NCBI RefSeq assembly: GCF_013408425.1
Contig: NZ_JACBYV010000001.1
Span: 2,542,001-2,606,000 of the forward strand
Origin: Pseudomonas flavescens
GTDB taxonomy: Bacteria; Pseudomonadota; Gammaproteobacteria; Pseudomonadales; Pseudomonadaceae
Length of the DNA: 64,000 nucleotides
Reading direction: 5' to 3'
In this document: in pieces, positions 1 through 64,000 of the stretch
Position numbering within the stretch: position 1 is the first letter of the stretch
How the letters are laid out: the number at the start of each line of letters is the position of its first letter
Made by a program: the position numbers and the translations under genes
Notes under the pieces: model-generated
The model's input: only the letters and a program-made list of their open reading frames with translations
The model's database searches: none
Told to the model about the DNA's origin: nothing

Positions 1-1
1 C

Positions 2-388
2 CGTGGCTGGGTTGAGTGCGCCTGCGGCAATGCCTCAGGCCTGGTGGCCGCGTTGCGCGACCCCAGGCTGGCCAGTGCGCTCTTGGCCTTGCACCGGGAG
101 CCTGCGCGTGACTGGACCGTCGCGGAACTGGCGGCACAATGTAATATCTCTCGCTCGGTCTTCGCGGAACGCTTCCAGGTCACTGTAGGCATCCCCCCGC
201 TGCGCTATGCAACGGAACTGCGGATGCGCCTTGCCAGCCAGTGGCTGAGTCTTGAGCGACTGCCTATTGAGGCCGTAGCGCAGCGCCTGGGCTACACCTC
301 TCAGGCGGCCTTCAGCCGCGCCTTCAAGCGCATCACCGGCCAGCCACCGGGCGCTAGCCGGCGAACGGCTCGTTCTATCGCATCCTGA
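2..388 (+). CDS. AraC-family transcriptional regulator, C-terminal part (5' end outside window)
   Basis: The reading frame is open from base 2 and ends with TGA at 386-388, so only the C-terminal part is present. The visible residues carry the two helix-turn-helix motifs of the AraC/XylS DNA-binding domain: the first around WTVAELAAQCNISRSVFAERF, the second around IEAVAQRLGYTSQAAFSRAFK, followed by the usual short tail after the Phe-Lys-Arg-Ile segment. Proteins with this C-terminus in Pseudomonas often have an N-terminal cupin-like sensing domain, but that part is not visible. The target genes are unknown. Confidence 0.9.
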   Translation, partial: RGWVECACGNASGLVAALRDPRLASALLALHREPARDWTVAELAAQCNISRSVFAERFQVTVGIPPLRYATELRMRLASQWLSLERLPIEAVAQRLGYTSQAAFSRAFKRITGQPPGASRRTARSIAS

Positions 389-505
389 AGGATGAAAATG
401 TGGAGTGTGCATACGCACTTGTATCGATCTGGTAATTCCCCCCGATGAGCGGGATGCTATGGGTCGACCGGCGCCCTTCACACCAGGCACCAACACCGCA
501 ACGAG

Positions 506-1291
506 TCATCCCTTTTCCACCTCTTTCAAACCATCGGACGGGACGTAGATCCATCCTTCAGAAGGGTCGATGGTAGGCGGCGGATGAGCCAGCAGATCCG
601 GTCGTTTCTCGAATGCCCACCCAATGAGCGCGCAGGTCAGCGCGTCCTCCAGATCCGGGTGGTACAACTCATCGCGGGGCTTGGCTTTTGCCGAGGCAGT
701 GCCATCAATATCCTCGTAAAACGGCAAGCGGAGCGCGCGGATGCTTGCTGATCGCTTGCACGCCGATGGGTAGGCCTCGATGGCGTGGATGCTAGAGCCG
801 TCCGTCCACAGCCCACACCTTTCGAGTTCCGGTGCGAAACGCGCAAGGAAATGAATACCCTTGGTGGCCTGACTGCCGATCATGTCCTTGATGGGAGACA
901 ACGGGGACAGCCCTCGCTCAAACAGAAACCGCTCCGTCTCTCTGTGGAGATAAGGGTTCGATGATGAGGAAAATATTTGCGCAGGCGCCCGCCTGGAAAC
1001 AATCAGATCCGTGAAGCCTTTGGAGAACCCCAGCGGTGTGTCGATCGCGAAGAGCAACCGGCATGAATCACCCCGAGGTGGCTGGACCTGGCACAGTTCG
1101 AGGATTCCCTTGACCAAGCCCTGAGCGCTGTTCGCTTCGTTGAAGAGCCTGCGCAGGTTCCCCCTCCATGGGGTGCCAACGAGCGCTCTGGCCGAGTCGA
1201 GAATGACCAACGCATCCCGACTCGCGGGGTTCTTGTCGCAATTCCAGCCCCCAACGTCCCAACCGACGTAATACGTACACCTGTCTTTCAC
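506..1291 (-). CDS. DUF429-like protein (predicted RNase H-fold nuclease)
   Basis: 261 residues from a GTG at 1291 that has a GAGGGA ribosome-binding sequence a few bases upstream. The frame stays open to an ATG at 1393, but the extra 34 residues look non-coding. The N-terminus reads YYVGWDVGGW, the middle has LFAIDTPLGF, a conserved-looking YLHRETERF and HAIEAYPS, and the C-terminus has HPDLEDALTCALIGWAF then EGWIYVP. This order matches the DUF429 family, predicted to adopt an RNase H-like fold with acidic active-site residues (family knowledge). The biological role is unknown. It stands alone, and its base composition looks lower in GC than the genes around it, which would fit transfer. Confidence 0.72.
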   Translation of the reverse strand: MKDRCTYYVGWDVGGWNCDKNPASRDALVILDSARALVGTPWRGNLRRLFNEANSAQGLVKGILELCQVQPPRGDSCRLLFAIDTPLGFSKGFTDLIVSRRAPAQIFSSSSNPYLHRETERFLFERGLSPLSPIKDMIGSQATKGIHFLARFAPELERCGLWTDGSSIHAIEAYPSACKRSASIRALRLPFYEDIDGTASAKAKPRDELYHPDLEDALTCALIGWAFEKRPDLLAHPPPTIDPSEGWIYVPSDGLKEVEKG

Positions 1292-1456
1292 CAGAATCCC
1301 TCGCACTGAAACCCGCTGACGACAATCAGGTGGGTAGAACCTTCCATTCGCACCTGTCCCTCCACCACGTGCTGATCCGGGTCGTGTACCCATGACTTCG
1401 CACCCGGCGGTTCACCGCTTGCTTCGGGTTGGATATCTCCGAAACAGCCCATCGCT

Positions 1457-1825
1457 TCAGAACCACACGCCTTTTGAGGCTCCCGCACTACCCAAGCTGA
1501 CGGCGCTGTTCGAATCGGCCTGTTCGCCGGCAGCAAAAGCCGCCCCTTCGATATGGTAAACCGTCGGCTCTGCCGAGAAGTATTGCGCCAGGCCCTGCAT
1601 GAACAACTGGTGGTCTTCGCTCTCTTCGAAACCTGGCGTGTGGTCCTCGAGTGATTGCCAGCGCACTATCAGGTTGAATTGCTGGGGGCTTTCGATGCCC
1701 TGCGCCAGCATGTGGCCGCAATAGCCCTTCGCGCGGGTGAGCAAGGGTGCGACCTCGGCAAAGGCTCGCCTGAACAGTGCAATGCGGTCTTCGTGAACGG
1801 GCAGTACAGCGATCTCGTAAATCAT
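1457..1825 (-). CDS. Antibiotic biosynthesis monooxygenase (ABM) domain protein
   Basis: 122 residues. The N-terminal ~95 residues have the ABM ferredoxin-like pattern (MIYEIAVLPVHEDRIALFRRAF, then GYCGHMLAQGIESPQQFNLIVRW, then an HQLFMQGLAQYF helix). The last 25 residues are Ser/Ala-rich and probably disordered. ABM-domain proteins are small dimers that include monooxygenases and heme- or quinone-handling enzymes; the specific reaction cannot be read here. The gene lies 41 bp downstream of the oxidoreductase gene on the same strand and may be co-transcribed with it under the ArsR-type repressor encoded further upstream. Confidence 0.8.
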   Translation of the reverse strand: MIYEIAVLPVHEDRIALFRRAFAEVAPLLTRAKGYCGHMLAQGIESPQQFNLIVRWQSLEDHTPGFEESEDHQLFMQGLAQYFSAEPTVYHIEGAAFAAGEQADSNSAVSLGSAGASKGVWF

Positions 1826-1866
1826 GGCATTACTCCAAAATGGCTTGGCCGGGTGAAAGGACGCAC

Positions 1867-2841
1867 TCAGGGGATGAGCGATGGCTCGACCGCAATCGCG
1901 ATTTTTCCTCGCATGCCGTTGTTGGGGCTTTCCAGCCGGGCGTGGGCCAGCCCGATGTCGGCAAGCGAATAGACGGCGCCAATGTGAGGCCGCAGCTGAC
2001 CGCGCTCCACCAATGCGCTCAACTCATCGAGCTTGCCGCGGTTCTGCCGTGTGAAGACGAAGTGATAACTGGCGTTCTTGCCCCAGGCCTGCACGACGTT
2101 TTGTGGCTGCGCGATATCCACGATCGTGACGACGCGGCCGAGCTGCGCAAGCGCGTCAGGGCTGCGTGACAGCGTGTTGCCGCCGATGGTGTCGAACACC
2201 ACATCGACGCCATGGCCATCGGTTGCCCGCATGACGGCGTCGACGTAGTCCTCTTTTTCATAGTCGATGATCACATCGGCACCCATGCTGCGTGCGAACT
2301 CGGCGTTCGCTTGGCGCACGGTGGTGAACACCCGTGCGCCCATGGCTTTCGCCACCTGGATCGCCACATGGCCGACGCCGCCCGCGCCACCGTGTATCAG
2401 GATGCTCTCCCCTACTCTGAGCACCGCACGCACGACCAGCGCCTCCCACACCGTGCCACCAACCAGGGTGAGGCTCGCCGCTTCGAGATGGCTCAGTGAA
2501 GGAGGCTTCTTGCCGATGATGCTTTCGGCCGCGACGTGGTACTCGGCATAGCTGCCTGGCCCTGCGAAGATTTGCGGGGTGTACCAGACTTCGTCTCCCG
2601 GAACGAAGCGGGTCACGCCTGGCCCGACGTCTTCGACAACGCCCGATACGTCGTGGCCGGTGATGGCCGGCAACTGCACCAGGTCGGCATAGTCGCCACG
2701 CCGCACCTGGTAATCCAGCGGGTTGATGGAGGTCGCGTGAACCCGGACCAGCACGTGCCCTGCTGGTGGTACGGGCTTGGCTACGTCGTGCAGCTGGAAC
2801 GCTTCAGGACCGCCGAATGATGTGAGTGTCATGGCTTTCAT
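1867..2841 (-). CDS. Zinc-independent NAD(P)-dependent alcohol dehydrogenase / quinone oxidoreductase (MDR superfamily)
   Basis: 324 residues from the ATG at 2841, preceded by GAGGATTCACC as ribosome-binding region; the longer frame to 2937 lacks family similarity. It begins [20 protein letters not shown], typical of the quinone oxidoreductase branch, has the N-terminal GroES-like domain ([27 protein letters not shown]) and the Rossmann fold [19 protein letters not shown]. The zinc-binding cysteines of classical alcohol dehydrogenases are absent, so an NADPH:quinone or enone reductase is most likely. An ATATCGA-N6-TCGATAT palindrome lies just upstream and is shared with the ArsR-type regulator gene, so this is the likely repressed target. 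Confidence 0.88.
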
Positions 2842-2868
2842 GGTGAATCCTCGTATCGACAAAAAGGG

Positions 2869-2888
2869 ATATCGAGATATTTCGATAT
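2869..2888. promoter_or_regulatory. Palindromic operator upstream of oxidoreductase gene
   Basis: ATATCGA (2869-2875), six bases, TCGATAT (2882-2888). It is a perfect 7+7 inverted repeat, identical in both half-sites and spacing to the one upstream of the ArsR-type gene (3215-3234). It sits 28 bp upstream of the oxidoreductase ATG, between the two genes. It is very likely the binding site of the neighbouring repressor (inference). Confidence 0.8.
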
Positions 2889-2902
2889 ATTGCGGTAAAA
2901 AA

Positions 2903-3205
2903 TTACAGCTCTTTCCCGATGACCTCGGCAAGCGCACCGATGGTTGCTTCGTTGCGCTTGTAGTAGGTCCATTGACCGATGCGCCTGACTTCGACCAGGC
3001 CCACTCGCTGCAGCGTGGCTAGATAACCAGACACCGTCGACTGCGACAGGCCGATACCTTCCTGAATACTGCTGACGCAGACGCCCACCGTGAGAACGTC
3101 ACCCTCATCCTGCGGAGGGAAATTCTTTGCGGGGTCCTTCAAGCCTTTCAGGATTGCCAGGCGTGTAGGGTTCGAGAGGGCTTTGAATACTTCGATCAAT
3201 TCCAT
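2903..3205 (-). CDS. ArsR-family winged-helix transcriptional repressor
   Basis: 100 residues covering one winged-helix domain: [17 protein letters not shown] at the N-terminus, recognition helix region [21 protein letters not shown], then the wing [12 protein letters not shown]. There is one cysteine (VGVCVSS, about residue 43) and no ArsR-type metal-binding CxC, so a redox or small-molecule signal is more likely than metal. It is transcribed toward the oxidoreductase gene, 61 bp downstream, and the same palindrome lies in front of both. It probably represses itself and the downstream enzyme genes (inference). Confidence 0.88.
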
Positions 3206-3214
3206 GCGCCGATA

Positions 3215-3234
3215 ATATCGAGATTTATCGATAT
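3215..3234. promoter_or_regulatory. Palindromic operator upstream of the ArsR-type gene
   Basis: ATATCGA (3215-3221), six bases, TCGATAT (3228-3234), centred about 20 bp upstream of the ATG at 3205. It has the same half-sites and spacer length as the site at 2869-2888, which suggests autoregulation by the ArsR-type repressor. Confidence 0.8.
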
Positions 3235-3377
3235 GTCAATACGGGCTGCAGCGCATCGAAGGCGGTCCCCTGCATGCCGTCTTCTCGAAGCCATCGCCCT
3301 CTCCTCTCTACCGTCGAGAGGCCTCTGAACGAGAAAACGGTGCCTGGGTTTCAAGGCAGGGCGTGTTGGCGACCGAA

Positions 3378-3393
3378 TAGTACGAATGTACTA
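3378..3393. promoter_or_regulatory. 6-4-6 palindrome upstream of hybrid kinase gene
   Basis: TAGTAC, GAAT, GTACTA: a perfect inverted repeat about 96 bp upstream of the kinase start at 3489. Its size and flanking TA..TA steps resemble sites bound by NarL/LuxR-type response regulators. Assignment is by resemblance only. Confidence 0.4.
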
Positions 3394-3488
3394 AAGGCCC
3401 CCGTGACGCCCTTGTCGTATTGCGCCTGCAAAAGTCTGCGCACTAAGGTGGGCGGATATTCGAATCGAATGGCTTTCGGGAAGTTTCC

Positions 3489-5120
3489 ATGTTCGCAACC
3501 GCCCCCACCGTATACGACGTCGAGCGTTCTCAGGCGGTGGTGCGTCTGATCATCGCCCCCATCATCACCAGCTACGCGCTGCTGCTCCATCAGCTATCGA
3601 TCATAGAATCGTGGTTGGCCCTGCAGGTCCTCTGGCTGATGACGGCGTGCTTCGTCGTTTCCCTGGTGCTGTGGGTCGATATTCGTCGCCGCCCCGGCAA
3701 CCGACCGGCAAGGCGAGTGCTCACCATGCTCATTGACTATGGCTGCCTTACCGCGATGATCGCCGCAGGCGGCGCGCCCATGCTGCCGATCTATGCCGTG
3801 CTGCTCTGGGTGACCGTCGGCTACGGGCTGCGTTACAAGTCAGGTTACCTGTTGCTGGCAACCATCATGGCCATGCTCTCGCTGCTCATGACCGCTGGCA
3901 TTTCGACCTATTGGCAGTCGCAGCCGTATCTGATCGTCACCCTGATGCTCACTACCCTGATGGTGCCCGCCTACATACACACCCTGATCAAGCGCTCACG
4001 CCGGGCGACCGAGGCCGAGCAGGCCGCCAACCTGGCCAAATCGCAGTTCCTGGCGCAGGCCAGTCACGACCTGCGCCAGCCCATTCACTCCATCAGCCTG
4101 TTCACCGCCTGCCTGCGCGACGGCAGCCTGGATACCGAGCAGAAGCGTCTGGTCGAGAACATCGACAAATCGCTGCACAGCGTTGCCCGCCTGTTCCGTT
4201 CGATTCTCGACATCTACTCCCTGGACAGCGGCAAGGTGGCTCCGCAGATGGAGACCCTGCCGCTGCACAAGCTGCTGGAGCACCTGATCCAGCAGAACAC
4301 CGAGGCGGCTCGCTGGGCCGGAGTCGATGTTCGCCTGCACTGCCAACCGATCTACGTACGTGCCGATCACGCCCTGCTGACCACCATGCTGCAGAACCTG
4401 CTCTCCAACGCGCTGAAGTACGCGTCGGGCAAACCCGTGCTGATTGGCTGCCGGCGCAAAGGCACTGGGCTCTCCATCGAGCTGTACGACAAGGGCCGCG
4501 GTATCGCCGAAGCGCACCTCGATAACATCTTCGAAGAGTTCTACCGCGTGCGTCAGGCGCGCGACAGCGATGTCGAGGGCATGGGCCTGGGGCTGACGAT
4601 CGTCAGGCGGCTGGGCACGCTGATGAATCTGCGCATCCGCATTCGCTCGGTAGAGGGCCGGGGCACCCTGGCGGCAATCGACGGCCTGCACCAGGTGGCG
4701 GCGCCGGTCGAGCGCAGCGCGCCCACGACGGGCGTGAGCCAGGTACCTCGCATGCTCCACGGGCTGCGGGTGTGCCTGATCGAGGACGATCAGAACGTGC
4801 TGCTGGCCACCGCCACCCTGCTGACGAAATGGGGCTGCGAGGTCTCCACCTTCACCTCGCTACCCGACGTGTCGACGGACTTCGACCTGGTGGTCACCGA
4901 CTTCGACCTCGGCCGCGAGGCCTCCGGGGCCGACTGCATCAACCATGTGCGCGCACTCAGCGGCCGCAACGTGCCTGCCATCATCATGACCGGGCACGAC
5001 GTGCGCCATGTACAGGAGCAGTTGGCCGACGACGCTATTCCGATCTTGTCCAAGCCCGTGCAGCCTGCGGAACTGCGTTCGCTACTGGTGGCGCTGAAAC
5101 TGAAAGCGCAGGCTGCCTAG
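3489..5120 (+). CDS. Membrane hybrid sensor histidine kinase with C-terminal receiver
   Basis: 543 residues. Residues 18-165 hold several membrane segments and almost no periplasmic loop, so the input is probably sensed in the membrane. The HisKA domain contains SHDLRQPIHSISLF with His193 as phosphorylation site; the ATPase domain has the N box around Asn307 and G boxes at about 334-340 and 364-370. A receiver domain follows from about 427 with acidic pocket Glu432-Asp434, phospho-acceptor Asp471 and Lys522. The HDLRQP variant is typical of Pseudomonas hybrid kinases that work with LuxR-type response regulators (family knowledge). No partner regulator lies next to it. GGGAAG precedes the ATG. 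Confidence 0.93.
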   Translation: MFATAPTVYDVERSQAVVRLIIAPIITSYALLLHQLSIIESWLALQVLWLMTACFVVSLVLWVDIRRRPGNRPARRVLTMLIDYGCLTAMIAAGGAPMLPIYAVLLWVTVGYGLRYKSGYLLLATIMAMLSLLMTAGISTYWQSQPYLIVTLMLTTLMVPAYIHTLIKRSRRATEAEQAANLAKSQFLAQASHDLRQPIHSISLFTACLRDGSLDTEQKRLVENIDKSLHSVARLFRSILDIYSLDSGKVAPQMETLPLHKLLEHLIQQNTEAARWAGVDVRLHCQPIYVRADHALLTTMLQNLLSNALKYASGKPVLIGCRRKGTGLSIELYDKGRGIAEAHLDNIFEEFYRVRQARDSDVEGMGLGLTIVRRLGTLMNLRIRIRSVEGRGTLAAIDGLHQVAAPVERSAPTTGVSQVPRMLHGLRVCLIEDDQNVLLATATLLTKWGCEVSTFTSLPDVSTDFDLVVTDFDLGREASGADCINHVRALSGRNVPAIIMTGHDVRHVQEQLADDAIPILSKPVQPAELRSLLVALKLKAQAA

Positions 5121-5279
5121 CGCCTGCAGCATCGAGCCGGTTCGTACGCGCCTCGAGGTCGGTTTTACCGGCCGGATCGGGGCCTTGCACGTTGCCGAAG
5201 CGAGGCACTCGACCTGCGCGGCATTTTTTTCGGTATCTTCGGCACACCCATTTGCAGTTCTCCATCCTGCCCAGAGCCT

Positions 5280-7406
5280 TTGAGCGTGCCTAGATTCCGT
5301 CTGTTTTCAGTGGGCGGCGGCTTCTGCCTTGCCGTCCTGCTGGGCCTCCTGCTGGTATTTCTGCTCGACCCGCTGCCGGTACAGAAAGTCCGCAACGCGG
5401 TTTTCGACCAGTATCAACGTTGGCAGCCACGTGATTACCAGGCTGCGCCAGTGCGTATCGTCGACCTGGACGAGCAAAGCCTCGAGCGCATCGGCCAGTG
5501 GCCCTGGGCTCGCACCCAGGTCGCGGCGCTGGTGGACAAGCTGGAGCAGGCTGGGGCGGCTGCCGTGGTGTTCGACGTACTGTTCGCCGAAGCGGATCGC
5601 ACCTCGCCTTCCCAGCTTCTGCGTGGCAACCCGTTGCCAGCCGAGTTGGCCGCCGGGCTGGCAGCCTTGCCGGACCATGATGCGCAATTCGCCGATGTGC
5701 TGAAGCGTGGCAATACGGTGCTCGGATTTGCCGCCGAGCGACGCGGTAAAGAGCTCGGCCCACCGTTGAGTCGCTTTGGCATGGTGCTGCAAGGCCCTTC
5801 CCCGGTTCCGTTCGTGCCGGCCTTCCAGGGTGCTACCCGCCCGCTGCCGCAGCTGGAGCAGGCGGCTCGCGGCGTCGGCGCCATGACGTTCCGGCCCGAT
5901 GCCGACGGTGTGGTGCGGCGCGTGCCGCTATTCGTGTCGCTGGCTGGCGAGTTGCGCCCGTCGCTGGTGGCGGAGGCCCTGCGCGTTTCACAGCGCGCCG
6001 GTCGCTACCGGATCATCAGCAGCGAGGCCGGGGTGCAGCGTGTCGATATCGGCCGGCTGCAGATTCCCACTGCCGCCAGCGGCGAGCTCTGGGTGTATTT
6101 CTCCCCGCCCCGAGCGGCCCGCAGCATCCCTGCCTGGCAAGTGCTGGACGGCTCGGCGCCGCCCGTTGCGGGCAGCATCATCATGATCGGCACCTCTGCC
6201 CAGGGTTTGCAGGACCTGCGTTTCAGCCCGCTGGGCGGGATCATTCCAGGGGTGGAGGTTCACGCCCAGGCACTGGAACAGGTGCTGACCGACACCTTGC
6301 TGCTGCGGCCAGGCTGGTCGCTGGCGGTGGAGAGCCTGACCCTGCTGCTGGGCAGCCTGGCACTGGGGCTGCTGGCACTGAATGCGCCCGCCCTGGTATC
6401 GGCGGTGCTGATGGTGGCGCTGGTCGCCCTGCTCAATGCTGGCGCCTGGTACGGTTTCGTGGCGCACCGGCTACTGCTCGATCTGTTCACGCCCTCGATC
6501 GGGCTGATACTGGTGTACGGCGCCGCCAGTATCGTCCGCCACATGGCTGCCGAACGCGAACAGCGCTGGATACAGACGGCATTCTCACGCTATGTATCGC
6601 CCAACCTGGTCAACCATCTGGTGGCGCACCCGGAGCGCCTGACGCTCGGTGGTCAGCGGCAGCTGTGCAGCTTCGTGTTCACCGACATCACCGGATTTAC
6701 CTCGATGATGGAGCGCCGGACTCCCGAGGCGGCGGTCAGCCTGCTCAATGATTACCTGGAACAGGTCATTGGCATCGCCTTCCGTCATGACGGCACGCTG
6801 GATCGAATCGTCGGCGATGCGGTGGCGATCATGTTTTCCGCGCCCATCCCCCAGGCCGACCACCCGCATCGGGCGCTGTCCTGCGCGCTGGAGATCAATC
6901 GCTTTACCCGGTCCTACGTGGCGTCGTTGCACGAGCAAGGCATCGAGTTCGGCCAGACGCGCATCGGGGTGCACAGCGGTGAAGTGGTGGTGGGCAACTT
7001 CGGCGGCTCGATGATCTTCGACTACCGCGCCCTGGGCGATCCGGTGAACACCACGTCACGCCTGGAGAGCCTGAACAGCCAGATCGGCACCCTGCTGTGC
7101 GTGTCCGAGGCGATTCGTGACAGCTGCCCCGAGGTGCCGATGCGGCCCGTTGGCGAAATCGTGCTCAAGGGCAAGGTCGAAGCCGTGCAGGTGTTCGAGC
7201 CGCTCGAGGCGATGATGGCGCCGGTCGGGACCTGCGACGAGGCTTACGAGGCCGCCTACGCTCTGCTGGAGCGCGGTGATCACACGGCGCTGACGGTGTT
7301 CGAGACGCTGAGCGAGCAGCGCCCGTGGGACGGGCTGACGGCCTTTCACCTTCAGCGCCTGCGCAGTGGCGAGCGAGGCACCCGCCTGGTGATGGCCCGC
7401 AAGTAG
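5280..7406 (+). CDS. CHASE2-domain class III nucleotide cyclase
   Basis: 708 residues from a TTG at 5280 (a GTG at 5286 is an alternative). One N-terminal membrane segment (about 13-31), a periplasmic CHASE2 domain (about 35-325), three further membrane segments (about 348-418), then a cytoplasmic cyclase domain (about 460-640). Metal-binding aspartates Asp469 (FTDITGF) and Asp513 (VGDAV) and the transition-state residues Asn590 and Arg594 are all present, so it should be active. The purine-selecting positions are unusual: Arg509 where adenylate cyclases have Lys, and Arg583 where they have Asp or Thr. Product cAMP is likely but not certain. It converges with the OmpA gene. Confidence 0.9.
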   Translation: MSVPRFRLFSVGGGFCLAVLLGLLLVFLLDPLPVQKVRNAVFDQYQRWQPRDYQAAPVRIVDLDEQSLERIGQWPWARTQVAALVDKLEQAGAAAVVFDVLFAEADRTSPSQLLRGNPLPAELAAGLAALPDHDAQFADVLKRGNTVLGFAAERRGKELGPPLSRFGMVLQGPSPVPFVPAFQGATRPLPQLEQAARGVGAMTFRPDADGVVRRVPLFVSLAGELRPSLVAEALRVSQRAGRYRIISSEAGVQRVDIGRLQIPTAASGELWVYFSPPRAARSIPAWQVLDGSAPPVAGSIIMIGTSAQGLQDLRFSPLGGIIPGVEVHAQALEQVLTDTLLLRPGWSLAVESLTLLLGSLALGLLALNAPALVSAVLMVALVALLNAGAWYGFVAHRLLLDLFTPSIGLILVYGAASIVRHMAAEREQRWIQTAFSRYVSPNLVNHLVAHPERLTLGGQRQLCSFVFTDITGFTSMMERRTPEAAVSLLNDYLEQVIGIAFRHDGTLDRIVGDAVAIMFSAPIPQADHPHRALSCALEINRFTRSYVASLHEQGIEFGQTRIGVHSGEVVVGNFGGSMIFDYRALGDPVNTTSRLESLNSQIGTLLCVSEAIRDSCPEVPMRPVGEIVLKGKVEAVQVFEPLEAMMAPVGTCDEAYEAAYALLERGDHTALTVFETLSEQRPWDGLTAFHLQRLRSGERGTRLVMARK

Positions 7407-7425
7407 ACGCCTGCCGGTGCAGGCT

Positions 7426-8022
7426 TCAGCGCACGGTGACTTCGACCCTGCGGTTGGCGGGCTCCGGTTTGTTGTCCGGGGTATCGACCAACAGGTTGCC
7501 TTCGCCATGGGAGGTAACGACGAGCTCCAGCGCCTGAAGGCCATTGTCTTGCAACTGCCGGGCAATGGCCCGGGCGCGCAACAGCCCCAGATCTTCGTTG
7601 TACGTCTTGCTGCCAACGGTGTCGGTGTGGCCGATCACCGACACCGCCGAAGGCCCACGCTCCCTGACGGTCTGCAGCACTTCCGGAATTTCCGCCTGGG
7701 ACTTCTCGGTCAGGCTGGCGCCGCCGGTCTTGAAGTACAGCAGGTAGCTTTTCGGCATCGCGGGCTGCGCCGCCCGTGCCGCGGAAAAGTCCTTGTCGAG
7801 ACGGGGCTCGGCCACCTGGAACGGCTGGGCGCTGCTGCCGTCGAGGTTGACGGCATAGCCCTTCTGGTCGACACGCGTGAGGCCCTTGTCGGTCCTGACC
7901 TCGATGGCGCCTGTGGTTCCGTCGGGGCTCTCCACCAGCACCACATAGGATTTGGAGGCGCAGCCGCTGGCCAGCAATGCGAAGACAACAACGGCGATTG
8001 CATGCGTGGATGATGTGGACAT
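7426..8022 (-). CDS. OmpA-family outer-membrane lipoprotein
   Basis: 198 residues. A lipoprotein signal ends in LASGC (Cys21), with Ala-Ser after the cysteine, so sorting to the outer membrane is expected. Residues about 90-195 form an OmpA-like peptidoglycan-binding domain: YLLYFKTGGASLT, then VIGHTDTVGSKTYNEDLGLLRA and the final NRRVEVTVR. It starts 14 bp after the stop of the FecR-domain gene and is surely in the same operon. The pair looks like an envelope-anchored sensing unit that may feed the neighbouring CHASE2 cyclase or HD-GYP protein (inference). Confidence 0.9.
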   Translation of the reverse strand: MSTSSTHAIAVVVFALLASGCASKSYVVLVESPDGTTGAIEVRTDKGLTRVDQKGYAVNLDGSSAQPFQVAEPRLDKDFSAARAAQPAMPKSYLLYFKTGGASLTEKSQAEIPEVLQTVRERGPSAVSVIGHTDTVGSKTYNEDLGLLRARAIARQLQDNGLQALELVVTSHGEGNLLVDTPDNKPEPANRRVEVTVR

Positions 8023-8036
8023 TGCCGTACTCGAAC

Positions 8037-8501
8037 TCAGTCGACCTTGACGAGGAAGTGGGTGCCACGCACGCCGATGGTGCCGGTCGGGGTGTTGATC
8101 TCGACGGCCTTGGGCTTGAGCTTGGCGATGGTGCCGGAAACGTAATCGAGCGTGCCGTGGGTGATCTTGGCGCTGAGTTTCAGGTCGTCCTGGGCCGGGT
8201 CGAAGAGAAATTCATCGATGGTCAGCTCGCTGTTGGGGCCGAAAGACATCAGGGTGTTGTCCTTCAAGGTCACCCCCATCGAGCCTGCCGGACCGGTTTT
8301 TACCACGCTGCCGACGTACAATGGCGTGCCAATCGTCGCCGATTGCGTTGTGCCATCTATGCTGACGGTGGCTTCTCCCTGTACCTTCATCACGTAACCT
8401 ATCGATGTCGCTGGCTCAGCTGCGAGCGCTACCGAGGCCAGCAAGGCACTGGCAAGTGGCCATATCCTGAAGCGAGCAAACACAGTAATCTCCTTCTTCA
8501 T
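8037..8501 (-). CDS. Secreted FecR-domain protein
   Basis: 154 residues from the ATG at 8501, preceded by AGGGAAATAG. A signal peptide (about residues 1-26, ending ALAAEPA) is followed by a single FecR-like domain: GEATVSIDGTTQSA, TPLYVGSVVKTGPAGSMGVTLKDNTLM, and the closing TPTGTIGVRGTHFLV. Classical FecR anti-sigma factors have a cytoplasmic N-terminal part and a membrane segment; this one lacks both and there is no sigma factor nearby, so it is not an iron-uptake anti-sigma regulator. It is first in a two-gene operon with the OmpA lipoprotein and diverges from the HD-GYP gene. Confidence 0.88.
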   Translation of the reverse strand: MKKEITVFARFRIWPLASALLASVALAAEPATSIGYVMKVQGEATVSIDGTTQSATIGTPLYVGSVVKTGPAGSMGVTLKDNTLMSFGPNSELTIDEFLFDPAQDDLKLSAKITHGTLDYVSGTIAKLKPKAVEINTPTGTIGVRGTHFLVKVD

Positions 8502-8605
8502 TCTATTTCCCTTAGTTGAACTGAGCGTTGCACATCCAGCCGCCACAGCGTTGCGTGGCCGGATGTACGAGTAGTACGCGATGGGACCCGAGCGCAGGTT
8601 GCAGT

Positions 8606-10726
8606 ATGTCATCAGGGCAAATCAAGCCGCGATTCAGGCTACGGTTCAGAAGCAGCAAGCTGGTGGTCGCCAGCTTCGTGCTTTTGCAGCTGGGGCCTAT
8701 ATTGGCGCTTACCCTGGGTGTTGCGCCAGCGGTCTCGCTCTGCCTGTCCATCGTGATAGTGCTGTGCACCATGCCGCTGGTGCTCAACGGAATGGAAAGC
8801 ATCGATCGCACCATCGATCTGCTGGTGCAGGACACCCAGAAAATCCGCCAGATGGATTTTTCCGGCGAGCTGCCGCCCGCGTCGATGTTCGCCGAAATCG
8901 AAACCCTCAATCGCAACCACATCGAGATGAAAGCGGCCCTGCAAAGCCAGACCCACGCGCTGCAGGTCTCCCAGATGAAGCTTTCCAGCCTGGTCGAGAA
9001 CGGCCTGCTGCTGTCATCCGAACGCGACCGTGACGCGCTGCTGCGGCATATCCTGATGCAGGGCAAGCGCATCTGTAATGCCCAGGCCGCCACCATGTAC
9101 CTGAAGACGGAGCACAAAACGCTGCGCTTCGCGTTGCGCTCCATGGACGATGAACTGCCGACGTTCGAAATCCCCCTGTACGACCCGCAGACCGGGCTGC
9201 GCAACGAACGGCATGTGTCGACCTACGCGGCACTGCACAACGAAACCGTGGTGATCGACGACGTCTACGCCGAGAGCCGTTTCGACCTTAGCGGCACCCG
9301 TGGTTTCGACAGCGAGTCCGGCTTCCATACCGTCTCCATGCTGACCGTGCCGCTGGCGCCACGTGGCGGCGAAGTGATCGGCGTGCTGCAGTTCATGAAT
9401 GCCCTGGATGTCGACACCGGCGAGGTGATCGCCTTCTCGCCACAGGTGATCTCGTTCATTGGCGCGCTGGCCTCCCAGGCTGCCGTCGCCCTGGAAAACC
9501 ACAACCTCATCGATTCGCAGCGGGCCTTGATCGACGGCATGATCGAAATCCTCGCCGGCGCGATCGACGCCAAGAGCCCCTATACCGGCGCGCACTGCGA
9601 GCGCGTACCGGAGCTGGCGATGATGCTCGCCGAGGCCGCCAGCGAGGTCAGCGAAGGGCCGCTGGAGCACTTCCGTTTCACCACCGCAGACGAATGGCGC
9701 GAGTTTCGTATCGGTGCCTGGCTGCACGACTGCGGCAAGATCACCACGCCGGAACACGTGGTCGACAAGGCCACCAAGCTGGAGACGATCTACAACCGCA
9801 TCCACGAGGTGCGCATGCGCTTCGAGGTGCTGTTGCGCGATGCGCAGATCGAGCGCCTGCAGCGCGTGCTGGATGGCCAGGATCGGGCGCAGGCCGATGC
9901 GCAGTATCGGCAACTGGCCCAGACGCTGCAGGATGAATTCGCCTTCATTGCCGGGTGCAATATCGGCGGCGAGCTCATGAACCCCGAGCATGTGGGCACC
10001 CTTCACACAGCGGGAGAACGAACCTGGCTGCGGCATTTCGATGATCGCCTGGGGCTCTCCACCGCCGAGTTGGCGCGCGTCGCCGAACTGCCGGTAATGC
10101 CGCTGCCTGCGGTCGAACGGCTCTTGGCCGACAAGCCCCATCACATATTCCCGCGCCCCGAGACCAAGGCGTTCGACCCCAAGTACGGTTTTCAGGTCAG
10201 CGTGCCCGAGCATCTCTACAACCATGGTGAGCTCTACAACCTGAGTATCAGCCGCGGCACCCTGACTGCCGAAGAGCGCTTCAAGATCAACGAGCACATC
10301 ATCCAGACCATCGTCATGCTCGAAAATCTACCGTTGCCTTCGAACCTCAAGCGGGTTCCCGAGTACGCCGGCACCCACCACGAAACCCTGCTCGGAACCG
10401 GCTACCCGCGAAAGCTCGACAAGAGCCAGCTGTCCATTCCGGCGCGCATCATGGCCATCGCGGATATCTTCGAAGCGCTGACCGCCTCCGACCGCCCCTA
10501 CAAGCAGGCGAAGACCCTGTCCGAGTCGATCGAAATCCTCGCCAGGCTGCGCGACAAGGGCCATATCGATGCCGATCTGTTCGCACTGTTTCTGCAGGCA
10601 GGGCTGCCGATGCGTTACGCCGAGCGCCATTTGCACGCCGATCAGATCGACGCCATCGACGTCGATCGCTTTCTGCCCCAGGAAGAAATCCGTGAAACTG
10701 CCGAGACCGCACACCCAATCGCCTGA
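8606..10726 (+). CDS. Membrane GAF-HD-GYP cyclic-di-GMP phosphodiesterase-like protein
   Basis: 706 residues from the ATG at 8606 (AGG eight bases upstream); a longer TTG start at 8528 would overlap the divergent promoter. Two membrane segments near the N-terminus (about 22-65), a coiled region, a GAF domain (about 125-300) and an HD-GYP domain. The metal-binding HD pair is His374-Asp375 and the HHE motif is at 591-593. The motif reads HHETLLGTGYP, with Leu596 where the family has Asp. About 155 residues are inserted between the HD helix and the next conserved helix. Hydrolysis of c-di-GMP is plausible; the substitution makes activity uncertain. Confidence 0.9.
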   Translation: MSSGQIKPRFRLRFRSSKLVVASFVLLQLGPILALTLGVAPAVSLCLSIVIVLCTMPLVLNGMESIDRTIDLLVQDTQKIRQMDFSGELPPASMFAEIETLNRNHIEMKAALQSQTHALQVSQMKLSSLVENGLLLSSERDRDALLRHILMQGKRICNAQAATMYLKTEHKTLRFALRSMDDELPTFEIPLYDPQTGLRNERHVSTYAALHNETVVIDDVYAESRFDLSGTRGFDSESGFHTVSMLTVPLAPRGGEVIGVLQFMNALDVDTGEVIAFSPQVISFIGALASQAAVALENHNLIDSQRALIDGMIEILAGAIDAKSPYTGAHCERVPELAMMLAEAASEVSEGPLEHFRFTTADEWREFRIGAWLHDCGKITTPEHVVDKATKLETIYNRIHEVRMRFEVLLRDAQIERLQRVLDGQDRAQADAQYRQLAQTLQDEFAFIAGCNIGGELMNPEHVGTLHTAGERTWLRHFDDRLGLSTAELARVAELPVMPLPAVERLLADKPHHIFPRPETKAFDPKYGFQVSVPEHLYNHGELYNLSISRGTLTAEERFKINEHIIQTIVMLENLPLPSNLKRVPEYAGTHHETLLGTGYPRKLDKSQLSIPARIMAIADIFEALTASDRPYKQAKTLSESIEILARLRDKGHIDADLFALFLQAGLPMRYAERHLHADQIDAIDVDRFLPQEEIRETAETAHPIA

Positions 10727-10965
10727 TCTAGAGCCCTCGACCCGACCTTGCCAGTGCGGCTGTTTTGCGTACCCCCGAAGATTTTCGGGCGGCCCATTTC
10801 AGGCGTCCTAAAATTGAGCGATGCTGTTCGTACTGTTCGGCAGTCGTATGCTGAGAAACTGAAATTGGACCATGCCAAGCAAGGGGGACGCCCTTCCCCT
10901 TTCGCCACATTCATTTTGCAGCAGCCCCCGGAAGAGATATCTGTGGCCGCCGTCGGGAGATCGAT

Positions 10966-13900
10966 TTGCCTACTGTTCCGGTAGCCCCACAGAGTGATGA
11001 GCGCCTGTCTCATTTGCTCGATGCCAGCGAGCGACTGGTCATGGCCGGATCGGTGGACGAGGTCGTCGCCATCCTGCGCGACACCGCGCGGGCTGCTGTC
11101 GGCGCGGAGGGCGTCGCGGTCGTCATCGAACACGACGGACGCTGCTCTTACGTGGCGGAAGATGCGGTGTCTCCCCTTTGGCAAGGCCAGACCTTTCCGG
11201 CCGACCACTGCATTTCGGGGTGGGTGATGCACCACGCCGAGACGGTCGCCCTGCGTGACGTCCGCCTCGACCCGCGCATCCCGCAGGATGCCTACGCGCC
11301 GACCTTCGTCCGTAGCCTGGTGATGGTGCCCATCGGCAGGCCGGTTCCGGTCGCAGCGCTCGGGGCCTATTGGTCGGAGGCTCGCGAACACGACGACGAT
11401 ACGATCAAACGCCTGGAAAGTCTGGCGCGCCTGGCGACGATCGCCATCGAGAATGCGCGCCTTACCCAGGCACGCAATCGCGCGGCAGCACTTGGGGCTG
11501 CGCAGAACCGCATCCTGGAACTGGCCGTCGCAGAGACGCCCCTCAGCTCCACCCTGGATGCGATCGTCCGTGAGGTGGAAGCGTTGTCCACCTCCCGTTT
11601 CCTGGGCAGCATCCTGCTTCTGGACGAAGACAGCCAGCAACTGCGGCACTGCGCAGGGCCGAGCCTGCCGCGCGCTTACCATGACGCCATCAGCGGCCTC
11701 GCCATCGGCCAGAGCCTGTGCGCGTGCAGCACCGCGGCACTGCACAGCGAACCACGGTACGCGTCGGACATCGCCAACGATCCGCTGTGGGCCGAGTTCC
11801 GGGAGCTGGCCGTCGGGCAGGGTCTGCACGCCTGCTGGTCGACGCCGATCCGTTCGGCGCAGGGCGACCTGCTCGGCACCTTCGTCCTGTACCACAGTGA
11901 ACCCCGCCAGCCTCTGTCGGCGGACCTCGAGATCGTCGACTTCGTCGTGCAGACGGTCGGGCTGGTCGTGCACCGCGCCCGGGCGGAGGCCGCTATCCGG
12001 GTCAGCGAGGCGCGCTATCGGCAGATCGTCGAGGGCGCCGAGGACTTCGCGATCATCACCTTCGATGCGCAAGGCACGGTAACCAGCTGGAGCATCGGTG
12101 CGCAGCGCATCGTCGGCTACCGCGCCGAAGAGGTGGTGGGCCGCGCGGGCGACCTGTTCTACACGGCCGTGGACCAGACCGAGCATGTATTCCACGCCGA
12201 GCTCGAACTCGCCCAGGCTCAGGGTCGGGCAGCCAACGAACGCTGGCACGTTCGCAAGAACGGCACGCGCTTCTGGGGCTCAGGGCTGATGATGCCGCTG
12301 GCCATGGATCATGGCGGTTTCGTGAAGATCTTCCGCGACCGTACCGCGGAGCACGAGGCAGAGGCGGCGCTGCAAGAGAGCGCAGCGCGGTTGCACTTTT
12401 TCGATGAGCTCGACAGCCAGCTCTTCAACATCCGCCATGCCGAAGAGGCGATGCTCGCAGCGATCGGGCTGCTCGGACGGACGCTGAATGTATCGCGCTG
12501 CGCCTATGCGGACGTGGATATCGATCACGACCGTTTCTGGATCCGCAGTGACTACAACGCGCCCGGCATCCAGAGTTCGGCCGGAACCTATAGCCTCGAC
12601 CTCTTTGGCCCAAGGGCTGCGGCGGACATGCGCGCCGGGCGCACGTTGATCGTCCGCGACGTCATGGCGGAGCTTGGCCAGGATGAGGGCCGCGAGACCT
12701 TCAGCGCCATCGACATCGGCGCGATCATCTGCTGCCCGCTGGTGAAGGATGGCCGGCTGACGGCAATGATGGCGGTTCACCAGAATCAGCCCCGGGACTG
12801 GTCGCCGTCAGAAATTTCCCTGGTCAGGGAGGTCGTCGAGCGCTGCTGGGCGCATGTCGAACGCGTGGCTGCCGAGATGCGCCTGCGCGAGAGCGAGGAA
12901 CGCTTGCGCCTTGCCGTCGACAACGCCGAGGTCGGCTTCTGGGACGTGGATATCGTTCAAGACACGCTGATCTGGTCGCTGCGGACCAAAGAGATCTTCG
13001 GCATCTTTACTGACGTGCCGGTGACGCTGGACGACTTCTACGATGGCCTGCATCCCGAGGACCGAGAGGCGACGATAGACGCTTTCGTAGCGGCGGCCGA
13101 CCCTGAGCGCCGTACGCTTTACGATGTCGACTACCGCACGATTGGCCGGGAGGATGGCATCGTTCGCTGGGTGGCAGCCAAAGGCCGTGGGGTGTTCGAT
13201 TCAGCTGGCCGTTGCCTGCGCGTCACCGGCACTGCAGTCGATATCTCCGCCCGCAAGGCCGCCGAGGAAGATCTGCGCGAACTCAATGCCACGCTCGAAG
13301 GCAGGATCGTCCAGGCCATCGCCGAACGGGAAGAAGTTCAGGCGGCGCTGCGCCAGAGCCAGAAGATGGAAGCCATGGGGCAGCTTACCGGCGGCGTGGC
13401 ACACGACTTCAACAACCTGCTCACGCCGATCGTCGGCACGCTCGACATGCTCCAGCGCAGAGGCGTAGGGGGCGAACGGGAACAGCGGCTGATCGCCGGC
13501 GCCATGCAATCGGCCGACCGGGCGAAGACGCTCGTGCAGAGGTTGCTCGCCTTCGCTCGCCGCCAGCCGCTGCAGGCGGTTTCGGTCGACGTGGGCAAGC
13601 TGGTGAGCGACATGGGCGATCTGGTGGCCAGCTCTACGGGGCCGCAAATCAAGGTCGTCGTCGATGCCCCGGAGCATCTGCCAGCGGCGATCGCGGATCC
13701 GAACCAGCTGGAAATGGCCCTCCTGAATCTCTCCGTGAACGCGCGCGATGCCATGCTCGAGGGCGGAACGATGCGCATATCGGCAAGCACGGAGTCGGTC
13801 CATGAGGGACACCGCTCGAAGCTTGCGGCAGGCGAGTATCTTTGCCTGTCCGTGGCGGACACCGGCACCGGCATGGATGCGGCCACGCTCGCCCGGGCGA

Positions 13901-14460
13901 TCGAGCCATTCTTCTCGACCAAGGGCATCGGCAAGGGGACCGGGCTCGGCCTGTCGATGGCCCACGGGCTGGCATCCCAGCTAAACGGCGCGCTGACGAT
14001 CCAGAGCACGCCCGGTCTGGGCACCAATGTCGAGTTCTGGCTGCCGCGCAGCACGACAATGCCGCTAGAGGCGTCGCGCATCGTCGAGGCCCCAGAACCA
14101 CGATCGACGCGTGGGGTGGCCTTACTGGTCGACGATGAAGAGCTGGTACGCGCCAGCACCTCCTACATGCTGGCGGACCTGGGCTACCGGGTGATCGAGG
14201 CCGCGTCAGGCGAAGAAGCCATACGCCTGCTGGACAGCGGGCAGCAGTTCGACCTGCTCGTCACGGACCACCTCATGCCCGGCATCAGCGGCACCGATCT
14301 GGCCAGGCGGGTACGTACTGCCCGGCCCGGCACCGCGGTTCTGATCGTCTCTGGCTATGCCGAACTTGAAGGGCTAGATCCGGATATCCCGCGGCTTGCC
14401 AAACCGTTCCGCAAGAACGAGCTTGCAGAAACTCTTTCCCAGCTCGGCGGCCAACCCTGA
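10966..14460 (+). CDS. Large soluble multi-sensor hybrid histidine kinase (GAF/PAS) with receiver
   Basis: 1164 residues from a TTG at 10966 with GGGAGA just upstream. No membrane segment is seen. Domains in order: GAF (about 10-165), GAF (about 180-335), PAS (about 350-465), GAF (about 475-640), PAS (about 650-770), a short coiled coil, the HisKA region GGVAHDFNNLL with His813, an ATPase domain with GKGTGLGLSM, and a C-terminal receiver with Asp1101 (LLVTDHLMP). The HDFNN phosphoacceptor form is that of large cytoplasmic hybrid kinases. It precedes a convergent diguanylate cyclase gene; no dedicated response regulator is adjacent. The 239 bp before it holds only a weak CCCGAA/TTCGGG hairpin at 10774-10789. 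Confidence 0.92.
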   Translation: MPTVPVAPQSDERLSHLLDASERLVMAGSVDEVVAILRDTARAAVGAEGVAVVIEHDGRCSYVAEDAVSPLWQGQTFPADHCISGWVMHHAETVALRDVRLDPRIPQDAYAPTFVRSLVMVPIGRPVPVAALGAYWSEAREHDDDTIKRLESLARLATIAIENARLTQARNRAAALGAAQNRILELAVAETPLSSTLDAIVREVEALSTSRFLGSILLLDEDSQQLRHCAGPSLPRAYHDAISGLAIGQSLCACSTAALHSEPRYASDIANDPLWAEFRELAVGQGLHACWSTPIRSAQGDLLGTFVLYHSEPRQPLSADLEIVDFVVQTVGLVVHRARAEAAIRVSEARYRQIVEGAEDFAIITFDAQGTVTSWSIGAQRIVGYRAEEVVGRAGDLFYTAVDQTEHVFHAELELAQAQGRAANERWHVRKNGTRFWGSGLMMPLAMDHGGFVKIFRDRTAEHEAEAALQESAARLHFFDELDSQLFNIRHAEEAMLAAIGLLGRTLNVSRCAYADVDIDHDRFWIRSDYNAPGIQSSAGTYSLDLFGPRAAADMRAGRTLIVRDVMAELGQDEGRETFSAIDIGAIICCPLVKDGRLTAMMAVHQNQPRDWSPSEISLVREVVERCWAHVERVAAEMRLRESEERLRLAVDNAEVGFWDVDIVQDTLIWSLRTKEIFGIFTDVPVTLDDFYDGLHPEDREATIDAFVAAADPERRTLYDVDYRTIGREDGIVRWVAAKGRGVFDSAGRCLRVTGTAVDISARKAAEEDLRELNATLEGRIVQAIAEREEVQAALRQSQKMEAMGQLTGGVAHDFNNLLTPIVGTLDMLQRRGVGGEREQRLIAGAMQSADRAKTLVQRLLAFARRQPLQAVSVDVGKLVSDMGDLVASSTGPQIKVVVDAPEHLPAAIADPNQLEMALLNLSVNARDAMLEGGTMRISASTESVHEGHRSKLAAGEYLCLSVADTGTGMDAATLARAIEPFFSTKGIGKGTGLGLSMAHGLASQLNGALTIQSTPGLGTNVEFWLPRSTTMPLEASRIVEAPEPRSTRGVALLVDDEELVRASTSYMLADLGYRVIEAASGEEAIRLLDSGQQFDLLVTDHLMPGISGTDLARRVRTARPGTAVLIVSGYAELEGLDPDIPRLAKPFRKNELAETLSQLGGQP

Positions 14461-14538
14461 GACGATCGCGAGCCTGAGGGCGGATGGGTACCGCGTACGG
14501 TCCTGTAGCACTGTCAGGCCGCAGGCTTCCCTGCGCCA

Positions 14539-15723
14539 TCAACCACCCTGGATCACGGTGGACCGCGCCTGGTCTGCCTCGACGCGATTGCGCCCTGACG
14601 CCTTGCCTCGATAGAGCGCGGCATCTGCCTGCTGCATCGCTTCGTCGAGCGCGTGCGTGCTGGTGAAGTGATCCGAAACGCCGATGGTGGCGGTGCAGCG
14701 GATGAACGGGTTCAGGCCGATGCCAGGCACTTGGGTTCGTTCGATGGCCACACGCATGCGTTCTGCCAGTTGCATGGCGCCAGCCCTGTCGGTACCCAGG
14801 CAGACGACCGCGAACTCCTCGCCGCCCAGCCTGCAGGTCAGATCGCGCTCCCGGGCGCTGGCGTTGAGCACGCCGGCCACATGGCACAGCACGAGATCGC
14901 CCACCTTGTGGCCGTAGGTATCGTTGATGCGCTTGAAGTGATCGATATCCACGATCAGCAGGTACGCAGGGGCGGCCGTTCGCGAGCGGAAATATGCATC
15001 CAGGCCATCCGTCAGCCCGCGCCGGTTGAGCAGGCGGGTGAGCGGGTCCTGTGCGGCCACGCGGCGCAGCTCGTCGGTGAGGCGGCGCAGCACCAGCCAG
15101 ACGGCGCAGGGAGGAAGTACCGTCCCCAGGAACGACATGTAGATGTAGAAGGTGCGCTGGAAGCTGGTGTTCATATCGAGCGCCGCCAGCCCGCCACCGA
15201 GAATCATCACCAGTTTCGCCGCGTTCAGAGCGCAGATGCCGCCGATCAACACGGCAAACACGAGCATTTCGACACGCAGATCCCTGGCCAGATTTCGTCT
15301 GACAAGCAGCGCGCCCAGGGCCATGGCCAGAAACAGCGACGCACAGGCCCCCGCCAGCAGCGCGTGACGCGCCTCGGTCCCGAGCGTCGACTGCACCAGC
15401 AGTTGCACTGCCGTGTAGGTACCTGCCAGCGCGAGCAGCGGGCGCCATACCGAGGTGGGCCGATCGAAGAAACGCATGGCACCCAAAACATAGGCAACGG
15501 GAGCGCAGAGCGTCAGCGTGTGGTTGACGATACTCAGCACCGCGCCACTCGCGGGGCCACCGAACAACTGCAAGATGTAGGCGAGCCCGAGCAGAAGGTT
15601 GCCTAGCGCAAAGACATCCATGCCCAGTTTCTTGCCGCTCAGCCGGGTGCTGATCAGCAGGAACATCACGCTGAAACACAGCAAATGCACGCAGAGCATG
15701 CCAAGGATGACGGTGGTGACCAT
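14539..15723 (-). CDS. Membrane diguanylate cyclase (GGDEF)
   Basis: 394 residues from the ATG at 15723 (a GTG 12 bases further upstream is possible; neither has a strong ribosome-binding site). The N-terminal ~210 residues form about six or seven membrane segments, without a clear large periplasmic domain. The GGDEF domain follows a short linker: VAAQDPLTRLLNRRGL, VDIDHFKRINDTYGH and the active-site GGEEF. An RERD sequence exactly five residues before GGEEF is the RxxD allosteric inhibition site, so product inhibition by c-di-GMP is expected. It is convergent with the large hybrid kinase. Confidence 0.92.
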   Translation of the reverse strand: MVTTVILGMLCVHLLCFSVMFLLISTRLSGKKLGMDVFALGNLLLGLAYILQLFGGPASGAVLSIVNHTLTLCAPVAYVLGAMRFFDRPTSVWRPLLALAGTYTAVQLLVQSTLGTEARHALLAGACASLFLAMALGALLVRRNLARDLRVEMLVFAVLIGGICALNAAKLVMILGGGLAALDMNTSFQRTFYIYMSFLGTVLPPCAVWLVLRRLTDELRRVAAQDPLTRLLNRRGLTDGLDAYFRSRTAAPAYLLIVDIDHFKRINDTYGHKVGDLVLCHVAGVLNASARERDLTCRLGGEEFAVVCLGTDRAGAMQLAERMRVAIERTQVPGIGLNPFIRCTATIGVSDHFTSTHALDEAMQQADAALYRGKASGRNRVEADQARSTVIQGG

Positions 15724-16051
15724 GGATTCGTGCACGTGGAGAGCTGGCAGGAGCCGGGCATTGCAGGAGCGGCGAACCCGCCGATCCCGCTTTTAAGCCA
15801 TTCGGCCATCTAAGGCTGCAAATAGTAATCGCATATAGCCATATCAGGATAATCCGGTAAACACGCGCGGTGCTGGAAAGCGGACGACACGGTGTGTCGA
15901 CCAGCGGCACAGAATGCCTGCACTATCGCTTGCACGCCCTGCGGCAATTGCGGCTTCCCAGCGGGCATCGGCCACTCGATCAGGTGTGGCACTGGCTTGC
16001 CCTTGAGCATTTGCCACGCTAACCTGCGCGCGTCGCTGCATATTCAGCGAC
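15724..16051. other. Gene-free stretch
   Basis: No convincing gene was found. The part near 15780-15815 resembles a tRNA D-arm and T-arm on the minus strand but lacks an anticodon arm. The region presumably holds the promoter of the diguanylate cyclase gene and the start of the plus-strand leader described next. Confidence 0.5.
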
Positions 16052-16265
16052 CGGGTTTGGCGACCCGAGTATCTCTAGGCGCACAAGCGCCCACCATCCG
16101 AAAGCAGGCGCTTTTTTGTGCCTGTAACTTCGTGCTATGGCGGCTGTGCGTGGGGCACCTTCGGGTGCGCCGGGTGCCTAGAGTCCCGGTTCGCCAACCT
16201 GCGTACAGCTGCCACCCATATCGTTTGGCGACGATTCGTGGCAGTTCCTCAACTCTAGGAGCACC
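16052..16265 (+). ncRNA. Structured 5' leader with mutually exclusive hairpins, upstream of small ORF pair
   Basis: Several complementary segments lie in order. CGGGT/ACCCG (16052-16056 with 16063-16067). GGCGC/GCGCC (16078-16082 with 16087-16091). AGCGCC/GGCGCT (16086-16091 with 16107-16112) followed by a T run to 16117. CAGGCGC/GTGCCTG (16105-16111 with 16118-16124) with the T run in its loop. A UUCG hairpin at 16155-16168. CTGCCAC/GTGGCAG (16209-16215 with 16238-16244), crossed by CGCCAA/TTGGCG (16192-16197 with 16225-16230). A long-range pairing joins 16173-16184 to 16252-16265 and covers the ribosome-binding site (AGGAG, 16257-16261) of the ORF at 16271. The architecture suggests attenuation plus translational control. 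Confidence 0.65.
16086..16117 (+). terminator. Terminator-like hairpin inside the leader
   Basis: AGCGCC (16086-16091) pairs with GGCGCT (16107-16112) and a run of T follows to 16117. There is no plus-strand gene upstream for it to terminate, because the preceding gene is on the other strand. It is therefore either an attenuator of this leader or the end of an unannotated upstream transcript. Confidence 0.5.
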
Positions 16266-16270
16266 ACCCA

Positions 16271-16348
16271 ATGAAGCACAAACACGCCCTAAATTCGTCC
16301 GCACGCCGCCCCGCTGATCACCAGAACGGAGGCCAGCGCCATGACTGA
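16271..16348 (+). CDS. 25-residue leader ORF overlapping the next gene
   Basis: ATG at 16271 with AGGAG nine bases upstream, TGA at 16346-16348. The peptide starts MKHKHALNSSARRP and ends GGQRHD; it is basic and His-rich. Its end overlaps the next start (ATG at 16341) by eight bases, which suggests translational coupling. Its own ribosome-binding site is inside the long-range stem of the leader. It may be a regulatory peptide or only a coupling device; no similarity is recognised. Confidence 0.4.
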   Translation: MKHKHALNSSARRPADHQNGGQRHD

Positions 16349-16616
16349 CCTCCTCCCACTCTCCAGCAACCCGACCACCACAGCGGTGCTGCTGATCGAC
16401 AGCAGTTGCTCGTACATGGACCTGCAGGAAAGCGTCGAACAGCGCCTCAGAGCGGTGCGCGGCCTGCTGCACAGTCTCGCCGCCATGAACATTACCCAGG
16501 CAGATGCGCTGGACGTGCAACACATAAGCGAAGCCGCGTACCTGCTTAGCGCAGACGCCTGGGACCTGGTCAGGGCAGCCCACCAGGCAGCGGTGCGGGA
16601 GGCGCGCCAGCGTTGA
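16341..16616 (+). CDS. Small conserved-looking protein, DUF3077-like
   Basis: 91 residues, GGAGG eight bases before the ATG. The sequence is helical: LLIDSSCSYMDLQESVEQRL, then AVRGLLHSLAAMNITQADAL, then ISEAAYLLSADAWDLVRAAHQ. The spacing of these helices recalls the DUF3077 family of small Pseudomonas proteins of unknown function, but the match is from memory and weak. No signal peptide or membrane segment. Its expression is probably controlled by the structured leader upstream and by coupling to the 25-codon ORF. Confidence 0.6.
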   Translation: MTDLLPLSSNPTTTAVLLIDSSCSYMDLQESVEQRLRAVRGLLHSLAAMNITQADALDVQHISEAAYLLSADAWDLVRAAHQAAVREARQR

Positions 16617-16758
16617 GTATTGGGCGGGTGAAGGCAAACAGCTGCCCTGCCCGCCCTATCCTGATTTCACTCGCCGCCCGACGATCTACAGGACCTTGAG
16701 CGAGGAATTGCATTGGGTCTGGCAAACATCAGTGGTGACGACCTGACGGCCATGAATG

Positions 16759-17103
16759 CTACGGATAAAACTCCGCGTAACGCTGCACCGTGATTAGCAT
16801 CATCGCTGCCGATATTGAAACGAACAGGAGTATGCACAACACGAACTGCAGTGGCTTGGTCTTCCAGGGAGTGGGATCGACTCGGCCATATTCGCTGAAC
16901 GAGGCCGGGACGGTTCTGAGAACGATGCAGACAATGGCGTTCACCAAGAACAGGACGGACAGGCTTGCGCCGGCGATCAGAATCGACAATTCACGAATGT
17001 CACCGGAAAAACAAACCATCCCTATCGATGACGGTACGACCGCAACGATGAATAGCCACTTCGATAGGGCTTTGGCGCCGCGCGCAATTGGCTTCACGTC
17101 CAT
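16759..17103 (-). CDS. Small membrane protein, hypothetical
   Basis: 114 residues with three predicted membrane segments (about 16-34, 38-62 and 88-107). The central loop carries VPASFSEYGRVDPTPWKTKP. No family is recognised. The codon choice looks a little less GC-rich at third positions than neighbouring genes, and the downstream and upstream regions are non-coding, so it may be a recent acquisition or a rapidly evolving gene. Confidence 0.55.
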   Translation of the reverse strand: MDVKPIARGAKALSKWLFIVAVVPSSIGMVCFSGDIRELSILIAGASLSVLFLVNAIVCIVLRTVPASFSEYGRVDPTPWKTKPLQFVLCILLFVSISAAMMLITVQRYAEFYP

Positions 17104-17475
17104 GGCTCACTGCAACTCCCTGGCGACAATAACTGCAACACCCTGTCCTCGATCGACTTATGACCCTACGCCTGGTGCCCTTTTCTGCACACTACTGCCG
17201 GCAGGAGCCAGCCAGAAGCATAGTCAAGACGCACTGAGACACTAGTGGATTGAGCTGAGCAGCCAGCATCGGTCGAGACCGTGAGCGCTCTTGCGATGCG
17301 CGAGTCAGTCGTCAGGAAGTGATCGAGGCGAGCCGGCAGAATACGGCCCCCCCTGTCCGAGGCCCGGCAGGCTCTCGGCGTCGAGGCCACCTGTTTTCAA
17401 CGCCCATAAAAAAGCCCGCCACAAGGGCGGGCCAGGTGACCTCCCCCTAGCCGGGGAGGTCGACGACATCACGTA
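17104..17475. other. Gene-free stretch between membrane-protein gene and dctA
   Basis: Contains the dctA terminator and, closer to the dctA stop, a perfect nine-base hairpin: GACCTCCCC (17438-17446), six bases, GGGGAGGTC (17453-17461). The remaining ~300 bp shows no gene, repeat or motif that I can support. Confidence 0.6.
17407..17432 (-). terminator. Rho-independent terminator of dctA
   Basis: On the minus strand GCCCGCC/GGCGGGC (17414-17420 with 17426-17432) is followed by a T run (17407-17413 as A on the plus strand). It lies 43 bp past the dctA stop. Confidence 0.85.
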
Positions 17476-18804
17476 TCAGGACACCTTGCCAGCCGTGTCG
17501 CCAGGCAGGGTCACGATGTCCGGACGACCACCGGAAGCCAGTTCGCGCTGCAGGGTGTCTTCGTCCAGCTCCTTGCACCACTTGGCGACCACGATGGTGG
17601 CAACGCCGTTGCCGATCAGGTTGGTCAGGGCACGGGCTTCGGACATGAAGCGGTCGATACCCAAGATCAGCGCCAGGCCGGCGACCGGCAGGTGGCCAAC
17701 GGCCGACAGCGTGGCGGCCAGGACGATGAAGCCACTACCGGTAACGCCTGCAGCACCTTTGGAAGCGACCAGCAGCACCAGCAACAGGGTGATCTGGTGA
17801 CCGATATCCATCGGTGTGTCGGTGGCCTGGGCGATGAACACCGCAGCCATGGTCAGGTAGATCGAAGTACCGTCGAGGTTGAAGGAGTAACCGGTAGGAA
17901 TCACCAGGCCGACGACCGACTTGTTGGCACCGAGTTTTTCCATCTTGGTCAGCATGCGTGGCAGTGCCGACTCGGAAGAGGAAGTACCCAGCACGATCAT
18001 CAGCTCTTCGCGGATGTAACGGATCAGGCGCAGTACGCTGAAACCGTGGGCACGAGCGATACCGCCGAGCACCACGAGGATGAAGAACACGCAGGTGACG
18101 TAGAAGCAGATCATCAGCTGACCGAGCTGCACCAGCGAGCCGACACCGTACTGACCGATGGTGAAGGCCATGGCACCGAAGGCACCGATAGGCGCGAGCT
18201 TCATGATCATGTTGATGATGCCGAACATCACGTGAGCGATGCGATCGATGAACTCGAGCACCGGACGACCGAATTCACCCATGCGCTGCAGGGCGAAAGC
18301 GAAGATCACGGAGAAGAACAGCACCTGGAGGATGTCGCCGTTGGCGAATGCACCGACCACGGTTGCCGGGATCACGTTGAGCAGGAAGCCGATGGTGGTC
18401 TGCGCTTCGCCCGCCTGGGCATAGGCTGCGATCTTGCTGGCATCCAGCGTGGCTGGGTCGATGTGCATGCCGACGCCCGGCTGCACGACGTTGACCACGA
18501 CCAGACCGATAATCAGGGCGATGGTGGAAACGATCTCGAAGTAGAGCAGCGCGTAGCCGCCGGTCTTGCCGACTGCCTTCATGTCCTGCATGCCGGCGAT
18601 GCCGCTGACCACGGTGCAGAAGATGATGGGGGCGATGACCATCTTGATCAGCTTGACGAAACCATCGCCGAGCGGTTTGAGGGCAACGCCTGTTTCTGGG
18701 TAGAAGTGACCGAGAAGGATGCCGATGGTGATGGCGACCAGCACCTGGACATAGAGCATTTTGTAGAACGGTTGACGGACAACATCGTTCGTTGTGGCAG
18801 TCAT
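17476..18804 (-). CDS. dctA: C4-dicarboxylate transporter DctA
   Basis: 442 residues, the usual length. The protein belongs to the dicarboxylate/amino acid:cation symporter family and imports succinate, fumarate and malate with protons or sodium across the inner membrane. Signature segments: [19 protein letters not shown], the serine-rich [13 protein letters not shown], the substrate-site region [18 protein letters not shown], and [20 protein letters not shown]. The N-terminus [20 protein letters not shown] is that of Pseudomonas DctA rather than GltP. A sigma-54 type promoter and a six-base hairpin (18874-18891) lie upstream. Control by a DctB/DctD two-component system is expected, but those genes are not in the window. 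Confidence 0.95.
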
Positions 18805-19156
18805 GGTGAATCCTCATGGGCGCGGCAATGACATCCAGAGACGTCCGCACCACCTTTCTTGTTTAGGCGCCAACCCTCCTGACCTGGAGGGATTTGTTAT
18901 AGGCACGCTTATCGCGACCTTGAGCCTGCAAAAGCAAACCTCATGCCACACAAGAAAAAATCGGATAAACCTTTGATACTCTGGACTTTTAGCGAACCAA
19001 AGCGTGCTCTGACGAAAGCATTTGGCGGTTTTCCGCACGGCGCCTCAGGCAGGCGTGGCGGATTCCCACCAAAGCAGCTGAAGAACGTCTCGAAGCCGCT
19101 CGGGCTTTCCTCGACGGACTCTCGCTCGCCGAACCAGGCCCCCGCCCTCGGTGACT
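18805..19156. other. Gene-free stretch between dctA and phoQ
   Basis: Holds the dctA promoter region: a CCCTCC/GGAGGG hairpin at 18874-18891 in the leader and the sigma-54 site at 18934-18948. The rest, toward phoQ, is where an activator of the NtrC/DctD type would bind; CCAAA and TTTGG half-sites about 20 bp apart are visible near 18998-19027 but are not convincing alone. Confidence 0.55.
18934..18948 (-). promoter_or_regulatory. Sigma-54 promoter of dctA
   Basis: Read on the minus strand: TGGCAT, GAGGT, TTGC. This matches the sigma-54 consensus TGGCAC-N5-TTGC with one mismatch and correct spacing. It is 130 bp upstream of the dctA start. Sigma-54 control of dctA with DctBD is well known in Pseudomonas and rhizobia. 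Confidence 0.75.
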
Positions 19157-20527
19157 CTAGATGCGTACCCGAAACGCCGCGCCGCCCAGCTCTGAATCCT
19201 CGAGAAACAGCTCGCCTTCGTAGCTCTCGATGATGTCCTTGACCACCGCGGTGCCGATACCCTGCCCCGGATGCTGGGCATCCAGGCGCTCGCCCCGGCG
19301 CAGAATGCGTTCGCGCTGGTCGACCGGTACGCCCGGGCCGTCGTCTTCGACGCACAGCAGGCAGGCGCCATGTTCGATACTGGCGGAAATCCGCACCTGG
19401 CCCAGACACAGGCGGTAGGCGTTCTCCAGCAGGTTGCCGAGCAGTTCGAGCAGCGCCGCGCGCTCCATGGGAATTTCCAGCCAGGGCTCGAACTGGCGCA
19501 GCACGGTCACCTGCTTGTCGCGGTAGACCTTGTCGAGGGCACCACAGAGATTGTCCACCACGCCCGTCATGGATACCCGGTGGCGCACCAGACCGCTCTT
19601 GCGCAGGCTGGCGCGCTGCAGCTGATATCCGATCTGCTGGCTCATGCGTTCGATCTGCCCCTGCAGGATCTGCGACTGCTCACGGTTATCCGGCTTGGCA
19701 GCGATCACCTCGGCCGCCCCCTGCAGCACCGACAGCGGAGTCTTCAGGCTGTGCGCCAGGTCGTCCAGCGAGTGACGGTAGCGCTCGCGCTGCTGGCGTT
19801 CGCTGTCGAGCAGGCGGTTCAGCGAGCCGGTGAGGCGCAGCAGTTCGCGAGGATGTTCGTCGCTGAGGCGCTCACGGGTACCGCCCTCCACTTCGTCCAG
19901 CTCTTCGCGCAACCCGCGCAGGCTGCGAAAGCCCCAGGTCAGGCCGAACCACAGCAAGCCGAGAAGCAGCAACAGGGCGCCCCCGAGCCACAGGTAGAGC
20001 TGCGTCATGAAATCGTTGTAGAGGGCCTGCGTGTCGCTGGCCGGCTGCATGGTGACGATACTGAAGGCCGCGCTCTCGCCGCGCAGCAGTTTGATTTCCA
20101 CGTCATAGATATAGAACTCGCGGCCCTGGCGGTCGGTAACGCGCAGCAACTCATCGCCGCGGCCGTCGTAACGCGGCAGGTAGGACACGGAAATGTCCCG
20201 TGTCGAAGGCGATTGCCAGACCAGGCGGCCGTCACGGTCATAGATGAAGCCCAGCAACTGGGCGTCGGGAATGTCGAACTCCTCGTCAGGAAGCTTGCTC
20301 GGCATCCGTAGCTGGCCGTCGTCGGTGCGAGCGGCGGAGATCAGCGCGCCCGCATCGGCGGCCAGGCGTTTCTCGACGGATTTTTCCAAGGCGATCAGGA
20401 AGGCGCCCCGCAGGGCTGGCAGCAGTGCCAGCATGAACAGCACCGCCAGTACGGTGCTGCCGAACATCAGGCGAAGACGCAGGGAGGAAATCCAGCGGCC
20501 TCGCAATCGCCTGAAGCCTGACGTCAT
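19157..20527 (-). CDS. phoQ: Sensor histidine kinase PhoQ
   Basis: 456 residues. Two membrane segments (about 20-45 and 178-198) flank a periplasmic sensor domain rich in acidic residues (for example KLPDEEFDIPDAQ), as expected for the Mg2+-bridged face of PhoQ. HAMP-like linker, then the phosphorylation site HSLDDLAHSLKTPLSVLQGAAE, N box ELLGNLLENAYR and G boxes VEDDGPGVP and GQGIGTAVV. It phosphorylates PhoP when magnesium is low or when cationic peptides are present. The start overlaps the phoP stop by four bases (ATGA), so the two are translated together. Position next to phoP-oprH and nap fixes the assignment. Confidence 0.95.
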   Translation of the reverse strand: MTSGFRRLRGRWISSLRLRLMFGSTVLAVLFMLALLPALRGAFLIALEKSVEKRLAADAGALISAARTDDGQLRMPSKLPDEEFDIPDAQLLGFIYDRDGRLVWQSPSTRDISVSYLPRYDGRGDELLRVTDRQGREFYIYDVEIKLLRGESAAFSIVTMQPASDTQALYNDFMTQLYLWLGGALLLLLGLLWFGLTWGFRSLRGLREELDEVEGGTRERLSDEHPRELLRLTGSLNRLLDSERQQRERYRHSLDDLAHSLKTPLSVLQGAAEVIAAKPDNREQSQILQGQIERMSQQIGYQLQRASLRKSGLVRHRVSMTGVVDNLCGALDKVYRDKQVTVLRQFEPWLEIPMERAALLELLGNLLENAYRLCLGQVRISASIEHGACLLCVEDDGPGVPVDQRERILRRGERLDAQHPGQGIGTAVVKDIIESYEGELFLEDSELGGAAFRVRI

Positions 20528-21201
20528 CGGCAGCGCTCGGTGAACAGGTAACCCTGGCCACGTACCGTTTCGATGGGTTTGAAGCCGTTGCTGCTTTCCA
20601 GCTTGCGGCGCAGCCGGCCAACCAGCACTTCGATCACGTTGGGGTCGCGCTCTTCGTCATCGGGGTAAAGCTGCTCGATCAGCCGTTCCTTGGGCACCAC
20701 CTGCTGGTGGTGGCGCATCAGGTATTCGAGGATGCGGTATTCGTAGGCGGTCAGGCCCATGCCGGCACCATCGATCAGTGCCTGCTTGCGATTCATGTCC
20801 AGCACCAGAGGGCCGGCTTCGATGGTCGACTGAATGAAACCGGATGACCGGCGCAACAGGGCATTCAGGCGTGCTTCCAGTTCTTCGAACTGGAACGGTT
20901 TGACCACGTAGTCGTCAGCGCCCGAAGCCAGGCCTTCGACCTTGTCCTGCCAGTTGCCACGGGCAGTCAGGATCAGGATGGGAAAGGTCTTGTCACGGCT
21001 GCGCAGCTGGCGAATCAGATCCAGCCCGCTGATGCCCGGCAGACCGAGATCGACCACGGCCAGATCATGGTGGTACTCATCGACGCGATACAGCGCCTCT
21101 TCGGCGTTGGCGACCGCGTCCACCACGTGGCCCTGCTCGCCGAGTCGGGTATACAGATGGTGACGCAACAGCGCCTCATCCTCCACGACCAGCAATTTCA
21201 T
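20524..21201 (-). CDS. phoP: Response regulator PhoP (OmpR family)
   Basis: 225 residues from the ATG at 21201, preceded by GGAGGG. Receiver domain with MKLLVVEDEALLRHHL, phospho-acceptor in LAVVDLGLPG, and KPFQFEELEARL; then the OmpR-type winged helix ending VEVLVGRLRRKLE-like and ETVRGQGYLF. PhoP activates oprH-phoP-phoQ itself and lipid A modification genes. It lies 162 bp downstream of oprH on the same strand; four PhoP half-sites in front of oprH show autoregulation of the whole operon. Confidence 0.96.
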   Translation of the reverse strand: MKLLVVEDEALLRHHLYTRLGEQGHVVDAVANAEEALYRVDEYHHDLAVVDLGLPGISGLDLIRQLRSRDKTFPILILTARGNWQDKVEGLASGADDYVVKPFQFEELEARLNALLRRSSGFIQSTIEAGPLVLDMNRKQALIDGAGMGLTAYEYRILEYLMRHHQQVVPKERLIEQLYPDDEERDPNVIEVLVGRLRRKLESSNGFKPIETVRGQGYLFTERCR

Positions 21202-21315
21202 CGTTGCATGCCCTCCAACATAAGCTTCAAACCGCAAGCTTCAGCGGCAAGTTGGAAGCCATGGTGCACGATCTGGCTTCAACCTACAGCGTAAAGCCCG
21301 TTGTGGTTGTTATCG

Positions 21316-21350
21316 GCTCGTATCGGGCGGCGGTGCAGCCCGATACGAGC
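21316..21350. repeat. 13-bp inverted repeat between oprH and phoP
   Basis: GCTCGTATCGGGC (21316-21328), nine bases, GCCCGATACGAGC (21338-21350). It begins 14 bp after the oprH stop. No T run follows in the direction of transcription, so it is more likely an mRNA-stabilising stem or partial attenuator that lets OprH be made in excess of PhoPQ than a full terminator. Confidence 0.75.
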
Positions 21351-21363
21351 ACGCAGGCCCTGG

Positions 21364-21972
21364 TTAGAACTTGTAGTTGGCACCCAGATACCACTGACCG
21401 CTGCTATGCAGGTCGAGGGAGCCGACCTTGCCTTGCTCGTGCGGCGCGAACTCGGTGCTGGCGTTGGTACGCAGGTAACGGTAGCCACCTTCGACAGAGG
21501 CATTCTCGTTGACTTCCTGCAGCAGGCCAGCCTGCAGACCGGCAGCATACCCGACATTGGTATCACGGGAGACCCCTGGGCTGTTCTGCTCCAGCTTGAC
21601 CAGGCCCAGCGTGCCACCACCGAACAGCTTGGTGCCGTTCTGGTTCAGCGGCAGGAAGGCATCGTAGCTGCCGAGCAGGTTCTGCTGGCGCAGCTTGTAG
21701 CCGTTGTTGGTGCCGGAGATGTATTCGTAGGTGCCGTAGTAACGGCCGGCATCGTTCTGCTGACCGGCACGGATACCCCAGGTGCTGGTGCTATTGATGA
21801 CGCTGTCGAAATTCGGATTGCCCAGATTGGCGTTCAGTGCCGACGATTTCTGGATGTTGTTGCTGGTGTGACCCCAGGTCAGACCGGCGAAATTGTTGTC
21901 GGCATGGGCGGCGGTCGCAGCGCCGAACACCAGGGAAGTCGCCAGAGCCAGCTTGGTAAGAGTCGTTTTCAT
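21364..21972 (-). CDS. oprH: Outer-membrane protein OprH
   Basis: 202 residues. Signal peptide to about residue 24 (AAHADNNFAG), then an eight-stranded beta-barrel pattern ending in GANYKF with the terminal Phe of outer-membrane barrels. Segments such as GLTWGHTSNNIQKS, NKLRQQNLLGSYDAFLP-like and GGYRYLRTNASTEF correspond to P. aeruginosa OprH. The protein binds lipopolysaccharide in place of divalent cations and adds polymyxin and EDTA tolerance at low Mg2+. It is the first gene of the PhoP-regulated oprH-phoP-phoQ operon. Confidence 0.95.
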   Translation of the reverse strand: MKTTLTKLALATSLVFGAATAAHADNNFAGLTWGHTSNNIQKSSALNANLGNPNFDSVINSTSTWGIRAGQQNDAGRYYGTYEYISGTNNGYKLRQQNLLGSYDAFLPLNQNGTKLFGGGTLGLVKLEQNSPGVSRDTNVGYAAGLQAGLLQEVNENASVEGGYRYLRTNASTEFAPHEQGKVGSLDLHSSGQWYLGANYKF

Positions 21973-22036
21973 GGATATGCCTCTCGAATGGCAGTGGGTT
22001 GATGAATAACTCGAGGACCATCCTGCCTGCCGTCGA

Positions 22037-22075
22037 CTGAACCTCCCCTGAACCCCTCCTGAACCCGACCTGAAC
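22037..22075 (-). promoter_or_regulatory. Four PhoP half-sites upstream of oprH
   Basis: On the minus strand GTTCAG occurs four times at an exact 11-bp period (plus-strand CTGAAC at 22037, 22048, 22059 and 22070). PhoP boxes in Pseudomonas are direct TTCAG repeats with this spacing; two are needed and four are present. A -10-like TTATTC is about 28 bp downstream (22004-22009). Confidence 0.85.
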
Positions 22076-22130
22076 GACGAGCCTGGAAAACCTGGGCTCG
22101 GCCCGCTGCCATGAAAAAAGCGTCTGAATA

Positions 22131-22144
22131 TTGACGCAGATCAA
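22131..22144 (+). promoter_or_regulatory. Anr/FNR-like box upstream of napE
   Basis: TTGAC-GCAG-ATCAA matches the FNR/Anr consensus TTGAT-N4-ATCAA with one mismatch. It is about 128 bp before the napE start and in the divergent oprH-nap intergenic region, so oxygen-limited induction of the nap operon is likely. Confidence 0.65.
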
Positions 22145-22271
22145 TACCTCGTTCGCTCCTGAGACTAAGGTCGAGGCATAACGACCAGATGCCGTCGGGT
22201 TCACCCCAACAGATCGGTGAATCCCTGCAGTGACGGCACACCCGATCAGCCTGACCGATGAAGACCTGCCC

Positions 22272-22439
22272 ATGCCCAGCCCATCCGAAGACGCCGGGGG
22301 CAAACGCCGCGAACGCCGGCTGTTTCTGTTCCTGGTGATATTCCTCTTCCCACTGCTTAGCGTGACCCTCGTCGGCGCTTACGGATTCACCGTGTGGTTC
22401 CTGCAGATGCTCTTCGGCCCGCCCGGCCCGCCGAACTGA
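22272..22439 (+). CDS. napE: Periplasmic nitrate reductase accessory protein NapE
   Basis: 55 residues from the ATG at 22272; a GTG at 22230 would add 14 residues without a ribosome-binding site. A basic N-terminus (GGKRRERR) is followed by one membrane helix (about 14-40) and the Gly-Pro-rich end FGPPGPPN. NapE is a small inner-membrane protein found at the start of nap operons in Pseudomonas and Paracoccus; its exact role is not settled. It is followed by napD after 29 bp. Confidence 0.85.
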
Positions 22440-22468
22440 TCGCCCTAGCCCGCTTACAGGAATCCGCC

Positions 22469-22729
22469 ATGGACGCCCCCCTGCATATCGCCAGCTTCAT
22501 CGTGCACGCACGCCCCGAACATTTCGCGGCGGTGCTCGCCAACCTGCGCCTGCTCGCCGACCTGGAAGTGCACCAGCACAGCCCGGAGGGCAAGTTGGTC
22601 GTGGTGATCGAAGCCGTCGACGAGCACCTGATCATGCAGCGCATCGAGCAGATCAACGCCCTGCCCGGCGTGCTCAATGCCGCACTGATTTACCACGAAT
22701 GCCTCAGCTCGGAAGGAGCCGCCCAATGA
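22469..22729 (+). CDS. napD: NapD, chaperone for nitrate reductase maturation
   Basis: 86 residues with the ferredoxin-like NapD pattern: [21 protein letters not shown], then [21 protein letters not shown] strand and [21 protein letters not shown]. NapD binds the twin-arginine signal of NapA in the cytoplasm and holds it until the cofactors are in place. The stop overlaps the napA start by four bases. Confidence 0.93.
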
Positions 22730-25230
22730 GCATGACCCGCCGCGAATTCACCAAGGCCCAGGCCGCTGCCATCGCCGCAGCCGCCGCCGGCCTGCCGTTC
22801 GCCTCGACCGCCAGCAACCTGGTGGCCGACGCGGAATCCACCCGCTTGGACTGGAACAAGGCGCCCTGCCGCTTCTGCGGCACGGGCTGCAGCGTCATGG
22901 TGGCGACCCGCGACAACCGCGTGGTCGCCACCCACGGCGATATCAAGGCCGAGGTCAACCGTGGCCTGAACTGCGTCAAGGGCTACTTCCTGTCGAAGAT
23001 CATGTACGGCGTCGATCGCCTGACCACGCCGCTGCTACGCATGAAGAACGGTGTCTACGACAAGCAGGGCGAGTTCCAGCCGATCGGCTGGGAGCAGGCC
23101 TTCGAAATCATGGAGGACAAGTTCAAGCAGGCACTGCGCGAGCACGGCCCACAAGCGGTGGGCATGTTCGGCTCAGGGCAATGGACGATCTGGGAAGGCT
23201 ACGCTGCCAACAAGCTGATGAAAGCCGGCTTTCGCAGCAACAACATCGACCCCAACGCGCGCCACTGCATGGCCTCGGCGGTGATGGGCTTCATGCGCAC
23301 CTTCGGCATGGACGAGCCCATGGGCTGCTATGACGATATCGAAGCAACCGACAGCTTCGTGCTTTGGGGCTCGAACATGGCGGAGATGCACCCGGTGCTG
23401 TGGAGCCGGGTCACCGACCGGCGCCTGAGCAAGCCCGACGTCAAGGTTGCGGTGCTGTCGACCTTCGAGCATCGCAGCTTCGACCTGGCCGACATCCCCA
23501 TGGTGTTCAAGCCACAGACGGATCTGCTGATCCTCAATTACATCGCCAACCACATCATCCAGAGCGGCGCGGTGAACCAGGAATTCGTCAAACGGCACAC
23601 GCGCTTCGCCCTCGGTGCCGACGATATCGGCTACGGCCTGCGCCCGGATCACCCGCTGGAACGGCAGGCAGCCAACGCCGACAAGGCCAACACCTGGAGC
23701 GACATGTCGTTCGAGCAGTTCGCGGCCTTCGTCAAACCCTACACCCTGGAGCGCGCCGCCAGGGAAACCGGCGTCCCCGCCGAGCGCCTCGAGGCACTGG
23801 CGCAGCTGTATGCAGACCCGCAACGCAAGGTCGTGTCGTTCTGGACCATGGGTTTCAACCAGCACACCCGTGGCGTGTGGGCCAACAACCTGATCTACAA
23901 CATCCATCTGCTGACCGGCAAGATCAGCGAGCCGGGCAACAGCCCCTTCTCGCTGACCGGCCAGCCTTCGGCCTGCGGCACCGCCCGCGAGGTGGGGACC
24001 TTCTCCCATCGCCTGCCTGCCGACATGCTGGTGACCAACCCGAAACACCGCGCCACCGCCGAGAAGATCTGGAAGCTGCCCGCTGGCACCATTCAGGAAA
24101 AGCCCGGGTTCCACGCCGTGGAGCAGAGCCGCATGCTCAAGGACGGTGTGCTCAAGGTCTATTGGACGCAGGTCAGCAACAATATGCAGGCCGGCCCCAA
24201 CATCATGCAGGAAGTACTGCCGGGCTGGCGCAAGCCGGACAACTTCGTGATCGTATCGGACGTCTACCCGACCGTGTCTGCCCAGGCTGCCGACCTGATC
24301 CTGCCCAGCGCCATGTGGGTCGAGAAAGAAGGCGCTTACGGCAACGCCGAGCGTCGCACGCAGTTCTGGCACCAACTGGTGGGCGCGCCGGGCGAGGCGA
24401 AATCCGACCTCTGGCAACTGGTGGAATTTTCCAAGCGCTTCACCACCGATGAAGTGTGGCCGGCCGAGCTGCTGGCAAAGGCCCCCGAACTCAAGGGCAA
24501 GACCCTCTTCGAGGTGCTGTACCGCAACGGCAACGTCGACGCCTTTGCGGCCGAACAGCCGGAGGGTGGATTGCGCAACGACGAGGCCAAGGCATTCGGC
24601 TTCTACCTGCAGAAAGGCCTGTTCGAGGAATACGCCCAGTTCGGCCGCGGCCATGCCCACGACCTCGCGCCCTTCGAGCGTTACCACAGCGAACGCGGCC
24701 TGCGCTGGCCGGTCGTGGACGGTTCGGAAACCCGCTGGCGCTACCGCGAGGGCCACGACCCTTACGTGGCCAAGGGCAGTGGCGTGCAGTTCTACGGCTA
24801 CCCGGACAACCGCGCGATCATCTTCGCCCTGCCCTACGAGCCACCAGCCGAGGCGCCGGACGACGACTACCCGTTCTGGCTGAGCACCGGCCGCGTGCTG
24901 GAGCACTGGCATACCGGCAGCATGACCCAGCGTGTCGAGGAACTGCACCGCGCCGTGCCAGATGCCCTGGTGTACATGCACCCGGACGATGCCCGGGCAC
25001 TCAATGCACGCCGTGGCAGCGAGGTGAAAGTCATCAGCCGACGCGGCGAGATCCGCGCGCGCATCGAGACGCGCGGGCGTAACAAGCCGCCTCGGGGCCT
25101 GGTCTTCGTGCCCTTCTTCGACGCCAACAAACTGGTCAACAAGGTCACCCTGGACGCCACCGATCCGATCTCCAAGCAGACCGATTACAAGAAGTGTGCG
25201 GTGAAGATCCAGTTGATCAGCGCGGCCTGA
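22726..25230 (+). CDS. napA: Periplasmic nitrate reductase catalytic subunit NapA
   Basis: 834 residues, full length. Twin-arginine signal [10 protein letters not shown] with an alanine-rich stretch at the N-terminus. Cys48, Cys51, Cys55 and Cys83 bind the [4Fe-4S] cluster (CRFCGTGC ... LNCVKG), and Cys181 in [10 protein letters not shown] is the molybdenum ligand. The rest contains the bis-molybdopterin-binding segments typical of the DMSO reductase family ([23 protein letters not shown]). It reduces nitrate to nitrite in the periplasm with electrons from NapB and NapC. Start chosen at 22726 because it overlaps napD and puts the Arg pair at the N-terminus. Confidence 0.97.
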
Positions 25231-25241
25231 GGAGAACGGTC

Positions 25242-25727
25242 ATGAAATTGCGTTACCTGCCCCTGCTACTGCTCGCCGCCTTCGGTGCGGCCCTGGCCGC
25301 CGACCTCGGCTACCCCCTCGACGCTCCCGCGCCGGATGGTCGCCGCCCCGGCGGCACGCTGACCCAGGCGTTTCCCGCGCCACCGATCGCGGCCGAGGAA
25401 AACAGGGACATGCGCCGCGAGCGCAACTACCCCGAACAGCCTCCCACCATTCCCCACACCATCGTCGGCTATCAGGTGGACAGGTTCGGCAACCGCTGCC
25501 TGACCTGCCACAGCCGCGCCAACAGCGCGCGCAGCCAGGCGCCGATGATCAGCATCACTCACTACATGGACCGTGAAGGCCAGCCCCTGGCGGCCATGTC
25601 GCCGCGCCGCTACTTCTGCACCCAATGCCATGTGACCCAGGCCGAGGTGAGCCCGCTGGTGGAGAACGCCTTCGAGAACATCGACCAGATTCTGCTGAAA
25701 GAAGCCAACCCTGCCGGGCGTCGCTGA
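25242..25727 (+). CDS. napB: NapB, diheme cytochrome c subunit
   Basis: 161 residues from the ATG at 25242 (GGAG upstream). Signal peptide to about residue 20 (GAALAADLG). Two heme-binding motifs, CLTCH and CTQCH. NapB passes electrons from NapC to NapA in the periplasm. It follows napA after 11 bp. Confidence 0.96.
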   Translation: MKLRYLPLLLLAAFGAALAADLGYPLDAPAPDGRRPGGTLTQAFPAPPIAAEENRDMRRERNYPEQPPTIPHTIVGYQVDRFGNRCLTCHSRANSARSQAPMISITHYMDREGQPLAAMSPRRYFCTQCHVTQAEVSPLVENAFENIDQILLKEANPAGRR

Positions 25728-25736
25728 GGAGGCACC

Positions 25737-26333
25737 ATGAAATTCCTGCTCTCCCTGCTGGGCACTTACTGGAACGTGCTGCGCCGCCCGAGCGTGCATT
25801 ACAGCCTGGGGTTCCTGACCCTGGGCGGCTTCATCGCCGGGATCATCTTCTGGGGCGGCTTCAACACCGCGCTGGAGGCCACCAACACCGAACAGTTCTG
25901 CATTACCTGCCATGAAATGCGCGACAACGTGTATGTCGAACTGCGGGAAACCATCCACTACAACAACCGCTCCGGGGTGCGCGCCACCTGCCCCGACTGC
26001 CACGTGCCGCATCAGTGGACGGACAAGATCGCCCGCAAGATGCAGGCTTCCAAGGAGGTGTGGGGCAAGATCTTCGGCACCATCAGCACCCGCGAAAAGT
26101 TTCTCGAGAAACGTCGCGAACTGGCCGAACACGAGTGGGCCCGTCTCAAGGCCAACGACTCGCTGGAATGCCGCAACTGCCACGACTTCGACTTCATGGA
26201 CTTCACTCGGCAGAGCAAGCGCGCCGCACAGATGCATTCCACCGCCCTGGCCAATGGCGAGGCCACCTGTATCGACTGCCACAAGGGGATCGCCCACAAG
26301 TTGCCCGACATGAGCGGCGTGCACGGCTGGTAA
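25737..26333 (+). CDS. napC: NapC, membrane-anchored tetraheme cytochrome c
   Basis: 198 residues. One N-terminal membrane helix (about 19-40), then four CxxCH heme motifs: CITCH, CPDCH, CRNCH and CIDCH. NapC oxidises quinol in the inner membrane and feeds NapB/NapA. It is the last gene of napEDABC; the ferredoxin-like gene napF present in P. aeruginosa is absent here. Confidence 0.96.
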
Positions 26334-26354
26334 GGAGCTCGCTGGCGCGGCAGA

Positions 26355-27077
26355 ATGCCCGCCATGAATACAGCCCATCTGCCACGCTGCTGCAGCGCCC
26401 TCGATGATCACTGGCCGTTTGCCCGGCCATTGCTCGGTGCGCAACTGATCAGCACGCATTTCGACTCCGCGCTGGTCGATGATGCCGACTACTTGGCCGC
26501 TGGCGTGCCCCCGGTTCGCGGCGTCGCCAAGCGCCAGGCCGAGCACCTGGCCGGACGGGTTTGTGCTCGCGAGGCGCTGTATCGGGTAACGGGTGTGGCA
26601 AGCGTGCCAGCCGTGGGCGAGGATCGCGCGCCCCAATGGCCAGCGCAGGTCAGCGGCTCGATCACCCACGGCCAGGACTGGGCAGCCGCTATCGTTGCGC
26701 CAACGCAGCAATGGCGCGGCCTGGGTCTGGATGTGGAGCGACTGCTGTCCAGCGAGCGTGCCGAGCGGCTAGTGGGTGAAATTCTCACCCCAGACGAGCT
26801 GAGCCGCATCGCGCATCTAACGCCCGAGCAGCGAGCTTGGCAGATCAGTCTGACTTTTTCCCTTAAGGAAAGCCTGTTCAAGGCGCTCTATCCGCTCGTG
26901 CTCAAGCGTTTCTATTTTCAGGACGCCGAATTGCTCGACTTAAACGCCGAGCCAGGCGGGGCGCGCCTGCGCCTGTTGGTCGAGCTGAGCGAAGAGTGGC
27001 CAGCCGGAAGCGAACTGGTCGGCCTGTATGCCGAGCTAGACAATCAGGTACTCAGCCTGGTGGCCATCGAGGCCTGA
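26355..27077 (+). CDS. pcpS: 4'-phosphopantetheinyl transferase (PcpS type)
   Basis: 240 residues. It transfers phosphopantetheine from CoA to acyl, aryl and peptidyl carrier proteins in the cytoplasm. Motifs of the Sfp/PcpS class: [25 protein letters not shown], the Mg2+-binding GLDVER and [13 protein letters not shown]. The start at 26355 resembles that of P. aeruginosa PcpS, the single broad-range transferase of that species. It starts 21 bp after napC and may be partly read through from the nap operon. Confidence 0.92.
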
Positions 27078-27084
27078 CGGGGCC

Positions 27085-27200
27085 GCGTAGGTCGAGGAGC
27101 GCAGCAACGCGAGCCATTACCCCTGATGGGTATCGCTTCGCTCAACGCCATCCTGCGGAGTGGCAGTCAGCTACGTGCCTCGCTCCACCCGACATGGGTC
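27085..27200. repeat. Repeat-like intergenic sequence
   Basis: The gap after pcpS contains GATGGGTATCGCTTCGCTCA followed by AACGCCATCCTGCGG. This kind of GATGGGTATCGC...CCATCC sequence is a common dispersed intergenic element in Pseudomonas, as far as I remember. Only one copy is in this window, so it cannot be confirmed here. Confidence 0.35.
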
Positions 27201-27277
27201 CAGCAATCCGCGAGGAAACGCCAACAGCGCCGGGGGCAAATCCGATAAACTCGGCACATTGCCGTCCGGAGTGCCCC

Positions 27278-28567
27278 ATGCGCGAAGAACTGAACCAAGG
27301 CCTGATCGATTTTCTCAACGCCTCACCTACCCCCTTTCATGCTACCGCCAGCCTGGCCATGCGCCTCGAGGCTGCCGGTTATCGTCACCTCGACGAGCGC
27401 GCGACCTGGCACACCGAGCCCGGTGGCCGCTACTACGTGACCCGTAACGACTCCTCGATCATCGCCTTCAAGCTGGGCCATCGTTCGCCTGTCGAGGGTG
27501 GTATCCGCCTGGTTGGCGCCCACACCGACAGCCCTTGCCTGCGCGTGAAGCCGAACCCCGAGCTGCAACGCCAGGGCTTCTTCCAGCTCGGCGTGGAAGT
27601 CTACGGCGGCGCTCTGCTCGCCCCCTGGTTCGACCGTGACCTGTCCCTGGCCGGCCGCGTGACCTATCGTCGCGATGGCAAGGTGGAAAGCGACCTGATC
27701 GACTTCTACCAGCCCATCGCCGTGATCCCCAGCCTGGCCATCCACCTCAACCGCGAGGCCAATCAGGGCTGGGCGATCAATGCGCAGAACGAACTGCCGC
27801 CGATCCTCGCCCAGTTGGCAAGCAGTGAAAGCGCGGACTTCCGCGCCCTGCTCAGCGAACAGCTGGCCATGGAACACGACTTCAACGCCGATGCGGTGCT
27901 CGATTACGAGCTGAGCTTCTACGACACCCAGAGCGCCGCGGTAGTCGGCCTCAATCAGGACTTCATCGCCGGTGCACGCCTGGACAACCTGCTGTCCTGC
28001 TACGCCGGTCTGCAGGCCCTGCTGGACGCCAGCGACGAAGAAACCTGCGTGCTGGTGTGCACCGACCACGAGGAAGTCGGCTCCTGCTCGGCCTGCGGTG
28101 CCGACGGCCCGATGCTCGAACAGGTGCTACGCCGTGTGCTGCCGGAAGGTGACGGTTTCGTGCGCACCATCCAGCGCTCGCTGCTGGTGTCCGCCGACAA
28201 CGCCCACGGCGTGCACCCGAACTACGAGAGCAAGCACGACGGCAACCACGGCCCCAAACTCAATGCCGGGCCGGTGATCAAGATCAACAGCAACCAGCGT
28301 TACGCCACCAACAGCGAAACCGCCGGGTTCTTCCGCCACCTGTGTCTGGAAAACGAAGTGCCGGTGCAGAGTTTCGTGACCCGCAGCGACATGGGTTGCG
28401 GCTCGACCATCGGCCCGATCACCGCCAGCCGCCTTGGCGTGCGCACGGTGGATATCGGCCTGCCGACCTTCGCGATGCACTCGATTCGCGAACTGGCCGG
28501 CAGCCAGGATCTGGCACACCTGGTGAAAGTACTCGGTGCCTTCTACAACAGCCATGACCTGCCCTGA
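27278..28567 (+). CDS. apeB: M18-family aminopeptidase (aspartyl aminopeptidase ApeB)
   Basis: 429 residues from the ATG at 27278 with GGAG upstream. M18 peptidases are cytoplasmic, dizinc, dodecameric enzymes that remove N-terminal acidic or other residues. Zinc ligands and catalytic acids lie in [38 protein letters not shown] and, near the C-terminus, [11 protein letters not shown]. The length is typical. It is followed after 7 bp by gmhA, so the two may share an mRNA. Confidence 0.93.
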
Positions 28568-28574
28568 GGCCAGC

Positions 28575-29162
28575 ATGATCGAACATATCCGCAACAGCCT
28601 GCTCGAAGCCCAGCGTGCGCTCGATGCATTTCTAGGCAATGAGCAGACCCTGGCCAATATCGAGCGGGCCGCCAGCCTGCTGGTGACCAGCTTCGAAGCC
28701 AAGGGCAAGGTGTTCTCCTGCGGCAATGGCGGCTCCATGTGCGACGCCATGCATTTCGCCGAGGAGCTCACCGGGCGTTATCGCAAGAATCGTCCGGGCA
28801 TCGCCGCGGTGTCGATCAGCGACGCCAGCCACATCAGTTGCGTGGCCAACGACTTCGGTTACGACCACATCTTCTCGCGCTACGTGGAGTCCCACGGCCG
28901 TGAGGGTGATGTGCTGCTGGCCATCAGCACCAGCGGCAAGAGCCCCAACGTGGTCAAGGCGGCTGAAGCGGCCAAGGCGCTGGGCATCAAGGTCATCGCC
29001 CTGACCGGCAAACCTGGCTCGCTGCTGGAGAGCCTGGCCGACGTCAGCATCTGCGCGCCGGGCGGCGATTTCGCCGACCGCACCCAGGAGCTGCACATCA
29101 AGGTCATCCACATCCTCATCGAGCTGGTAGAGCGCCACCTCAGCCCCGAAAACTACGCGTGA
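28575..29162 (+). CDS. gmhA: D-sedoheptulose 7-phosphate isomerase GmhA
   Basis: 195 residues. It converts sedoheptulose 7-phosphate to D-glycero-manno-heptose 7-phosphate, the first step of the heptose pathway for the LPS inner core. SIS domain with [19 protein letters not shown], the [12 protein letters not shown] loop, [11 protein letters not shown] and the C-terminal [13 protein letters not shown] with the metal-site Gln-Glu-His pattern. The sequence resembles enterobacterial GmhA (LpcA) more than the DiaA-like paralogue of Pseudomonas. Confidence 0.9.
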
Positions 29163-29226
29163 GCGAGGTGCGCCGTCGGTTGACGACGCACCTTCAAACC
29201 CCGCCCGCGTGATGGAGAACTCGCGC

Positions 29227-31413
29227 GTGATCCGCCTCAATGATCTGCTGCCTCGTCTGTTGGTTCTGCTCCTAATGGCCCTGCCCTGTTCTGCCGTTCA
29301 AGCGGCAGGCATACCCGGGCTGTTCGGCACGGGTGGCAGCGGCAGTACCCAGGCTCAGGCGGATCAGCCGCTGGATCGCTCGCTCGACGAGGTGATCCAG
29401 TCGCTGGAGAACGACAAGCAGCGCGCGCAGTTGCTCAATGACCTCAAGACCCTGCGCGACAGCACGCAGAAAACCCAGCCGGACACCCCCGATGGCGTGC
29501 TCGGGCTGATCGGCAGCACCCTGACGGGCATCGAGAAGCAATTTTCCGGTGAGCATAGCCCGCTGGCGCGCTGGCAACTGGAGATCGCCCGCAGCCAGGA
29601 CGAATTGGCGGCGCTGATGCCGGAGGCCGGCGAACGCCTGGCCCTGGTCAGCAACTTCGCCCTGATTCTCGGTATCTGGAGCCTGCTGGCCTTCGGCTTG
29701 CGGGCGCTCAGCCATCAGGTGCGCCTGCGTTTCGGCCTGGCCGAAGAACTGCCACAGAACCCGCGGCCCACCGACCTGCTGCGCTTCGCGCTGCGCAAGC
29801 TCGGCCCCTGGTTCGCGGCGCTGCTGATCACCGGTTACCTGAGCTACGTGCTGCCCGCCTCGCTGGGCCGCGACCTGGCCATGGTGCTGGCTTACGCCCT
29901 GGTGATCGGTACCTGTTTCTCGGCGATCTGCGTGATCGCCTTTTCCCTGCTCGACGGCCCGCACCGGCGCACGGCGCTGAACATTTTGCGCCGTCGCGCG
30001 TTCCACCCGCTGTGGCTGATCGGCAGCTTCGCGGCCTTTGGCGAAGCGCTCAGCGACCCGCGTCTGGTCGCCAGCCTGGGCGCCAACCTGGCACACACCA
30101 CCGCGACCCTGACCAACGTGCTGGCGGCGCTGTGCACCGGTCTGTTCATCCTGCGCTTCCGCCGGCCAATCGCCCACCTGATGCGCAACCAACCGCTGGC
30201 CCGTCGCCTCCGGCAGCGCGGTATCAGCGAGACCGTGGAACTGCTCGGCAGCTTCTGGTACCTGCCGGCCCTGGCGCTGGTGGGCATTTCACTGGCGGCC
30301 ACCTTCGTGTCCGCTGGCGACACCAGCACCGCCTTTCGGCAATCGCTGGTCTGCACAGTGCTGCTGGTGACCTGCATGGTCATCAATGGGCTGATTCGCC
30401 GGCGCATGCACAAGGCCCGTTTGCGCCATCGTCGCCATGCCGCCTATTTCGAGCGTTTCCAGAGTTTCTTCCACTTCCTGCTGAGCCTGATCATCTGGTT
30501 GTTCTTCATCGAACTGGGGCTGCGCGTATGGGGCCTTTCGCTGATCCGTTTCGCCGAGGGCGACGGCCACGAAATCAGCATGAAACTGTTCGGCCTCGGC
30601 GCCACCCTGGCGTGCGGCTGGCTGGTGTGGATTCTCAGCGACACGGCGGTGCATCACGCCCTGACGCGCTCACGCAAGGGCCAGACCAACGCCCGCGCAC
30701 AGACCATGATGCCGTTGATCCGCAACGTGCTGTTCATCAGCATCTTCATCATCGCGTTGATCGTCGCCCTGGCCAACATGGGCATGAACGTCACGCCGCT
30801 GCTCGCCGGCGCCGGCGTCATCGGCCTGGCCATCGGCTTCGGCGCGCAGTCGCTGGTTGCCGACCTGATCACCGGACTGTTCATCATCATCGAAGACTCC
30901 CTGGCCATCGACGATTACGTCGACGTCGGCGGCCACCTGGGCACTGTCGAGGGCCTGACCATTCGCACCGTGCGCCTGCGTGACATCGACGGCATCGTGC
31001 ACACCATCCCGTTCAGCGAGATCAAGAGCATCAAGAACTACTCGCGGGAGTTCGGCTACGCCATTTTCCGCGTCGCGGTGCCCCACGACATGAATATCGA
31101 CGATGCCATCAAGCTGCTGCGCGACGTCGCCAGCGAGCTGCGCAACGATGTGCTGATGCGCCGCAACATCTGGTCGCCTCTGGAGATCCAGGGCGTGGAA
31201 AGCTTCGATTCGGGCAACGCGGTACTGCGTGCGCGCTTCAAGACCGCGCCGATCAAGCAGTGGGAGGTGTCCCGTGCCTTCAACCTGGCGCTCAAGCGGC
31301 ACCTGGACGAATCCGGCCTGAGCCTGGCAACGCCGCGCCTGAACATCCAGATGAGCGCCGTCAGCCCGAACGGCCACAGCGCCCAGGCGGAGCAACCGGA
31401 CGCCGACCGATAA
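29227..31413 (+). CDS. MscS-family mechanosensitive channel with large N-terminal membrane domain
   Basis: 728 residues from a GTG at 29227 that has GGAGAA upstream; the ATG at 29212 lacks a site. Signal peptide, a periplasmic helical domain (about 30-145), then about ten membrane segments. The last part is the MscS core: pore helix LAGAGVIGLAIGFGAQSLVA, then the beta domain with DDYVDVGGHLGTVEGL and the alpha/beta cytoplasmic domain. The layout is like E. coli YbiO. It should open on membrane tension and release osmolytes. 105 bp separate it from lemA. Confidence 0.92.
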   Translation: MIRLNDLLPRLLVLLLMALPCSAVQAAGIPGLFGTGGSGSTQAQADQPLDRSLDEVIQSLENDKQRAQLLNDLKTLRDSTQKTQPDTPDGVLGLIGSTLTGIEKQFSGEHSPLARWQLEIARSQDELAALMPEAGERLALVSNFALILGIWSLLAFGLRALSHQVRLRFGLAEELPQNPRPTDLLRFALRKLGPWFAALLITGYLSYVLPASLGRDLAMVLAYALVIGTCFSAICVIAFSLLDGPHRRTALNILRRRAFHPLWLIGSFAAFGEALSDPRLVASLGANLAHTTATLTNVLAALCTGLFILRFRRPIAHLMRNQPLARRLRQRGISETVELLGSFWYLPALALVGISLAATFVSAGDTSTAFRQSLVCTVLLVTCMVINGLIRRRMHKARLRHRRHAAYFERFQSFFHFLLSLIIWLFFIELGLRVWGLSLIRFAEGDGHEISMKLFGLGATLACGWLVWILSDTAVHHALTRSRKGQTNARAQTMMPLIRNVLFISIFIIALIVALANMGMNVTPLLAGAGVIGLAIGFGAQSLVADLITGLFIIIEDSLAIDDYVDVGGHLGTVEGLTIRTVRLRDIDGIVHTIPFSEIKSIKNYSREFGYAIFRVAVPHDMNIDDAIKLLRDVASELRNDVLMRRNIWSPLEIQGVESFDSGNAVLRARFKTAPIKQWEVSRAFNLALKRHLDESGLSLATPRLNIQMSAVSPNGHSAQAEQPDADR

Positions 31414-31517
31414 CGCGACCGCGCTCACATCCGCAACGCAAGCCAGCCGGCATGCACACCGGCTGGGGTAGTTTCCGCTACCATGGCACCACACTTTCCA
31501 ATCGATAGGGACATCCC

Positions 31518-32114
31518 ATGGATATTTCCACCCTCATCATCATTGCCGTACTGGTTGCGGTGGTGTTCTACGTGATCAGCATCTACAACCGCCTGGTCAA
31601 CCTGCGCAACCGTTACCAGAACGGCTTCGCGCAGATCGAGGTGCAGCTCAAGCGCCGTTACGACCTGATCCCCAACCTGGTGGAAACGGCCAAGGCGTAC
31701 CTGTCCCACGAGCGCGAAACCCTGGAAGCCGTGGTCGCTGCCCGTAACGGTGCGGTGGAAGGCCTCAAGCAGGCCTCGGAGAATCCCGGCGATGCCCAGA
31801 GCATGAACCTGTTGGCCAATGCCGAAGGCGTGCTGAAGAACGCCATGGGCCGCCTCAACGTGACGGTCGAGGCCTACCCCGACCTCAAGGCCTCGCAGAA
31901 CATGCAGCAACTCAGCGAGGAGCTGAGCAGCACCGAGAACAAGGTGGCTTTCGCTCGCCAGGCCTACAACGACGCGGTTACCGCCTACAACGCCTACCGC
32001 CAGAGCTTCCCGCCGGTGGTCCTGGCCGGCGCCTTCGGCCACGGCAGCGATGCCGCCCTGCTGGAGTTCGCCGATAGCGCGGCGATTCAGGAAGCCCCGA
32101 AAGTCTCCTTCTGA
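31518..32114 (+). CDS. lemA: LemA-family membrane protein
   Basis: 198 residues. One N-terminal membrane helix (about 5-22), then the conserved LemA segment YNRLVNLRNRYQNGFAQIEV, QLKRRYDLIPNLVETAKAYL and a long helical bundle with FARQAYNDAVTAYNAY. LemA proteins have the bulk of the protein in helices next to the membrane; their role is unclear. Here and in many bacteria lemA lies directly before an M48 peptidase gene (15-bp gap). Confidence 0.93.
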   Translation: MDISTLIIIAVLVAVVFYVISIYNRLVNLRNRYQNGFAQIEVQLKRRYDLIPNLVETAKAYLSHERETLEAVVAARNGAVEGLKQASENPGDAQSMNLLANAEGVLKNAMGRLNVTVEAYPDLKASQNMQQLSEELSSTENKVAFARQAYNDAVTAYNAYRQSFPPVVLAGAFGHGSDAALLEFADSAAIQEAPKVSF

Positions 32115-32128
32115 GCACGGCGAAACCG

Positions 32129-34012
32129 ATGGACTTCTTCGAGCAACAGGACCGCGCCAGGCGCAACAGTTCCCGCCTGGTGATACTGCTGGTACTGGCG
32201 GTGATCACCCTGATCGGCACCACCACGCTGGTGATCGCCATTGCCTGGCAGGTTTACCAGTACGGCAACTACAGCCTGCAGGCGCTCAGCCACGAGCTGC
32301 TGGTCAGCGTGGCCCTGGTGGTGGTCGGTGTGGTGCTGCTCGGTTGGGCCTTCAAGGCCATGCAGCTGCGGGCTGGCGGCAAGGTGGTCGCGGAGCGGCT
32401 CGGAGGGCGCCTGCTCAATCTGCAGCCCCAGGGCGTGCACGAGCAGCGCGTACTCAACGTGGTGGAAGAGATGGCGCTGGCGGCAGGTACGCCGGTGCCG
32501 CCGGTGTACCTGCTCGAGGAGCCCTCGATCAACGCCTTCGCCGCCGGGTTGCGACCGGAGAACGCGGTGATCGGAGTAACCCGTGGCGCCATCGAAAAGC
32601 TCAGCCGCGATGAGCTGCAGGGCGTGATCGCCCATGAGTTCAGTCACATCCTGCATGGCGACATGCGCCTCAATACGCGCCTGGTGGCGGTGCTGCACGG
32701 CATTCTGCTGCTCGGCCTGATCGGTGAACTGGTGCTGCGTGGCGGCAGCCATACCCGCCATGCGCCGCGCAGCAGTTCCAACGACAAGGGCAAAGGCAAT
32801 GCCGTCGCGCTGGTCATGGTGGTCGGCCTGGCACTGTTGATCATCGGCTACGCCGGTACCTTCTTCGGCAACCTGATCAAGGCGGCGGTGAGTCGCCAGC
32901 GCGAGTTCCTTGCCGACGCCTCGGCCGTGCAGTACACCCGCAACCCCGACGGTATCGCGGGTGCGCTGAAGAAGCTGGGCGGCGGATCGCAGATCGAAGC
33001 CGGGCATGCCGCCGAGTACAGCCATATGTATTTCGGCCAGGGCCTGGCGCTGAGCAAGATGATGGCCACGCACCCGCCACTGGAAGAGCGCATCCGCCGC
33101 ATCGACCCCAGCTGGGACGGTGTGGTGCTTGGCAACGAGGTATTCGAGCGCCCTGCGCGCGCCGCTGCGCGAAGCCACGAAGAAATCGCAGGTTTCAGCG
33201 CCGCCGCCGCGGGCATCGCCATTGCCAGCATCGGTGAACCGCAGCCCCTGCATATCGAAGAAGCCCGCGAGAGCCTGGCGCAGATCGACGACCGCCTGCG
33301 CAATGCCGCTCACGACCCTCATGGCGCCCTGGCGATCCTTTACGGTCTGCTGCTCGGCCGTGATGCAGACACGCGCCAGCAGCGCATGAGCTGGATGCAG
33401 GCCAATCTGCCGCCGCTGCTGTCGGACCGTCTGCAGGAGCTGGGCACGGCACTGGAACGGTTGCCAGCCGGTCGACGCCTGCCCTTGCTGGAGTTGGCGA
33501 TCCCGGCACTCAAGCAGCTCGAGCCTCAGGATTTCGTCAGCCTCAAGCGTGACATCGGCACGCTGCTGATCAGCACCAAGCAGCTGGATCTGATCGAATG
33601 GGCGCTGCTGCGCATCGTCGAACGCAACCTCGGTATGCAGCGCCCGGTTCAAGGGCGCCTGCCGCTGGCGGCGCTGGGCAACGAGAGCGGCGTGCTGCTG
33701 GTGGCTCTGTCACGGGCCGGCAATACCAGTGAAGAAGCCGCCACCGAGGCGTTCCAGGCGGCCTGGGCTACCCTGCCGTTCACCGCGCGGGTATTCGCCG
33801 AACAGCCCCAGGCAGGCATCACCGCGCTCAACGATGCCCTCAACCGCCTCAACCAGATGCGCCCCCTGCAGAAGCCGCAGCTCCTCAAGGCCATGGCCCG
33901 TTGCATCGAACACGATGGCCGCATCAGCGCCAGCGAGGCGGAACTGATGCGTGCGGTCGCCGACACACTGGACTGCCCGATGCCGCCCCTGTTGAGCGAT
34001 GCTCAGGCTTGA
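32129..34012 (+). CDS. Membrane M48 metallopeptidase with C-terminal extension
   Basis: 627 residues. Two membrane segments at about 20-42 and 56-76, then the peptidase domain: zinc motif HEFSHILHGDMR, two further membrane segments (about 190-205 and 230-250) and the third zinc ligand region REFLADASAVQYTRNPDG. The fold and order are those of HtpX-like proteases that degrade membrane proteins. About 270 residues after the peptidase domain are helical and of unknown role. The last 45 bp of the gene are also the first part of a 115-bp tandem repeat. Confidence 0.92.
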   Translation: MDFFEQQDRARRNSSRLVILLVLAVITLIGTTTLVIAIAWQVYQYGNYSLQALSHELLVSVALVVVGVVLLGWAFKAMQLRAGGKVVAERLGGRLLNLQPQGVHEQRVLNVVEEMALAAGTPVPPVYLLEEPSINAFAAGLRPENAVIGVTRGAIEKLSRDELQGVIAHEFSHILHGDMRLNTRLVAVLHGILLLGLIGELVLRGGSHTRHAPRSSSNDKGKGNAVALVMVVGLALLIIGYAGTFFGNLIKAAVSRQREFLADASAVQYTRNPDGIAGALKKLGGGSQIEAGHAAEYSHMYFGQGLALSKMMATHPPLEERIRRIDPSWDGVVLGNEVFERPARAAARSHEEIAGFSAAAAGIAIASIGEPQPLHIEEARESLAQIDDRLRNAAHDPHGALAILYGLLLGRDADTRQQRMSWMQANLPPLLSDRLQELGTALERLPAGRRLPLLELAIPALKQLEPQDFVSLKRDIGTLLISTKQLDLIEWALLRIVERNLGMQRPVQGRLPLAALGNESGVLLVALSRAGNTSEEAATEAFQAAWATLPFTARVFAEQPQAGITALNDALNRLNQMRPLQKPQLLKAMARCIEHDGRISASEAELMRAVADTLDCPMPPLLSDAQA

Positions 34013-34306
34013 GCGCGGGCAGAGATAATCCGTTCACGCCGACAATAACCACTATCGGTGGGCTAAAGCCCACCCTACGGGTCTGGACTGCCCGATGCCG
34101 CCCCCTGTTGAGCGATGCTCAGGCTTGAGCGCGGGCGGGGATGATCCGTTCACGCCGACAATAACCACTATCGGTGGGCTAAAGCCCACCCTACGGGTCT
34201 GGACTGCCCGATGCCGCCCCTGTTGAGCGATGCTCAGGCTTGAGCGCGGGCAGGAATGATCCGTTCACGCCGACAATAACCACTATCGGTGGGCTAAAGC
34301 CCACCC
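33968..34306. repeat. 115-bp tandem repeat, about three copies, starting inside the M48 gene
   Basis: Copies begin at 33968, 34083 and 34199 (first unit 115 bp; the second has one extra C and is 116 bp; the third is cut short near 34306). Each has the last 45 bases of the M48 coding region including its stop, then GTTCACGCCGACAATAACC and the palindrome GGTGGGCTAAAGCCCACC (at 34057, 34173 and 34288). Near-identity of the copies indicates recent duplication. Confidence 0.92.
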
Positions 34307-34452
34307 TTGGGTCAAGCCATGTAGGGTGGATGACGCTGTTTTCATCCACCACCACGGTTACCGATTGGCGGACGGATCGGGCCGCGTACCCAATGAAATC
34401 GAAGCTGCCTTTTGATGCCAAATTAACTAGCGCAGGCTAGGCGGTATCCCGC
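34013..34452. other. Gene-free stretch with repeats
   Basis: Holds copies two and three of the 115-bp repeat and a separate stem GGTGGATGA (34325-34333), eight bases, TCATCCACC (34342-34350). Both palindromes resemble dispersed intergenic repeats of Pseudomonas. Apparent reading frames here are only repeats of the peptidase C-terminus. Confidence 0.7.
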
Positions 34453-35331
34453 TTAGAGGCCCGACCGCCCCGCAGCGCCGAAGACCTGCGTCCAGTAGAT
34501 GGTCGCCTGGCTCTGCGGGTTGCTGGCGTAGGCGGCGCCCATATCGCGGAAGTCCGGGTTCATCAGGTTGTAGCAATGCGAGGGGCTTGCCAGCCAGCCT
34601 TCGACCACCTGCTGCGCGCGTCCCTGGCCAGCGGCGATGTTCTCGCCGATCACCGTCCAGGCATAGCCGGTAGCGGTAGCGCGGGCGCCGACCAGGCTGC
34701 GGTCGCTGCCCTGGTGGCTGAACAGGCTGTTCATCGCCATGTCGCGACTGTGGGTCAGCGCGGCCTGGCCGAGGGAATCGTTCCAGCTCAACGGCTCGGC
34801 GGCATCGAACGGCTGATCGCCACAACGCCGTGGGGTGCCCCGCGCCTCGTTGACCGCCGCCAGAATCGCCTTGCCCTCTTCCTGCCAGTCGCCAAGACGC
34901 GCCGGCAGCAACGCCCGACCAAGGACCACCTGCCAGCTGTTGCCCTCGTGCAGAACGCCGACATCGGCGAACTGGGCATCCAGCAATTGCGCGCAGTAAG
35001 ACGTGCGCAGCATGGCCATGGCGGCCTCGGCACTGTCCGGCCCGGTCACTCTGATCAGTTGCACGGCCGCCGCCTGATAACCGGCTTGTTGCAAAGCCTG
35101 CTGCAGTTGCTCGGACGAGTTGACCTTCTGCCCGGCCAGACGCCTGTCGGGGGCCAGCGGGCCGGCCGCCGGGCTCGGCTGCCCATCGCACCCCTGCCCT
35201 GCTTCCCGGTAGCCGTTGATCAGCTTGGTCAGTTGCGCCGCATCGTCGGCCCATGCGCTACCGGCAACGCTCGCGCAAAGCAACATCGCCACAGCGGCCA
35301 ATTGCCGAACGTGCTTGGGTGAATCACTCAT
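34453..35331 (-). CDS. Secreted CAP-domain (SCP/PR-1) protein
   Basis: 292 residues. Signal peptide ending about residue 29 (GSAWADDAA). The N-terminal half (about 30-155) has a repeat of short helical pieces including KLINGYREAGQGCDG. The CAP domain is in the second half: AILAAVNEARG, LSWNDSLGQAALTHSRDMAM, the FSHQGSDRS and GENIAAGQGRAQQVVEGWLASPSHCYNLMNP motifs split across the sequence. Bacterial CAP proteins are secreted or periplasmic and of mostly unknown function. Monocistronic. Confidence 0.9.
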   Translation of the reverse strand: MSDSPKHVRQLAAVAMLLCASVAGSAWADDAAQLTKLINGYREAGQGCDGQPSPAAGPLAPDRRLAGQKVNSSEQLQQALQQAGYQAAAVQLIRVTGPDSAEAAMAMLRTSYCAQLLDAQFADVGVLHEGNSWQVVLGRALLPARLGDWQEEGKAILAAVNEARGTPRRCGDQPFDAAEPLSWNDSLGQAALTHSRDMAMNSLFSHQGSDRSLVGARATATGYAWTVIGENIAAGQGRAQQVVEGWLASPSHCYNLMNPDFRDMGAAYASNPQSQATIYWTQVFGAAGRSGL

Positions 35332-35439
35332 CCATGCTTCCTCTTAATCCGCATTGCCTATCTGTTGATGGACAATGGCTTGGGCCAAACGCTTCAGTCA
35401 ATCGCCTGATCAAAGCGAAACCGCGTTAAACTCGGGACC

Positions 35440-36708
35440 ATGATTGTGACCGAAACCACCTTATCCCTCGACCCTCAATCCCTGCTGGAGAGCCTCTGCG
35501 GCACCGATAATCTGCTGATCATCCAGGACCTGGATGGTGTGTGCATGAACCTGGTACGCGACCCGCTCACCCGCACCCTGGAACATCGCTACATCCTTGC
35601 AGCCCGCGATCTGGATGGCCATTTCCAGGTGCTCACCAACGGTGAGCATATCGGCAGTCGGGGTGTGAACGGCCTGGTCGAACGGACCGTTGGTACACCG
35701 CAGCGGTGCCGTGAACAGGGTCTTTACCTCCCCGGGCTGGCTGCTGGCGGCGTGCAACTGCAGGATCGCTACGGGCAGGTCTCGCACCCGGGCGTCAGTG
35801 CCACTGAGCTGGCTTTTCTGGCAGCGGTGCCGCAGCGCCTGAGCGAGTCGCTCGGACAGCTGCTGAGCCAGCCACCCTATGGCCTGGACCAGCCGACGAT
35901 CGATCGATTGCTGGCCAGCAGCGTGCTCGACAACCCGCTGTCGCCGACGCTCAACCTGAACGCCTTCCATCACCACTGGCACGACCGCCCGGCGCTCTAC
36001 GCAGGCCTGCAGGCCGATGCCGCAGCGCTCGTGCAGAGCCTGCTAGGCGACGCCGCCAGAGAAGGCCTGCAGCAATCGTTCTTCATCCACTACGCGCCCA
36101 ACCTGGGCCGCGATGCCGAGGGCCGGGAGCGCATGCGCCCAGCGAACGCCGGCAATGCAGGCACCACGGACCTGCAGTTCATGCTGCGTGGCGCCGTCAA
36201 GGAAGCCGGCGTTCTGGTGATCCTCAACCGCTTTTACCAACTGCGCACCGGTGACTGTCCGCTGGGCGAAGACTTCAATGTGCGCCAGGCGCCCACCGAT
36301 CTGGATGCGCTCTTGCAACTGGCACGTGAACGCTTCGACCCGCAGCATATGCCGCGCCTCGTCGGCGTGGGCGATACCCTGACCAGCTCGCCACTCGAGG
36401 GCGAAAACGGCGCTGTGACCTGGCTGCGCGGCGGTAGCGATCGAGGTTTTCTCACCCTGGTGCAGGAGCTCGGCAAGGCATTCGGGCAGGACAATCGCGT
36501 GCTGTACATCGACAGCAGCCGTGGCGAAGTGCAGCGACCGGGTGTCGACGCGCGCCATCTGCGTGAGCGGCCGGCAGATCCCTGGCCAGCATTGAAAGGG
36601 ATTACCGATGGCGAAGATCCCTTGCGCCCGAACAGCGTTTTCAGCGGAGGGCCGGCGCAGTACATCGAGTTTTTCTGCGCCCTGGCGAAGGCGCGTGGTA
36701 ACCGCTGA
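35440..36708 (+). CDS. ggpP: Glucosylglycerol 3-phosphate phosphatase
   Basis: 422 residues. HAD-like start LLIIQDLDGVCMNLVRDPL, then YVLTNGEHIG-like, GLYLPGLAAGGVQLQDRYG, FFIHYAPNLGRDAEG, GTTDLQFMLRGAVKEAGVL and VLYIDSSRGEVQ. The order and wording match GgpP/StpA of Synechocystis, which removes the phosphate from glucosylglycerol phosphate to give the compatible solute glucosylglycerol. The synthase gene ggpS is not adjacent or anywhere in this window. Either it is elsewhere, or the enzyme has another sugar-phosphate substrate. Confidence 0.88.
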   Translation: MIVTETTLSLDPQSLLESLCGTDNLLIIQDLDGVCMNLVRDPLTRTLEHRYILAARDLDGHFQVLTNGEHIGSRGVNGLVERTVGTPQRCREQGLYLPGLAAGGVQLQDRYGQVSHPGVSATELAFLAAVPQRLSESLGQLLSQPPYGLDQPTIDRLLASSVLDNPLSPTLNLNAFHHHWHDRPALYAGLQADAAALVQSLLGDAAREGLQQSFFIHYAPNLGRDAEGRERMRPANAGNAGTTDLQFMLRGAVKEAGVLVILNRFYQLRTGDCPLGEDFNVRQAPTDLDALLQLARERFDPQHMPRLVGVGDTLTSSPLEGENGAVTWLRGGSDRGFLTLVQELGKAFGQDNRVLYIDSSRGEVQRPGVDARHLRERPADPWPALKGITDGEDPLRPNSVFSGGPAQYIEFFCALAKARGNR

Positions 36709-36792
36709 TTCCTCAATTTCAGAACCTTTGTCACCGCTTCACGTCCGAAGCTCTGCGCCTTCGCCTTAATTGCCCGCAGAGAACTCCAAGCG

Positions 36793-37689
36793 ATGCACTC
36801 CATCACCCGCGGTTATCGCTACCTCATCAAGACCTTTGGTTACGTCGGTTGGTCGCTGTTCTGGCTGCTGATCTGGGACATCGTCGTCACCGTCGACTAC
36901 ATGCTGTTTCTGGAACGCAAGATCAGCCTGCCGTCCATGCCCCTGACCCTGCTCGGTTCGGCCCTGGTGGTACTGATCAGCTTCCGCAACAGCAGCGCTT
37001 ACAACCGCTGGTGGGAAGCACGCACCATCTGGGGAGCGCTGATCAACAGCTCGCGTAGCTTCGCCCGTCAGGTGCTGACACTGATCGACGACAACGACGA
37101 CCGCAATCCGGTCAAGGCGGTCCTGCTGCGTCGCCATGTGGCCTACATCAGAAGCCTGTCCGCAACCCTGCGCAACGAGCCCTGCGCCGACGAGGTCAGG
37201 GCTTTCGTGGCAGCGGACGAATTCGAACGCCGCCATACCACCAACAACTTTCCCAACGATATTCTCAATGGCTCTGCAGCCATTCTGGCCAGTGAATACA
37301 AGGCAGGTCGCCTGGATAGCATTCGCCTGACACGCCTGGAGTCGACGCTGGTCGACGTTTCCAACTGCCAGGGCGGCCTCGAGCGTATCGCCAACACGCC
37401 GCTGCCCTACCCTTACGTGTACTTCCCGCGGCTGTTCATCACCCTGTTCTGCCTGATCGTGCCCATCGGCCTGGTGGAAACCCTGGAATGGTTCACGCCG
37501 CTGGCCTCGACCGTGGTCGGCTTCATGCTGCTGGCCATCGAGCGAGTGGGCAGTGACCTGCAGAGCCCGTTCCAGGTCAGCGAGCACCAGATCCAGATGG
37601 ATGCGCTCTGCGAGACCATCGAGAAGAACCTCGAATCGATGCAACGCGATGCCCAGCGCGAGCGTGACGGAAGGCTCCTGGAAGACTGA
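36793..37689 (+). CDS. Bestrophin-family channel protein
   Basis: 298 residues. N-terminal membrane segments (about 14-40 and 50-68), the conserved ISFRNSSAYNRWWEARTIWG, a helical middle part, RLFITLFCLIVPIGLVETL with a further membrane segment, and FQVSEHQIQMDALCETIEKN at the end. Bacterial bestrophins form pentameric ion channels. Its gene is followed by the long non-coding region below. Confidence 0.9.
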   Translation: MHSITRGYRYLIKTFGYVGWSLFWLLIWDIVVTVDYMLFLERKISLPSMPLTLLGSALVVLISFRNSSAYNRWWEARTIWGALINSSRSFARQVLTLIDDNDDRNPVKAVLLRRHVAYIRSLSATLRNEPCADEVRAFVAADEFERRHTTNNFPNDILNGSAAILASEYKAGRLDSIRLTRLESTLVDVSNCQGGLERIANTPLPYPYVYFPRLFITLFCLIVPIGLVETLEWFTPLASTVVGFMLLAIERVGSDLQSPFQVSEHQIQMDALCETIEKNLESMQRDAQRERDGRLLED

Positions 37690-37742
37690 CCATGCGGTCA
37701 TTTTTCGCCGCGCCAGACACTTCCAACGAGGTCCATACGCGC

Positions 37743-37772
37743 TTTGTAGTGATCTAAAAAAATCACTACAAA
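37743..37772. promoter_or_regulatory. Long AT-rich palindrome
   Basis: TTTGTAGTGAT (37743-37753), eight bases, ATCACTACAAA (37762-37772): a perfect 11-base inverted repeat. No T run on either side outside the stem, so an operator is more likely than a terminator. It ends six bases before a -35-like TTGACG. Confidence 0.7.
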
Positions 37773-37777
37773 ACCTA

Positions 37778-37806
37778 TTGACGACCTCTTCGCGCTTTTG
37801 CATGAT
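37778..37806 (+). promoter_or_regulatory. Sigma-70-like promoter
   Basis: TTGACG (37778-37783), 17 bases, CATGAT (37801-37806). Start of transcription would be around 37813. The -35 is near consensus and the -10 is weaker. Confidence 0.5.
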
Positions 37807-37812
37807 GGACCT

Positions 37813-38019
37813 GCCTCCCCTGACGGGAGCCCTGACAAGGGCACTTGGGCAAACTCGGTAACACCAGCCGAGCGTTCCACGATATGTACTGCCCACAAGG
37901 CAGATTGATGAAGTCGAGCGTCCTGCGAGGACGAGAGCGTTAGCGAGACATTGTCATGATGCCTGTGGCTGATCCTGCGGATCACCTGCATCCGGCCCCG
38001 TCTCAGCTGATTTTCTTCT
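37813..38019 (+). ncRNA. Candidate structured small RNA or 5' leader
   Basis: Six stems in about 200 bases: CTCCC/GGGAG (37815-37829), GCCC/GGGC (37829-37842), CTCGG/CCGAG (37854-37872), CTGCC/GGCAG (37889-37903), CGTCC/GGACG (37919-37933), and a nested set GAGAC/GTCTC (37945-37949 with 38000-38004) enclosing GATGC/GCATC (37958-37992) and GATCC/GGATC (37971-37983). A T-rich tail follows at 38011-38019, as in a terminator. It could be a small RNA or the leader of the gene at 38175. No known family is recognised. Confidence 0.45.
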
Positions 38020-38174
38020 CCCCGCTTCGTCCCGACCTCCGTTAGCCGCCGCTGCGTAGCGTTACCTACACATCGCTACACGGTCTTCGGCAGCACTCAA
38101 ACGCCACGGGCAACGACGGCACCGCACTGCAAGCGGTTGCCCAAGACAGATCAGAGAATGAAGGGGTACACGCC

Positions 38175-38501
38175 ATGAACCTGAATAAACAACCCACCAT
38201 CGAAGACCTCGCTCAACTGTTCGCCAAGCGCAAGGACAGCCTCGACAACCACATCCTATGGGTATGTGAATCGGGCGAAGTTCGCATCGACTGCCTGCCG
38301 GCGGATCAGGAGGAACAGGAGTTCGTCAGCCAGCGGCCGAACATGCGCACCCGCCTGCGTACCTACCGTCGCGGCCAGGGCTACGTAGGCCGCCGTGCCG
38401 CTGCCGACCGCGACTTCCTGGGCAACGTATTGCGCACCCTGGAGCACGAGTGGACAGGCCAGCAGGCCAGGCAGGATCGCCTGCTCGACCGCTACTGCTG
38501 A
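38175..38501 (+). CDS. Hypothetical protein
   Basis: 108 residues. Starts MNLNKQPTIEDLAQLFAKRK, a beta region HILWVCESGEVRIDCLPADQ and a basic helical end. No signal peptide or membrane segment. GAAGGGG precedes the ATG. No family is recognised. The long upstream region with palindrome and hairpins may regulate it. Confidence 0.7.
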   Translation: MNLNKQPTIEDLAQLFAKRKDSLDNHILWVCESGEVRIDCLPADQEEQEFVSQRPNMRTRLRTYRRGQGYVGRRAAADRDFLGNVLRTLEHEWTGQQARQDRLLDRYC

Positions 38502-38664
38502 AAACCCTTTGCGATGGGCCGCCCTGGCCCATCGCATCCAGCCTCGCCCTGCCTCATCAGCTATTACCCTGTAAACTGCCGCTACTCCTGGAGGAGTCGT
38601 TCGCCACCACGCAACGGGTGGCGAGTGCCAAGCCATAACGCGGCACTTACATGGAAATAGATCA

Positions 38665-39225
38665 ATGGAAAATCTGTATCAGACACCCAGTGCCCCACTA
38701 CTGGCCGAGGAACGCCCGCGCACCACCTTCTTCGTCACCTCCACCAGCAAGCTCTATGTGCTGTTCTTCATGACGCTTGGGTTCTACGCGGTCTACTGGG
38801 CCTACAAGCAATGGGATACCCAACGGGCCACCATGCGCCCGAAGAAGATCAGCCCCGCAGCGCGCTCGATCTTCCATATTTTCTTCATTCATTCGCTGTG
38901 CCGGCTGATCCTCGCGCAATTGCAAGCCAAGGGTCTGGGCGACTGGCGATATGCGAGTGCGGCGTGGATGTACATCGTTCTGGTATTCGCCAGCAACGGT
39001 CTTTCGCGTCTGGACGGCCATATCGGCGTGACCCTGGAAATCATGCTGTTGCTCGCGGGTACCATCCTGCCGGCTTGGCCGCTGTCGATCATCCAGGAGA
39101 AAGCCAACCTGGCCAGCGATGATCCGACCGGCCAGAGCAACAGCCGCTTCAGCACCGCGAATTATCTGTGCATGCTGCCGGGCGGCCTGCTTTGGCTGCT
39201 CATCATCATCGGCTCCTACCTCTGA
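38665..39225 (+). CDS. Hypothetical membrane protein
   Basis: 186 residues with about four membrane segments (about 30-47, 70-85, 94-110, 120-140 and a last one at 170-185). The N-terminal third has LYVLFFMTLGFYAVYWAYKQ followed by an amphipathic basic part, a pattern seen in small DUF4234-like membrane proteins, but I cannot assign it. Monocistronic, converging on the DUF2167 gene. Confidence 0.75.
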   Translation: MENLYQTPSAPLLAEERPRTTFFVTSTSKLYVLFFMTLGFYAVYWAYKQWDTQRATMRPKKISPAARSIFHIFFIHSLCRLILAQLQAKGLGDWRYASAAWMYIVLVFASNGLSRLDGHIGVTLEIMLLLAGTILPAWPLSIIQEKANLASDDPTGQSNSRFSTANYLCMLPGGLLWLLIIIGSYL

Positions 39226-39280
39226 TTTTCCGCATCGCCGCTACGGCGGTCAGGGCCGAAACGCAGTTCCATCGGCCAAC

Positions 39281-39306
39281 AAAAAGCCCCGGCAATGGCC
39301 AGGGCT
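39281..39306 (-). terminator. Terminator for the DUF2167 gene
   Basis: AGCCC (39285-39289) pairs with GGGCT (39302-39306), with further pairing inside. On the minus strand a T run follows (plus-strand A run 39281-39285). It lies 24 bp past the stop of the DUF2167 gene, between convergent genes. Confidence 0.65.
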
Positions 39307-39329
39307 CTTTCGTCAGCGCGGTGGGGCTG

Positions 39330-40379
39330 TCAGCGCTTGTCGTCTTCGCGCGGATTGTTCAGATCCATCACGCTGGAAACGCGCTGCACAGGTAGCGGTG
39401 GGTCAGTCTCGGCTTTGGCCTCAGGCTGCACCTGCGGTTCAGGCGCCAGCGGCTGCGGCTGTTCCTTCTTCTTCCCGGTCATGCGCCGCCATACCCAGCC
39501 AATCAGCAGTACCGGCAGGAACCACGCCTTTTTGAGCAGCACCAGCGCCGCAGCGAACAGGCCCACTTTGGCAGCTGCCTTGCCGGCGATCAGCGCACCG
39601 AGGCCATAGGCCGCGACTTCGTCGATATCCGGGTTGAAATCAGCGTAGCGGTTGCCGTCGTTGAAGTCGGTCATGGCCAGCACTGCCGGCAGGTTCTCTT
39701 CGATCTGCGGCAGCTGATGCATGCCGGCGATGAAGTTCAGCACCAGTACGCCTTTGCGGCCCAGCACGCGGATGTTGTAGTTGAGGATGTGCTCGTCGCT
39801 GTCGCCGAATTTCACTTCCTTGGCCCAGTGCAGCTTCTTGCCTGCGGCATCGTAATGCGGGGCGGATGCCCAGCCGACGATGGCGATGGGCTCGTAACCG
39901 TTTTCGGTACGCCACTCGTTCTCGGCCTTGGCGCCGTCCTGCAGGTCCTTGAGCATGTCGGCGTAGTCGATGTCCGCGGCGTCCTCGTCGGACACGTAGC
40001 CGTTTTCTTCGTACTCCACGGTGACGGCCCACGACTCGTCCGCCAGGGGCGATACGCCCTTGGGCAGGATCATGCCCAGCGGCAGCTTGTCGTCTGGCGG
40101 ATTGCCCCAGGCCTCGACCAGCACGCGCTCGGCGTCGGCACCGTCGAGGAATACCAGGTTTTCCGGAAGATCGAGGGTCGCCAGGTTGCTGCCGACCACC
40201 ACCTTGCCGGAACGGAAATCGAGGCTGTCGAGAAACTGCTCTTCGCTGACGGAATCACCGTCGGCGACTTCAGCGGCGGGGGCTTCTTGCGCATTCTGCG
40301 CGGCGGGGGCCTGGTCGGCCCAGGTCAGGGGAACTACCGTGGCCAACAGGCTGGCCAGCATCAACTCCTTGAACAACAT
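39330..40379 (-). CDS. DUF2167 membrane-anchored periplasmic protein
   Basis: 349 residues from the ATG at 40379, chosen because GGAG lies six bases before it; ATGs at 40391 and 40415 lie upstream. Signal peptide (about 1-21), then the DUF2167 domain: GNPPDDKLPLGMILPKG, WAVTVEYEENGYVSDEDA, NEWRTENGYEPIAIVGWA, PHYDAAGKKLHWAKEVKF, and NYNIRVLGRKGVLVLNFIAG. One membrane segment near 270-300 and a Pro/Glu-rich tail. Function unknown. Confidence 0.87.
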   Translation of the reverse strand: MLFKELMLASLLATVVPLTWADQAPAAQNAQEAPAAEVADGDSVSEEQFLDSLDFRSGKVVVGSNLATLDLPENLVFLDGADAERVLVEAWGNPPDDKLPLGMILPKGVSPLADESWAVTVEYEENGYVSDEDAADIDYADMLKDLQDGAKAENEWRTENGYEPIAIVGWASAPHYDAAGKKLHWAKEVKFGDSDEHILNYNIRVLGRKGVLVLNFIAGMHQLPQIEENLPAVLAMTDFNDGNRYADFNPDIDEVAAYGLGALIAGKAAAKVGLFAAALVLLKKAWFLPVLLIGWVWRRMTGKKKEQPQPLAPEPQVQPEAKAETDPPLPVQRVSSVMDLNNPREDDKR

Positions 40380-40500
40380 GTAACGCTCCATGAGATCGGC
40401 TTGAATTTCGGGCACTAGCCTACCATCGACGACGGAATCATTTTGTAACTTCCTGTCATTTCTGGATACATCTCACAAAGAAGCGCCCGAACTCCCGGCG

Positions 40501-40767
40501 TTACGAGGCCCGTACGGTAAGCCGAACGAGGTGCAGCACCACTGGCCGAACGCCCATCACGCAGACGAACGCTACCGGCATCGCCAACTGGTAGGCCTCC
40601 AGTACCGCGCCCAGGTAGCCGTCGCTGAGGCCGCGGTTGGTGGCGGTGATCACCAGGCACATGAGAAACGCCATGATGCCGGACATGAAAAAGGCGAAGG
40701 CCACCGACGATAGTCTGGCTGGCAGCTTCCAGCTTCGGCGGGTACGGCTGAGCGTCGTGTCAGGCAT
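40501..40767 (-). CDS. DUF2798 small membrane protein
   Basis: 88 residues from the ATG at 40767 with AAGGA upstream. Two membrane segments (about 24-43 and 62-80) with FFMSGIMAFLMCLVITATNRG and YLGAVLEAYQLAMPVAF, as in the DUF2798 family. Function unknown. It diverges from a LysR-type gene; the shared region has a palindrome. Confidence 0.8.
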   Translation of the reverse strand: MPDTTLSRTRRSWKLPARLSSVAFAFFMSGIMAFLMCLVITATNRGLSDGYLGAVLEAYQLAMPVAFVCVMGVRPVVLHLVRLTVRAS

Positions 40768-40860
40768 GGGCAGATCCTTCGAGGTAAGAGCGACACGCCA
40801 ACGTGTGGCGAACGCAGCCATTATCGCGACCGCTCATTGCCAGGGGTAGCGGGCCGCGGG

Positions 40861-40885
40861 TAAGGTCAGTACCAAGCTAACCTTA
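40861..40885. promoter_or_regulatory. Palindrome between DUF2798 and LysR genes
   Basis: TAAGGT (40861-40866), 13 bases, ACCTTA (40880-40885). It lies 30 bp before the LysR start in the divergent intergenic region and is the best candidate for the LysR-type binding site. Confidence 0.5.
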
Positions 40886-40915
40886 TCAATCCGACCATCA
40901 GTAGAAAGCTTCAGC

Positions 40916-41839
40916 ATGGATACCCTGCGCGGCATCGAGAGTTTCGTGAAGGCGGTGGAAACCGGCAGCATCGCTGCGGGCGCTCGCCTGCTGGGCATCA
41001 GCGCCGCAGCGGCCAGCCAGAATATTGCCCGCCTGGAATCATCCCTCGGCGTACGTCTGCTGACGCGCACCACCCGCAGCCTGGCGCTCACCGAAAGCGG
41101 CACGCTGTATTTCGAGCAGGTGCGTGATGTGCTGCGCGACTTGGAACTGGCACGCAGCACGGCTACGCAAGCACACGACGCTCCTCAGGGCCGCTTGCGA
41201 ATCGCGTCCAGCGCCGCATTCGGCCGCTATGTGCTGGCAGCGCTGCTGCCCGCCTTCACCGCCCGCTACCCACGTATCGCCTGCGAGCTGATCACCACTG
41301 ACCGCAGCGTCAATCACATTCAGGAATCGGTGGATATCAGCATCCGTATTCCGCAGCAGCTCGAGGACGGCCTGGTAGCCCGGCATATCGCCAGCATACC
41401 GTCGATCTATTGCGCCTCGCCGGCCTACCTGCTCAAGGCCGGCACGCCGGTCACCCCGGAACAGCTGCGCGAGCACGATTGCCTGGCTTTCAGGGTCGCC
41501 GTGGACGGGCGCCTGATGCCCTGGCGTTTCGCCCGCGATGGAGTGCGCTTCGACGCGCAGATACGGGTGGCGCTGGTCAGCGACGATATCGACGTCCTGG
41601 CCCGGGTGGCCGTCAACGGCGGTGGCATCACCCGCCTCGCCGCCTTCGTCGCCGAGCCACTGCTGGCCAGCGGTCAGTTGCAGCAGCTCTTCGCCAGCCC
41701 ACAGAGCTCGGGCAGCCAGGCAATTGTCGAGCCGCTGGACTACTACCTGTGCGTGCGTGACCGCTACGAGCTGACGGCCAAGGTGCGCGCTTTCGTCGAT
41801 CATCTGCAAAACAGCCTGCGCGCCGACTGGCGCCCTTAG
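40916..41839 (+). CDS. LysR-family transcriptional regulator
   Basis: 307 residues. N-terminal winged helix MDTLRGIESFVKAVETGSIA, AAAASQNIARLESSLGVRLL, RTTRSLALTESGTLYFE; then the two-lobed effector domain (APQGRLRIASSAAFGRYVLA ... FAREGVRFDAQIRVAL-like). It belongs to the broad group with CrgA-like regulators. The likely target is the divergent DUF2798 gene, although autoregulation alone is possible. Confidence 0.92.
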   Translation: MDTLRGIESFVKAVETGSIAAGARLLGISAAAASQNIARLESSLGVRLLTRTTRSLALTESGTLYFEQVRDVLRDLELARSTATQAHDAPQGRLRIASSAAFGRYVLAALLPAFTARYPRIACELITTDRSVNHIQESVDISIRIPQQLEDGLVARHIASIPSIYCASPAYLLKAGTPVTPEQLREHDCLAFRVAVDGRLMPWRFARDGVRFDAQIRVALVSDDIDVLARVAVNGGGITRLAAFVAEPLLASGQLQQLFASPQSSGSQAIVEPLDYYLCVRDRYELTAKVRAFVDHLQNSLRADWRP

Positions 41840-41954
41840 GCCTGCTCGAAGTCTGCTGCGCGTCGACCACAGGGCAGCGAAATCGGGCAGCGAATTTGAC
41901 TCGCCAGACGAATCCGGTAGGCTCGGCAGCTCATTTGAATGGAGTGTTTCCCCC

Positions 41955-42236
41955 ATGGCCAAAGCCACTGCCCGTCACATCCTGGTTGCTACCGAAGACA
42001 AGTGCAACGAACTGAAAGCTGCCATCGAAGGCGGTGCCGACTTCGCCCAGGTCGCCAAAGACAACTCCAGCTGCCCATCCAGCCGCGACGGCGGCAACCT
42101 CGGCTCGTTCGGCCCGGGCCAGATGGTCAAGGAATTCGACACCGTGGTGTTCAGCGCACCGGTCAACGTGGTTCAGGGCCCGGTGAAAACCCAGTTCGGT
42201 TATCACCTGCTCGAAGTGACCAGCCGCCAGGACTGA
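41955..42236 (+). CDS. ppiC: Parvulin-type peptidyl-prolyl isomerase PpiC
   Basis: 93 residues forming one rotamase domain: ARHILVATEDKCNELKAAI, GGADFAQVAKDNSSCPSS, RDGGNLGSFGPGQMVKEFD and KTQFGYHLLEVTSRQD. No signal peptide, so cytoplasmic, as for E. coli PpiC. It catalyses cis-trans isomerisation of prolyl bonds. Confidence 0.95.
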   Translation: MAKATARHILVATEDKCNELKAAIEGGADFAQVAKDNSSCPSSRDGGNLGSFGPGQMVKEFDTVVFSAPVNVVQGPVKTQFGYHLLEVTSRQD

Positions 42237-42381
42237 TCGCACCGCGCCTGGTGCCCTCGGCACCAGGCCGCTCGCCCGCTTTTCCCGGTACGCCGCCCCA
42301 GGCCACAGAAAATGCCGGAACCGCCCCACCACCGCACCACTCTATCGCTCCGGTAGTTCCCACCTTCCGCGAGGCCATGAT

Positions 42382-43530
42382 ATGAACCGGTTCTTCCAGG
42401 CCCTCGGCCTGCGCATTGGCGACTCGGCAAAGCAGGCACGCACGCCCAGCCAGAAGGCATTGGGACAATGCACCTGTGGCCAGCCGATCTTCTTCCGCAA
42501 CAGCCAGTGCCTGGCCTGCCAGTCACCGCTGGGCTACGAGCCCGAGCGCGGTCAGGTGGTAACCCTCGTGGCCAGCGAGCAAACCGATGTATGGCGGGTG
42601 GAAGGTGATCCACAGGGCTGGCGCTACCGGCGCTGTGACAATCTGCACACCGCCGCGGGCTGCAACTGGCTGCTGCCCGCCATGTACGGCGCAGGCCTGT
42701 GCACGGCCTGCCAGCTCAACCGCACCATCCCCGACCTGTCGGTGCCCGATAACGACAGGCGCTGGGCGCGCTTCGAAACCGCCAAGCGTCGCCTGGTGGC
42801 GCAGCTGCTGACCATGGGTCTGCCGCTTGTCAGCAAGACCCAGGACGAGATCAATGGCCTGGCCTTCGACTTTCTCGGCCCGGATGCCGAAGGCAAGCAG
42901 CCCACCACTGGCCACGCCAATGGCCTGATCACCCTGAACATCGCCGAAGCCGACGACGACGTGCGCGAGCAGACCCGCATCCAGTTGCGCGAGCCCTACC
43001 GCACCCTGCTCGGCCACTTCCGCCACGAGGTCGGCCATTACTACTGGGACCGGCTGATCGCCAACAGCCAGTGGCTGAACGACTACCGCATGCTGTTCGG
43101 TGACGAACGAGCCGACTACGGCGCCGCCCTGCAGCGTCATTATGAGCAGGGCGCACCGGCCGACTGGCAGGCTTCCTTCGTCAGCGCCTACGCCACCATG
43201 CACCCCTGGGAAGACTGGGCGGAAACCTGGGCTCACTACCTGCACATGATGGACACCCTGGACACCGCACTGAGCTTCGGCATGCGTGCCGGTGACGTGG
43301 AGCTGGAATTCCGGCCCTTCACCCGAGCGGCGTTGTACGACCCGAACGATCCGCTGGCAGACGAGTTCCTGCAGTTCGTCAATGCCTGGATCGAACTCGC
43401 CGCCATGCTCAACGAACTGGCACGCAGCATGGGCCAGAAGGATCTCTACCCCTTCGTGCTGCCCGCCGCGGTGATCGGCAAGCTACAGTTCATTCATCGT
43501 GTGGTGCAGGCAGCCTCTCCCACCCAGTAG
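42382..43530 (+). CDS. Putative zinc-binding metallopeptidase with zinc-ribbon N-terminus
   Basis: 382 residues. N-terminal Cys pairs (CTCGQPIFF, CLACQSPLGY, then CDNLHTAAGCNWL and CTACQLNR) form a zinc-ribbon-like part. The peptidase motif HEVGHYYWDRLI is at about residue 215, with a later DWAETWAHYLHMMDTLDTA typical of this family. Soluble. Natural substrate unknown. The domain architecture is common in Pseudomonas and is annotated as a zinc-binding metallopeptidase family. Confidence 0.87.
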   Translation: MNRFFQALGLRIGDSAKQARTPSQKALGQCTCGQPIFFRNSQCLACQSPLGYEPERGQVVTLVASEQTDVWRVEGDPQGWRYRRCDNLHTAAGCNWLLPAMYGAGLCTACQLNRTIPDLSVPDNDRRWARFETAKRRLVAQLLTMGLPLVSKTQDEINGLAFDFLGPDAEGKQPTTGHANGLITLNIAEADDDVREQTRIQLREPYRTLLGHFRHEVGHYYWDRLIANSQWLNDYRMLFGDERADYGAALQRHYEQGAPADWQASFVSAYATMHPWEDWAETWAHYLHMMDTLDTALSFGMRAGDVELEFRPFTRAALYDPNDPLADEFLQFVNAWIELAAMLNELARSMGQKDLYPFVLPAAVIGKLQFIHRVVQAASPTQ

Positions 43531-43583
43531 GCGGGCAATGGCAGCACCACCGAACCATCGACTCATTTTCAGGAGCGCGCAGC

Positions 43584-44000
43584 ATGGCTCATCTGGAGAA
43601 ACACGGCAGTTGCCTGTGCGGGGCGGTCAGCCTCACGTTGCATGTCACCGCCACAAACGTGAGCGCCTGCCACTGTACAACGTGCCGCAAATGGGGCGGC
43701 GGACCGCTGCTGGTGGTCGAAGGGGAAACCGCGCATTTCACCGGGCAACGGCATGTGCGCACCTACGCGTCCTCAGAATGGGCCGAACGTGCCTTCTGCG
43801 TGGAATGCGGCACCCACCTGTTCTATCGCCTCACCAATGGTGGGTTCTACGCAGTGCCGGTGGGCCTGCTCGACGGCGACGAGAACTGGCAGTTCGAAAG
43901 CCAGGTATTCATCGATGCCAAACCCGCTTACTACTGCTTCGCCAACCAAACGCGGGAGCTGACCGGCGAACAACTGTTCGCGCACTACAAGGCCACCTGA
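43584..44000 (+). CDS. GFA-family (CENP-V/glutathione-dependent formaldehyde-activating-like) protein
   Basis: 138 residues with the zinc-binding pattern of the GFA fold: GSCLCGAVSL, SACHCTTCRKWGGG, FCVECGTHLFYRL. Such proteins resemble Gfa, but the activity on formaldehyde is not established for most. AGGAG precedes the start. It is followed by a convergent gene. Confidence 0.9.
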   Translation: MAHLEKHGSCLCGAVSLTLHVTATNVSACHCTTCRKWGGGPLLVVEGETAHFTGQRHVRTYASSEWAERAFCVECGTHLFYRLTNGGFYAVPVGLLDGDENWQFESQVFIDAKPAYYCFANQTRELTGEQLFAHYKAT

Positions 44001-44007
44001 CGCTGCC

Positions 44008-44838
44008 TCAATCGGCATCCAGCGACGGCCCGACCATGGCCGCCAGCTGTTCGTAGACACCCGGCGCGGCGACCAGATAGGGGTTGCCACCGAGCAGCCC
44101 ATCGCCACGCAGAAACTCGTTATGGCGAGCACCGGCCTCGCGCACCAGCACCAGGCCGGCCAGGCAGTCCCAGCTTTTCAGGTGAGTTTCGTAATAGCCG
44201 ATCAGGCGGCCGGCTGCCACGTAGGCGGTCATCAGCGCGCCGGAACCGTTGCGCAGGAACATGCCGCCCTGCTCCAGCAGCGCGCCGATGAAGGGCAGGA
44301 AGTTCTCCTTGCCCGCCCGGTGAGTGGTGCCCACACCGACCAGCCCCTCACGCACATTGCCAGCGCCATGAGCCGCCAGCGGCGTGTCGTTGACGAACGC
44401 GCCGTGGCCGATGAAACCGTGGAACAGCTCATCGTGATTGGGATCGGCAATCGCGCCGAGCAGTGGCTGCCCATCCACCAGCAGGCCGATGGACACACAC
44501 CAGTTGTGCAGACCGTTGAGAAAGCACGCGGTACCGTCGATGGGATCGATCACCCAGATGCAGCGGGCCTGCAGTCCAGCGCTGCCGCCCTCCTCGCCAA
44601 CGATGCCATCCTCGGGAAAATGTGCGGCCAGCTCGGCGCGGATGAAGGCCTCCACGTCCTGATCGGCGATGCTCACCACGTCCTGCAGGTCATCGCCCTT
44701 GTGCTGCACGGCGAGGCTGTTGCGCCGTGCGTAGTAGGCCATGCCGCGCGCTGCGGCTGCCAGGGCGACGCGTCTGGCGAACGCGTAGCGAGCGATCAGA
44801 CCATCGTCGCGGTCGGGTGCAGGGTGGGGGCTCGACAT
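44008..44838 (-). CDS. Inositol monophosphatase-family phosphatase
   Basis: 276 residues. Metal-binding signatures: GEEGGSAG, VIDPIDGTACFLNGLHNWCV and SWDCLAGLVLVREAGA. The family covers inositol-, histidinol- and fructose-bisphosphatases. The substrate is not evident from the sequence. Two catalytic aspartates of the DPIDGT box and the second WD motif are intact. Confidence 0.88.
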   Translation of the reverse strand: MSSPHPAPDRDDGLIARYAFARRVALAAAARGMAYYARRNSLAVQHKGDDLQDVVSIADQDVEAFIRAELAAHFPEDGIVGEEGGSAGLQARCIWVIDPIDGTACFLNGLHNWCVSIGLLVDGQPLLGAIADPNHDELFHGFIGHGAFVNDTPLAAHGAGNVREGLVGVGTTHRAGKENFLPFIGALLEQGGMFLRNGSGALMTAYVAAGRLIGYYETHLKSWDCLAGLVLVREAGARHNEFLRGDGLLGGNPYLVAAPGVYEQLAAMVGPSLDAD

Positions 44839-44935
44839 GCTCGGGGCACTCCTGAGTGAAGAAGGGAATCAGCCGACTTGCGGTGCGGCGGCAACAGCCT
44901 CTACCCTGCGCGCTTCCTGATCGGGCTGCAGTGCA

Positions 44936-45670
44936 ATGACCCTCGTCGACCTCCTGTTGTTCGCCATTCCGGCGGTTTTTCTCACCGGTCTTTCCAAAGG
45001 CGGCTTTGGTGGTGCGCTGGGCGGCATCGCGGTGCCACTGCTGGCCCTGGCCACTTCACCGATGCAGGCCGTGGCGGTGATGCTGCCGATACTCTGCCTG
45101 GCCGACGTGGTCGGGCTCAAGGCCTACTGGGGCAAGTGGGACGTGGCGAACCTCAAGGTCATGCTGCCCGGCGCACTGATCGGCATCGTCATCGGCTCAC
45201 TGACCTTCGAACTGTTCAACGAGAACCTGATCGGCCTGCTGATCGGCATCATCGCCATATCTTTCGTGCTGATGGGCTTGCTCAAGAGCGACCCGACGCC
45301 ACGCCCATTGCGCTCCGGGCGCGGCCTGACGCTGTCGTCGCTGGCCGGCTTCACCAGTTTCATCGCCCACGCAGGCGGGCCACCGGTGATGATGCACCTG
45401 CTTCCGCAGCAGCTGGAGAAAGTGCGCTACGTGGCCACCATCAACATGTTCTTCCTGCTGACCAACGCCATGAAGCTGATTCCCTACACCTGGCTCGGTC
45501 AGTTCACCCAGGAGAACCTGCTGCTCAGCCTGATGCTCGCGCCCATCGTGCCGCTCGGCGTATGGGCGGGCCTGTGGCTGCAACCGCGCATCAATCACAC
45601 CTGGTTCTACCGCATCGCGCGCCTGGGCATGCTGATCGCGGGGCTGCAACTGATCTGGAAGAACATCTAG
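44936..45670 (+). CDS. TauE/SafE-family membrane transporter
   Basis: 244 residues with about eight membrane segments and two related halves. Starts LLLFAIPAVFLTGLSKGGFGG, and the family motif LAGFTSFIAHAGGPPVMMHL is in the second half. Members export sulfite or other organosulfur anions in some bacteria; the substrate here is unknown. Converges on dgt with four bases between the stops. Confidence 0.9.
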   Translation: MTLVDLLLFAIPAVFLTGLSKGGFGGALGGIAVPLLALATSPMQAVAVMLPILCLADVVGLKAYWGKWDVANLKVMLPGALIGIVIGSLTFELFNENLIGLLIGIIAISFVLMGLLKSDPTPRPLRSGRGLTLSSLAGFTSFIAHAGGPPVMMHLLPQQLEKVRYVATINMFFLLTNAMKLIPYTWLGQFTQENLLLSLMLAPIVPLGVWAGLWLQPRINHTWFYRIARLGMLIAGLQLIWKNI

Positions 45671-45674
45671 AGCG

Positions 45675-47147
45675 CTACAGCGCCGACAGGCTGCGGTACT
45701 CGTCATGGGCGTGCTGATCGGTCATGCCACTGATGAAATCCTGCAGCAAACGGCAGCGGTGGTAGAACTCCCAGGCAGCCTGATCGCTCTCGGCAGACTC
45801 GCGCACGGCCTGACGATAGGCCTTGAGCAGTTGGCCCGGCAGGCGCCGCACGAGCATCTGCAGATAGGCCTCACGGCGGCATCGCCCCTCGGTCAGTTCC
45901 ACGAAGGTCTGCGCATCGACGCGCAACAGTGCGCCATAGCTGTCCAGCAAGCCATGGATGATCCGGTAGCCCTGCAACTGCAGGGTTTCCACCTCGCGAT
46001 GGCAGAACACCCGCGCCATGGCGACATCCTTGAAAGTCTGCACGATGGCATGGGGCAGGCTGTCGTCTTCGATCAGCGCACGGTCCAGCGTGCCAGCGTG
46101 GACCGCTTCGATGTTATCGATGAACTGGCGGGCCGCATGCTGCACCAGCGGGTGGATCATGCTGACCCGCAGCTTGACGAAGAACTCGCCAGCCTTGTTG
46201 ATTTCTTCCTGGTGATAGCTCTCCAGCGCCTGTTCGACCAGGCTGCGGAACGAGTGACGCGAGCCGGGAATCTGCACATCGGGCGATTGCATGCCCGCGA
46301 AGGTCTCGATCAGCAGCGGCGCAAGCTCGGCCACGCTGAGGATGCCCTTCTCCACCGAATCTTCGATATCGGCGAGGCAGTAGGAAATGTCGTCGGCCGC
46401 TTCCATGATGTAGGCCACCGGGTGGCGGGTTCCCGGCTGTTGACCCAACGCCTGCTGCAGCCCCGTGACGAAGTCTTCCTCGGCAAGATAGAAACCCGGC
46501 TTCTTGTTCAGGTAAGCGTTGGCGGTACCTTTGGCCGGCTTCGGCTGATAAGCGGGCCGCAGGTATTTGAGCAGGCCGGCGGTCTGGGTGTAGGTCAGGC
46601 GCAGGCGCTGCAGGCTGACCACCAGCCGCACGGCTTGGGCATTGCCTTCGAAATTGCGCAGGTCGGCGCGCATCCGGGCGTGCAGTTCGTGGTTGTCCGA
46701 CGGCTGCGGCAGGGCGACGGCGAACAACCCGTCCAGCCCGCGTTCGAACCACTCACCGATGGCGAACTCGCCGAAGTGACCGAAAGGCGGATTGCCGATG
46801 TCATGCATCAGGCAGGTCATTTCCACCAGACTTTCCAAAGCGCCCTGCAAACCATCGAGACCGTAATCGGCAGCGCGATCACCCAGCTGCGCATACAGGG
46901 TACGGACGATGAAGCGCCCGGTCTGCTGCACCTCCATCGAATGGGTCAGGCGGCTGCGCACCGCAGCGTTGCGCTCCAGCGGAAACACCTGAGTGCGCTG
47001 CTGGAGGCGGCGGATGGCCGCGGAATTGATGATGCGCCCACGGTCGCTTTCGTAGGCATAGAGCAGATCGACATCGGCCGCTGCGCCAACCTGATCACCA
47101 GGGCGCAACGCAACGATCCTGTCTTTGAAATTCACCACTGAGGGCAT
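45675..47147 (-). CDS. dgt: Deoxyguanosinetriphosphate triphosphohydrolase (Dgt)
   Basis: 490 residues from the ATG at 47147 (the frame is open to an ATG at 47171, adding eight residues). HD-domain: LLYAYESDRGRIINSAAIRR, QQRTQVFPLERNAAVRSRLTHSM, and metal-binding CLMHDIGNPPFGH. The order matches enterobacterial Dgt, which splits dGTP into deoxyguanosine and triphosphate. The start was chosen by length relative to E. coli Dgt. Confidence 0.92.
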   Translation of the reverse strand: MPSVVNFKDRIVALRPGDQVGAAADVDLLYAYESDRGRIINSAAIRRLQQRTQVFPLERNAAVRSRLTHSMEVQQTGRFIVRTLYAQLGDRAADYGLDGLQGALESLVEMTCLMHDIGNPPFGHFGEFAIGEWFERGLDGLFAVALPQPSDNHELHARMRADLRNFEGNAQAVRLVVSLQRLRLTYTQTAGLLKYLRPAYQPKPAKGTANAYLNKKPGFYLAEEDFVTGLQQALGQQPGTRHPVAYIMEAADDISYCLADIEDSVEKGILSVAELAPLLIETFAGMQSPDVQIPGSRHSFRSLVEQALESYHQEEINKAGEFFVKLRVSMIHPLVQHAARQFIDNIEAVHAGTLDRALIEDDSLPHAIVQTFKDVAMARVFCHREVETLQLQGYRIIHGLLDSYGALLRVDAQTFVELTEGRCRREAYLQMLVRRLPGQLLKAYRQAVRESAESDQAAWEFYHRCRLLQDFISGMTDQHAHDEYRSLSAL

Positions 47148-47265
47148 CGCTAGAGTCTCGACCAGGCGCATAGACCGCGAGCCTAACGCGCAAGCAGCGG
47201 TTTACCAAGCACCTGTGCGTGGCGAGAATGGGCGCCACGCCCATCGAACCGCAAGAGACCTCGCA

Positions 47266-47460
47266 ATGAGCCGCGCCGACTTTCATCAGCAACAAGCCGA
47301 ACAGGCGACCGCCGAAGCCCAGCGCCTGCTGGCCCAGCGGGCGGCGCTCGGGCCTCGCTGGCTGAGCTGGGTGGCCAGCGAACTCTACAGCCTTTCACCT
47401 GCCGAGTACGCAGCCATGGTCAGGCGCGAACTGCAGCGCCTGGACAGCGGGCGCCCCTGA
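47266..47460 (+). CDS. Small hypothetical protein
   Basis: 64 residues from the ATG at 47266 (AAGAGA upstream). Helical: MSRADFHQQQAEQATAEAQR, LLAQRAALGPRWLSW, then SLSPAEYAAMVRRELQRLDS. No membrane segment or signal. It lies between dgt (divergent) and a LysR gene (convergent). Similar small proteins seem to be common in Pseudomonas, function unknown. Confidence 0.68.
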   Translation: MSRADFHQQQAEQATAEAQRLLAQRAALGPRWLSWVASELYSLSPAEYAAMVRRELQRLDSGRP

Positions 47461-47496
47461 GGCAGCCACTGCCGAAGCGTCCAGGCCGTATCTGCG

Positions 47497-48426
47497 CTAA
47501 GCGCTACCCGCCACCCGCAGCCACTCGACCAGCCGGGCCTCCAGGCTATCCACCCGCATCGGCTTGGGGGCCAGCAGGCAGTAGTGCGAACCATCCTCGA
47601 TGAAACCCAGCGGCGCCACCAGCAAACCGGCATCGATGTCATCGCGCACCAAATGCCATGGGCCGACGGCCACGCCCAAGCCTGCAACCGCGGCCTGCAA
47701 GCTGAAGTAAAAGTGCTCGAAGGCCCGCACCGGGCCAGCTGGCAAACGCCTGCCGGTGGCTGCGGCCCACTCCTCGAAGGCGGCAGGTCGCGTGCGGGTC
47801 TGCAAGAGCGGTGCCTGCGACTGCAACGACAATCCGCCATCATCCTCGACGAACCAGTCGCCGACTCTATCTGGTCGACAGACGAGCCCTACCTTTTCCG
47901 CAAACAGGATCTCGGCGTGATAATCGTCGGGCCAGGAAAAATCGTCACGACGGATAGCCAGGTCGATTCCGTTATCGAAGCTGAACGAGCCACCACCGGC
48001 GAGCAGATGCGGTTCCAGCCCGGAATGAGAAGCCTGAAAGTCGCTCCAGCGCGGAATCAACCAACGCATCAACAAGGTTGGCTCGCAGGACAGCACCTGC
48101 GGCCGTATCCGCAGGGCACTGTCGCGCAGCTCGCGCACGGCCTGACGCATCACGCCAAGACCTTCAGTGACTGCGCGCGCCAGCTTGCCCCCCGCTTCGT
48201 TGAGAAAAACCCGCTGCCTGCGCCGTTCGAACAGCGCCACCCCAAGGTCTTGCTCCAGCAGCCGCACAGCGCGGCTGATGGCGCCGTGGGTGAGGTGAAG
48301 CTCCTGCGCAGCCTTGCTGAAGTTCTCCAGCCGCGCCGCCGCTTCGAAGCACCGCAGTGCCATCAAAGACGGCAGCCGGGAATCACCAAGTTGTGAGTAG
48401 AGCTCACTATCTATGTCAGAACTCAT
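47497..48426 (-). CDS. LysR-family transcriptional regulator (GcvA-like)
   Basis: 309 residues. N-terminal winged helix LMALRCFEAAARLENFSKA, LHLTHGAISRAVRLLEQDLG, FERRRQRVFLNEAGGKLA; then the effector lobes, as in GcvA-type regulators. The gene is divergent from a LysE-family exporter gene with a 65-bp shared promoter region, and the two are probably a regulator-transporter pair. Confidence 0.92.
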   Translation of the reverse strand: MSSDIDSELYSQLGDSRLPSLMALRCFEAAARLENFSKAAQELHLTHGAISRAVRLLEQDLGVALFERRRQRVFLNEAGGKLARAVTEGLGVMRQAVRELRDSALRIRPQVLSCEPTLLMRWLIPRWSDFQASHSGLEPHLLAGGGSFSFDNGIDLAIRRDDFSWPDDYHAEILFAEKVGLVCRPDRVGDWFVEDDGGLSLQSQAPLLQTRTRPAAFEEWAAATGRRLPAGPVRAFEHFYFSLQAAVAGLGVAVGPWHLVRDDIDAGLLVAPLGFIEDGSHYCLLAPKPMRVDSLEARLVEWLRVAGSA

Positions 48427-48491
48427 CGTTATCCACCAAGGCTAACAAGCTGAATAATTGGCTTATTTCCAAATGAACAAAAGGATAAGCC

Positions 48492-49112
48492 ATGAGCGAG
48501 TGGATAGCTGTAGTCAGCATAACGTTGCTGGCGGTGATAAGCCCTGGTGCTGACTTCGCCCTGGTCACCCGCAACAGCCTGCTGCTGTCGCGGCAGGCGG
48601 GTGTGTTCACTGCTCTGGGGATTGGCCTGGGGGTAGTGATCCACCTGAGCTATACCCTGCTCGGCATTGGCCTGCTACTGCAGCAGTCGCTATGGCTGTT
48701 CAACCTGCTGAAGCTGGCTGGTGCGGCCTACCTGATCTACCTCGGCGTCAGAATGCTGCTGGCCAGGCCGGCCTCCGAAGCATCCGCCGCTCCCACCACC
48801 GAGCCACTGTCGAACCTGATCGCCCTGCGCACAGGCCTGCTGACCAATGCATTGAACCCCAAGACCTCAATTTTCATCGTCAGCCTGTTCATGCAGGCCG
48901 TGCAGCCGAGCGCCTCCCTGGCGACCCAGATCGCTTATGGCGCGTTCATCTCACTGGCGCATGTGGGCTGGTTCAGCCTGGTGGCACTGTGTTTTTCGGT
49001 GGGGGCGATAAGGCAGAGGCTGCTAGCGGTCAGGCATTTGATCGACCGCGTATTCGGCTGCCTGCTGGTAGGCCTGGGGGCGATGCTGGCGATGACCAGT
49101 CAAGGGAGTTGA
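48492..49112 (+). CDS. LysE/RhtB-family amino-acid exporter
   Basis: 206 residues, six membrane segments. The N-terminal signature is WIAVVSITLLAVISPGADFA and NSLLLSRQAGVFTALGIGLG; later NALNPKTSIFIVSLFMQ. Exports amino acids or similar small molecules. AAGGA precedes the start. Likely controlled by the divergent LysR-type gene. Confidence 0.93.
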   Translation: MSEWIAVVSITLLAVISPGADFALVTRNSLLLSRQAGVFTALGIGLGVVIHLSYTLLGIGLLLQQSLWLFNLLKLAGAAYLIYLGVRMLLARPASEASAAPTTEPLSNLIALRTGLLTNALNPKTSIFIVSLFMQAVQPSASLATQIAYGAFISLAHVGWFSLVALCFSVGAIRQRLLAVRHLIDRVFGCLLVGLGAMLAMTSQGS

Positions 49113-49231
49113 GTGGCATGGGTCCAGGGATCCGTAGCACCATGCTCAGGGTGTGCGAGGTGCGCTGAAGCGACGTGCGCGCTGGCGATGCCATTCACGG
49201 CACGCCAGCTGCCACGGTGGCGCACATGCGT

Positions 49232-49477
49232 TTATGCCGGTTTGCTCTCGTGCAGGCGCACGTTGAGCTCATCGACCACCGGCGCCCATTCGGCGTCTTC
49301 GAGCAGTTCTTCTTTCAAGAAAGCCGCCTGGGATTCGGTCCAGAATGACGCTTCGGACACCTTGACCTCATCGGCCAGCGGATAGTGCTCGGCGATGAAC
49401 GCGTCGATGCTGGCCGGGTCGGAGTCCAGGCCCAGTTGCTGGAACAGGGTGCCGAGGTCTTTGTTGGGAAGTTCCAT
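49232..49477 (-). CDS. DUF2789 protein
   Basis: 81 residues: LGTLFQQLGLDSDPASIDAF, HYPLADEVKVSEASFWTESQ and AAFLKEELLEDAEWAPVVDE. The pattern is that of DUF2789, a short family of unknown function common in Pseudomonas. Soluble. Confidence 0.85.
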   Translation of the reverse strand: MELPNKDLGTLFQQLGLDSDPASIDAFIAEHYPLADEVKVSEASFWTESQAAFLKEELLEDAEWAPVVDELNVRLHESKPA

Positions 49478-49632
49478 GTGGGGTCTCCATCAGGTGGGTC
49501 GGTTTTCATGCACGTGCCCAGTAGAGCGACATCGACGAACGACAGTTCAACCTCTCCGGCCCACGGTTGGCCGGCTGCTCGCTGCCGTTATCGGCTATGG
49601 TTGAAGCCAACAGCCATGATCGGGAACGCACC

Positions 49633-50889
49633 ATGAGCACCAGAGCCGCATGCCGCAACGCCCTCGTCCTACCCGCAATCGCCCTGCTGCTCGGTGCCTG
49701 CGCCAGCTCGCAGACACCTGCGCCCGACAAGCCAGAGCGAATCGGGCGCGCTCAGGATCTCTACGAGTTGAGCCCGGCCTACCAGCCCGGCACCTACCGG
49801 CACATGGACGAGCTGTTCTTCACCCGGACTGTGCACCGTGGCCCCAAGGTCTATCCGCTGCCAGCCGGTGCCGAGGTGCCGGTGAAGTACAGCGTCGACG
49901 GCCAGCTAGTGGGCGTCGAGGCGTTCATGCGCCGCAATCAGGTCGGCGGCGTGCTGATCATCAAGGACGGCAAGATCGCCCTGGAGAAGTACGCCATGGG
50001 TAACGACGCCAGTACCCGCTGGACCTCGTTCAGCGTGGTCAAGTCGATCTCCTCGACACTGGTGGGCGCTGCCGTGCAACAAGGCAGTATCGCCAGCGTG
50101 AAAGACCCACTGACCCGCTACCTGCCGCAACTCAAGGGCGGCGCCTATGACGGCGTGAGCGTCGAGCAGATGCTGCAGATGAGTTCGGGCGCAGCCTGGG
50201 ACGAAACGTATCGTGACCCGAAATCCGACCGCCGCCGTATGTTCGAGCTGCAACTGGCCAACAACCCGGGCGCCCTGCTCAAGCAGATGTCAGGCCTGAA
50301 GAGGGCCCACGCCCCTGGCACGGCATTCGCCTACAGCACCGGCGAGTCCCACCTGCAGAGTGAGCTGGTACGCGCTGCGACCGGCATGACCACCAGTGAT
50401 TACCTGTCCGAACGCATCTGGGCACGCCTGGGCATGGAGCGCGACGCCTTCTGGCAGTTGGACAGCCGTGCCGGCCAGGAAATAGGCAGCAGCGGCCTGT
50501 CAGCGACCCTGCGCGATTACGGCCGCTTCGGCCAGTTCATCCTCGATGACGGGGTGATCGACGGCGAGCGCATCCTGCCTGCCGGCTGGCTGGCGAGTGC
50601 CACCCGCGCCACACCGGGCTCCCACCTTGAGCCCGGCAAGCTGTACGACGGTGAGTACGCGCTCGGCTATGGCTACCAGTGGTGGCTGTTCCCCACCGGT
50701 GCCGCAGCACTGCCCGAGCATGGCGGCGGGGCCTTCGAGGCGCAGGGCATCTTTGGGCAATTCCTTTACATCAACCCCAAGGAGAAGATCGTGGCGGTGG
50801 TGTGGAGTACCTGGCCAAAGCCGGAGATGGATGAGCGGGAGATGGAAACCTACGCCTTCATCGGCGCGGCGGTGAAGGCATTGCGTTGA
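49633..50889 (+). CDS. Serine hydrolase of the class C beta-lactamase family, lipoprotein
   Basis: 418 residues from the ATG at 49633. Lipoprotein signal with LLLGAC as lipobox. The beta-lactamase-like domain has the active-site SVVK (in WTSFSVVKSISSTLVGA), the tyrosine motif YSTGESHLQSEL, and HGGGAFEAQG in the third motif position. Family members include esterases and D,D-peptidases; true beta-lactamase activity is unlikely. Anchored in the outer or inner membrane. Confidence 0.87.
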   Translation: MSTRAACRNALVLPAIALLLGACASSQTPAPDKPERIGRAQDLYELSPAYQPGTYRHMDELFFTRTVHRGPKVYPLPAGAEVPVKYSVDGQLVGVEAFMRRNQVGGVLIIKDGKIALEKYAMGNDASTRWTSFSVVKSISSTLVGAAVQQGSIASVKDPLTRYLPQLKGGAYDGVSVEQMLQMSSGAAWDETYRDPKSDRRRMFELQLANNPGALLKQMSGLKRAHAPGTAFAYSTGESHLQSELVRAATGMTTSDYLSERIWARLGMERDAFWQLDSRAGQEIGSSGLSATLRDYGRFGQFILDDGVIDGERILPAGWLASATRATPGSHLEPGKLYDGEYALGYGYQWWLFPTGAAALPEHGGGAFEAQGIFGQFLYINPKEKIVAVVWSTWPKPEMDEREMETYAFIGAAVKALR

Positions 50890-50983
50890 TCGGACCGACT
50901 CGCCCACCCCAGAAAGATCGTCGGTTGGTCGAACCCGACGGCGCCCTGCTGGTCGATACATCAGATTTGCCTGAGGGATACCC

Positions 50984-51496
50984 ATGATTGATTGCCGACA
51001 CGGCATTGGCTGTCTGCTGCTGAGCGTCCTGATGCTCGGCGGCTGCACCTCTTCGACGTCCTGCGACGAGCCCCTGAGTGGAGACAGCTGTCGCGACCGC
51101 CAACTGCTCTATCAGAACGACATGCTGCAGGCCAAGATGCTGGTGGTGTCCGGCGACATGGAAAGCCATGAGCTGGCCGGTGCCCTGCTGCGCCGCTCGG
51201 AAAGCCTGGATGAACGCGGAGAGGTCGAGTTCTATCAGGCGATTCTGATGATTCGCGAGGGCCCGCAGACCGACGAGGTGCTGAGCAAGCTGGAGGACGC
51301 TGCGGCGCAACAGCAACCCTACGCCGTGGCGCTGCTCTACAAGATCTGGTCGGAGCCTTATCTGGTCGACGAGGCCGATCCCATTCGCGCCGAAGAGTAT
51401 CGCGCGGACTATGCCGAGCTGGACGTGGCCAAGAGCGGTTATCCGTCCTTCGAAAAGGCGCTGAACCTGGTCAATCAACTGGTGCAGACGCCCTGA
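50984..51496 (+). CDS. Hypothetical lipoprotein
   Basis: 170 residues with a lipobox MLGGC at about residue 21. The mature part is helical and acidic, with SLDERGEVEFYQAILMIREG and AVALLYKIWSEPYLVDEADP, which looks like a TPR/Sel1-type helical repeat but is too short to be sure. No family is recognised. Confidence 0.72.
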   Translation: MIDCRHGIGCLLLSVLMLGGCTSSTSCDEPLSGDSCRDRQLLYQNDMLQAKMLVVSGDMESHELAGALLRRSESLDERGEVEFYQAILMIREGPQTDEVLSKLEDAAAQQQPYAVALLYKIWSEPYLVDEADPIRAEEYRADYAELDVAKSGYPSFEKALNLVNQLVQTP

Positions 51497-51655
51497 CGCC
51501 GGCGTTGCTGCGCGCGTTATCGGGCTGTTAAGCAATTTGCAGGGTGCCAGCGCGGCGGCGACGGATTAAAATCCGCCACCAGATTCGCCGTGCAGCCCTT
51601 GCCCGCCAACGCAAGGCTGCGCCTATCCATCATCCGCATAGTCGAGAGAACAGAC

Positions 51656-52357
51656 ATGGGCGCCCAGTGGAAAGCCAAACCTAAAGAAGCCGCCGCCAAC
51701 GCCAGGGGCAAGATTTTCGGTCGCCTGGTCAAGGAGATCATGGTCTGCGCGCGCAATGGCGCCGATCCGGACATGAACCCCAAGCTGCGCCTGGCCATCC
51801 ATCAGGCGAAAAAGGCCTCGATGCCGAAGGACACCCTGGATCGCGCGATCAAGAAAGGCGCAGGCCTGAGCGGCGAGACGGTCAACTTCGAACGCACCAC
51901 CTACGAAGGCTTCGCGCCGCACCAGGTGCCACTGATCGTCGAGTGCCTGACCGACAACGTCAACCGCACCGTGGCGGAGATTCGCGTGCTGTTCCGCAAG
52001 GGCCAGCTCGGCAGCAGCGGTTCGGTAGCCTGGGATTTCGATCATGTCGGGCTGATCGAGGCCTCCAGCGAGAGCGGTGCCGACCCGGAGCTGGCGGCTA
52101 TCGAAGCCGGCGCTCAGGACTTCGACGAAGCCGATGAAGGCAACACTCTGTTCATCACCGAGCCGACCGATCTCGATCTGGTCAGCCGTGCGCTGCCGGA
52201 ACAGGGCTTCACGGTGAACTCGGCGAACCTCGGTTACCGCCCGAAAAACCCGGTCGCGAACCTGACGCCCGAACAGCGCGAAGAAGTCGAAGCCTTCCTC
52301 GAAGCCATCGACAACCACGACGATGTACAGAACGTCTACGTGGGTCTGGCCGGCTAA
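51656..52357 (+). CDS. YebC/PmpR-family protein (YeeN type)
   Basis: 233 residues from the ATG at 51656, which gives the family's start [20 protein letters not shown]. Helical N-terminus, then [20 protein letters not shown], and [18 protein letters not shown] in the centre. YebC-family proteins are known as transcriptional regulators or ribosome-associated factors; the YeeN subtype begins GAQWKAKP rather than AGHSKWANI. It is a cytoplasmic protein. Confidence 0.92.
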
Positions 52358-52522
52358 GCACCCGATCAACGCCTGCTGCGCGCCGGTACCGCGGCGTTGA
52401 AGCAGGCTGGGGCGAATTGCGGCATTCCATCACGGTATTGCCGCAATAACCCGGTATACTGTCCGGCTTCCTTCTTTGCGGATCAATCGCAGAGCGGAAC
52501 ATTGCCGCACAGGAGCTGCATC

Positions 52523-53113
52523 TTGCACAAATATCTCGTTCTCGCCGCCTGCTTAATGCTTGGAGCTTGCAGTAGCGCCCCCCAGTCGTCGTCCACCACC
52601 ACGACCGACCACAACAGTATCGTTCGCAGCAACCTGGAGGCGATCCACAATGCCCAGGTCGTTCCGCTGCCACTCAACCCGCATTCCAGCCTGCCACGTG
52701 GCAAGGCCGGCAATGCCAGCATGCAGTTCGGCAGTTCGCTGTCCAACTACCGCGTGTACTCCCTGCAATTGAAGCAAGGCGAGCGCTATCGCCTCAACGT
52801 CAACTCGCTGTGCGATCACACCTGCATGGGCATCAACAAGTTCGCCCTGAAGCCCCGTGCAGTACTGATGGACGCCTACGGCACGGTAATCCCCAACAAG
52901 CCCGCCCGTCCTGCCACGGTGATCGGCATGAGCACCCTGGGCTGGGATGGTGAGGCACCGGAAGACGGCACCTACTACCTGCTCGTGGCAGCTGACAAGG
53001 AAGACATCGGCCGCACCATCGTCATCGACGACGTGTGGATCAACAACTCGCCACTGATGGCGGTGAAGGTCGGCCTGCTCGATGGCCTGATGCAGCCTAA
53101 GAACCTGCACTGA
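52523..53113 (+). CDS. Hypothetical lipoprotein with TTG start
   Basis: 196 residues from TTG at 52523, with AGGAG seven bases before it. Any ATG or GTG further upstream would put 42 implausible residues before the signal. Lipobox LMLGAC at residue about 15. The mature part has SLPRGKAGNASMQFGSSLSN and GTYYLLVAADKEDIGRTIVI; it may be a beta-rich domain. Five bases separate it from the NUDIX gene, so they may be co-transcribed. Confidence 0.75.
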   Translation: MHKYLVLAACLMLGACSSAPQSSSTTTTDHNSIVRSNLEAIHNAQVVPLPLNPHSSLPRGKAGNASMQFGSSLSNYRVYSLQLKQGERYRLNVNSLCDHTCMGINKFALKPRAVLMDAYGTVIPNKPARPATVIGMSTLGWDGEAPEDGTYYLLVAADKEDIGRTIVIDDVWINNSPLMAVKVGLLDGLMQPKNLH

Positions 53114-53118
53114 TAGCC

Positions 53119-53523
53119 ATGCCTCCTCGTACTCTGCACATCGCAGCAGCCTGCCTGTTCGACGAAACCGGCCGCCTGCTGCTGGTACGCAAGCGCGGCA
53201 CGCACAGGTTCATGCTGCCAGGCGGCAAGCGTGACGAGGGTGAGACAGCGATGCAGACCCTGCTGCGCGAACTCCACGAGGAGCTGCAGCTGCGCGTGCC
53301 CGAGTCAGCCTTCACGCCGTTGGGCCATTTCAGCGAAGTCGCCGCCAACGAGGCAAATACCCGGGTCGAAGCCGATATCTTCAGCGGCATGCTGCCACAC
53401 CCGGTGCACCCCGCAGCCGAACTGGAAGAGCTGCGCTGGCTAAGCGCCTGCGACCCGCGAACGGACGACCTGGCGCCGCTGCTGCGCCGACACGTCCTGC
53501 CCCTGCTCTGGCCAAGCGCCTGA
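53119..53523 (+). CDS. NUDIX hydrolase
   Basis: 134 residues with the NUDIX box beginning GGKRDEGETAMQTLLRELHE and continuing ELQL; the normal Gly after the EE pair is Gln here. The Glu-rich metal-binding part is intact. It probably hydrolyses a nucleoside diphosphate linked to another group. The substrate is unknown. Confidence 0.88.
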   Translation: MPPRTLHIAAACLFDETGRLLLVRKRGTHRFMLPGGKRDEGETAMQTLLRELHEELQLRVPESAFTPLGHFSEVAANEANTRVEADIFSGMLPHPVHPAAELEELRWLSACDPRTDDLAPLLRRHVLPLLWPSA

Positions 53524-53646
53524 GCGTACGACCCCGCCATTCGAGCGGAAGCGACGATAGCCACTATCGAAGCGAATGATTTCTTCCGGCGGCAGCCAGT
53601 GAATAGCCTATGAGGCATACAAACGGCCTCGTTCACAGGTGCTCCC

Positions 53647-53901
53647 ATGCCACGCTCCCTGCTCCCCCTGCTCACGGTTTTCATCCTGTTCCTGACCGGC
53701 TGTGCCAGCCCGCAATCGGCAGCCGAACGCCCCTACACGGACGCAGAGGTCAAGCAATTCGCCTTGGAGATGCTCAGCCGCAGTGGTCTGCCCTACGAAG
53801 ATTACGAGAAGATCCGCAGCGCACTGCAAGCGCCGAACTACCGGGTCTCCAACTCGATTCGCGACGTGGGCCCACTGCGTGGTATCGATCCCGAAGGCTG
53901 A
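53647..53901 (+). CDS. Small lipoprotein
   Basis: 84 residues. Signal peptide with lipobox FLTGC (about residue 18), then a short helix YTDAEVKQFALEMLSRSGLP and a beta-like end. No family recognised. The upstream spacing is typical for a small monocistronic gene. Confidence 0.72.
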   Translation: MPRSLLPLLTVFILFLTGCASPQSAAERPYTDAEVKQFALEMLSRSGLPYEDYEKIRSALQAPNYRVSNSIRDVGPLRGIDPEG

Positions 53902-54078
53902 GTGCAGCGAACCCGTCGACGGACTCGACTCTGGCGGCTGTCCGTCATGCACGGTTACCGCCAACCGCCTGCGACAAGCTGTCCACCGCGCCACCCACCC
54001 TCTATTGATCTACGGCAAGGCCTGTGTGTTCACAGCCCTTAGCCTGTGGCGATCCGCTTCTCATACGCGAGGGTTCAC

Positions 54079-54411
54079 ATGGCTATCACTTCTGCCGACA
54101 TCTGCGCCGCCGCCGACCAGCTGAAAGGCTTCGTCGGCTTCAACGTCAAGACCGGTCAACACATCGTGCGTTTCAGCGAAGACGCCTTTGGCCTCGACGT
54201 CGCCGAAAACAGCATCACACCAACCAGCGAGTTCGTCTGGGCAACTGGCGAGACACCCGAACTGATGACCCTGAAACGCGACCGCCTGAGCCTGCTCTCC
54301 GGCCTGCGTATCGATGAGCGCCTGAACATCGGCGAGCCGCTGCGTATCTACCTGCGCCGCGAGGATCTGCCGGAAATCAGCGCGCAAAGGCAGTTGCAAC
54401 CGAGCGGCTGA
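54079..54411 (+). CDS. Hypothetical protein
   Basis: 110 residues from the ATG at 54079 (GAGGG upstream). Starts MAITSADICAAADQLKGFVG, then FNVKTGQHIVRFSEDAFGLD, a beta-rich core, and an acidic basic C-terminus. No signal or membrane segment. Similar proteins seem to be widespread in Pseudomonas; function unknown. Confidence 0.7.
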   Translation: MAITSADICAAADQLKGFVGFNVKTGQHIVRFSEDAFGLDVAENSITPTSEFVWATGETPELMTLKRDRLSLLSGLRIDERLNIGEPLRIYLRREDLPEISAQRQLQPSG

Positions 54412-54483
54412 TCTGGCGCGAACCACTGGTTTCACCCTCGCCCGCCACTTAGACTGGCCGGCCATTCAACGCGGCCGTTTGCC

Positions 54484-54882
54484 ATGCCCGTGTTCTGCCT
54501 GTTGCCCGATCATCTGCGCCCACTGGCGGACAAGTTCTATCGCAGCCATCGCTCCGCCATGCGTACCCGCAGCGACCATCAGGTCTGGGTCGCCAGAGAT
54601 GGCGAGATCGTTGCCGCGCTGTGCCTGCAGGAGGCCGCTCACGGCCAGTGGCTGACCAGCCTGCTGGTCGCGCCGGCACGGCGCCAACAGGGCCTGGCCA
54701 GCGCCCTGATCGACGCTGCGCTGCAGGATGCGCAGACGCCCACCTGGCTGTTCTGCCATCCCGACTTGCAACCGTTCTACGAGCGCCAGGGTTTTCAAGC
54801 GTGCCACGAACTGCCCTCACCGCTTGCCGAACGCCTGGCCCGCTACCGGCGCAGCAAGACACTGGACGCCATGCGGCGCTGA
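54484..54882 (+). CDS. GNAT-family acetyltransferase
   Basis: 132 residues with the acetyl-CoA binding segment LLVAPARRQQGLASALIDAA, a beta bulge and the C-terminal FYERQGFQACHEL. The substrate cannot be read. The upstream gap is short. Confidence 0.85.
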   Translation: MPVFCLLPDHLRPLADKFYRSHRSAMRTRSDHQVWVARDGEIVAALCLQEAAHGQWLTSLLVAPARRQQGLASALIDAALQDAQTPTWLFCHPDLQPFYERQGFQACHELPSPLAERLARYRRSKTLDAMRR

Positions 54883-55056
54883 AACACGCCATTCGTGCAT
54901 CCTGGCGCATATGCTGGCACTTTGACCACTTTCCTCACTTGCGGTCCGCCAGCGACCCCGCCAATGTGAACGGCTGCCTGAGGTCGAGACGCTCATCTGC
55001 AAGCGACCTATCTGCAGCAATCGAGCACGCGCGCCCACAACCAGAATGAAAGCACC

Positions 55057-56088
55057 ATGGCTATTCACGTGAAGCGTCTGCTTGCGCGGCTGCGCAAGGA
55101 TTTCCAACTTTCGATCATTACCCTCATGGGGCTGTTCGGTGTACTGGGCATTTCGCCTTATGCCGTCTACCGCGCCGTGCACGGTAACTATCTGGTCAGC
55201 GTCGCCGATACGGTGATCGTGCTGTCGACCATCCTGGCCGTCATTCACGCCTGGCGCACCGGCGACACGGTCCGACCCGGGGTTTGGCTGGCCGGTATCT
55301 TCTCGCTGTGCGCCACACTGATCACCCTCAATCTGGGCGTCAACGGGCTGTTCTGGATTTACCCGCTGATCCTCTTCAACTTCTTCATGGTGTCACCGCC
55401 CAGGGCACTGCTCGCGACCGTACTGGTGGTCGCCGCATTGGCGATCTATTCCCTGCTGGTGCCGGGCACGGTATTCGAAAGCCGTTACCAGATGCTGTCG
55501 TTTCTGGTCACCGCACTGCTGGCCAGTGTGCTGACCTTCATCTTTGCCTACCGCACCCAGCACCAGCGTGACCAGTTGCATGCCTGGGCCACCCGCGACC
55601 CGCTGACCGGCGCCCGCAACCGCCGGGTAATGAACGATGAACTGAAAATCGCCGTATCCAACCGGCGCCGGCACGATATCAATGCCTCGGTTCTGCTGAT
55701 CGACCTCGACCATTTCAAGCAGATCAACGACCGCTTCGGTCACCAGGCCGGCGACCAGGTGCTGGTGGATTTCGTCGCACTGGCCCAGCGCAGCGTCCGC
55801 CAGGAAGATCGGCTGTTTCGCTTTGGTGGCGAAGAGTTTCTGCTGTTGCTGGGCAATACCGATGAACAGGGGCTGCTCTCGGCGGCGGAACACCTGCAGG
55901 CGCAGATAGCCCAGCACCTGAGCAGCCCTGGCGGCCTGGTGACCGTTTCCATGGGTGGCGCTGTGCTAAGGGCTGGCGAGCAATGGGAAAGCTGGCTGCA
56001 GCGCGCGGACCAGCAGCTCTACCAGGCCAAGGGCGCGGGCCGTGACCGCATCCACATCGATAGCGACGCAACGCTCGAACCAAGCTAG
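55057..56088 (+). CDS. Membrane diguanylate cyclase (GGDEF)
   Basis: 343 residues. About six membrane segments in the first 165 residues, then the GGDEF domain: ATRDPLTGARNRRVMNDEL, LLIDLDHFKQINDRFGHQ and the active-site GGEEF. RQED five residues before GGEEF is the RxxD inhibition site. It would make c-di-GMP. Separate from the island at 3-16 kb. Confidence 0.92.
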   Translation: MAIHVKRLLARLRKDFQLSIITLMGLFGVLGISPYAVYRAVHGNYLVSVADTVIVLSTILAVIHAWRTGDTVRPGVWLAGIFSLCATLITLNLGVNGLFWIYPLILFNFFMVSPPRALLATVLVVAALAIYSLLVPGTVFESRYQMLSFLVTALLASVLTFIFAYRTQHQRDQLHAWATRDPLTGARNRRVMNDELKIAVSNRRRHDINASVLLIDLDHFKQINDRFGHQAGDQVLVDFVALAQRSVRQEDRLFRFGGEEFLLLLGNTDEQGLLSAAEHLQAQIAQHLSSPGGLVTVSMGGAVLRAGEQWESWLQRADQQLYQAKGAGRDRIHIDSDATLEPS

Positions 56089-56195
56089 GGTCAACCCCGG
56101 CCGCAGCGACCTCTTGCAGGACCCAACCTTGGCCCGAGTAGCAAACGCTGCATATGCGCCTGGTCCGCCACCGCGGATTGCCGATCGCCAGAAAA

Positions 56196-56224
56196 GAAAA
56201 GGGCGGCCCGAGGGCCGCCCTTTT
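56196..56224. terminator. Bidirectional terminator between GGDEF gene and actP
   Basis: GGGCGGCC (56201-56208), CGAG, GGCCGCCC (56213-56220), with A-rich sequence before it and TTTT after. It can serve both convergent genes. Confidence 0.9.
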
Positions 56225-56238
56225 CAGTACTGCACCGA

Positions 56239-57894
56239 TCAGTGAGACGAAGCGCCACTGGCGCCCAGGCCGGTGTGCGAGCGCACGAACTGCGGCAGGA
56301 ACAGCGCACGTTCCTCTGCAGCCGATTCGGACTTGTCGGTGATCGAGAAGAACCAGATACCGACGAAGGCCACGATGATGGAGAACAGCGCCGGGTATTC
56401 GTACGGGAAGATCGCCTTCTCGTGACCGAGCACCGTGACCCAGATGGTTGGGCCGAGCACCATCAGTACCACGGCGGTGATCAGGCCGAGCCAGCCACCG
56501 ACCATCGCGCCACGGGTGGTCAGGTTCTTCCAGTACATGCTCAGGAACAGTACGGGGAAGTTACAGCTCGCCGCGATGGAGAACGCCAGACCCACCATGA
56601 AGGCGATGTTCTGTTTCTCGAAGAGAATCCCCAGGCCGATGGCCAGGATACCCAGGCACACGGTGGTGATCTTCGATACGCGCAGCTCGTCCTTCTCGTT
56701 GACGTTGCCCTTCTTGAACACGCTGGCGTACAGGTCGTGGGAAACCGCCGAAGCGCCCGCCAGGGTCAGACCGGCAACCACCGCGAGGATGGTGGCGAAG
56801 GCCACGGCCGAGATGAAGCCCAGGAAGATGCTGCCACCCACGGCATTGGCCAGGTGCACCGCCGCCATGTTGTTACCGCCCAGCAGAGCGCCAGCAGCGT
56901 CCTTGAAGGCCGGGTTGGTGCTGACCAGCAGGATCGCGCCGAAACCGATGATGAAGGTCAGGATGTAGAAGTAACCGATGAAGCCGGTGGCGTAGAACAC
57001 CGATTTACGGGCTTCCTTGGCATCGCCAACGGTGAAGAAGCGCATCAGGATGTGCGGCAGACCGGCAGTACCGAACATCAGCGCCAGGCCGAGGGAGATC
57101 GCCGAGATCGGGTCTTTCACCAGGCCACCGGGGCTCATGATCCTCTCGCCGTTGGCGTGAACCTTGATCGCTTCGGTGAACAGGGTGTTGAAGTTGAAGT
57201 CGACGTGCTTCATCACCATGAACGCCATGAACGACGCACCGGAAAGCAGCAACACCGCCTTGATGATCTGCACCCAGGTGGTGGCCAGCATGCCGCCGAA
57301 CAGCACGTACATCACCATCAGGATACCGACCAGCACGACCGCCACATGGTATTGCAGGCCGAACAGCAGCTCGATCAGCTTGCCTGCACCGACCATCTGC
57401 GCGATCAGGTAGAAAGCCACCACCACCAGCGACCCGCTGGCTGACAGGGTACGGATTTCCTTCTGCTTGAGGCGATAGGACGCCACGTCGGCAAAGGTGT
57501 ATTTGCCCAGGTTGCGCAGGCGTTCGGCGATCAGGAAGAGGATCACCGGCCAGCCGACCAGGAAGCCGATCGAGTAGATCAGGCCGTCGTAGCCGGACGT
57601 GAACACCAGGGCGGAAATACCCAGGAAGGACGCCGCCGACATGTAGTCACCAGCGATTGCCAAGCCGTTCTGGAAGCCTGTGATACCGCCCCCCGCGGTA
57701 TAGAAATCAGACGTCGACTTGCTGCGTTTTGAAGCCCAGTAGGTGATGCACAGGGTGCCACCGACGAAAGCCAGGAACATCAGGATCGCGGGCGTATTGA
57801 CTGCCTGGCGCTGAACGTCGCCGGTCAATGCATCGGCCCACAAGGTCGGGGCCAGGGCCATCAGGGCCAACGTGGAGAGGATACGGCCGATCAT
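56239..57894 (-). CDS. actP: Cation/acetate symporter ActP
   Basis: 551 residues. Sodium:solute symporter family, about 13 membrane segments, with signal-like N-terminus ([20 protein letters not shown]). Key segments: [40 protein letters not shown] and [20 protein letters not shown]. Imports acetate and other short carboxylates. The start overlaps the yjcH stop by four bases. Confidence 0.95.
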
Positions 57895-58202
57895 TTGCCC
57901 ACCTCATCCAGGATCACCTGGTTCAGGTTGTCGAATTCGCTGTTGGCGCGGCGCACGTAGATGCCGGTCAGCACGAAGGCCGAGAGGATTACGCCGAGGC
58001 CAACTGGAATGCCCCAGGTGATCGGAGAACCTTCGGTGATGCGGGTTCCCAGCCAGCCGGGCACGAAGGCGATGAGCAGGATGAAGCCGATATAGATGCC
58101 AAGCATGATGGCGGAAAGTATCCAGGCGAATTTTTCACGCTTGGCTACTAGCTCCTTGAAGTGCGGACTTTGCTCGATCCGCCGGTAGATGCTGTCGTTC
58201 AT
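57891..58202 (-). CDS. yjcH: YjcH, DUF485 inner-membrane protein
   Basis: 103 residues from the ATG at 58202 with GGAGGA upstream. Two membrane segments (about 24-45 and 62-85): [20 protein letters not shown] and [23 protein letters not shown]485 genes occur in front of actP in most proteobacteria and are co-transcribed with it. Confidence 0.93.
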
Positions 58203-58297
58203 TTTATTGTTATCCTCCACAGCAGGATGCTGGTATGGATAACTGTAAGTCAGCATTCAACTTCCGACAGACGACCTTAGTCGAAACCCCCTCCCTT

Positions 58298-58313
58298 TTA
58301 GACCAAAGTCTAA
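58298..58313. promoter_or_regulatory. 6-4-6 palindrome upstream of yjcH-actP
   Basis: TTAGAC, CAAA, GTCTAA: a perfect inverted repeat about 96 bp upstream of yjcH. In Pseudomonas the acetate-uptake operon is controlled by a LuxR-type response regulator (CrbR/ErdR); this palindrome is the obvious candidate for its site, but the exact motif is not confirmed here. Confidence 0.55.
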
Positions 58314-58325
58314 TGCCCGGCGCAC

Positions 58326-58667
58326 TCAGCGCCGCTGCTGGTACTGCTGCGTGCCCTGCCCCGGATATCGCTGAATCTGGTAACCGTTCGGGTACTCGGT
58401 GCTCTGCCGGATGCCGCCACGGGTCTCGAAGGTCGAGCTGCGCTGGCCGCTTTCATAACGGCTTGAATCGATGCCTTGCGGTATGCGCTGGCCACCATAC
58501 AGGTTGTAACGCTCCTGACGCTCATAGGTGTCGACGCTGCCACTGGCACCCGGGCTGACGTAAGCCTTGGGAATCACGCGGATGGTCTGCGGCGCGCGCT
58601 CGTCGGCGGATGCGCCGGTGGCGGTCAGCACAGCCAGCATCAGGGTAAAACCGATCAGTGATTTCAT
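58326..58667 (-). CDS. Small secreted protein
   Basis: 113 residues. Signal peptide to about residue 21 (GASADERAP). The mature part is rich in Tyr, Gln, Arg and Gly: YERQERYNLYGGQRIPQGID and NGYQIQRYPGQGTQQYQQRR. Looks intrinsically disordered. No family recognised. Confidence 0.7.
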   Translation of the reverse strand: MKSLIGFTLMLAVLTATGASADERAPQTIRVIPKAYVSPGASGSVDTYERQERYNLYGGQRIPQGIDSSRYESGQRSSTFETRGGIRQSTEYPNGYQIQRYPGQGTQQYQQRR

Positions 58668-58745
58668 CTCGAACTCCGATAGCGTTCAGGCGCCAGGTAA
58701 TCACGCCCTCGCCCCATGTCTAGCTGAGACAGCGCGCAGCGCGGA

Positions 58746-59318
58746 TCATTTGCGACTCAATGCCTCGCCGATCCCATAAAAGTGACCGCCGGCTACGTGA
58801 TGGATGCTGCGCCAGGCGGGATCGGCCTCCTCGAAGTGCCAGCGCCCGTCACGAAACACCCGCGAATCGGCCCACGCAGCGGTCACCTCGGCGATGAACA
58901 GGTCGTAGGTCTGCTGGTTGTGCGGCTCTACGATCAGGCGGCAGGCCAGCCATGCCGAGCAGCCCGCGACGAACGGCAGATTCTGATCGCCCAGGGCGAT
59001 GAGTTCGACGCCGGTAGTGGCCAACTTGTCGGGCTCATCGTTCAAGCTGCGCGAACCGACCTGGTGAGTCAGTTCCAGCTGCGCGGCAGTGGGTACCTGA
59101 ATGACTAATCGACCGCTACGCTCGACCAGCGCACGGGTGGCGGTGATCTTGTCCAGTACCACGGTCAGCTTGGGCGGGTCGAAATCCAGGGCACAAGCCC
59201 AGGCGGCGGCCATCACCCCGTCGACGCCGTCATGGCGTGCGGATACCAGCACCGTGGGGCCGTGGTTGAGCAACCGGTAGGCCTTGTCCAGGCTCACGGG
59301 CTTGATCGGGTTGTCCAT
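58746..59318 (-). CDS. Flavin reductase-family protein
   Basis: 190 residues from the ATG at 59318. FMN-binding split-barrel: YRLLNHGPTVLVSARHDGVD, MAAAWACALDFDPPKLTVVL, then VAGCSAWLACRLI and the C-terminal HFYGIGEAL. This is the flavin reductase-like fold; it may reduce FMN or bind it for another purpose. Divergent from the amidase. Confidence 0.88.
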   Translation of the reverse strand: MDNPIKPVSLDKAYRLLNHGPTVLVSARHDGVDGVMAAAWACALDFDPPKLTVVLDKITATRALVERSGRLVIQVPTAAQLELTHQVGSRSLNDEPDKLATTGVELIALGDQNLPFVAGCSAWLACRLIVEPHNQQTYDLFIAEVTAAWADSRVFRDGRWHFEEADPAWRSIHHVAGGHFYGIGEALSRK

Positions 59319-59509
59319 CGTTGCGCCTCTGCGAAACTCGAAAACGGCAATGTACAACATCGCACCTCACGAGCCACGACGTGATCGCCCGGACGGCCAC
59401 TCGCGCGCTAGAATCGGCGCCCGTGCAGGCTTTGCTCGAGCCCTCCATCCCATTCAGGTGCAGCATGACGCCAGGCGTCGTCCACCTGCCAGCTAACAGT
59501 GGTGACACC

Positions 59510-61222
59510 ATGATCGAGGTAACCGAAGTTTCCATCGCCCAACTGCGCGCTGCGCTGGAGGCGGGCCGCACCACAGCGGTCGAACTGGTCAAAGCCTACC
59601 TCGCCAGGATCGACGCCTATGACGGCCCGCAGACGGCCACCGCGCTGAACGCCGTGGTGGTGCGCAACCCGGACGCGCTGCTCGAGGCAGAGGCATCCGA
59701 CGCCCGCCGCGCCCGTGGCGAAACCCGCGGCCCGCTCGATGGCATCCCCTACACCGCCAAGGACAGCTACCTGGTCAAGGGGCTGACCGCCGCCTCGGGC
59801 AGCCCGGCCTTCAAGGACCTGCTCGCCCACCGCGACGCCTTCACCGTCGAACGCCTGCGCGCGGCCGGCGCCATCTGCCTGGGCAAGACCAACATGCCGC
59901 CGATGGCCAACGGTGGCATGCAGCGTGGCGTCTATGGCCGCGCCGAAAGCCCGTACAACGCCAGCTACCTGACCGCCCCGTTCGCCTCGGGCTCCTCGAA
60001 CGGGGCTGGTACTGCGACGGCTGCCAGTTTCGCCGCCTTTGGCCTCGCCGAGGAAACCTGGTCGAGCGGTCGTGGCCCGGCTTCGAACAATGGCTTGTGC
60101 GCCTATACGCCGTCGCGCGGGGTGATCTCGGTGCGCGGCAACTGGCCGCTGACGCCAACCATGGACGTGGTGGTGCCCTACGCGCGAAGCATGGTCGATC
60201 TGCTCGAAGTGCTGGACGTGGTCGCCGCCGATGACCCCGACACTCGGGGCGACCTGTGGCGCCTGCAGCCCTGGGTGCCGATCCCCGCCGCCTCCTCGGT
60301 AAGACCCGACCGCTATCAGGCACTGGCTGTGGGTGCGGACGCACTGGCCGGCAAACGCTTCGGCGTGCCACGCATGTTCATCAATGCCGACCCGGACGCA
60401 GGCACCAGCGACTCGCCAGGCATCGGCGGGCCAACCGGGCAGCGTATCAACACCCGTGCCTCGGTGATCGCGCTATGGGAGAACGCCCGTAAGGCGCTGG
60501 AAAGTGCTGGCGCCGAAGTGATCGAGGTGGACTTCCCGCTGGTTTCCAACTGCGAGGGCGACCGCCCTGGCGCCTCGACGGTGTTCAACCGTGGCCTGGT
60601 TTCCAAAGAGTTTCTGCATGACGAACTCTGGGAACTGTCAGCCTGGGCCTTCGACGACTTCCTGCGTGCCAATGGCGATCCGAAACTGAACCGTTTGGCG
60701 GACGTCGATGGGCCGCAGATTTTCCCCCACGACCCAGGCACCCTGCCCAACCGCGAGGACGATCTGGCCGCCGGGATGGACGAGTACGTGCGCATGGCCG
60801 AACGCGGCATCACGCCGTGGAACGAGATCGCCACGCTGCCCGATGGCCTGCGAGGGCTGGAGAAGACCCGGCAGATCGATCTCGAACAGTGGATGGACGC
60901 GCTCGGGCTCGACGCCGTGCTCTTCCCTACCGTCGCCGACGTGGGCCCAGCGGATGCCGATATCAACCCGGCTTCCGCCGATATCGCCTGGAGCAACGGC
61001 ATCTGGGTCGCCAACGGCAACCTCGCCATTCGCCACCTCGGCGTGCCCACGGTGACGGTGCCGATGGGTGTGATGGCGGATATCGGCATGCCCGTCGGGC
61101 TGACCTTCGCCGGCCGCGCCTACGATGACTCGGCGCTGCTGCGACTGGCCTGCGCCTATGAGTCGACAGGTTCGCAACGCCAGATTCCACCGCGCACCCC
61201 GCCGCTGTCGAAAGCCGAGTGA
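59510..61222 (+). CDS. Amidase-signature family hydrolase
   Basis: 570 residues from the ATG at 59510 (a start at 59465 with AGGTG upstream is possible). Catalytic lysine in GIPYTAKDSYLVKG and the serine-rich stretch FASGSSNGAGTATAASF followed by TWSSGRGPASNNGLCAY. The nucleophile region differs from the usual GGSSGG; the rest fits the amidase family. Substrate unknown. The protein is soluble and has no signal. Confidence 0.88.
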   Translation: MIEVTEVSIAQLRAALEAGRTTAVELVKAYLARIDAYDGPQTATALNAVVVRNPDALLEAEASDARRARGETRGPLDGIPYTAKDSYLVKGLTAASGSPAFKDLLAHRDAFTVERLRAAGAICLGKTNMPPMANGGMQRGVYGRAESPYNASYLTAPFASGSSNGAGTATAASFAAFGLAEETWSSGRGPASNNGLCAYTPSRGVISVRGNWPLTPTMDVVVPYARSMVDLLEVLDVVAADDPDTRGDLWRLQPWVPIPAASSVRPDRYQALAVGADALAGKRFGVPRMFINADPDAGTSDSPGIGGPTGQRINTRASVIALWENARKALESAGAEVIEVDFPLVSNCEGDRPGASTVFNRGLVSKEFLHDELWELSAWAFDDFLRANGDPKLNRLADVDGPQIFPHDPGTLPNREDDLAAGMDEYVRMAERGITPWNEIATLPDGLRGLEKTRQIDLEQWMDALGLDAVLFPTVADVGPADADINPASADIAWSNGIWVANGNLAIRHLGVPTVTVPMGVMADIGMPVGLTFAGRAYDDSALLRLACAYESTGSQRQIPPRTPPLSKAE

Positions 61223-61526
61223 TGAGCCCGCGTGATTGTCGAGCTGCAAGCGACAATCACGCTCACGCTGTATCGCCTGACCGAGCAGCAACTGGCCTGC
61301 CAGCGTGGCTAGCGGGATAAGCTCGGGCTGGAGCCCATCCCCCTCATCACTGCATTCGCAATTCGAATGATAGACCGGCGAATTATGCGTTTTACGGAAG
61401 AATGCACCCGACACATACTTTCGCCATAGGCTCACTACACCCCGGGTGGAGAAACTCGCATTAACCGCCTTTTCGGACATCGCGAATGCTGTCGATAAGC
61501 GCAACGGATGCATGAACAGGAACGAT
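61223..61526. other. Gene-free stretch before azlC
   Basis: Just after the amidase gene is an 11-base inverted repeat: CGTGATTGTCG (61230-61240), nine bases, CGACAATCACG (61250-61260), without a T run. The rest up to azlC presumably holds its promoter; nothing else can be named. Confidence 0.6.
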
Positions 61527-62240
61527 ATGTTGTCGAACAGCGATAAGAACTTGGAAGCGATTAATGTCTCGATCGCCTGGGATGGATTCAAGGCATTCCT
61601 GCCCATTTCGGCCTTCGTCGTGCTGTTCGGGCTGGCTTTCGGGCTGGCCGCCACGCAGACCGGGCTGAGCACCGAGACCAGCCTCGTCATGAGCGCACTG
61701 GTCTTCGCCGGGGCATCGCAGTTCGCGGCGCTGGATCTGTGGGGCACGCACATACCACTAGTGCCTCTGGCGCTGACGGTGTTCGCGATCAATGCCCGTC
61801 ACCTGCTGATGGGTGCCACGCTGTACCCCTGGCTGAGCAACCTGCCGCCAGCCAAACGCTACGGCGTCATGCTGGTCGCCTCCGATGCCAACTGGGCCAT
61901 GTCCATGCAGGCCTTCGGTTCTGGCAAGCCAGGACTGGGGCTGCTGCTCGGTGGCGGCCTGGCGCTGTGGTCAGCCTGGCTGCTGGGAACCTGGCTGGGT
62001 ATCTATTTTGGCAGTGCAATCGACGACCCCGTGAGCTTTGGCCTGGACATGGTCATGGGCTGTTTCCTGCTGGCCATGGTGGTCGGTGGCAAGAAGGATC
62101 TGCGGATTTTGATCATCTGGACGGTCGCTGCGTGCGCCTCGCTGCTGGCCTACTGGTATTTGCCCAGCAACAGCCATGTGGTGGTCGGTGCCTTGGCGGG
62201 CGGCGTGCTCGGTGCCTTGTGGATGGAGAAGCAAGCATGA
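61527..62240 (+). CDS. azlC: AzlC-family branched-chain amino acid exporter, large subunit
   Basis: 237 residues from the ATG at 61527, preceded by AGGAACG. About six membrane segments with GFKAFLPISAFVVLFGLAFG, ALVFAGASQFAALDLW and NARHLLMGATLYPWL. It works with the small partner AzlD; the pair exports branched-chain amino acids or similar substances. The stop overlaps the azlD start by four bases. Confidence 0.93.
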   Translation: MLSNSDKNLEAINVSIAWDGFKAFLPISAFVVLFGLAFGLAATQTGLSTETSLVMSALVFAGASQFAALDLWGTHIPLVPLALTVFAINARHLLMGATLYPWLSNLPPAKRYGVMLVASDANWAMSMQAFGSGKPGLGLLLGGGLALWSAWLLGTWLGIYFGSAIDDPVSFGLDMVMGCFLLAMVVGGKKDLRILIIWTVAACASLLAYWYLPSNSHVVVGALAGGVLGALWMEKQA

Positions 62241-62551
62241 TGATCGAATCGACGGGTTCCGGCGCCATGATCGTCGTCATCGTGATGGCGGTGGTGACGC
62301 TCGCCACCCGTTGGGGCGGTATTTTCGTCATGTCGTTCGTGCCGATAAACCTCAGAACCCAGCAGTTCATCAGTGCCATGTCCGGCTCGGTACTGGTGGC
62401 ACTGCTGGCGCCCCTGGCACTTGAAGGCGACAACGGTGCACGGCTGGCATTGGCGAGCACGGCGGTTGTCATGCTGCTGGTCAAGAAACCACTGCCGGCG
62501 ATTGCCGCGGGGATACTGGTTGCCGCTCTCGTCAGGCAAACGGGGCTTTAA
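62237..62551 (+). CDS. azlD: AzlD-family exporter, small subunit
   Basis: 104 residues with about four membrane segments: MIVVIVMAVVTLATRWGGIF, FISAMSGSVLVALLAPLALE and VKKPLPAIAAGILVAALVRQ. Overlaps azlC by ATGA. Confidence 0.92.
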   Translation: MMIESTGSGAMIVVIVMAVVTLATRWGGIFVMSFVPINLRTQQFISAMSGSVLVALLAPLALEGDNGARLALASTAVVMLLVKKPLPAIAAGILVAALVRQTGL

Positions 62552-62891
62552 ACCGCAGCCTGGCGCTGCCACCACGCGTGGTCAGCGCGGCATCCAACAT
62601 TGCGCCAGCGCATTGAATACTTGCCAATTCGCCAATTTTTTATGCGCGAGCGCTCACCTATACTGGCTGACGAATATCATCGTGCTGGTCACTCTCGCCT
62701 TCCCGGACTCCTGCAATGCAGGGGCAGGAACTGCTCAGTCAGAGCCCGTCACAAGCCACTCCAGGCCCAGTTCCTGGCGCCAGGCGCCAGGCGCCAGGCG
62801 CCATCGCTCAGGCCAGCCGAAAGATAGTTTTTTGAGTCTCCGAAATGACAGGCCACGCCTGGCATCTCGTCCCAGTATCCGGTAATCGATC
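62552..62891. other. Gene-free stretch with 7-bp tandem repeat
   Basis: Contains a run of four GGCGCCA units at 62776-62803. Otherwise a gap without a recognisable gene; the promoter of the CDF transporter should be here. Confidence 0.6.
62776..62803. repeat. Four tandem GGCGCCA units
   Basis: Exact copies at 62776, 62783, 62790 and 62797. Non-coding, 89 bp upstream of the CDF transporter start. Confidence 0.95.
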
Positions 62892-63818
62892 ATGAAAACA
62901 GAACAAGGCATCCTGCGCCTATCCATCGCCGTCACCCTGCTGCTAGCGGGTGGCGGTATCCTCTTTGGTCTCTTGTCGGGGTCCTTCTCCATCGTCTTCG
63001 ACGGCGTCTATTCGCTCGCCGATGCCAGCATGAGTGGCCTGGCACTGATCGTCGCCACGCTGATCCGCAAGCACACGTCCAACAGCGACGCCAACCGCCG
63101 CCTCGCCGAGCGCTTCAATATGGGGTTCTGGCACCTGGAGCCCATGGTGCTGGCGCTCAACGGCACCTTGCTGTGCGGCGTGACGCTGTACGCGCTGATC
63201 AATGCGGTCGGCAGTCTGCTGGCAGGCGGCAAACCCCTCGACTTCGGCTTCGCGATCATCTACGCGCTCGTGGCAACCATCGCCTGCTTCAGCCTGGCCG
63301 CCCTGGAGTTTCGCGCCAACAAACTCATCCGCTCGGACTTCGTGGCCCTGGATGCCAAGGCCTGGGTGATGTCCGGGAGCATCTCGCTGGCATTGTTGAT
63401 CGCCTTCATGCTGGGCGAGGTTACCGCCTCGACCACCTATGGCTGGCTTGGCCCCTACATCGACCCGGCGGTGCTGGCGATCATCTGCCTGGTGATTCTG
63501 CCCATGCCGCTGCTGACCATCCGCCAGGCAATGGCCGATATCCTGCTGGTCACGCCGCCAGCGCTGAAGATGCACGTCGACGAGGTAGCCTCCGGCGTGG
63601 TCGCCCAACAGGGCTTCGTCGGCTATGAAGCCTACGTCGCCAAGGTGGGCCGTGCCCTGCAGGTCGAGCTGTACTTCATCGTGCCTGCCGACTGGCCAGC
63701 CCAGACCCTGGACGACTGGGACCGGCTGCGCGACGCCATCGGCGAAGCGATTGGCGACGAAGGCCCCAACCGCTGGCTGACCATCGCCTTCACCACCGAT
63801 CCGCAATGGGCCAGGTAG
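62892..63818 (+). CDS. Cation diffusion facilitator (CDF) family transporter
   Basis: 308 residues with six membrane segments: LSIAVTLLLAGGGILFGLLS, FDGVYSLADASMSGLALIVA and later FVALDAKAWVMSGSISLALL. The FDGVYSLAD segment holds the first metal-binding aspartates and DAKAWVMSG the second site, where an Ala stands at a usual His position. A C-terminal cytoplasmic domain follows. It should export a divalent metal such as zinc, iron or manganese. Confidence 0.87.
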   Translation: MKTEQGILRLSIAVTLLLAGGGILFGLLSGSFSIVFDGVYSLADASMSGLALIVATLIRKHTSNSDANRRLAERFNMGFWHLEPMVLALNGTLLCGVTLYALINAVGSLLAGGKPLDFGFAIIYALVATIACFSLAALEFRANKLIRSDFVALDAKAWVMSGSISLALLIAFMLGEVTASTTYGWLGPYIDPAVLAIICLVILPMPLLTIRQAMADILLVTPPALKMHVDEVASGVVAQQGFVGYEAYVAKVGRALQVELYFIVPADWPAQTLDDWDRLRDAIGEAIGDEGPNRWLTIAFTTDPQWAR

Positions 63819-63947
63819 CGGCCCTGCTGGCGAGCGAGCAGATCGATATGCACGCTCCAAGCAACAAAGCGTCAACCTCGGGGCAGTAGATCACTCTCGA
63901 GCCAGCTATTAAGGTGCGGCCACTAGCATTCCACGAGGGCTTTGGCC

Positions 63948-64000
63948 ATGGCATCCGTTCGCTTCCAGTACATCTTCGACCCCCTGTGTGGCTGGTGCTA
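63948..64000 (+). CDS. DsbA-family protein, N-terminal fragment (3' end outside window)
   Basis: ATG at 63948 with GAGGG upstream. The visible residues are MASVRFQYIFDPLCGWC, that is the beta strand and CxxC active site of the DsbA/FrnE thioredoxin-like family. No signal peptide. The rest is beyond the window. Confidence 0.8.
   Translation, partial: MASVRFQYIFDPLCGWC

Follow-up and report, generated by a model that had tools for sequence, protein, structure and literature searches.

The genes c4, icd and ant follow one another in this order in phage P1, and the C4 antisense RNA of this family is characterised as a trans-acting product of processing, about 77 nt in length. In the CI RNA/seqA immunity of P4, an antisense RNA is cut from the leader of the very transcript that it stops. 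The c4 RNA of P1 has been reported to repress the synthesis of Ant in trans (PMC8546580) and to bind around the ribosome-binding site and underlie the heteroimmunity of P1 and P7 (PMC12197685). For Gifsy-1, where the layout is isrK-orf45-anrP, IsrK has been reported to activate its downstream gene in trans (PMC4825925), and c4 antisense RNA has been listed by Weinberg and others in 2010 for 'Proteobacteria, phages' (PMC2864571). No description of chromosomal C4 sets in Pseudomonas has been found among the titles and abstract openings of the literature searched, in which most subscription journals are not covered.

The locus considered here lies in a window of 64 kb (the whole stretch of Pseudomonas flavescens DNA that has been analysed), and the element that it contains is a known RNA, the C4 family, together with its target, and not the undescribed cis-regulatory RNA as which a preliminary description had presented it. 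The Rfam search that this description had itself proposed has returned RF01695 (C4 antisense RNA) with 84.2 bits against a cut-off of 45, aligned over positions 1-87 of the 87 in the model, and RF03163 (c4-a1b1), the upstream target of C4, with 63.7 bits against 46.7 (Table 1); both are far over the cut-off, and they are the sole Rfam matches over cut-off within the window. A match to isrK (RF01394) at 16032-16118 stays below its cut-off, with 47.2 bits against 50. The RNA family itself is already known, and what is new is the chromosomal setting and the scale of the C4 copies.

With the C4 RNAs of P1 and P7, the locus has in common the RNA fold, the loops a' and b', an upstream a1b1 and a target on the ribosome-binding site, and with their immI region (c4-icd-ant) a short ORF, of 25 codons here, that overlaps the next gene and is putatively coupled to it; this leader ORF holds the same position as icd of P1 and orf45 of Gifsy-1. 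The locus departs from P1 and P7 in that the system is chromosomal, with 17, 24 and 34 copies per genome and codes that differ among the paralogues, and in that its downstream genes are mostly small-protein genes and not Ant, the window copy being without an antirepressor and not in an evident prophage. The isrK-orf45-anrP arrangement of Gifsy-1 shares with the locus the isrK-like leader and a small upstream ORF overlapping the next gene, whereas the isrK score in the window is under cut-off, the target gene is no antirepressor by Pfam, and IsrK has been reported to activate (PMC4825925). The likeness to the CI RNA/seqA system of P4, which is named in the same source (PMC4825925), is proposed to lie in the origin of an antisense RNA from the leader of a transcript, although the locus is without a replication operon.

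Table 1. Features of the C4 locus in window coordinates; fractions in the last column are Watson-Crick pairs summed over ten copies of family A, unless a single copy is named.
Feature	Position	Strand	Basis
Promoter-like pair TTGCCC (15997-16002), 17 nt, TAACCT (16020-16025)	15997-16025	+	Inferred from conservation
c4-a1b1 target element; a1 TTGGCGA at 16057-16063	16019-16071	+	Rfam RF03163; a'/a1 70/70
b1, upstream target of loop b'	16072-16079	+	b'/b1 74/80; 7/8 in the window copy
Terminator-like hairpin AAGCGCC...GGCGCTT, then T run	16085-16117	+	Sequence; 3' part of the sub-cut-off isrK-like match
C4 antisense RNA; b' 16177-16184, a' 16191-16197	16133-16219	+	Rfam RF01695
C4 3' arm, contains CTGCCAC 16209-16215	within 16133-16219	+	Sequence
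a2 target hairpin, TTGGCGA 16225-16231 in the loop	16220-16235	+	a'/a2 70/70
Possible third target site GTGGCAG, between a2 and b2, opposite the C4 3' arm	16238-16244	+	Covariation
b2 target ACTCTAGG (16252-16259) and Shine-Dalgarno AGGAG (16257-16261) of the leader ORF	16252-16261	+	b'/b2 80/80
25-codon leader ORF (MKHKHALNSSARRPADHQNGGQRHD)	16271-16348	+	Translation; ATG kept in 10/10 aligned copies
91-aa gene, family A; Shine-Dalgarno-like GGAGG 16328-16332	16341-16616	+	ORF; nine paralogues behind C4

The motifs on which the preliminary description was built have all been found where it placed them: GGTGC (16173-16177) and CTAGAGT (16178-16184) stand against ACTCTAG (16252-16258) and GCACC (16261-16265) around the AGGAG, and CGCCAA (16192-16197) and TTGGCG (16225-16230) are as exactly placed as CTGCCAC and GTGGCAG (Table 1). 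The 25-codon ORF, the end of which overlaps the start of the 91-aa ORF by 8 nt, has likewise held, and so has the masked ribosome-binding site, with b2 covering the putative Shine-Dalgarno sequence of this ORF. The proposed long-range stem equals the b'/b2 pairing extended by GGTGC/GCACC, and to that extent it stands; as a fold of one molecule it gives way to the C4 cloverleaf, which is retained in the minimum-energy form of 16133-16352 while the long-range stem is not (single-strand fold, z -2.3; 2 of 200 shuffles equally stable). Similarly, the crossing pairs are present, CGCCAA/TTGGCG being a'/a2, but the pseudoknot-like reading in cis is better replaced by that of an antisense RNA against its target. 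Further upstream, the promoter-like pair falls within a block (GcTtgCcct..cgCTAaccT) that is kept in the ten-copy alignment and upstream of which conservation ends; a strict sigma-70 scan has reported no promoter at this pair, and a simple terminator scan (loop up to 8 nt) none at the terminator-like hairpin. A sigma-54 promoter, considered by eye for the TGGCAC...TTGC upstream of C4 in the window, has been rejected for its wrong spacing.

The genome to which the window belongs (5.95 Mb, one contig) carries 17 C4 loci over the cut-off, spaced by at least 9.59 kb, and two fully scored congeners, G061 and G100, carry 24 and 34, a 35th match of G100 (39.6 bits) being under the cut-off and not counted. 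Throughout the genus, C4 has been found in at least 184 of 199 Pseudomonas genomes, in 183 of these over the cut-off, by a survey that scored at most 20 candidates per genome and the counts of which are lower bounds. The class sample has it in 17 of 273 other genomes (18 of 274 including that of the window), with one to six copies each. Three of the 26 loci fetched outside the genus (L075-L100) group with a Bro-N-like set, and L075 (same order) groups with family A, L077 (same family) with family B and L089 with the DUF set; the small-protein form is therefore not confined to the genus. Tandem arrangements have been observed as well: four C4 matches follow one another within 1.4 kb in a genome from another family of the class (G459 contig C9, 1700-3092), and in G061 two C4s are found at L106 (868644 and 868796, starts 152 nt apart) and at L074 (1136623 and 1136789, 166 nt), neither locus having an assigned small gene behind its C4s.

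In the window genome, ten C4s precede genes of family A, to which the 91-aa gene belongs, five precede family B and two antirepressor-like genes, both of which match antirepressor families in PHROGs and one of which, at L016, matches Bro-N in Pfam. For six of the family A copies a leader of 23-25 codons with ATG has been listed, the leaders of the other four having been missed by the start-codon rule of the script; the ATG itself is kept in all ten.

The conservation of a regulatory RNA, as it had been expected from the window alone, appears well supported by the RF01695 match together with pairings that are kept while their letters change. Because b2 is interrupted by a gap in the MAFFT alignment of the module, pairs have been counted by a motif-anchored script. 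In the ten family A copies, b'/b2 is complete (shuffled partners average 50.5 of 80 and never exceed 76), and b'/b1, for which shuffling yields at most 67, has one mismatch each in the window copy and in five other copies; for the equally complete pairings of a', the sites a1 and a2 have been picked as the best per locus, which favours them, and the same picked sites underlie the shuffle controls (9 and 12 of 20000). Covariation extends to homologues beyond this family, since the a and b pairings are kept across the 17 C4 loci of the genome: by ungapped score, none of 20000 permutations of the partners attains the observed mean in any of the four pairings; by duplex energy, none of 20000 does so for b-b1, b-b2 or a-a1, and 36 do for a-a2. 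When own and permuted partners have been compared for the four pairings in the three genomes (17, 22 and 34 loci, with two of the 22 G061 loci being tandem C4s entered once each), 0 of 20000 has been obtained in 11 of 12 tests and 1 of 20000 in the twelfth. A third pair, CTGCCAC/GTGGCAG, has given 0 of 20000 both in the window genome and in 79 named DUF3077 loci, is weaker in G100 (62 of 20000) and is not clear in G061 (1505 of 20000; 20 loci, the tandem loci L074 and L106 having been dropped from the profile and from this test); this pairing would compete with the main stem of C4.

Regarding the genes behind C4, the 91-aa protein has no Pfam or NCBIfam match and a weak PHROG match (E 0.088) to an anti-restriction family. 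A pattern search for its family in named genomes has yielded 19 stretches, of which none is a relative. A shared-word search of 5.8 billion proteins has given eight relatives, nine paralogues follow C4 in the same genome, and profile comparison ties the protein firmly to the wider family A and weakly to family B and DUF3077. Its predicted structure, strand-strand-helix-helix with a helical hairpin (mean pLDDT 82.5), has returned no informative match. DUF6124 and DUF3077 are both absent from the window genome. In the congeners, a C4 on the same strand precedes, by no more than 600 nt, 19 of the 22 DUF6124 matches of G100 and 5 of the 7 of G061; for DUF3077 the corresponding counts are 7 of 8 and 5 of 8. 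Some genes match both families, and the counts include matches with E up to 0.001 under the curated cut-off (for DUF6124, 1 of 22 and 2 of 7). Among named DUF3077 loci (the best 80 of 488, all from Pseudomonas), C4 stands 39-152 nt upstream in 79, which is an upper view as the query alignment was built from C4-linked loci, a bias that the 7 of 8 and 5 of 8 lack. Rfam has confirmed C4 in 20 of 20 sampled loci of this kind, with c4-a1b1 over cut-off in 12, and the own pairing in the 79 loci, which comprise 43 b targets and 5 a targets, exceeds the permuted one (0 of 20000). For 70 of these loci the start is defined; GGA, AGG or GAG falls within b2 or directly beside it in 68 of them, and the median distance from the end of b2 to the start codon is 6 nt, a position which suggests that C4 targets the DUF3077 gene directly and that no leader is involved. 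Such C4 loci upstream of small genes bear out the mention, in the preliminary description, of similar leaders in other Pseudomonas.

Two further observations concern the surroundings of these genes. Of the 20 C4-DUF3077 loci scanned with Rfam, 6 (L159, L179, L187, L211, L215, L219) have a tRNA gene upstream, at a distance of up to about 1.2 kb, and a tRNA-adjacent position resembles that of elements integrating at tRNAs. In 18 loci (L019-L022, L026, L027, L031, L033, L034, L040, L041, L044, L127, L128, L132, L133, L137, L140), C4 is followed by a leader ORF of some 50 codons (MHALNPSKIRAAAHRAMALAALHANSSLATRLSRYNAHMSKARALE...) that is conserved, at about 1594-1811 in locus orientation; unlike the leader of 25 codons, it looks like a real small protein.

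A QslA-family gene (PF18226) follows in two of the five family B copies of the window genome (L014, L015). Among the QslA-family loci fetched from the matches listed, C4 is found 404-436 nt upstream in 17 of 30 (L227-L243), these being 17 of the 18 loci with E of 1e-25 or better; no C4 has been found at L244 or at the twelve weaker-scoring loci L245-L256, in agreement with Rfam for all 13. In the six loci with both genes identified (L014, L015, L018, L130, L134, L136), C4 and qslA are separated by a family B gene, an arrangement that L227-L243 may share to judge from their spacing and the start of the leader, and the codes of the loci with C4, leader, family B gene and qslA have been seen by eye to differ from one another. 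QslA has been described as an antiactivator that binds LasR (PMC5767178).

As read from the loops and their targets, the addresses differ between copies. Among the ten family A copies, b occurs in seven codes and a in four, and no two copies have the same (a,b) pair. L006, the window copy, and L003 of the same genome are 96% identical both in the protein and, outside the b loop, in C4, while the b loop differs and both targets have changed along with it. At 90% of the cognate score, a match of both arms to a second target in the genome is absent for 17 of 17 C4s in the window genome, 22 of 22 in G061 (22 loci for 24 C4s) and 31 of 34 in G100, where a full cross-match is present for three. By plain ranking of a+b, the own target is strictly best in 15 of 17, 15 of 22 and 16 of 34, and full cross-matches, counted as ordered pairs, amount to 0, 0 and 5 against 1.5, 1.3 and 3.4 expected with independent arms. 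Because few cross-matches are expected anyway and the own target is often not strictly best, selection for orthogonality of the addresses is suggested and not proven.

The region matches 34 phage records, 33 of them of Pseudomonas, with 69.9-81.2% identity over 13-44% of the query, and C4 is present in six of six records examined. Behind C4, PAJU2 has a Bro-N gene and DVM-2008 a DUF6124 gene, Rha genes lie near C4 in phiAH14b and CF3a, and in the small records phiAH14b and vB_Pae_U10 the C4 region is located among early regulatory genes. By tblastn, no phage record has been found to encode the 91-aa protein, and the a1-b1 code of the window, searched as an exact pattern, has 0 matches in viral contigs. 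On the chromosomes, a crude test has placed an integrase-domain gene within 20 kb of C4 in 2 of 17 cases in the window genome, 0 of 24 in G061 and 1 of 34 in G100, and none within 20 kb of the window copy, the neighbours of which are GGDEF, dicarboxylate symporter and histidine kinase genes. Nine of ten neighbour proteins picked from nine loci (33 listed) match ordinary Pfam families, among them RuvC, MFS and aldo-keto reductase, one matches none, and phage families are not among the ten. A prophage is thus not evident around the chromosomal C4 copies, and we infer a phage origin with later domestication of the C4 module; as the 91-aa gene is no antirepressor by Pfam, the job of the module in the phage would not have been kept.

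We consider it highly probable that the locus is a self-contained C4-type antisense switch, a phage module that has been domesticated and multiplied in Pseudomonas as mutually insulated copies. A single transcript would begin just upstream of a1b1 and pass the terminator-like hairpin, which would have to be leaky, before continuing through C4, the leader ORF and the 91-aa gene. The C4 RNA would be excised, and its exposed loops would bind a2 and the b2 on the Shine-Dalgarno sequence of the leader ORF, and also a1b1, so that translation of the leader and thereby of the coupled 91-aa gene would be blocked, and transcription would probably end early upon C4 pairing. The 91-aa protein would be produced only if C4 falls short of its target, and the private two-part address (a,b) of each copy would keep the copies from silencing one another. 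The sign of the control may be more complex than repression, since activation in trans of the gene downstream has been reported for IsrK, which is related to the upstream part.

The same base pairs could also form within one transcript, b' and a' folding back on the b2 and a2 of their own molecule, with no separate antisense RNA involved; covariation is blind to the difference between cis and trans, and the third pair of the C4 3' arm with GTGGCAG is present as well. Such a purely cis element is nevertheless unlikely, because the second targets a1 (7 of 7) and b1 (7 or 8 of 8) are kept upstream in ten of ten copies, where they would be superfluous for a cis lock, and the long-range stem is absent from the minimum-energy fold. 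A role of the chromosomal C4 RNAs as a bank of immunities, silencing incoming phages or satellites with a matching a2b2 target, has in its favour the common scaffold of the phage C4 loci and the finding that, for four of six phages, 2, 5, 1 and 7 of 152 chromosomal C4s reach 90% of the cognate score against the target in each arm. We hold this role to be very improbable, as two of the six phages are left unmatched, the counts of 5 and 7 belong to phages whose b targets are short and weak, the matches may be due to chance, and the window's own code is absent, as an exact pattern, from viral contigs. The least credible reading, for which we see hardly any probability, takes the copies as relics, that is, non-working immunity regions left behind by lost prophages: although phage records match the region, two of 17 copies still precede antirepressor-like genes and the two tandem C4 loci of G061 are without an assigned small gene, the pairing has been kept under changing letters, C4 is spread over nearly all congeneric genomes sampled (at least 184 of 199), integrase-domain genes are rarely near C4s, and the sampled neighbours belong to ordinary families.

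Taking the antisense switch as the preferred reading, its extension to the whole genus, namely an orthogonal set of C4 switches, often tens per chromosome, that is selected against cross-talk and in which each member is addressed by two short loops in a combination seldom found twice in one genome and controls a small protein of anti-regulator type with QslA at one end, has in our estimate about an even chance of being correct. DUF3077 and DUF6124, which are barely studied Pfam families, would gain a shared control logic along with families A and B. The copies constitute a natural set of seemingly insulated antisense pairs in one cell, which is suited to the study of how RNA specificity diverges after duplication, and they suggest a possible route of control for qslA-like antiactivator genes in some Pseudomonas.
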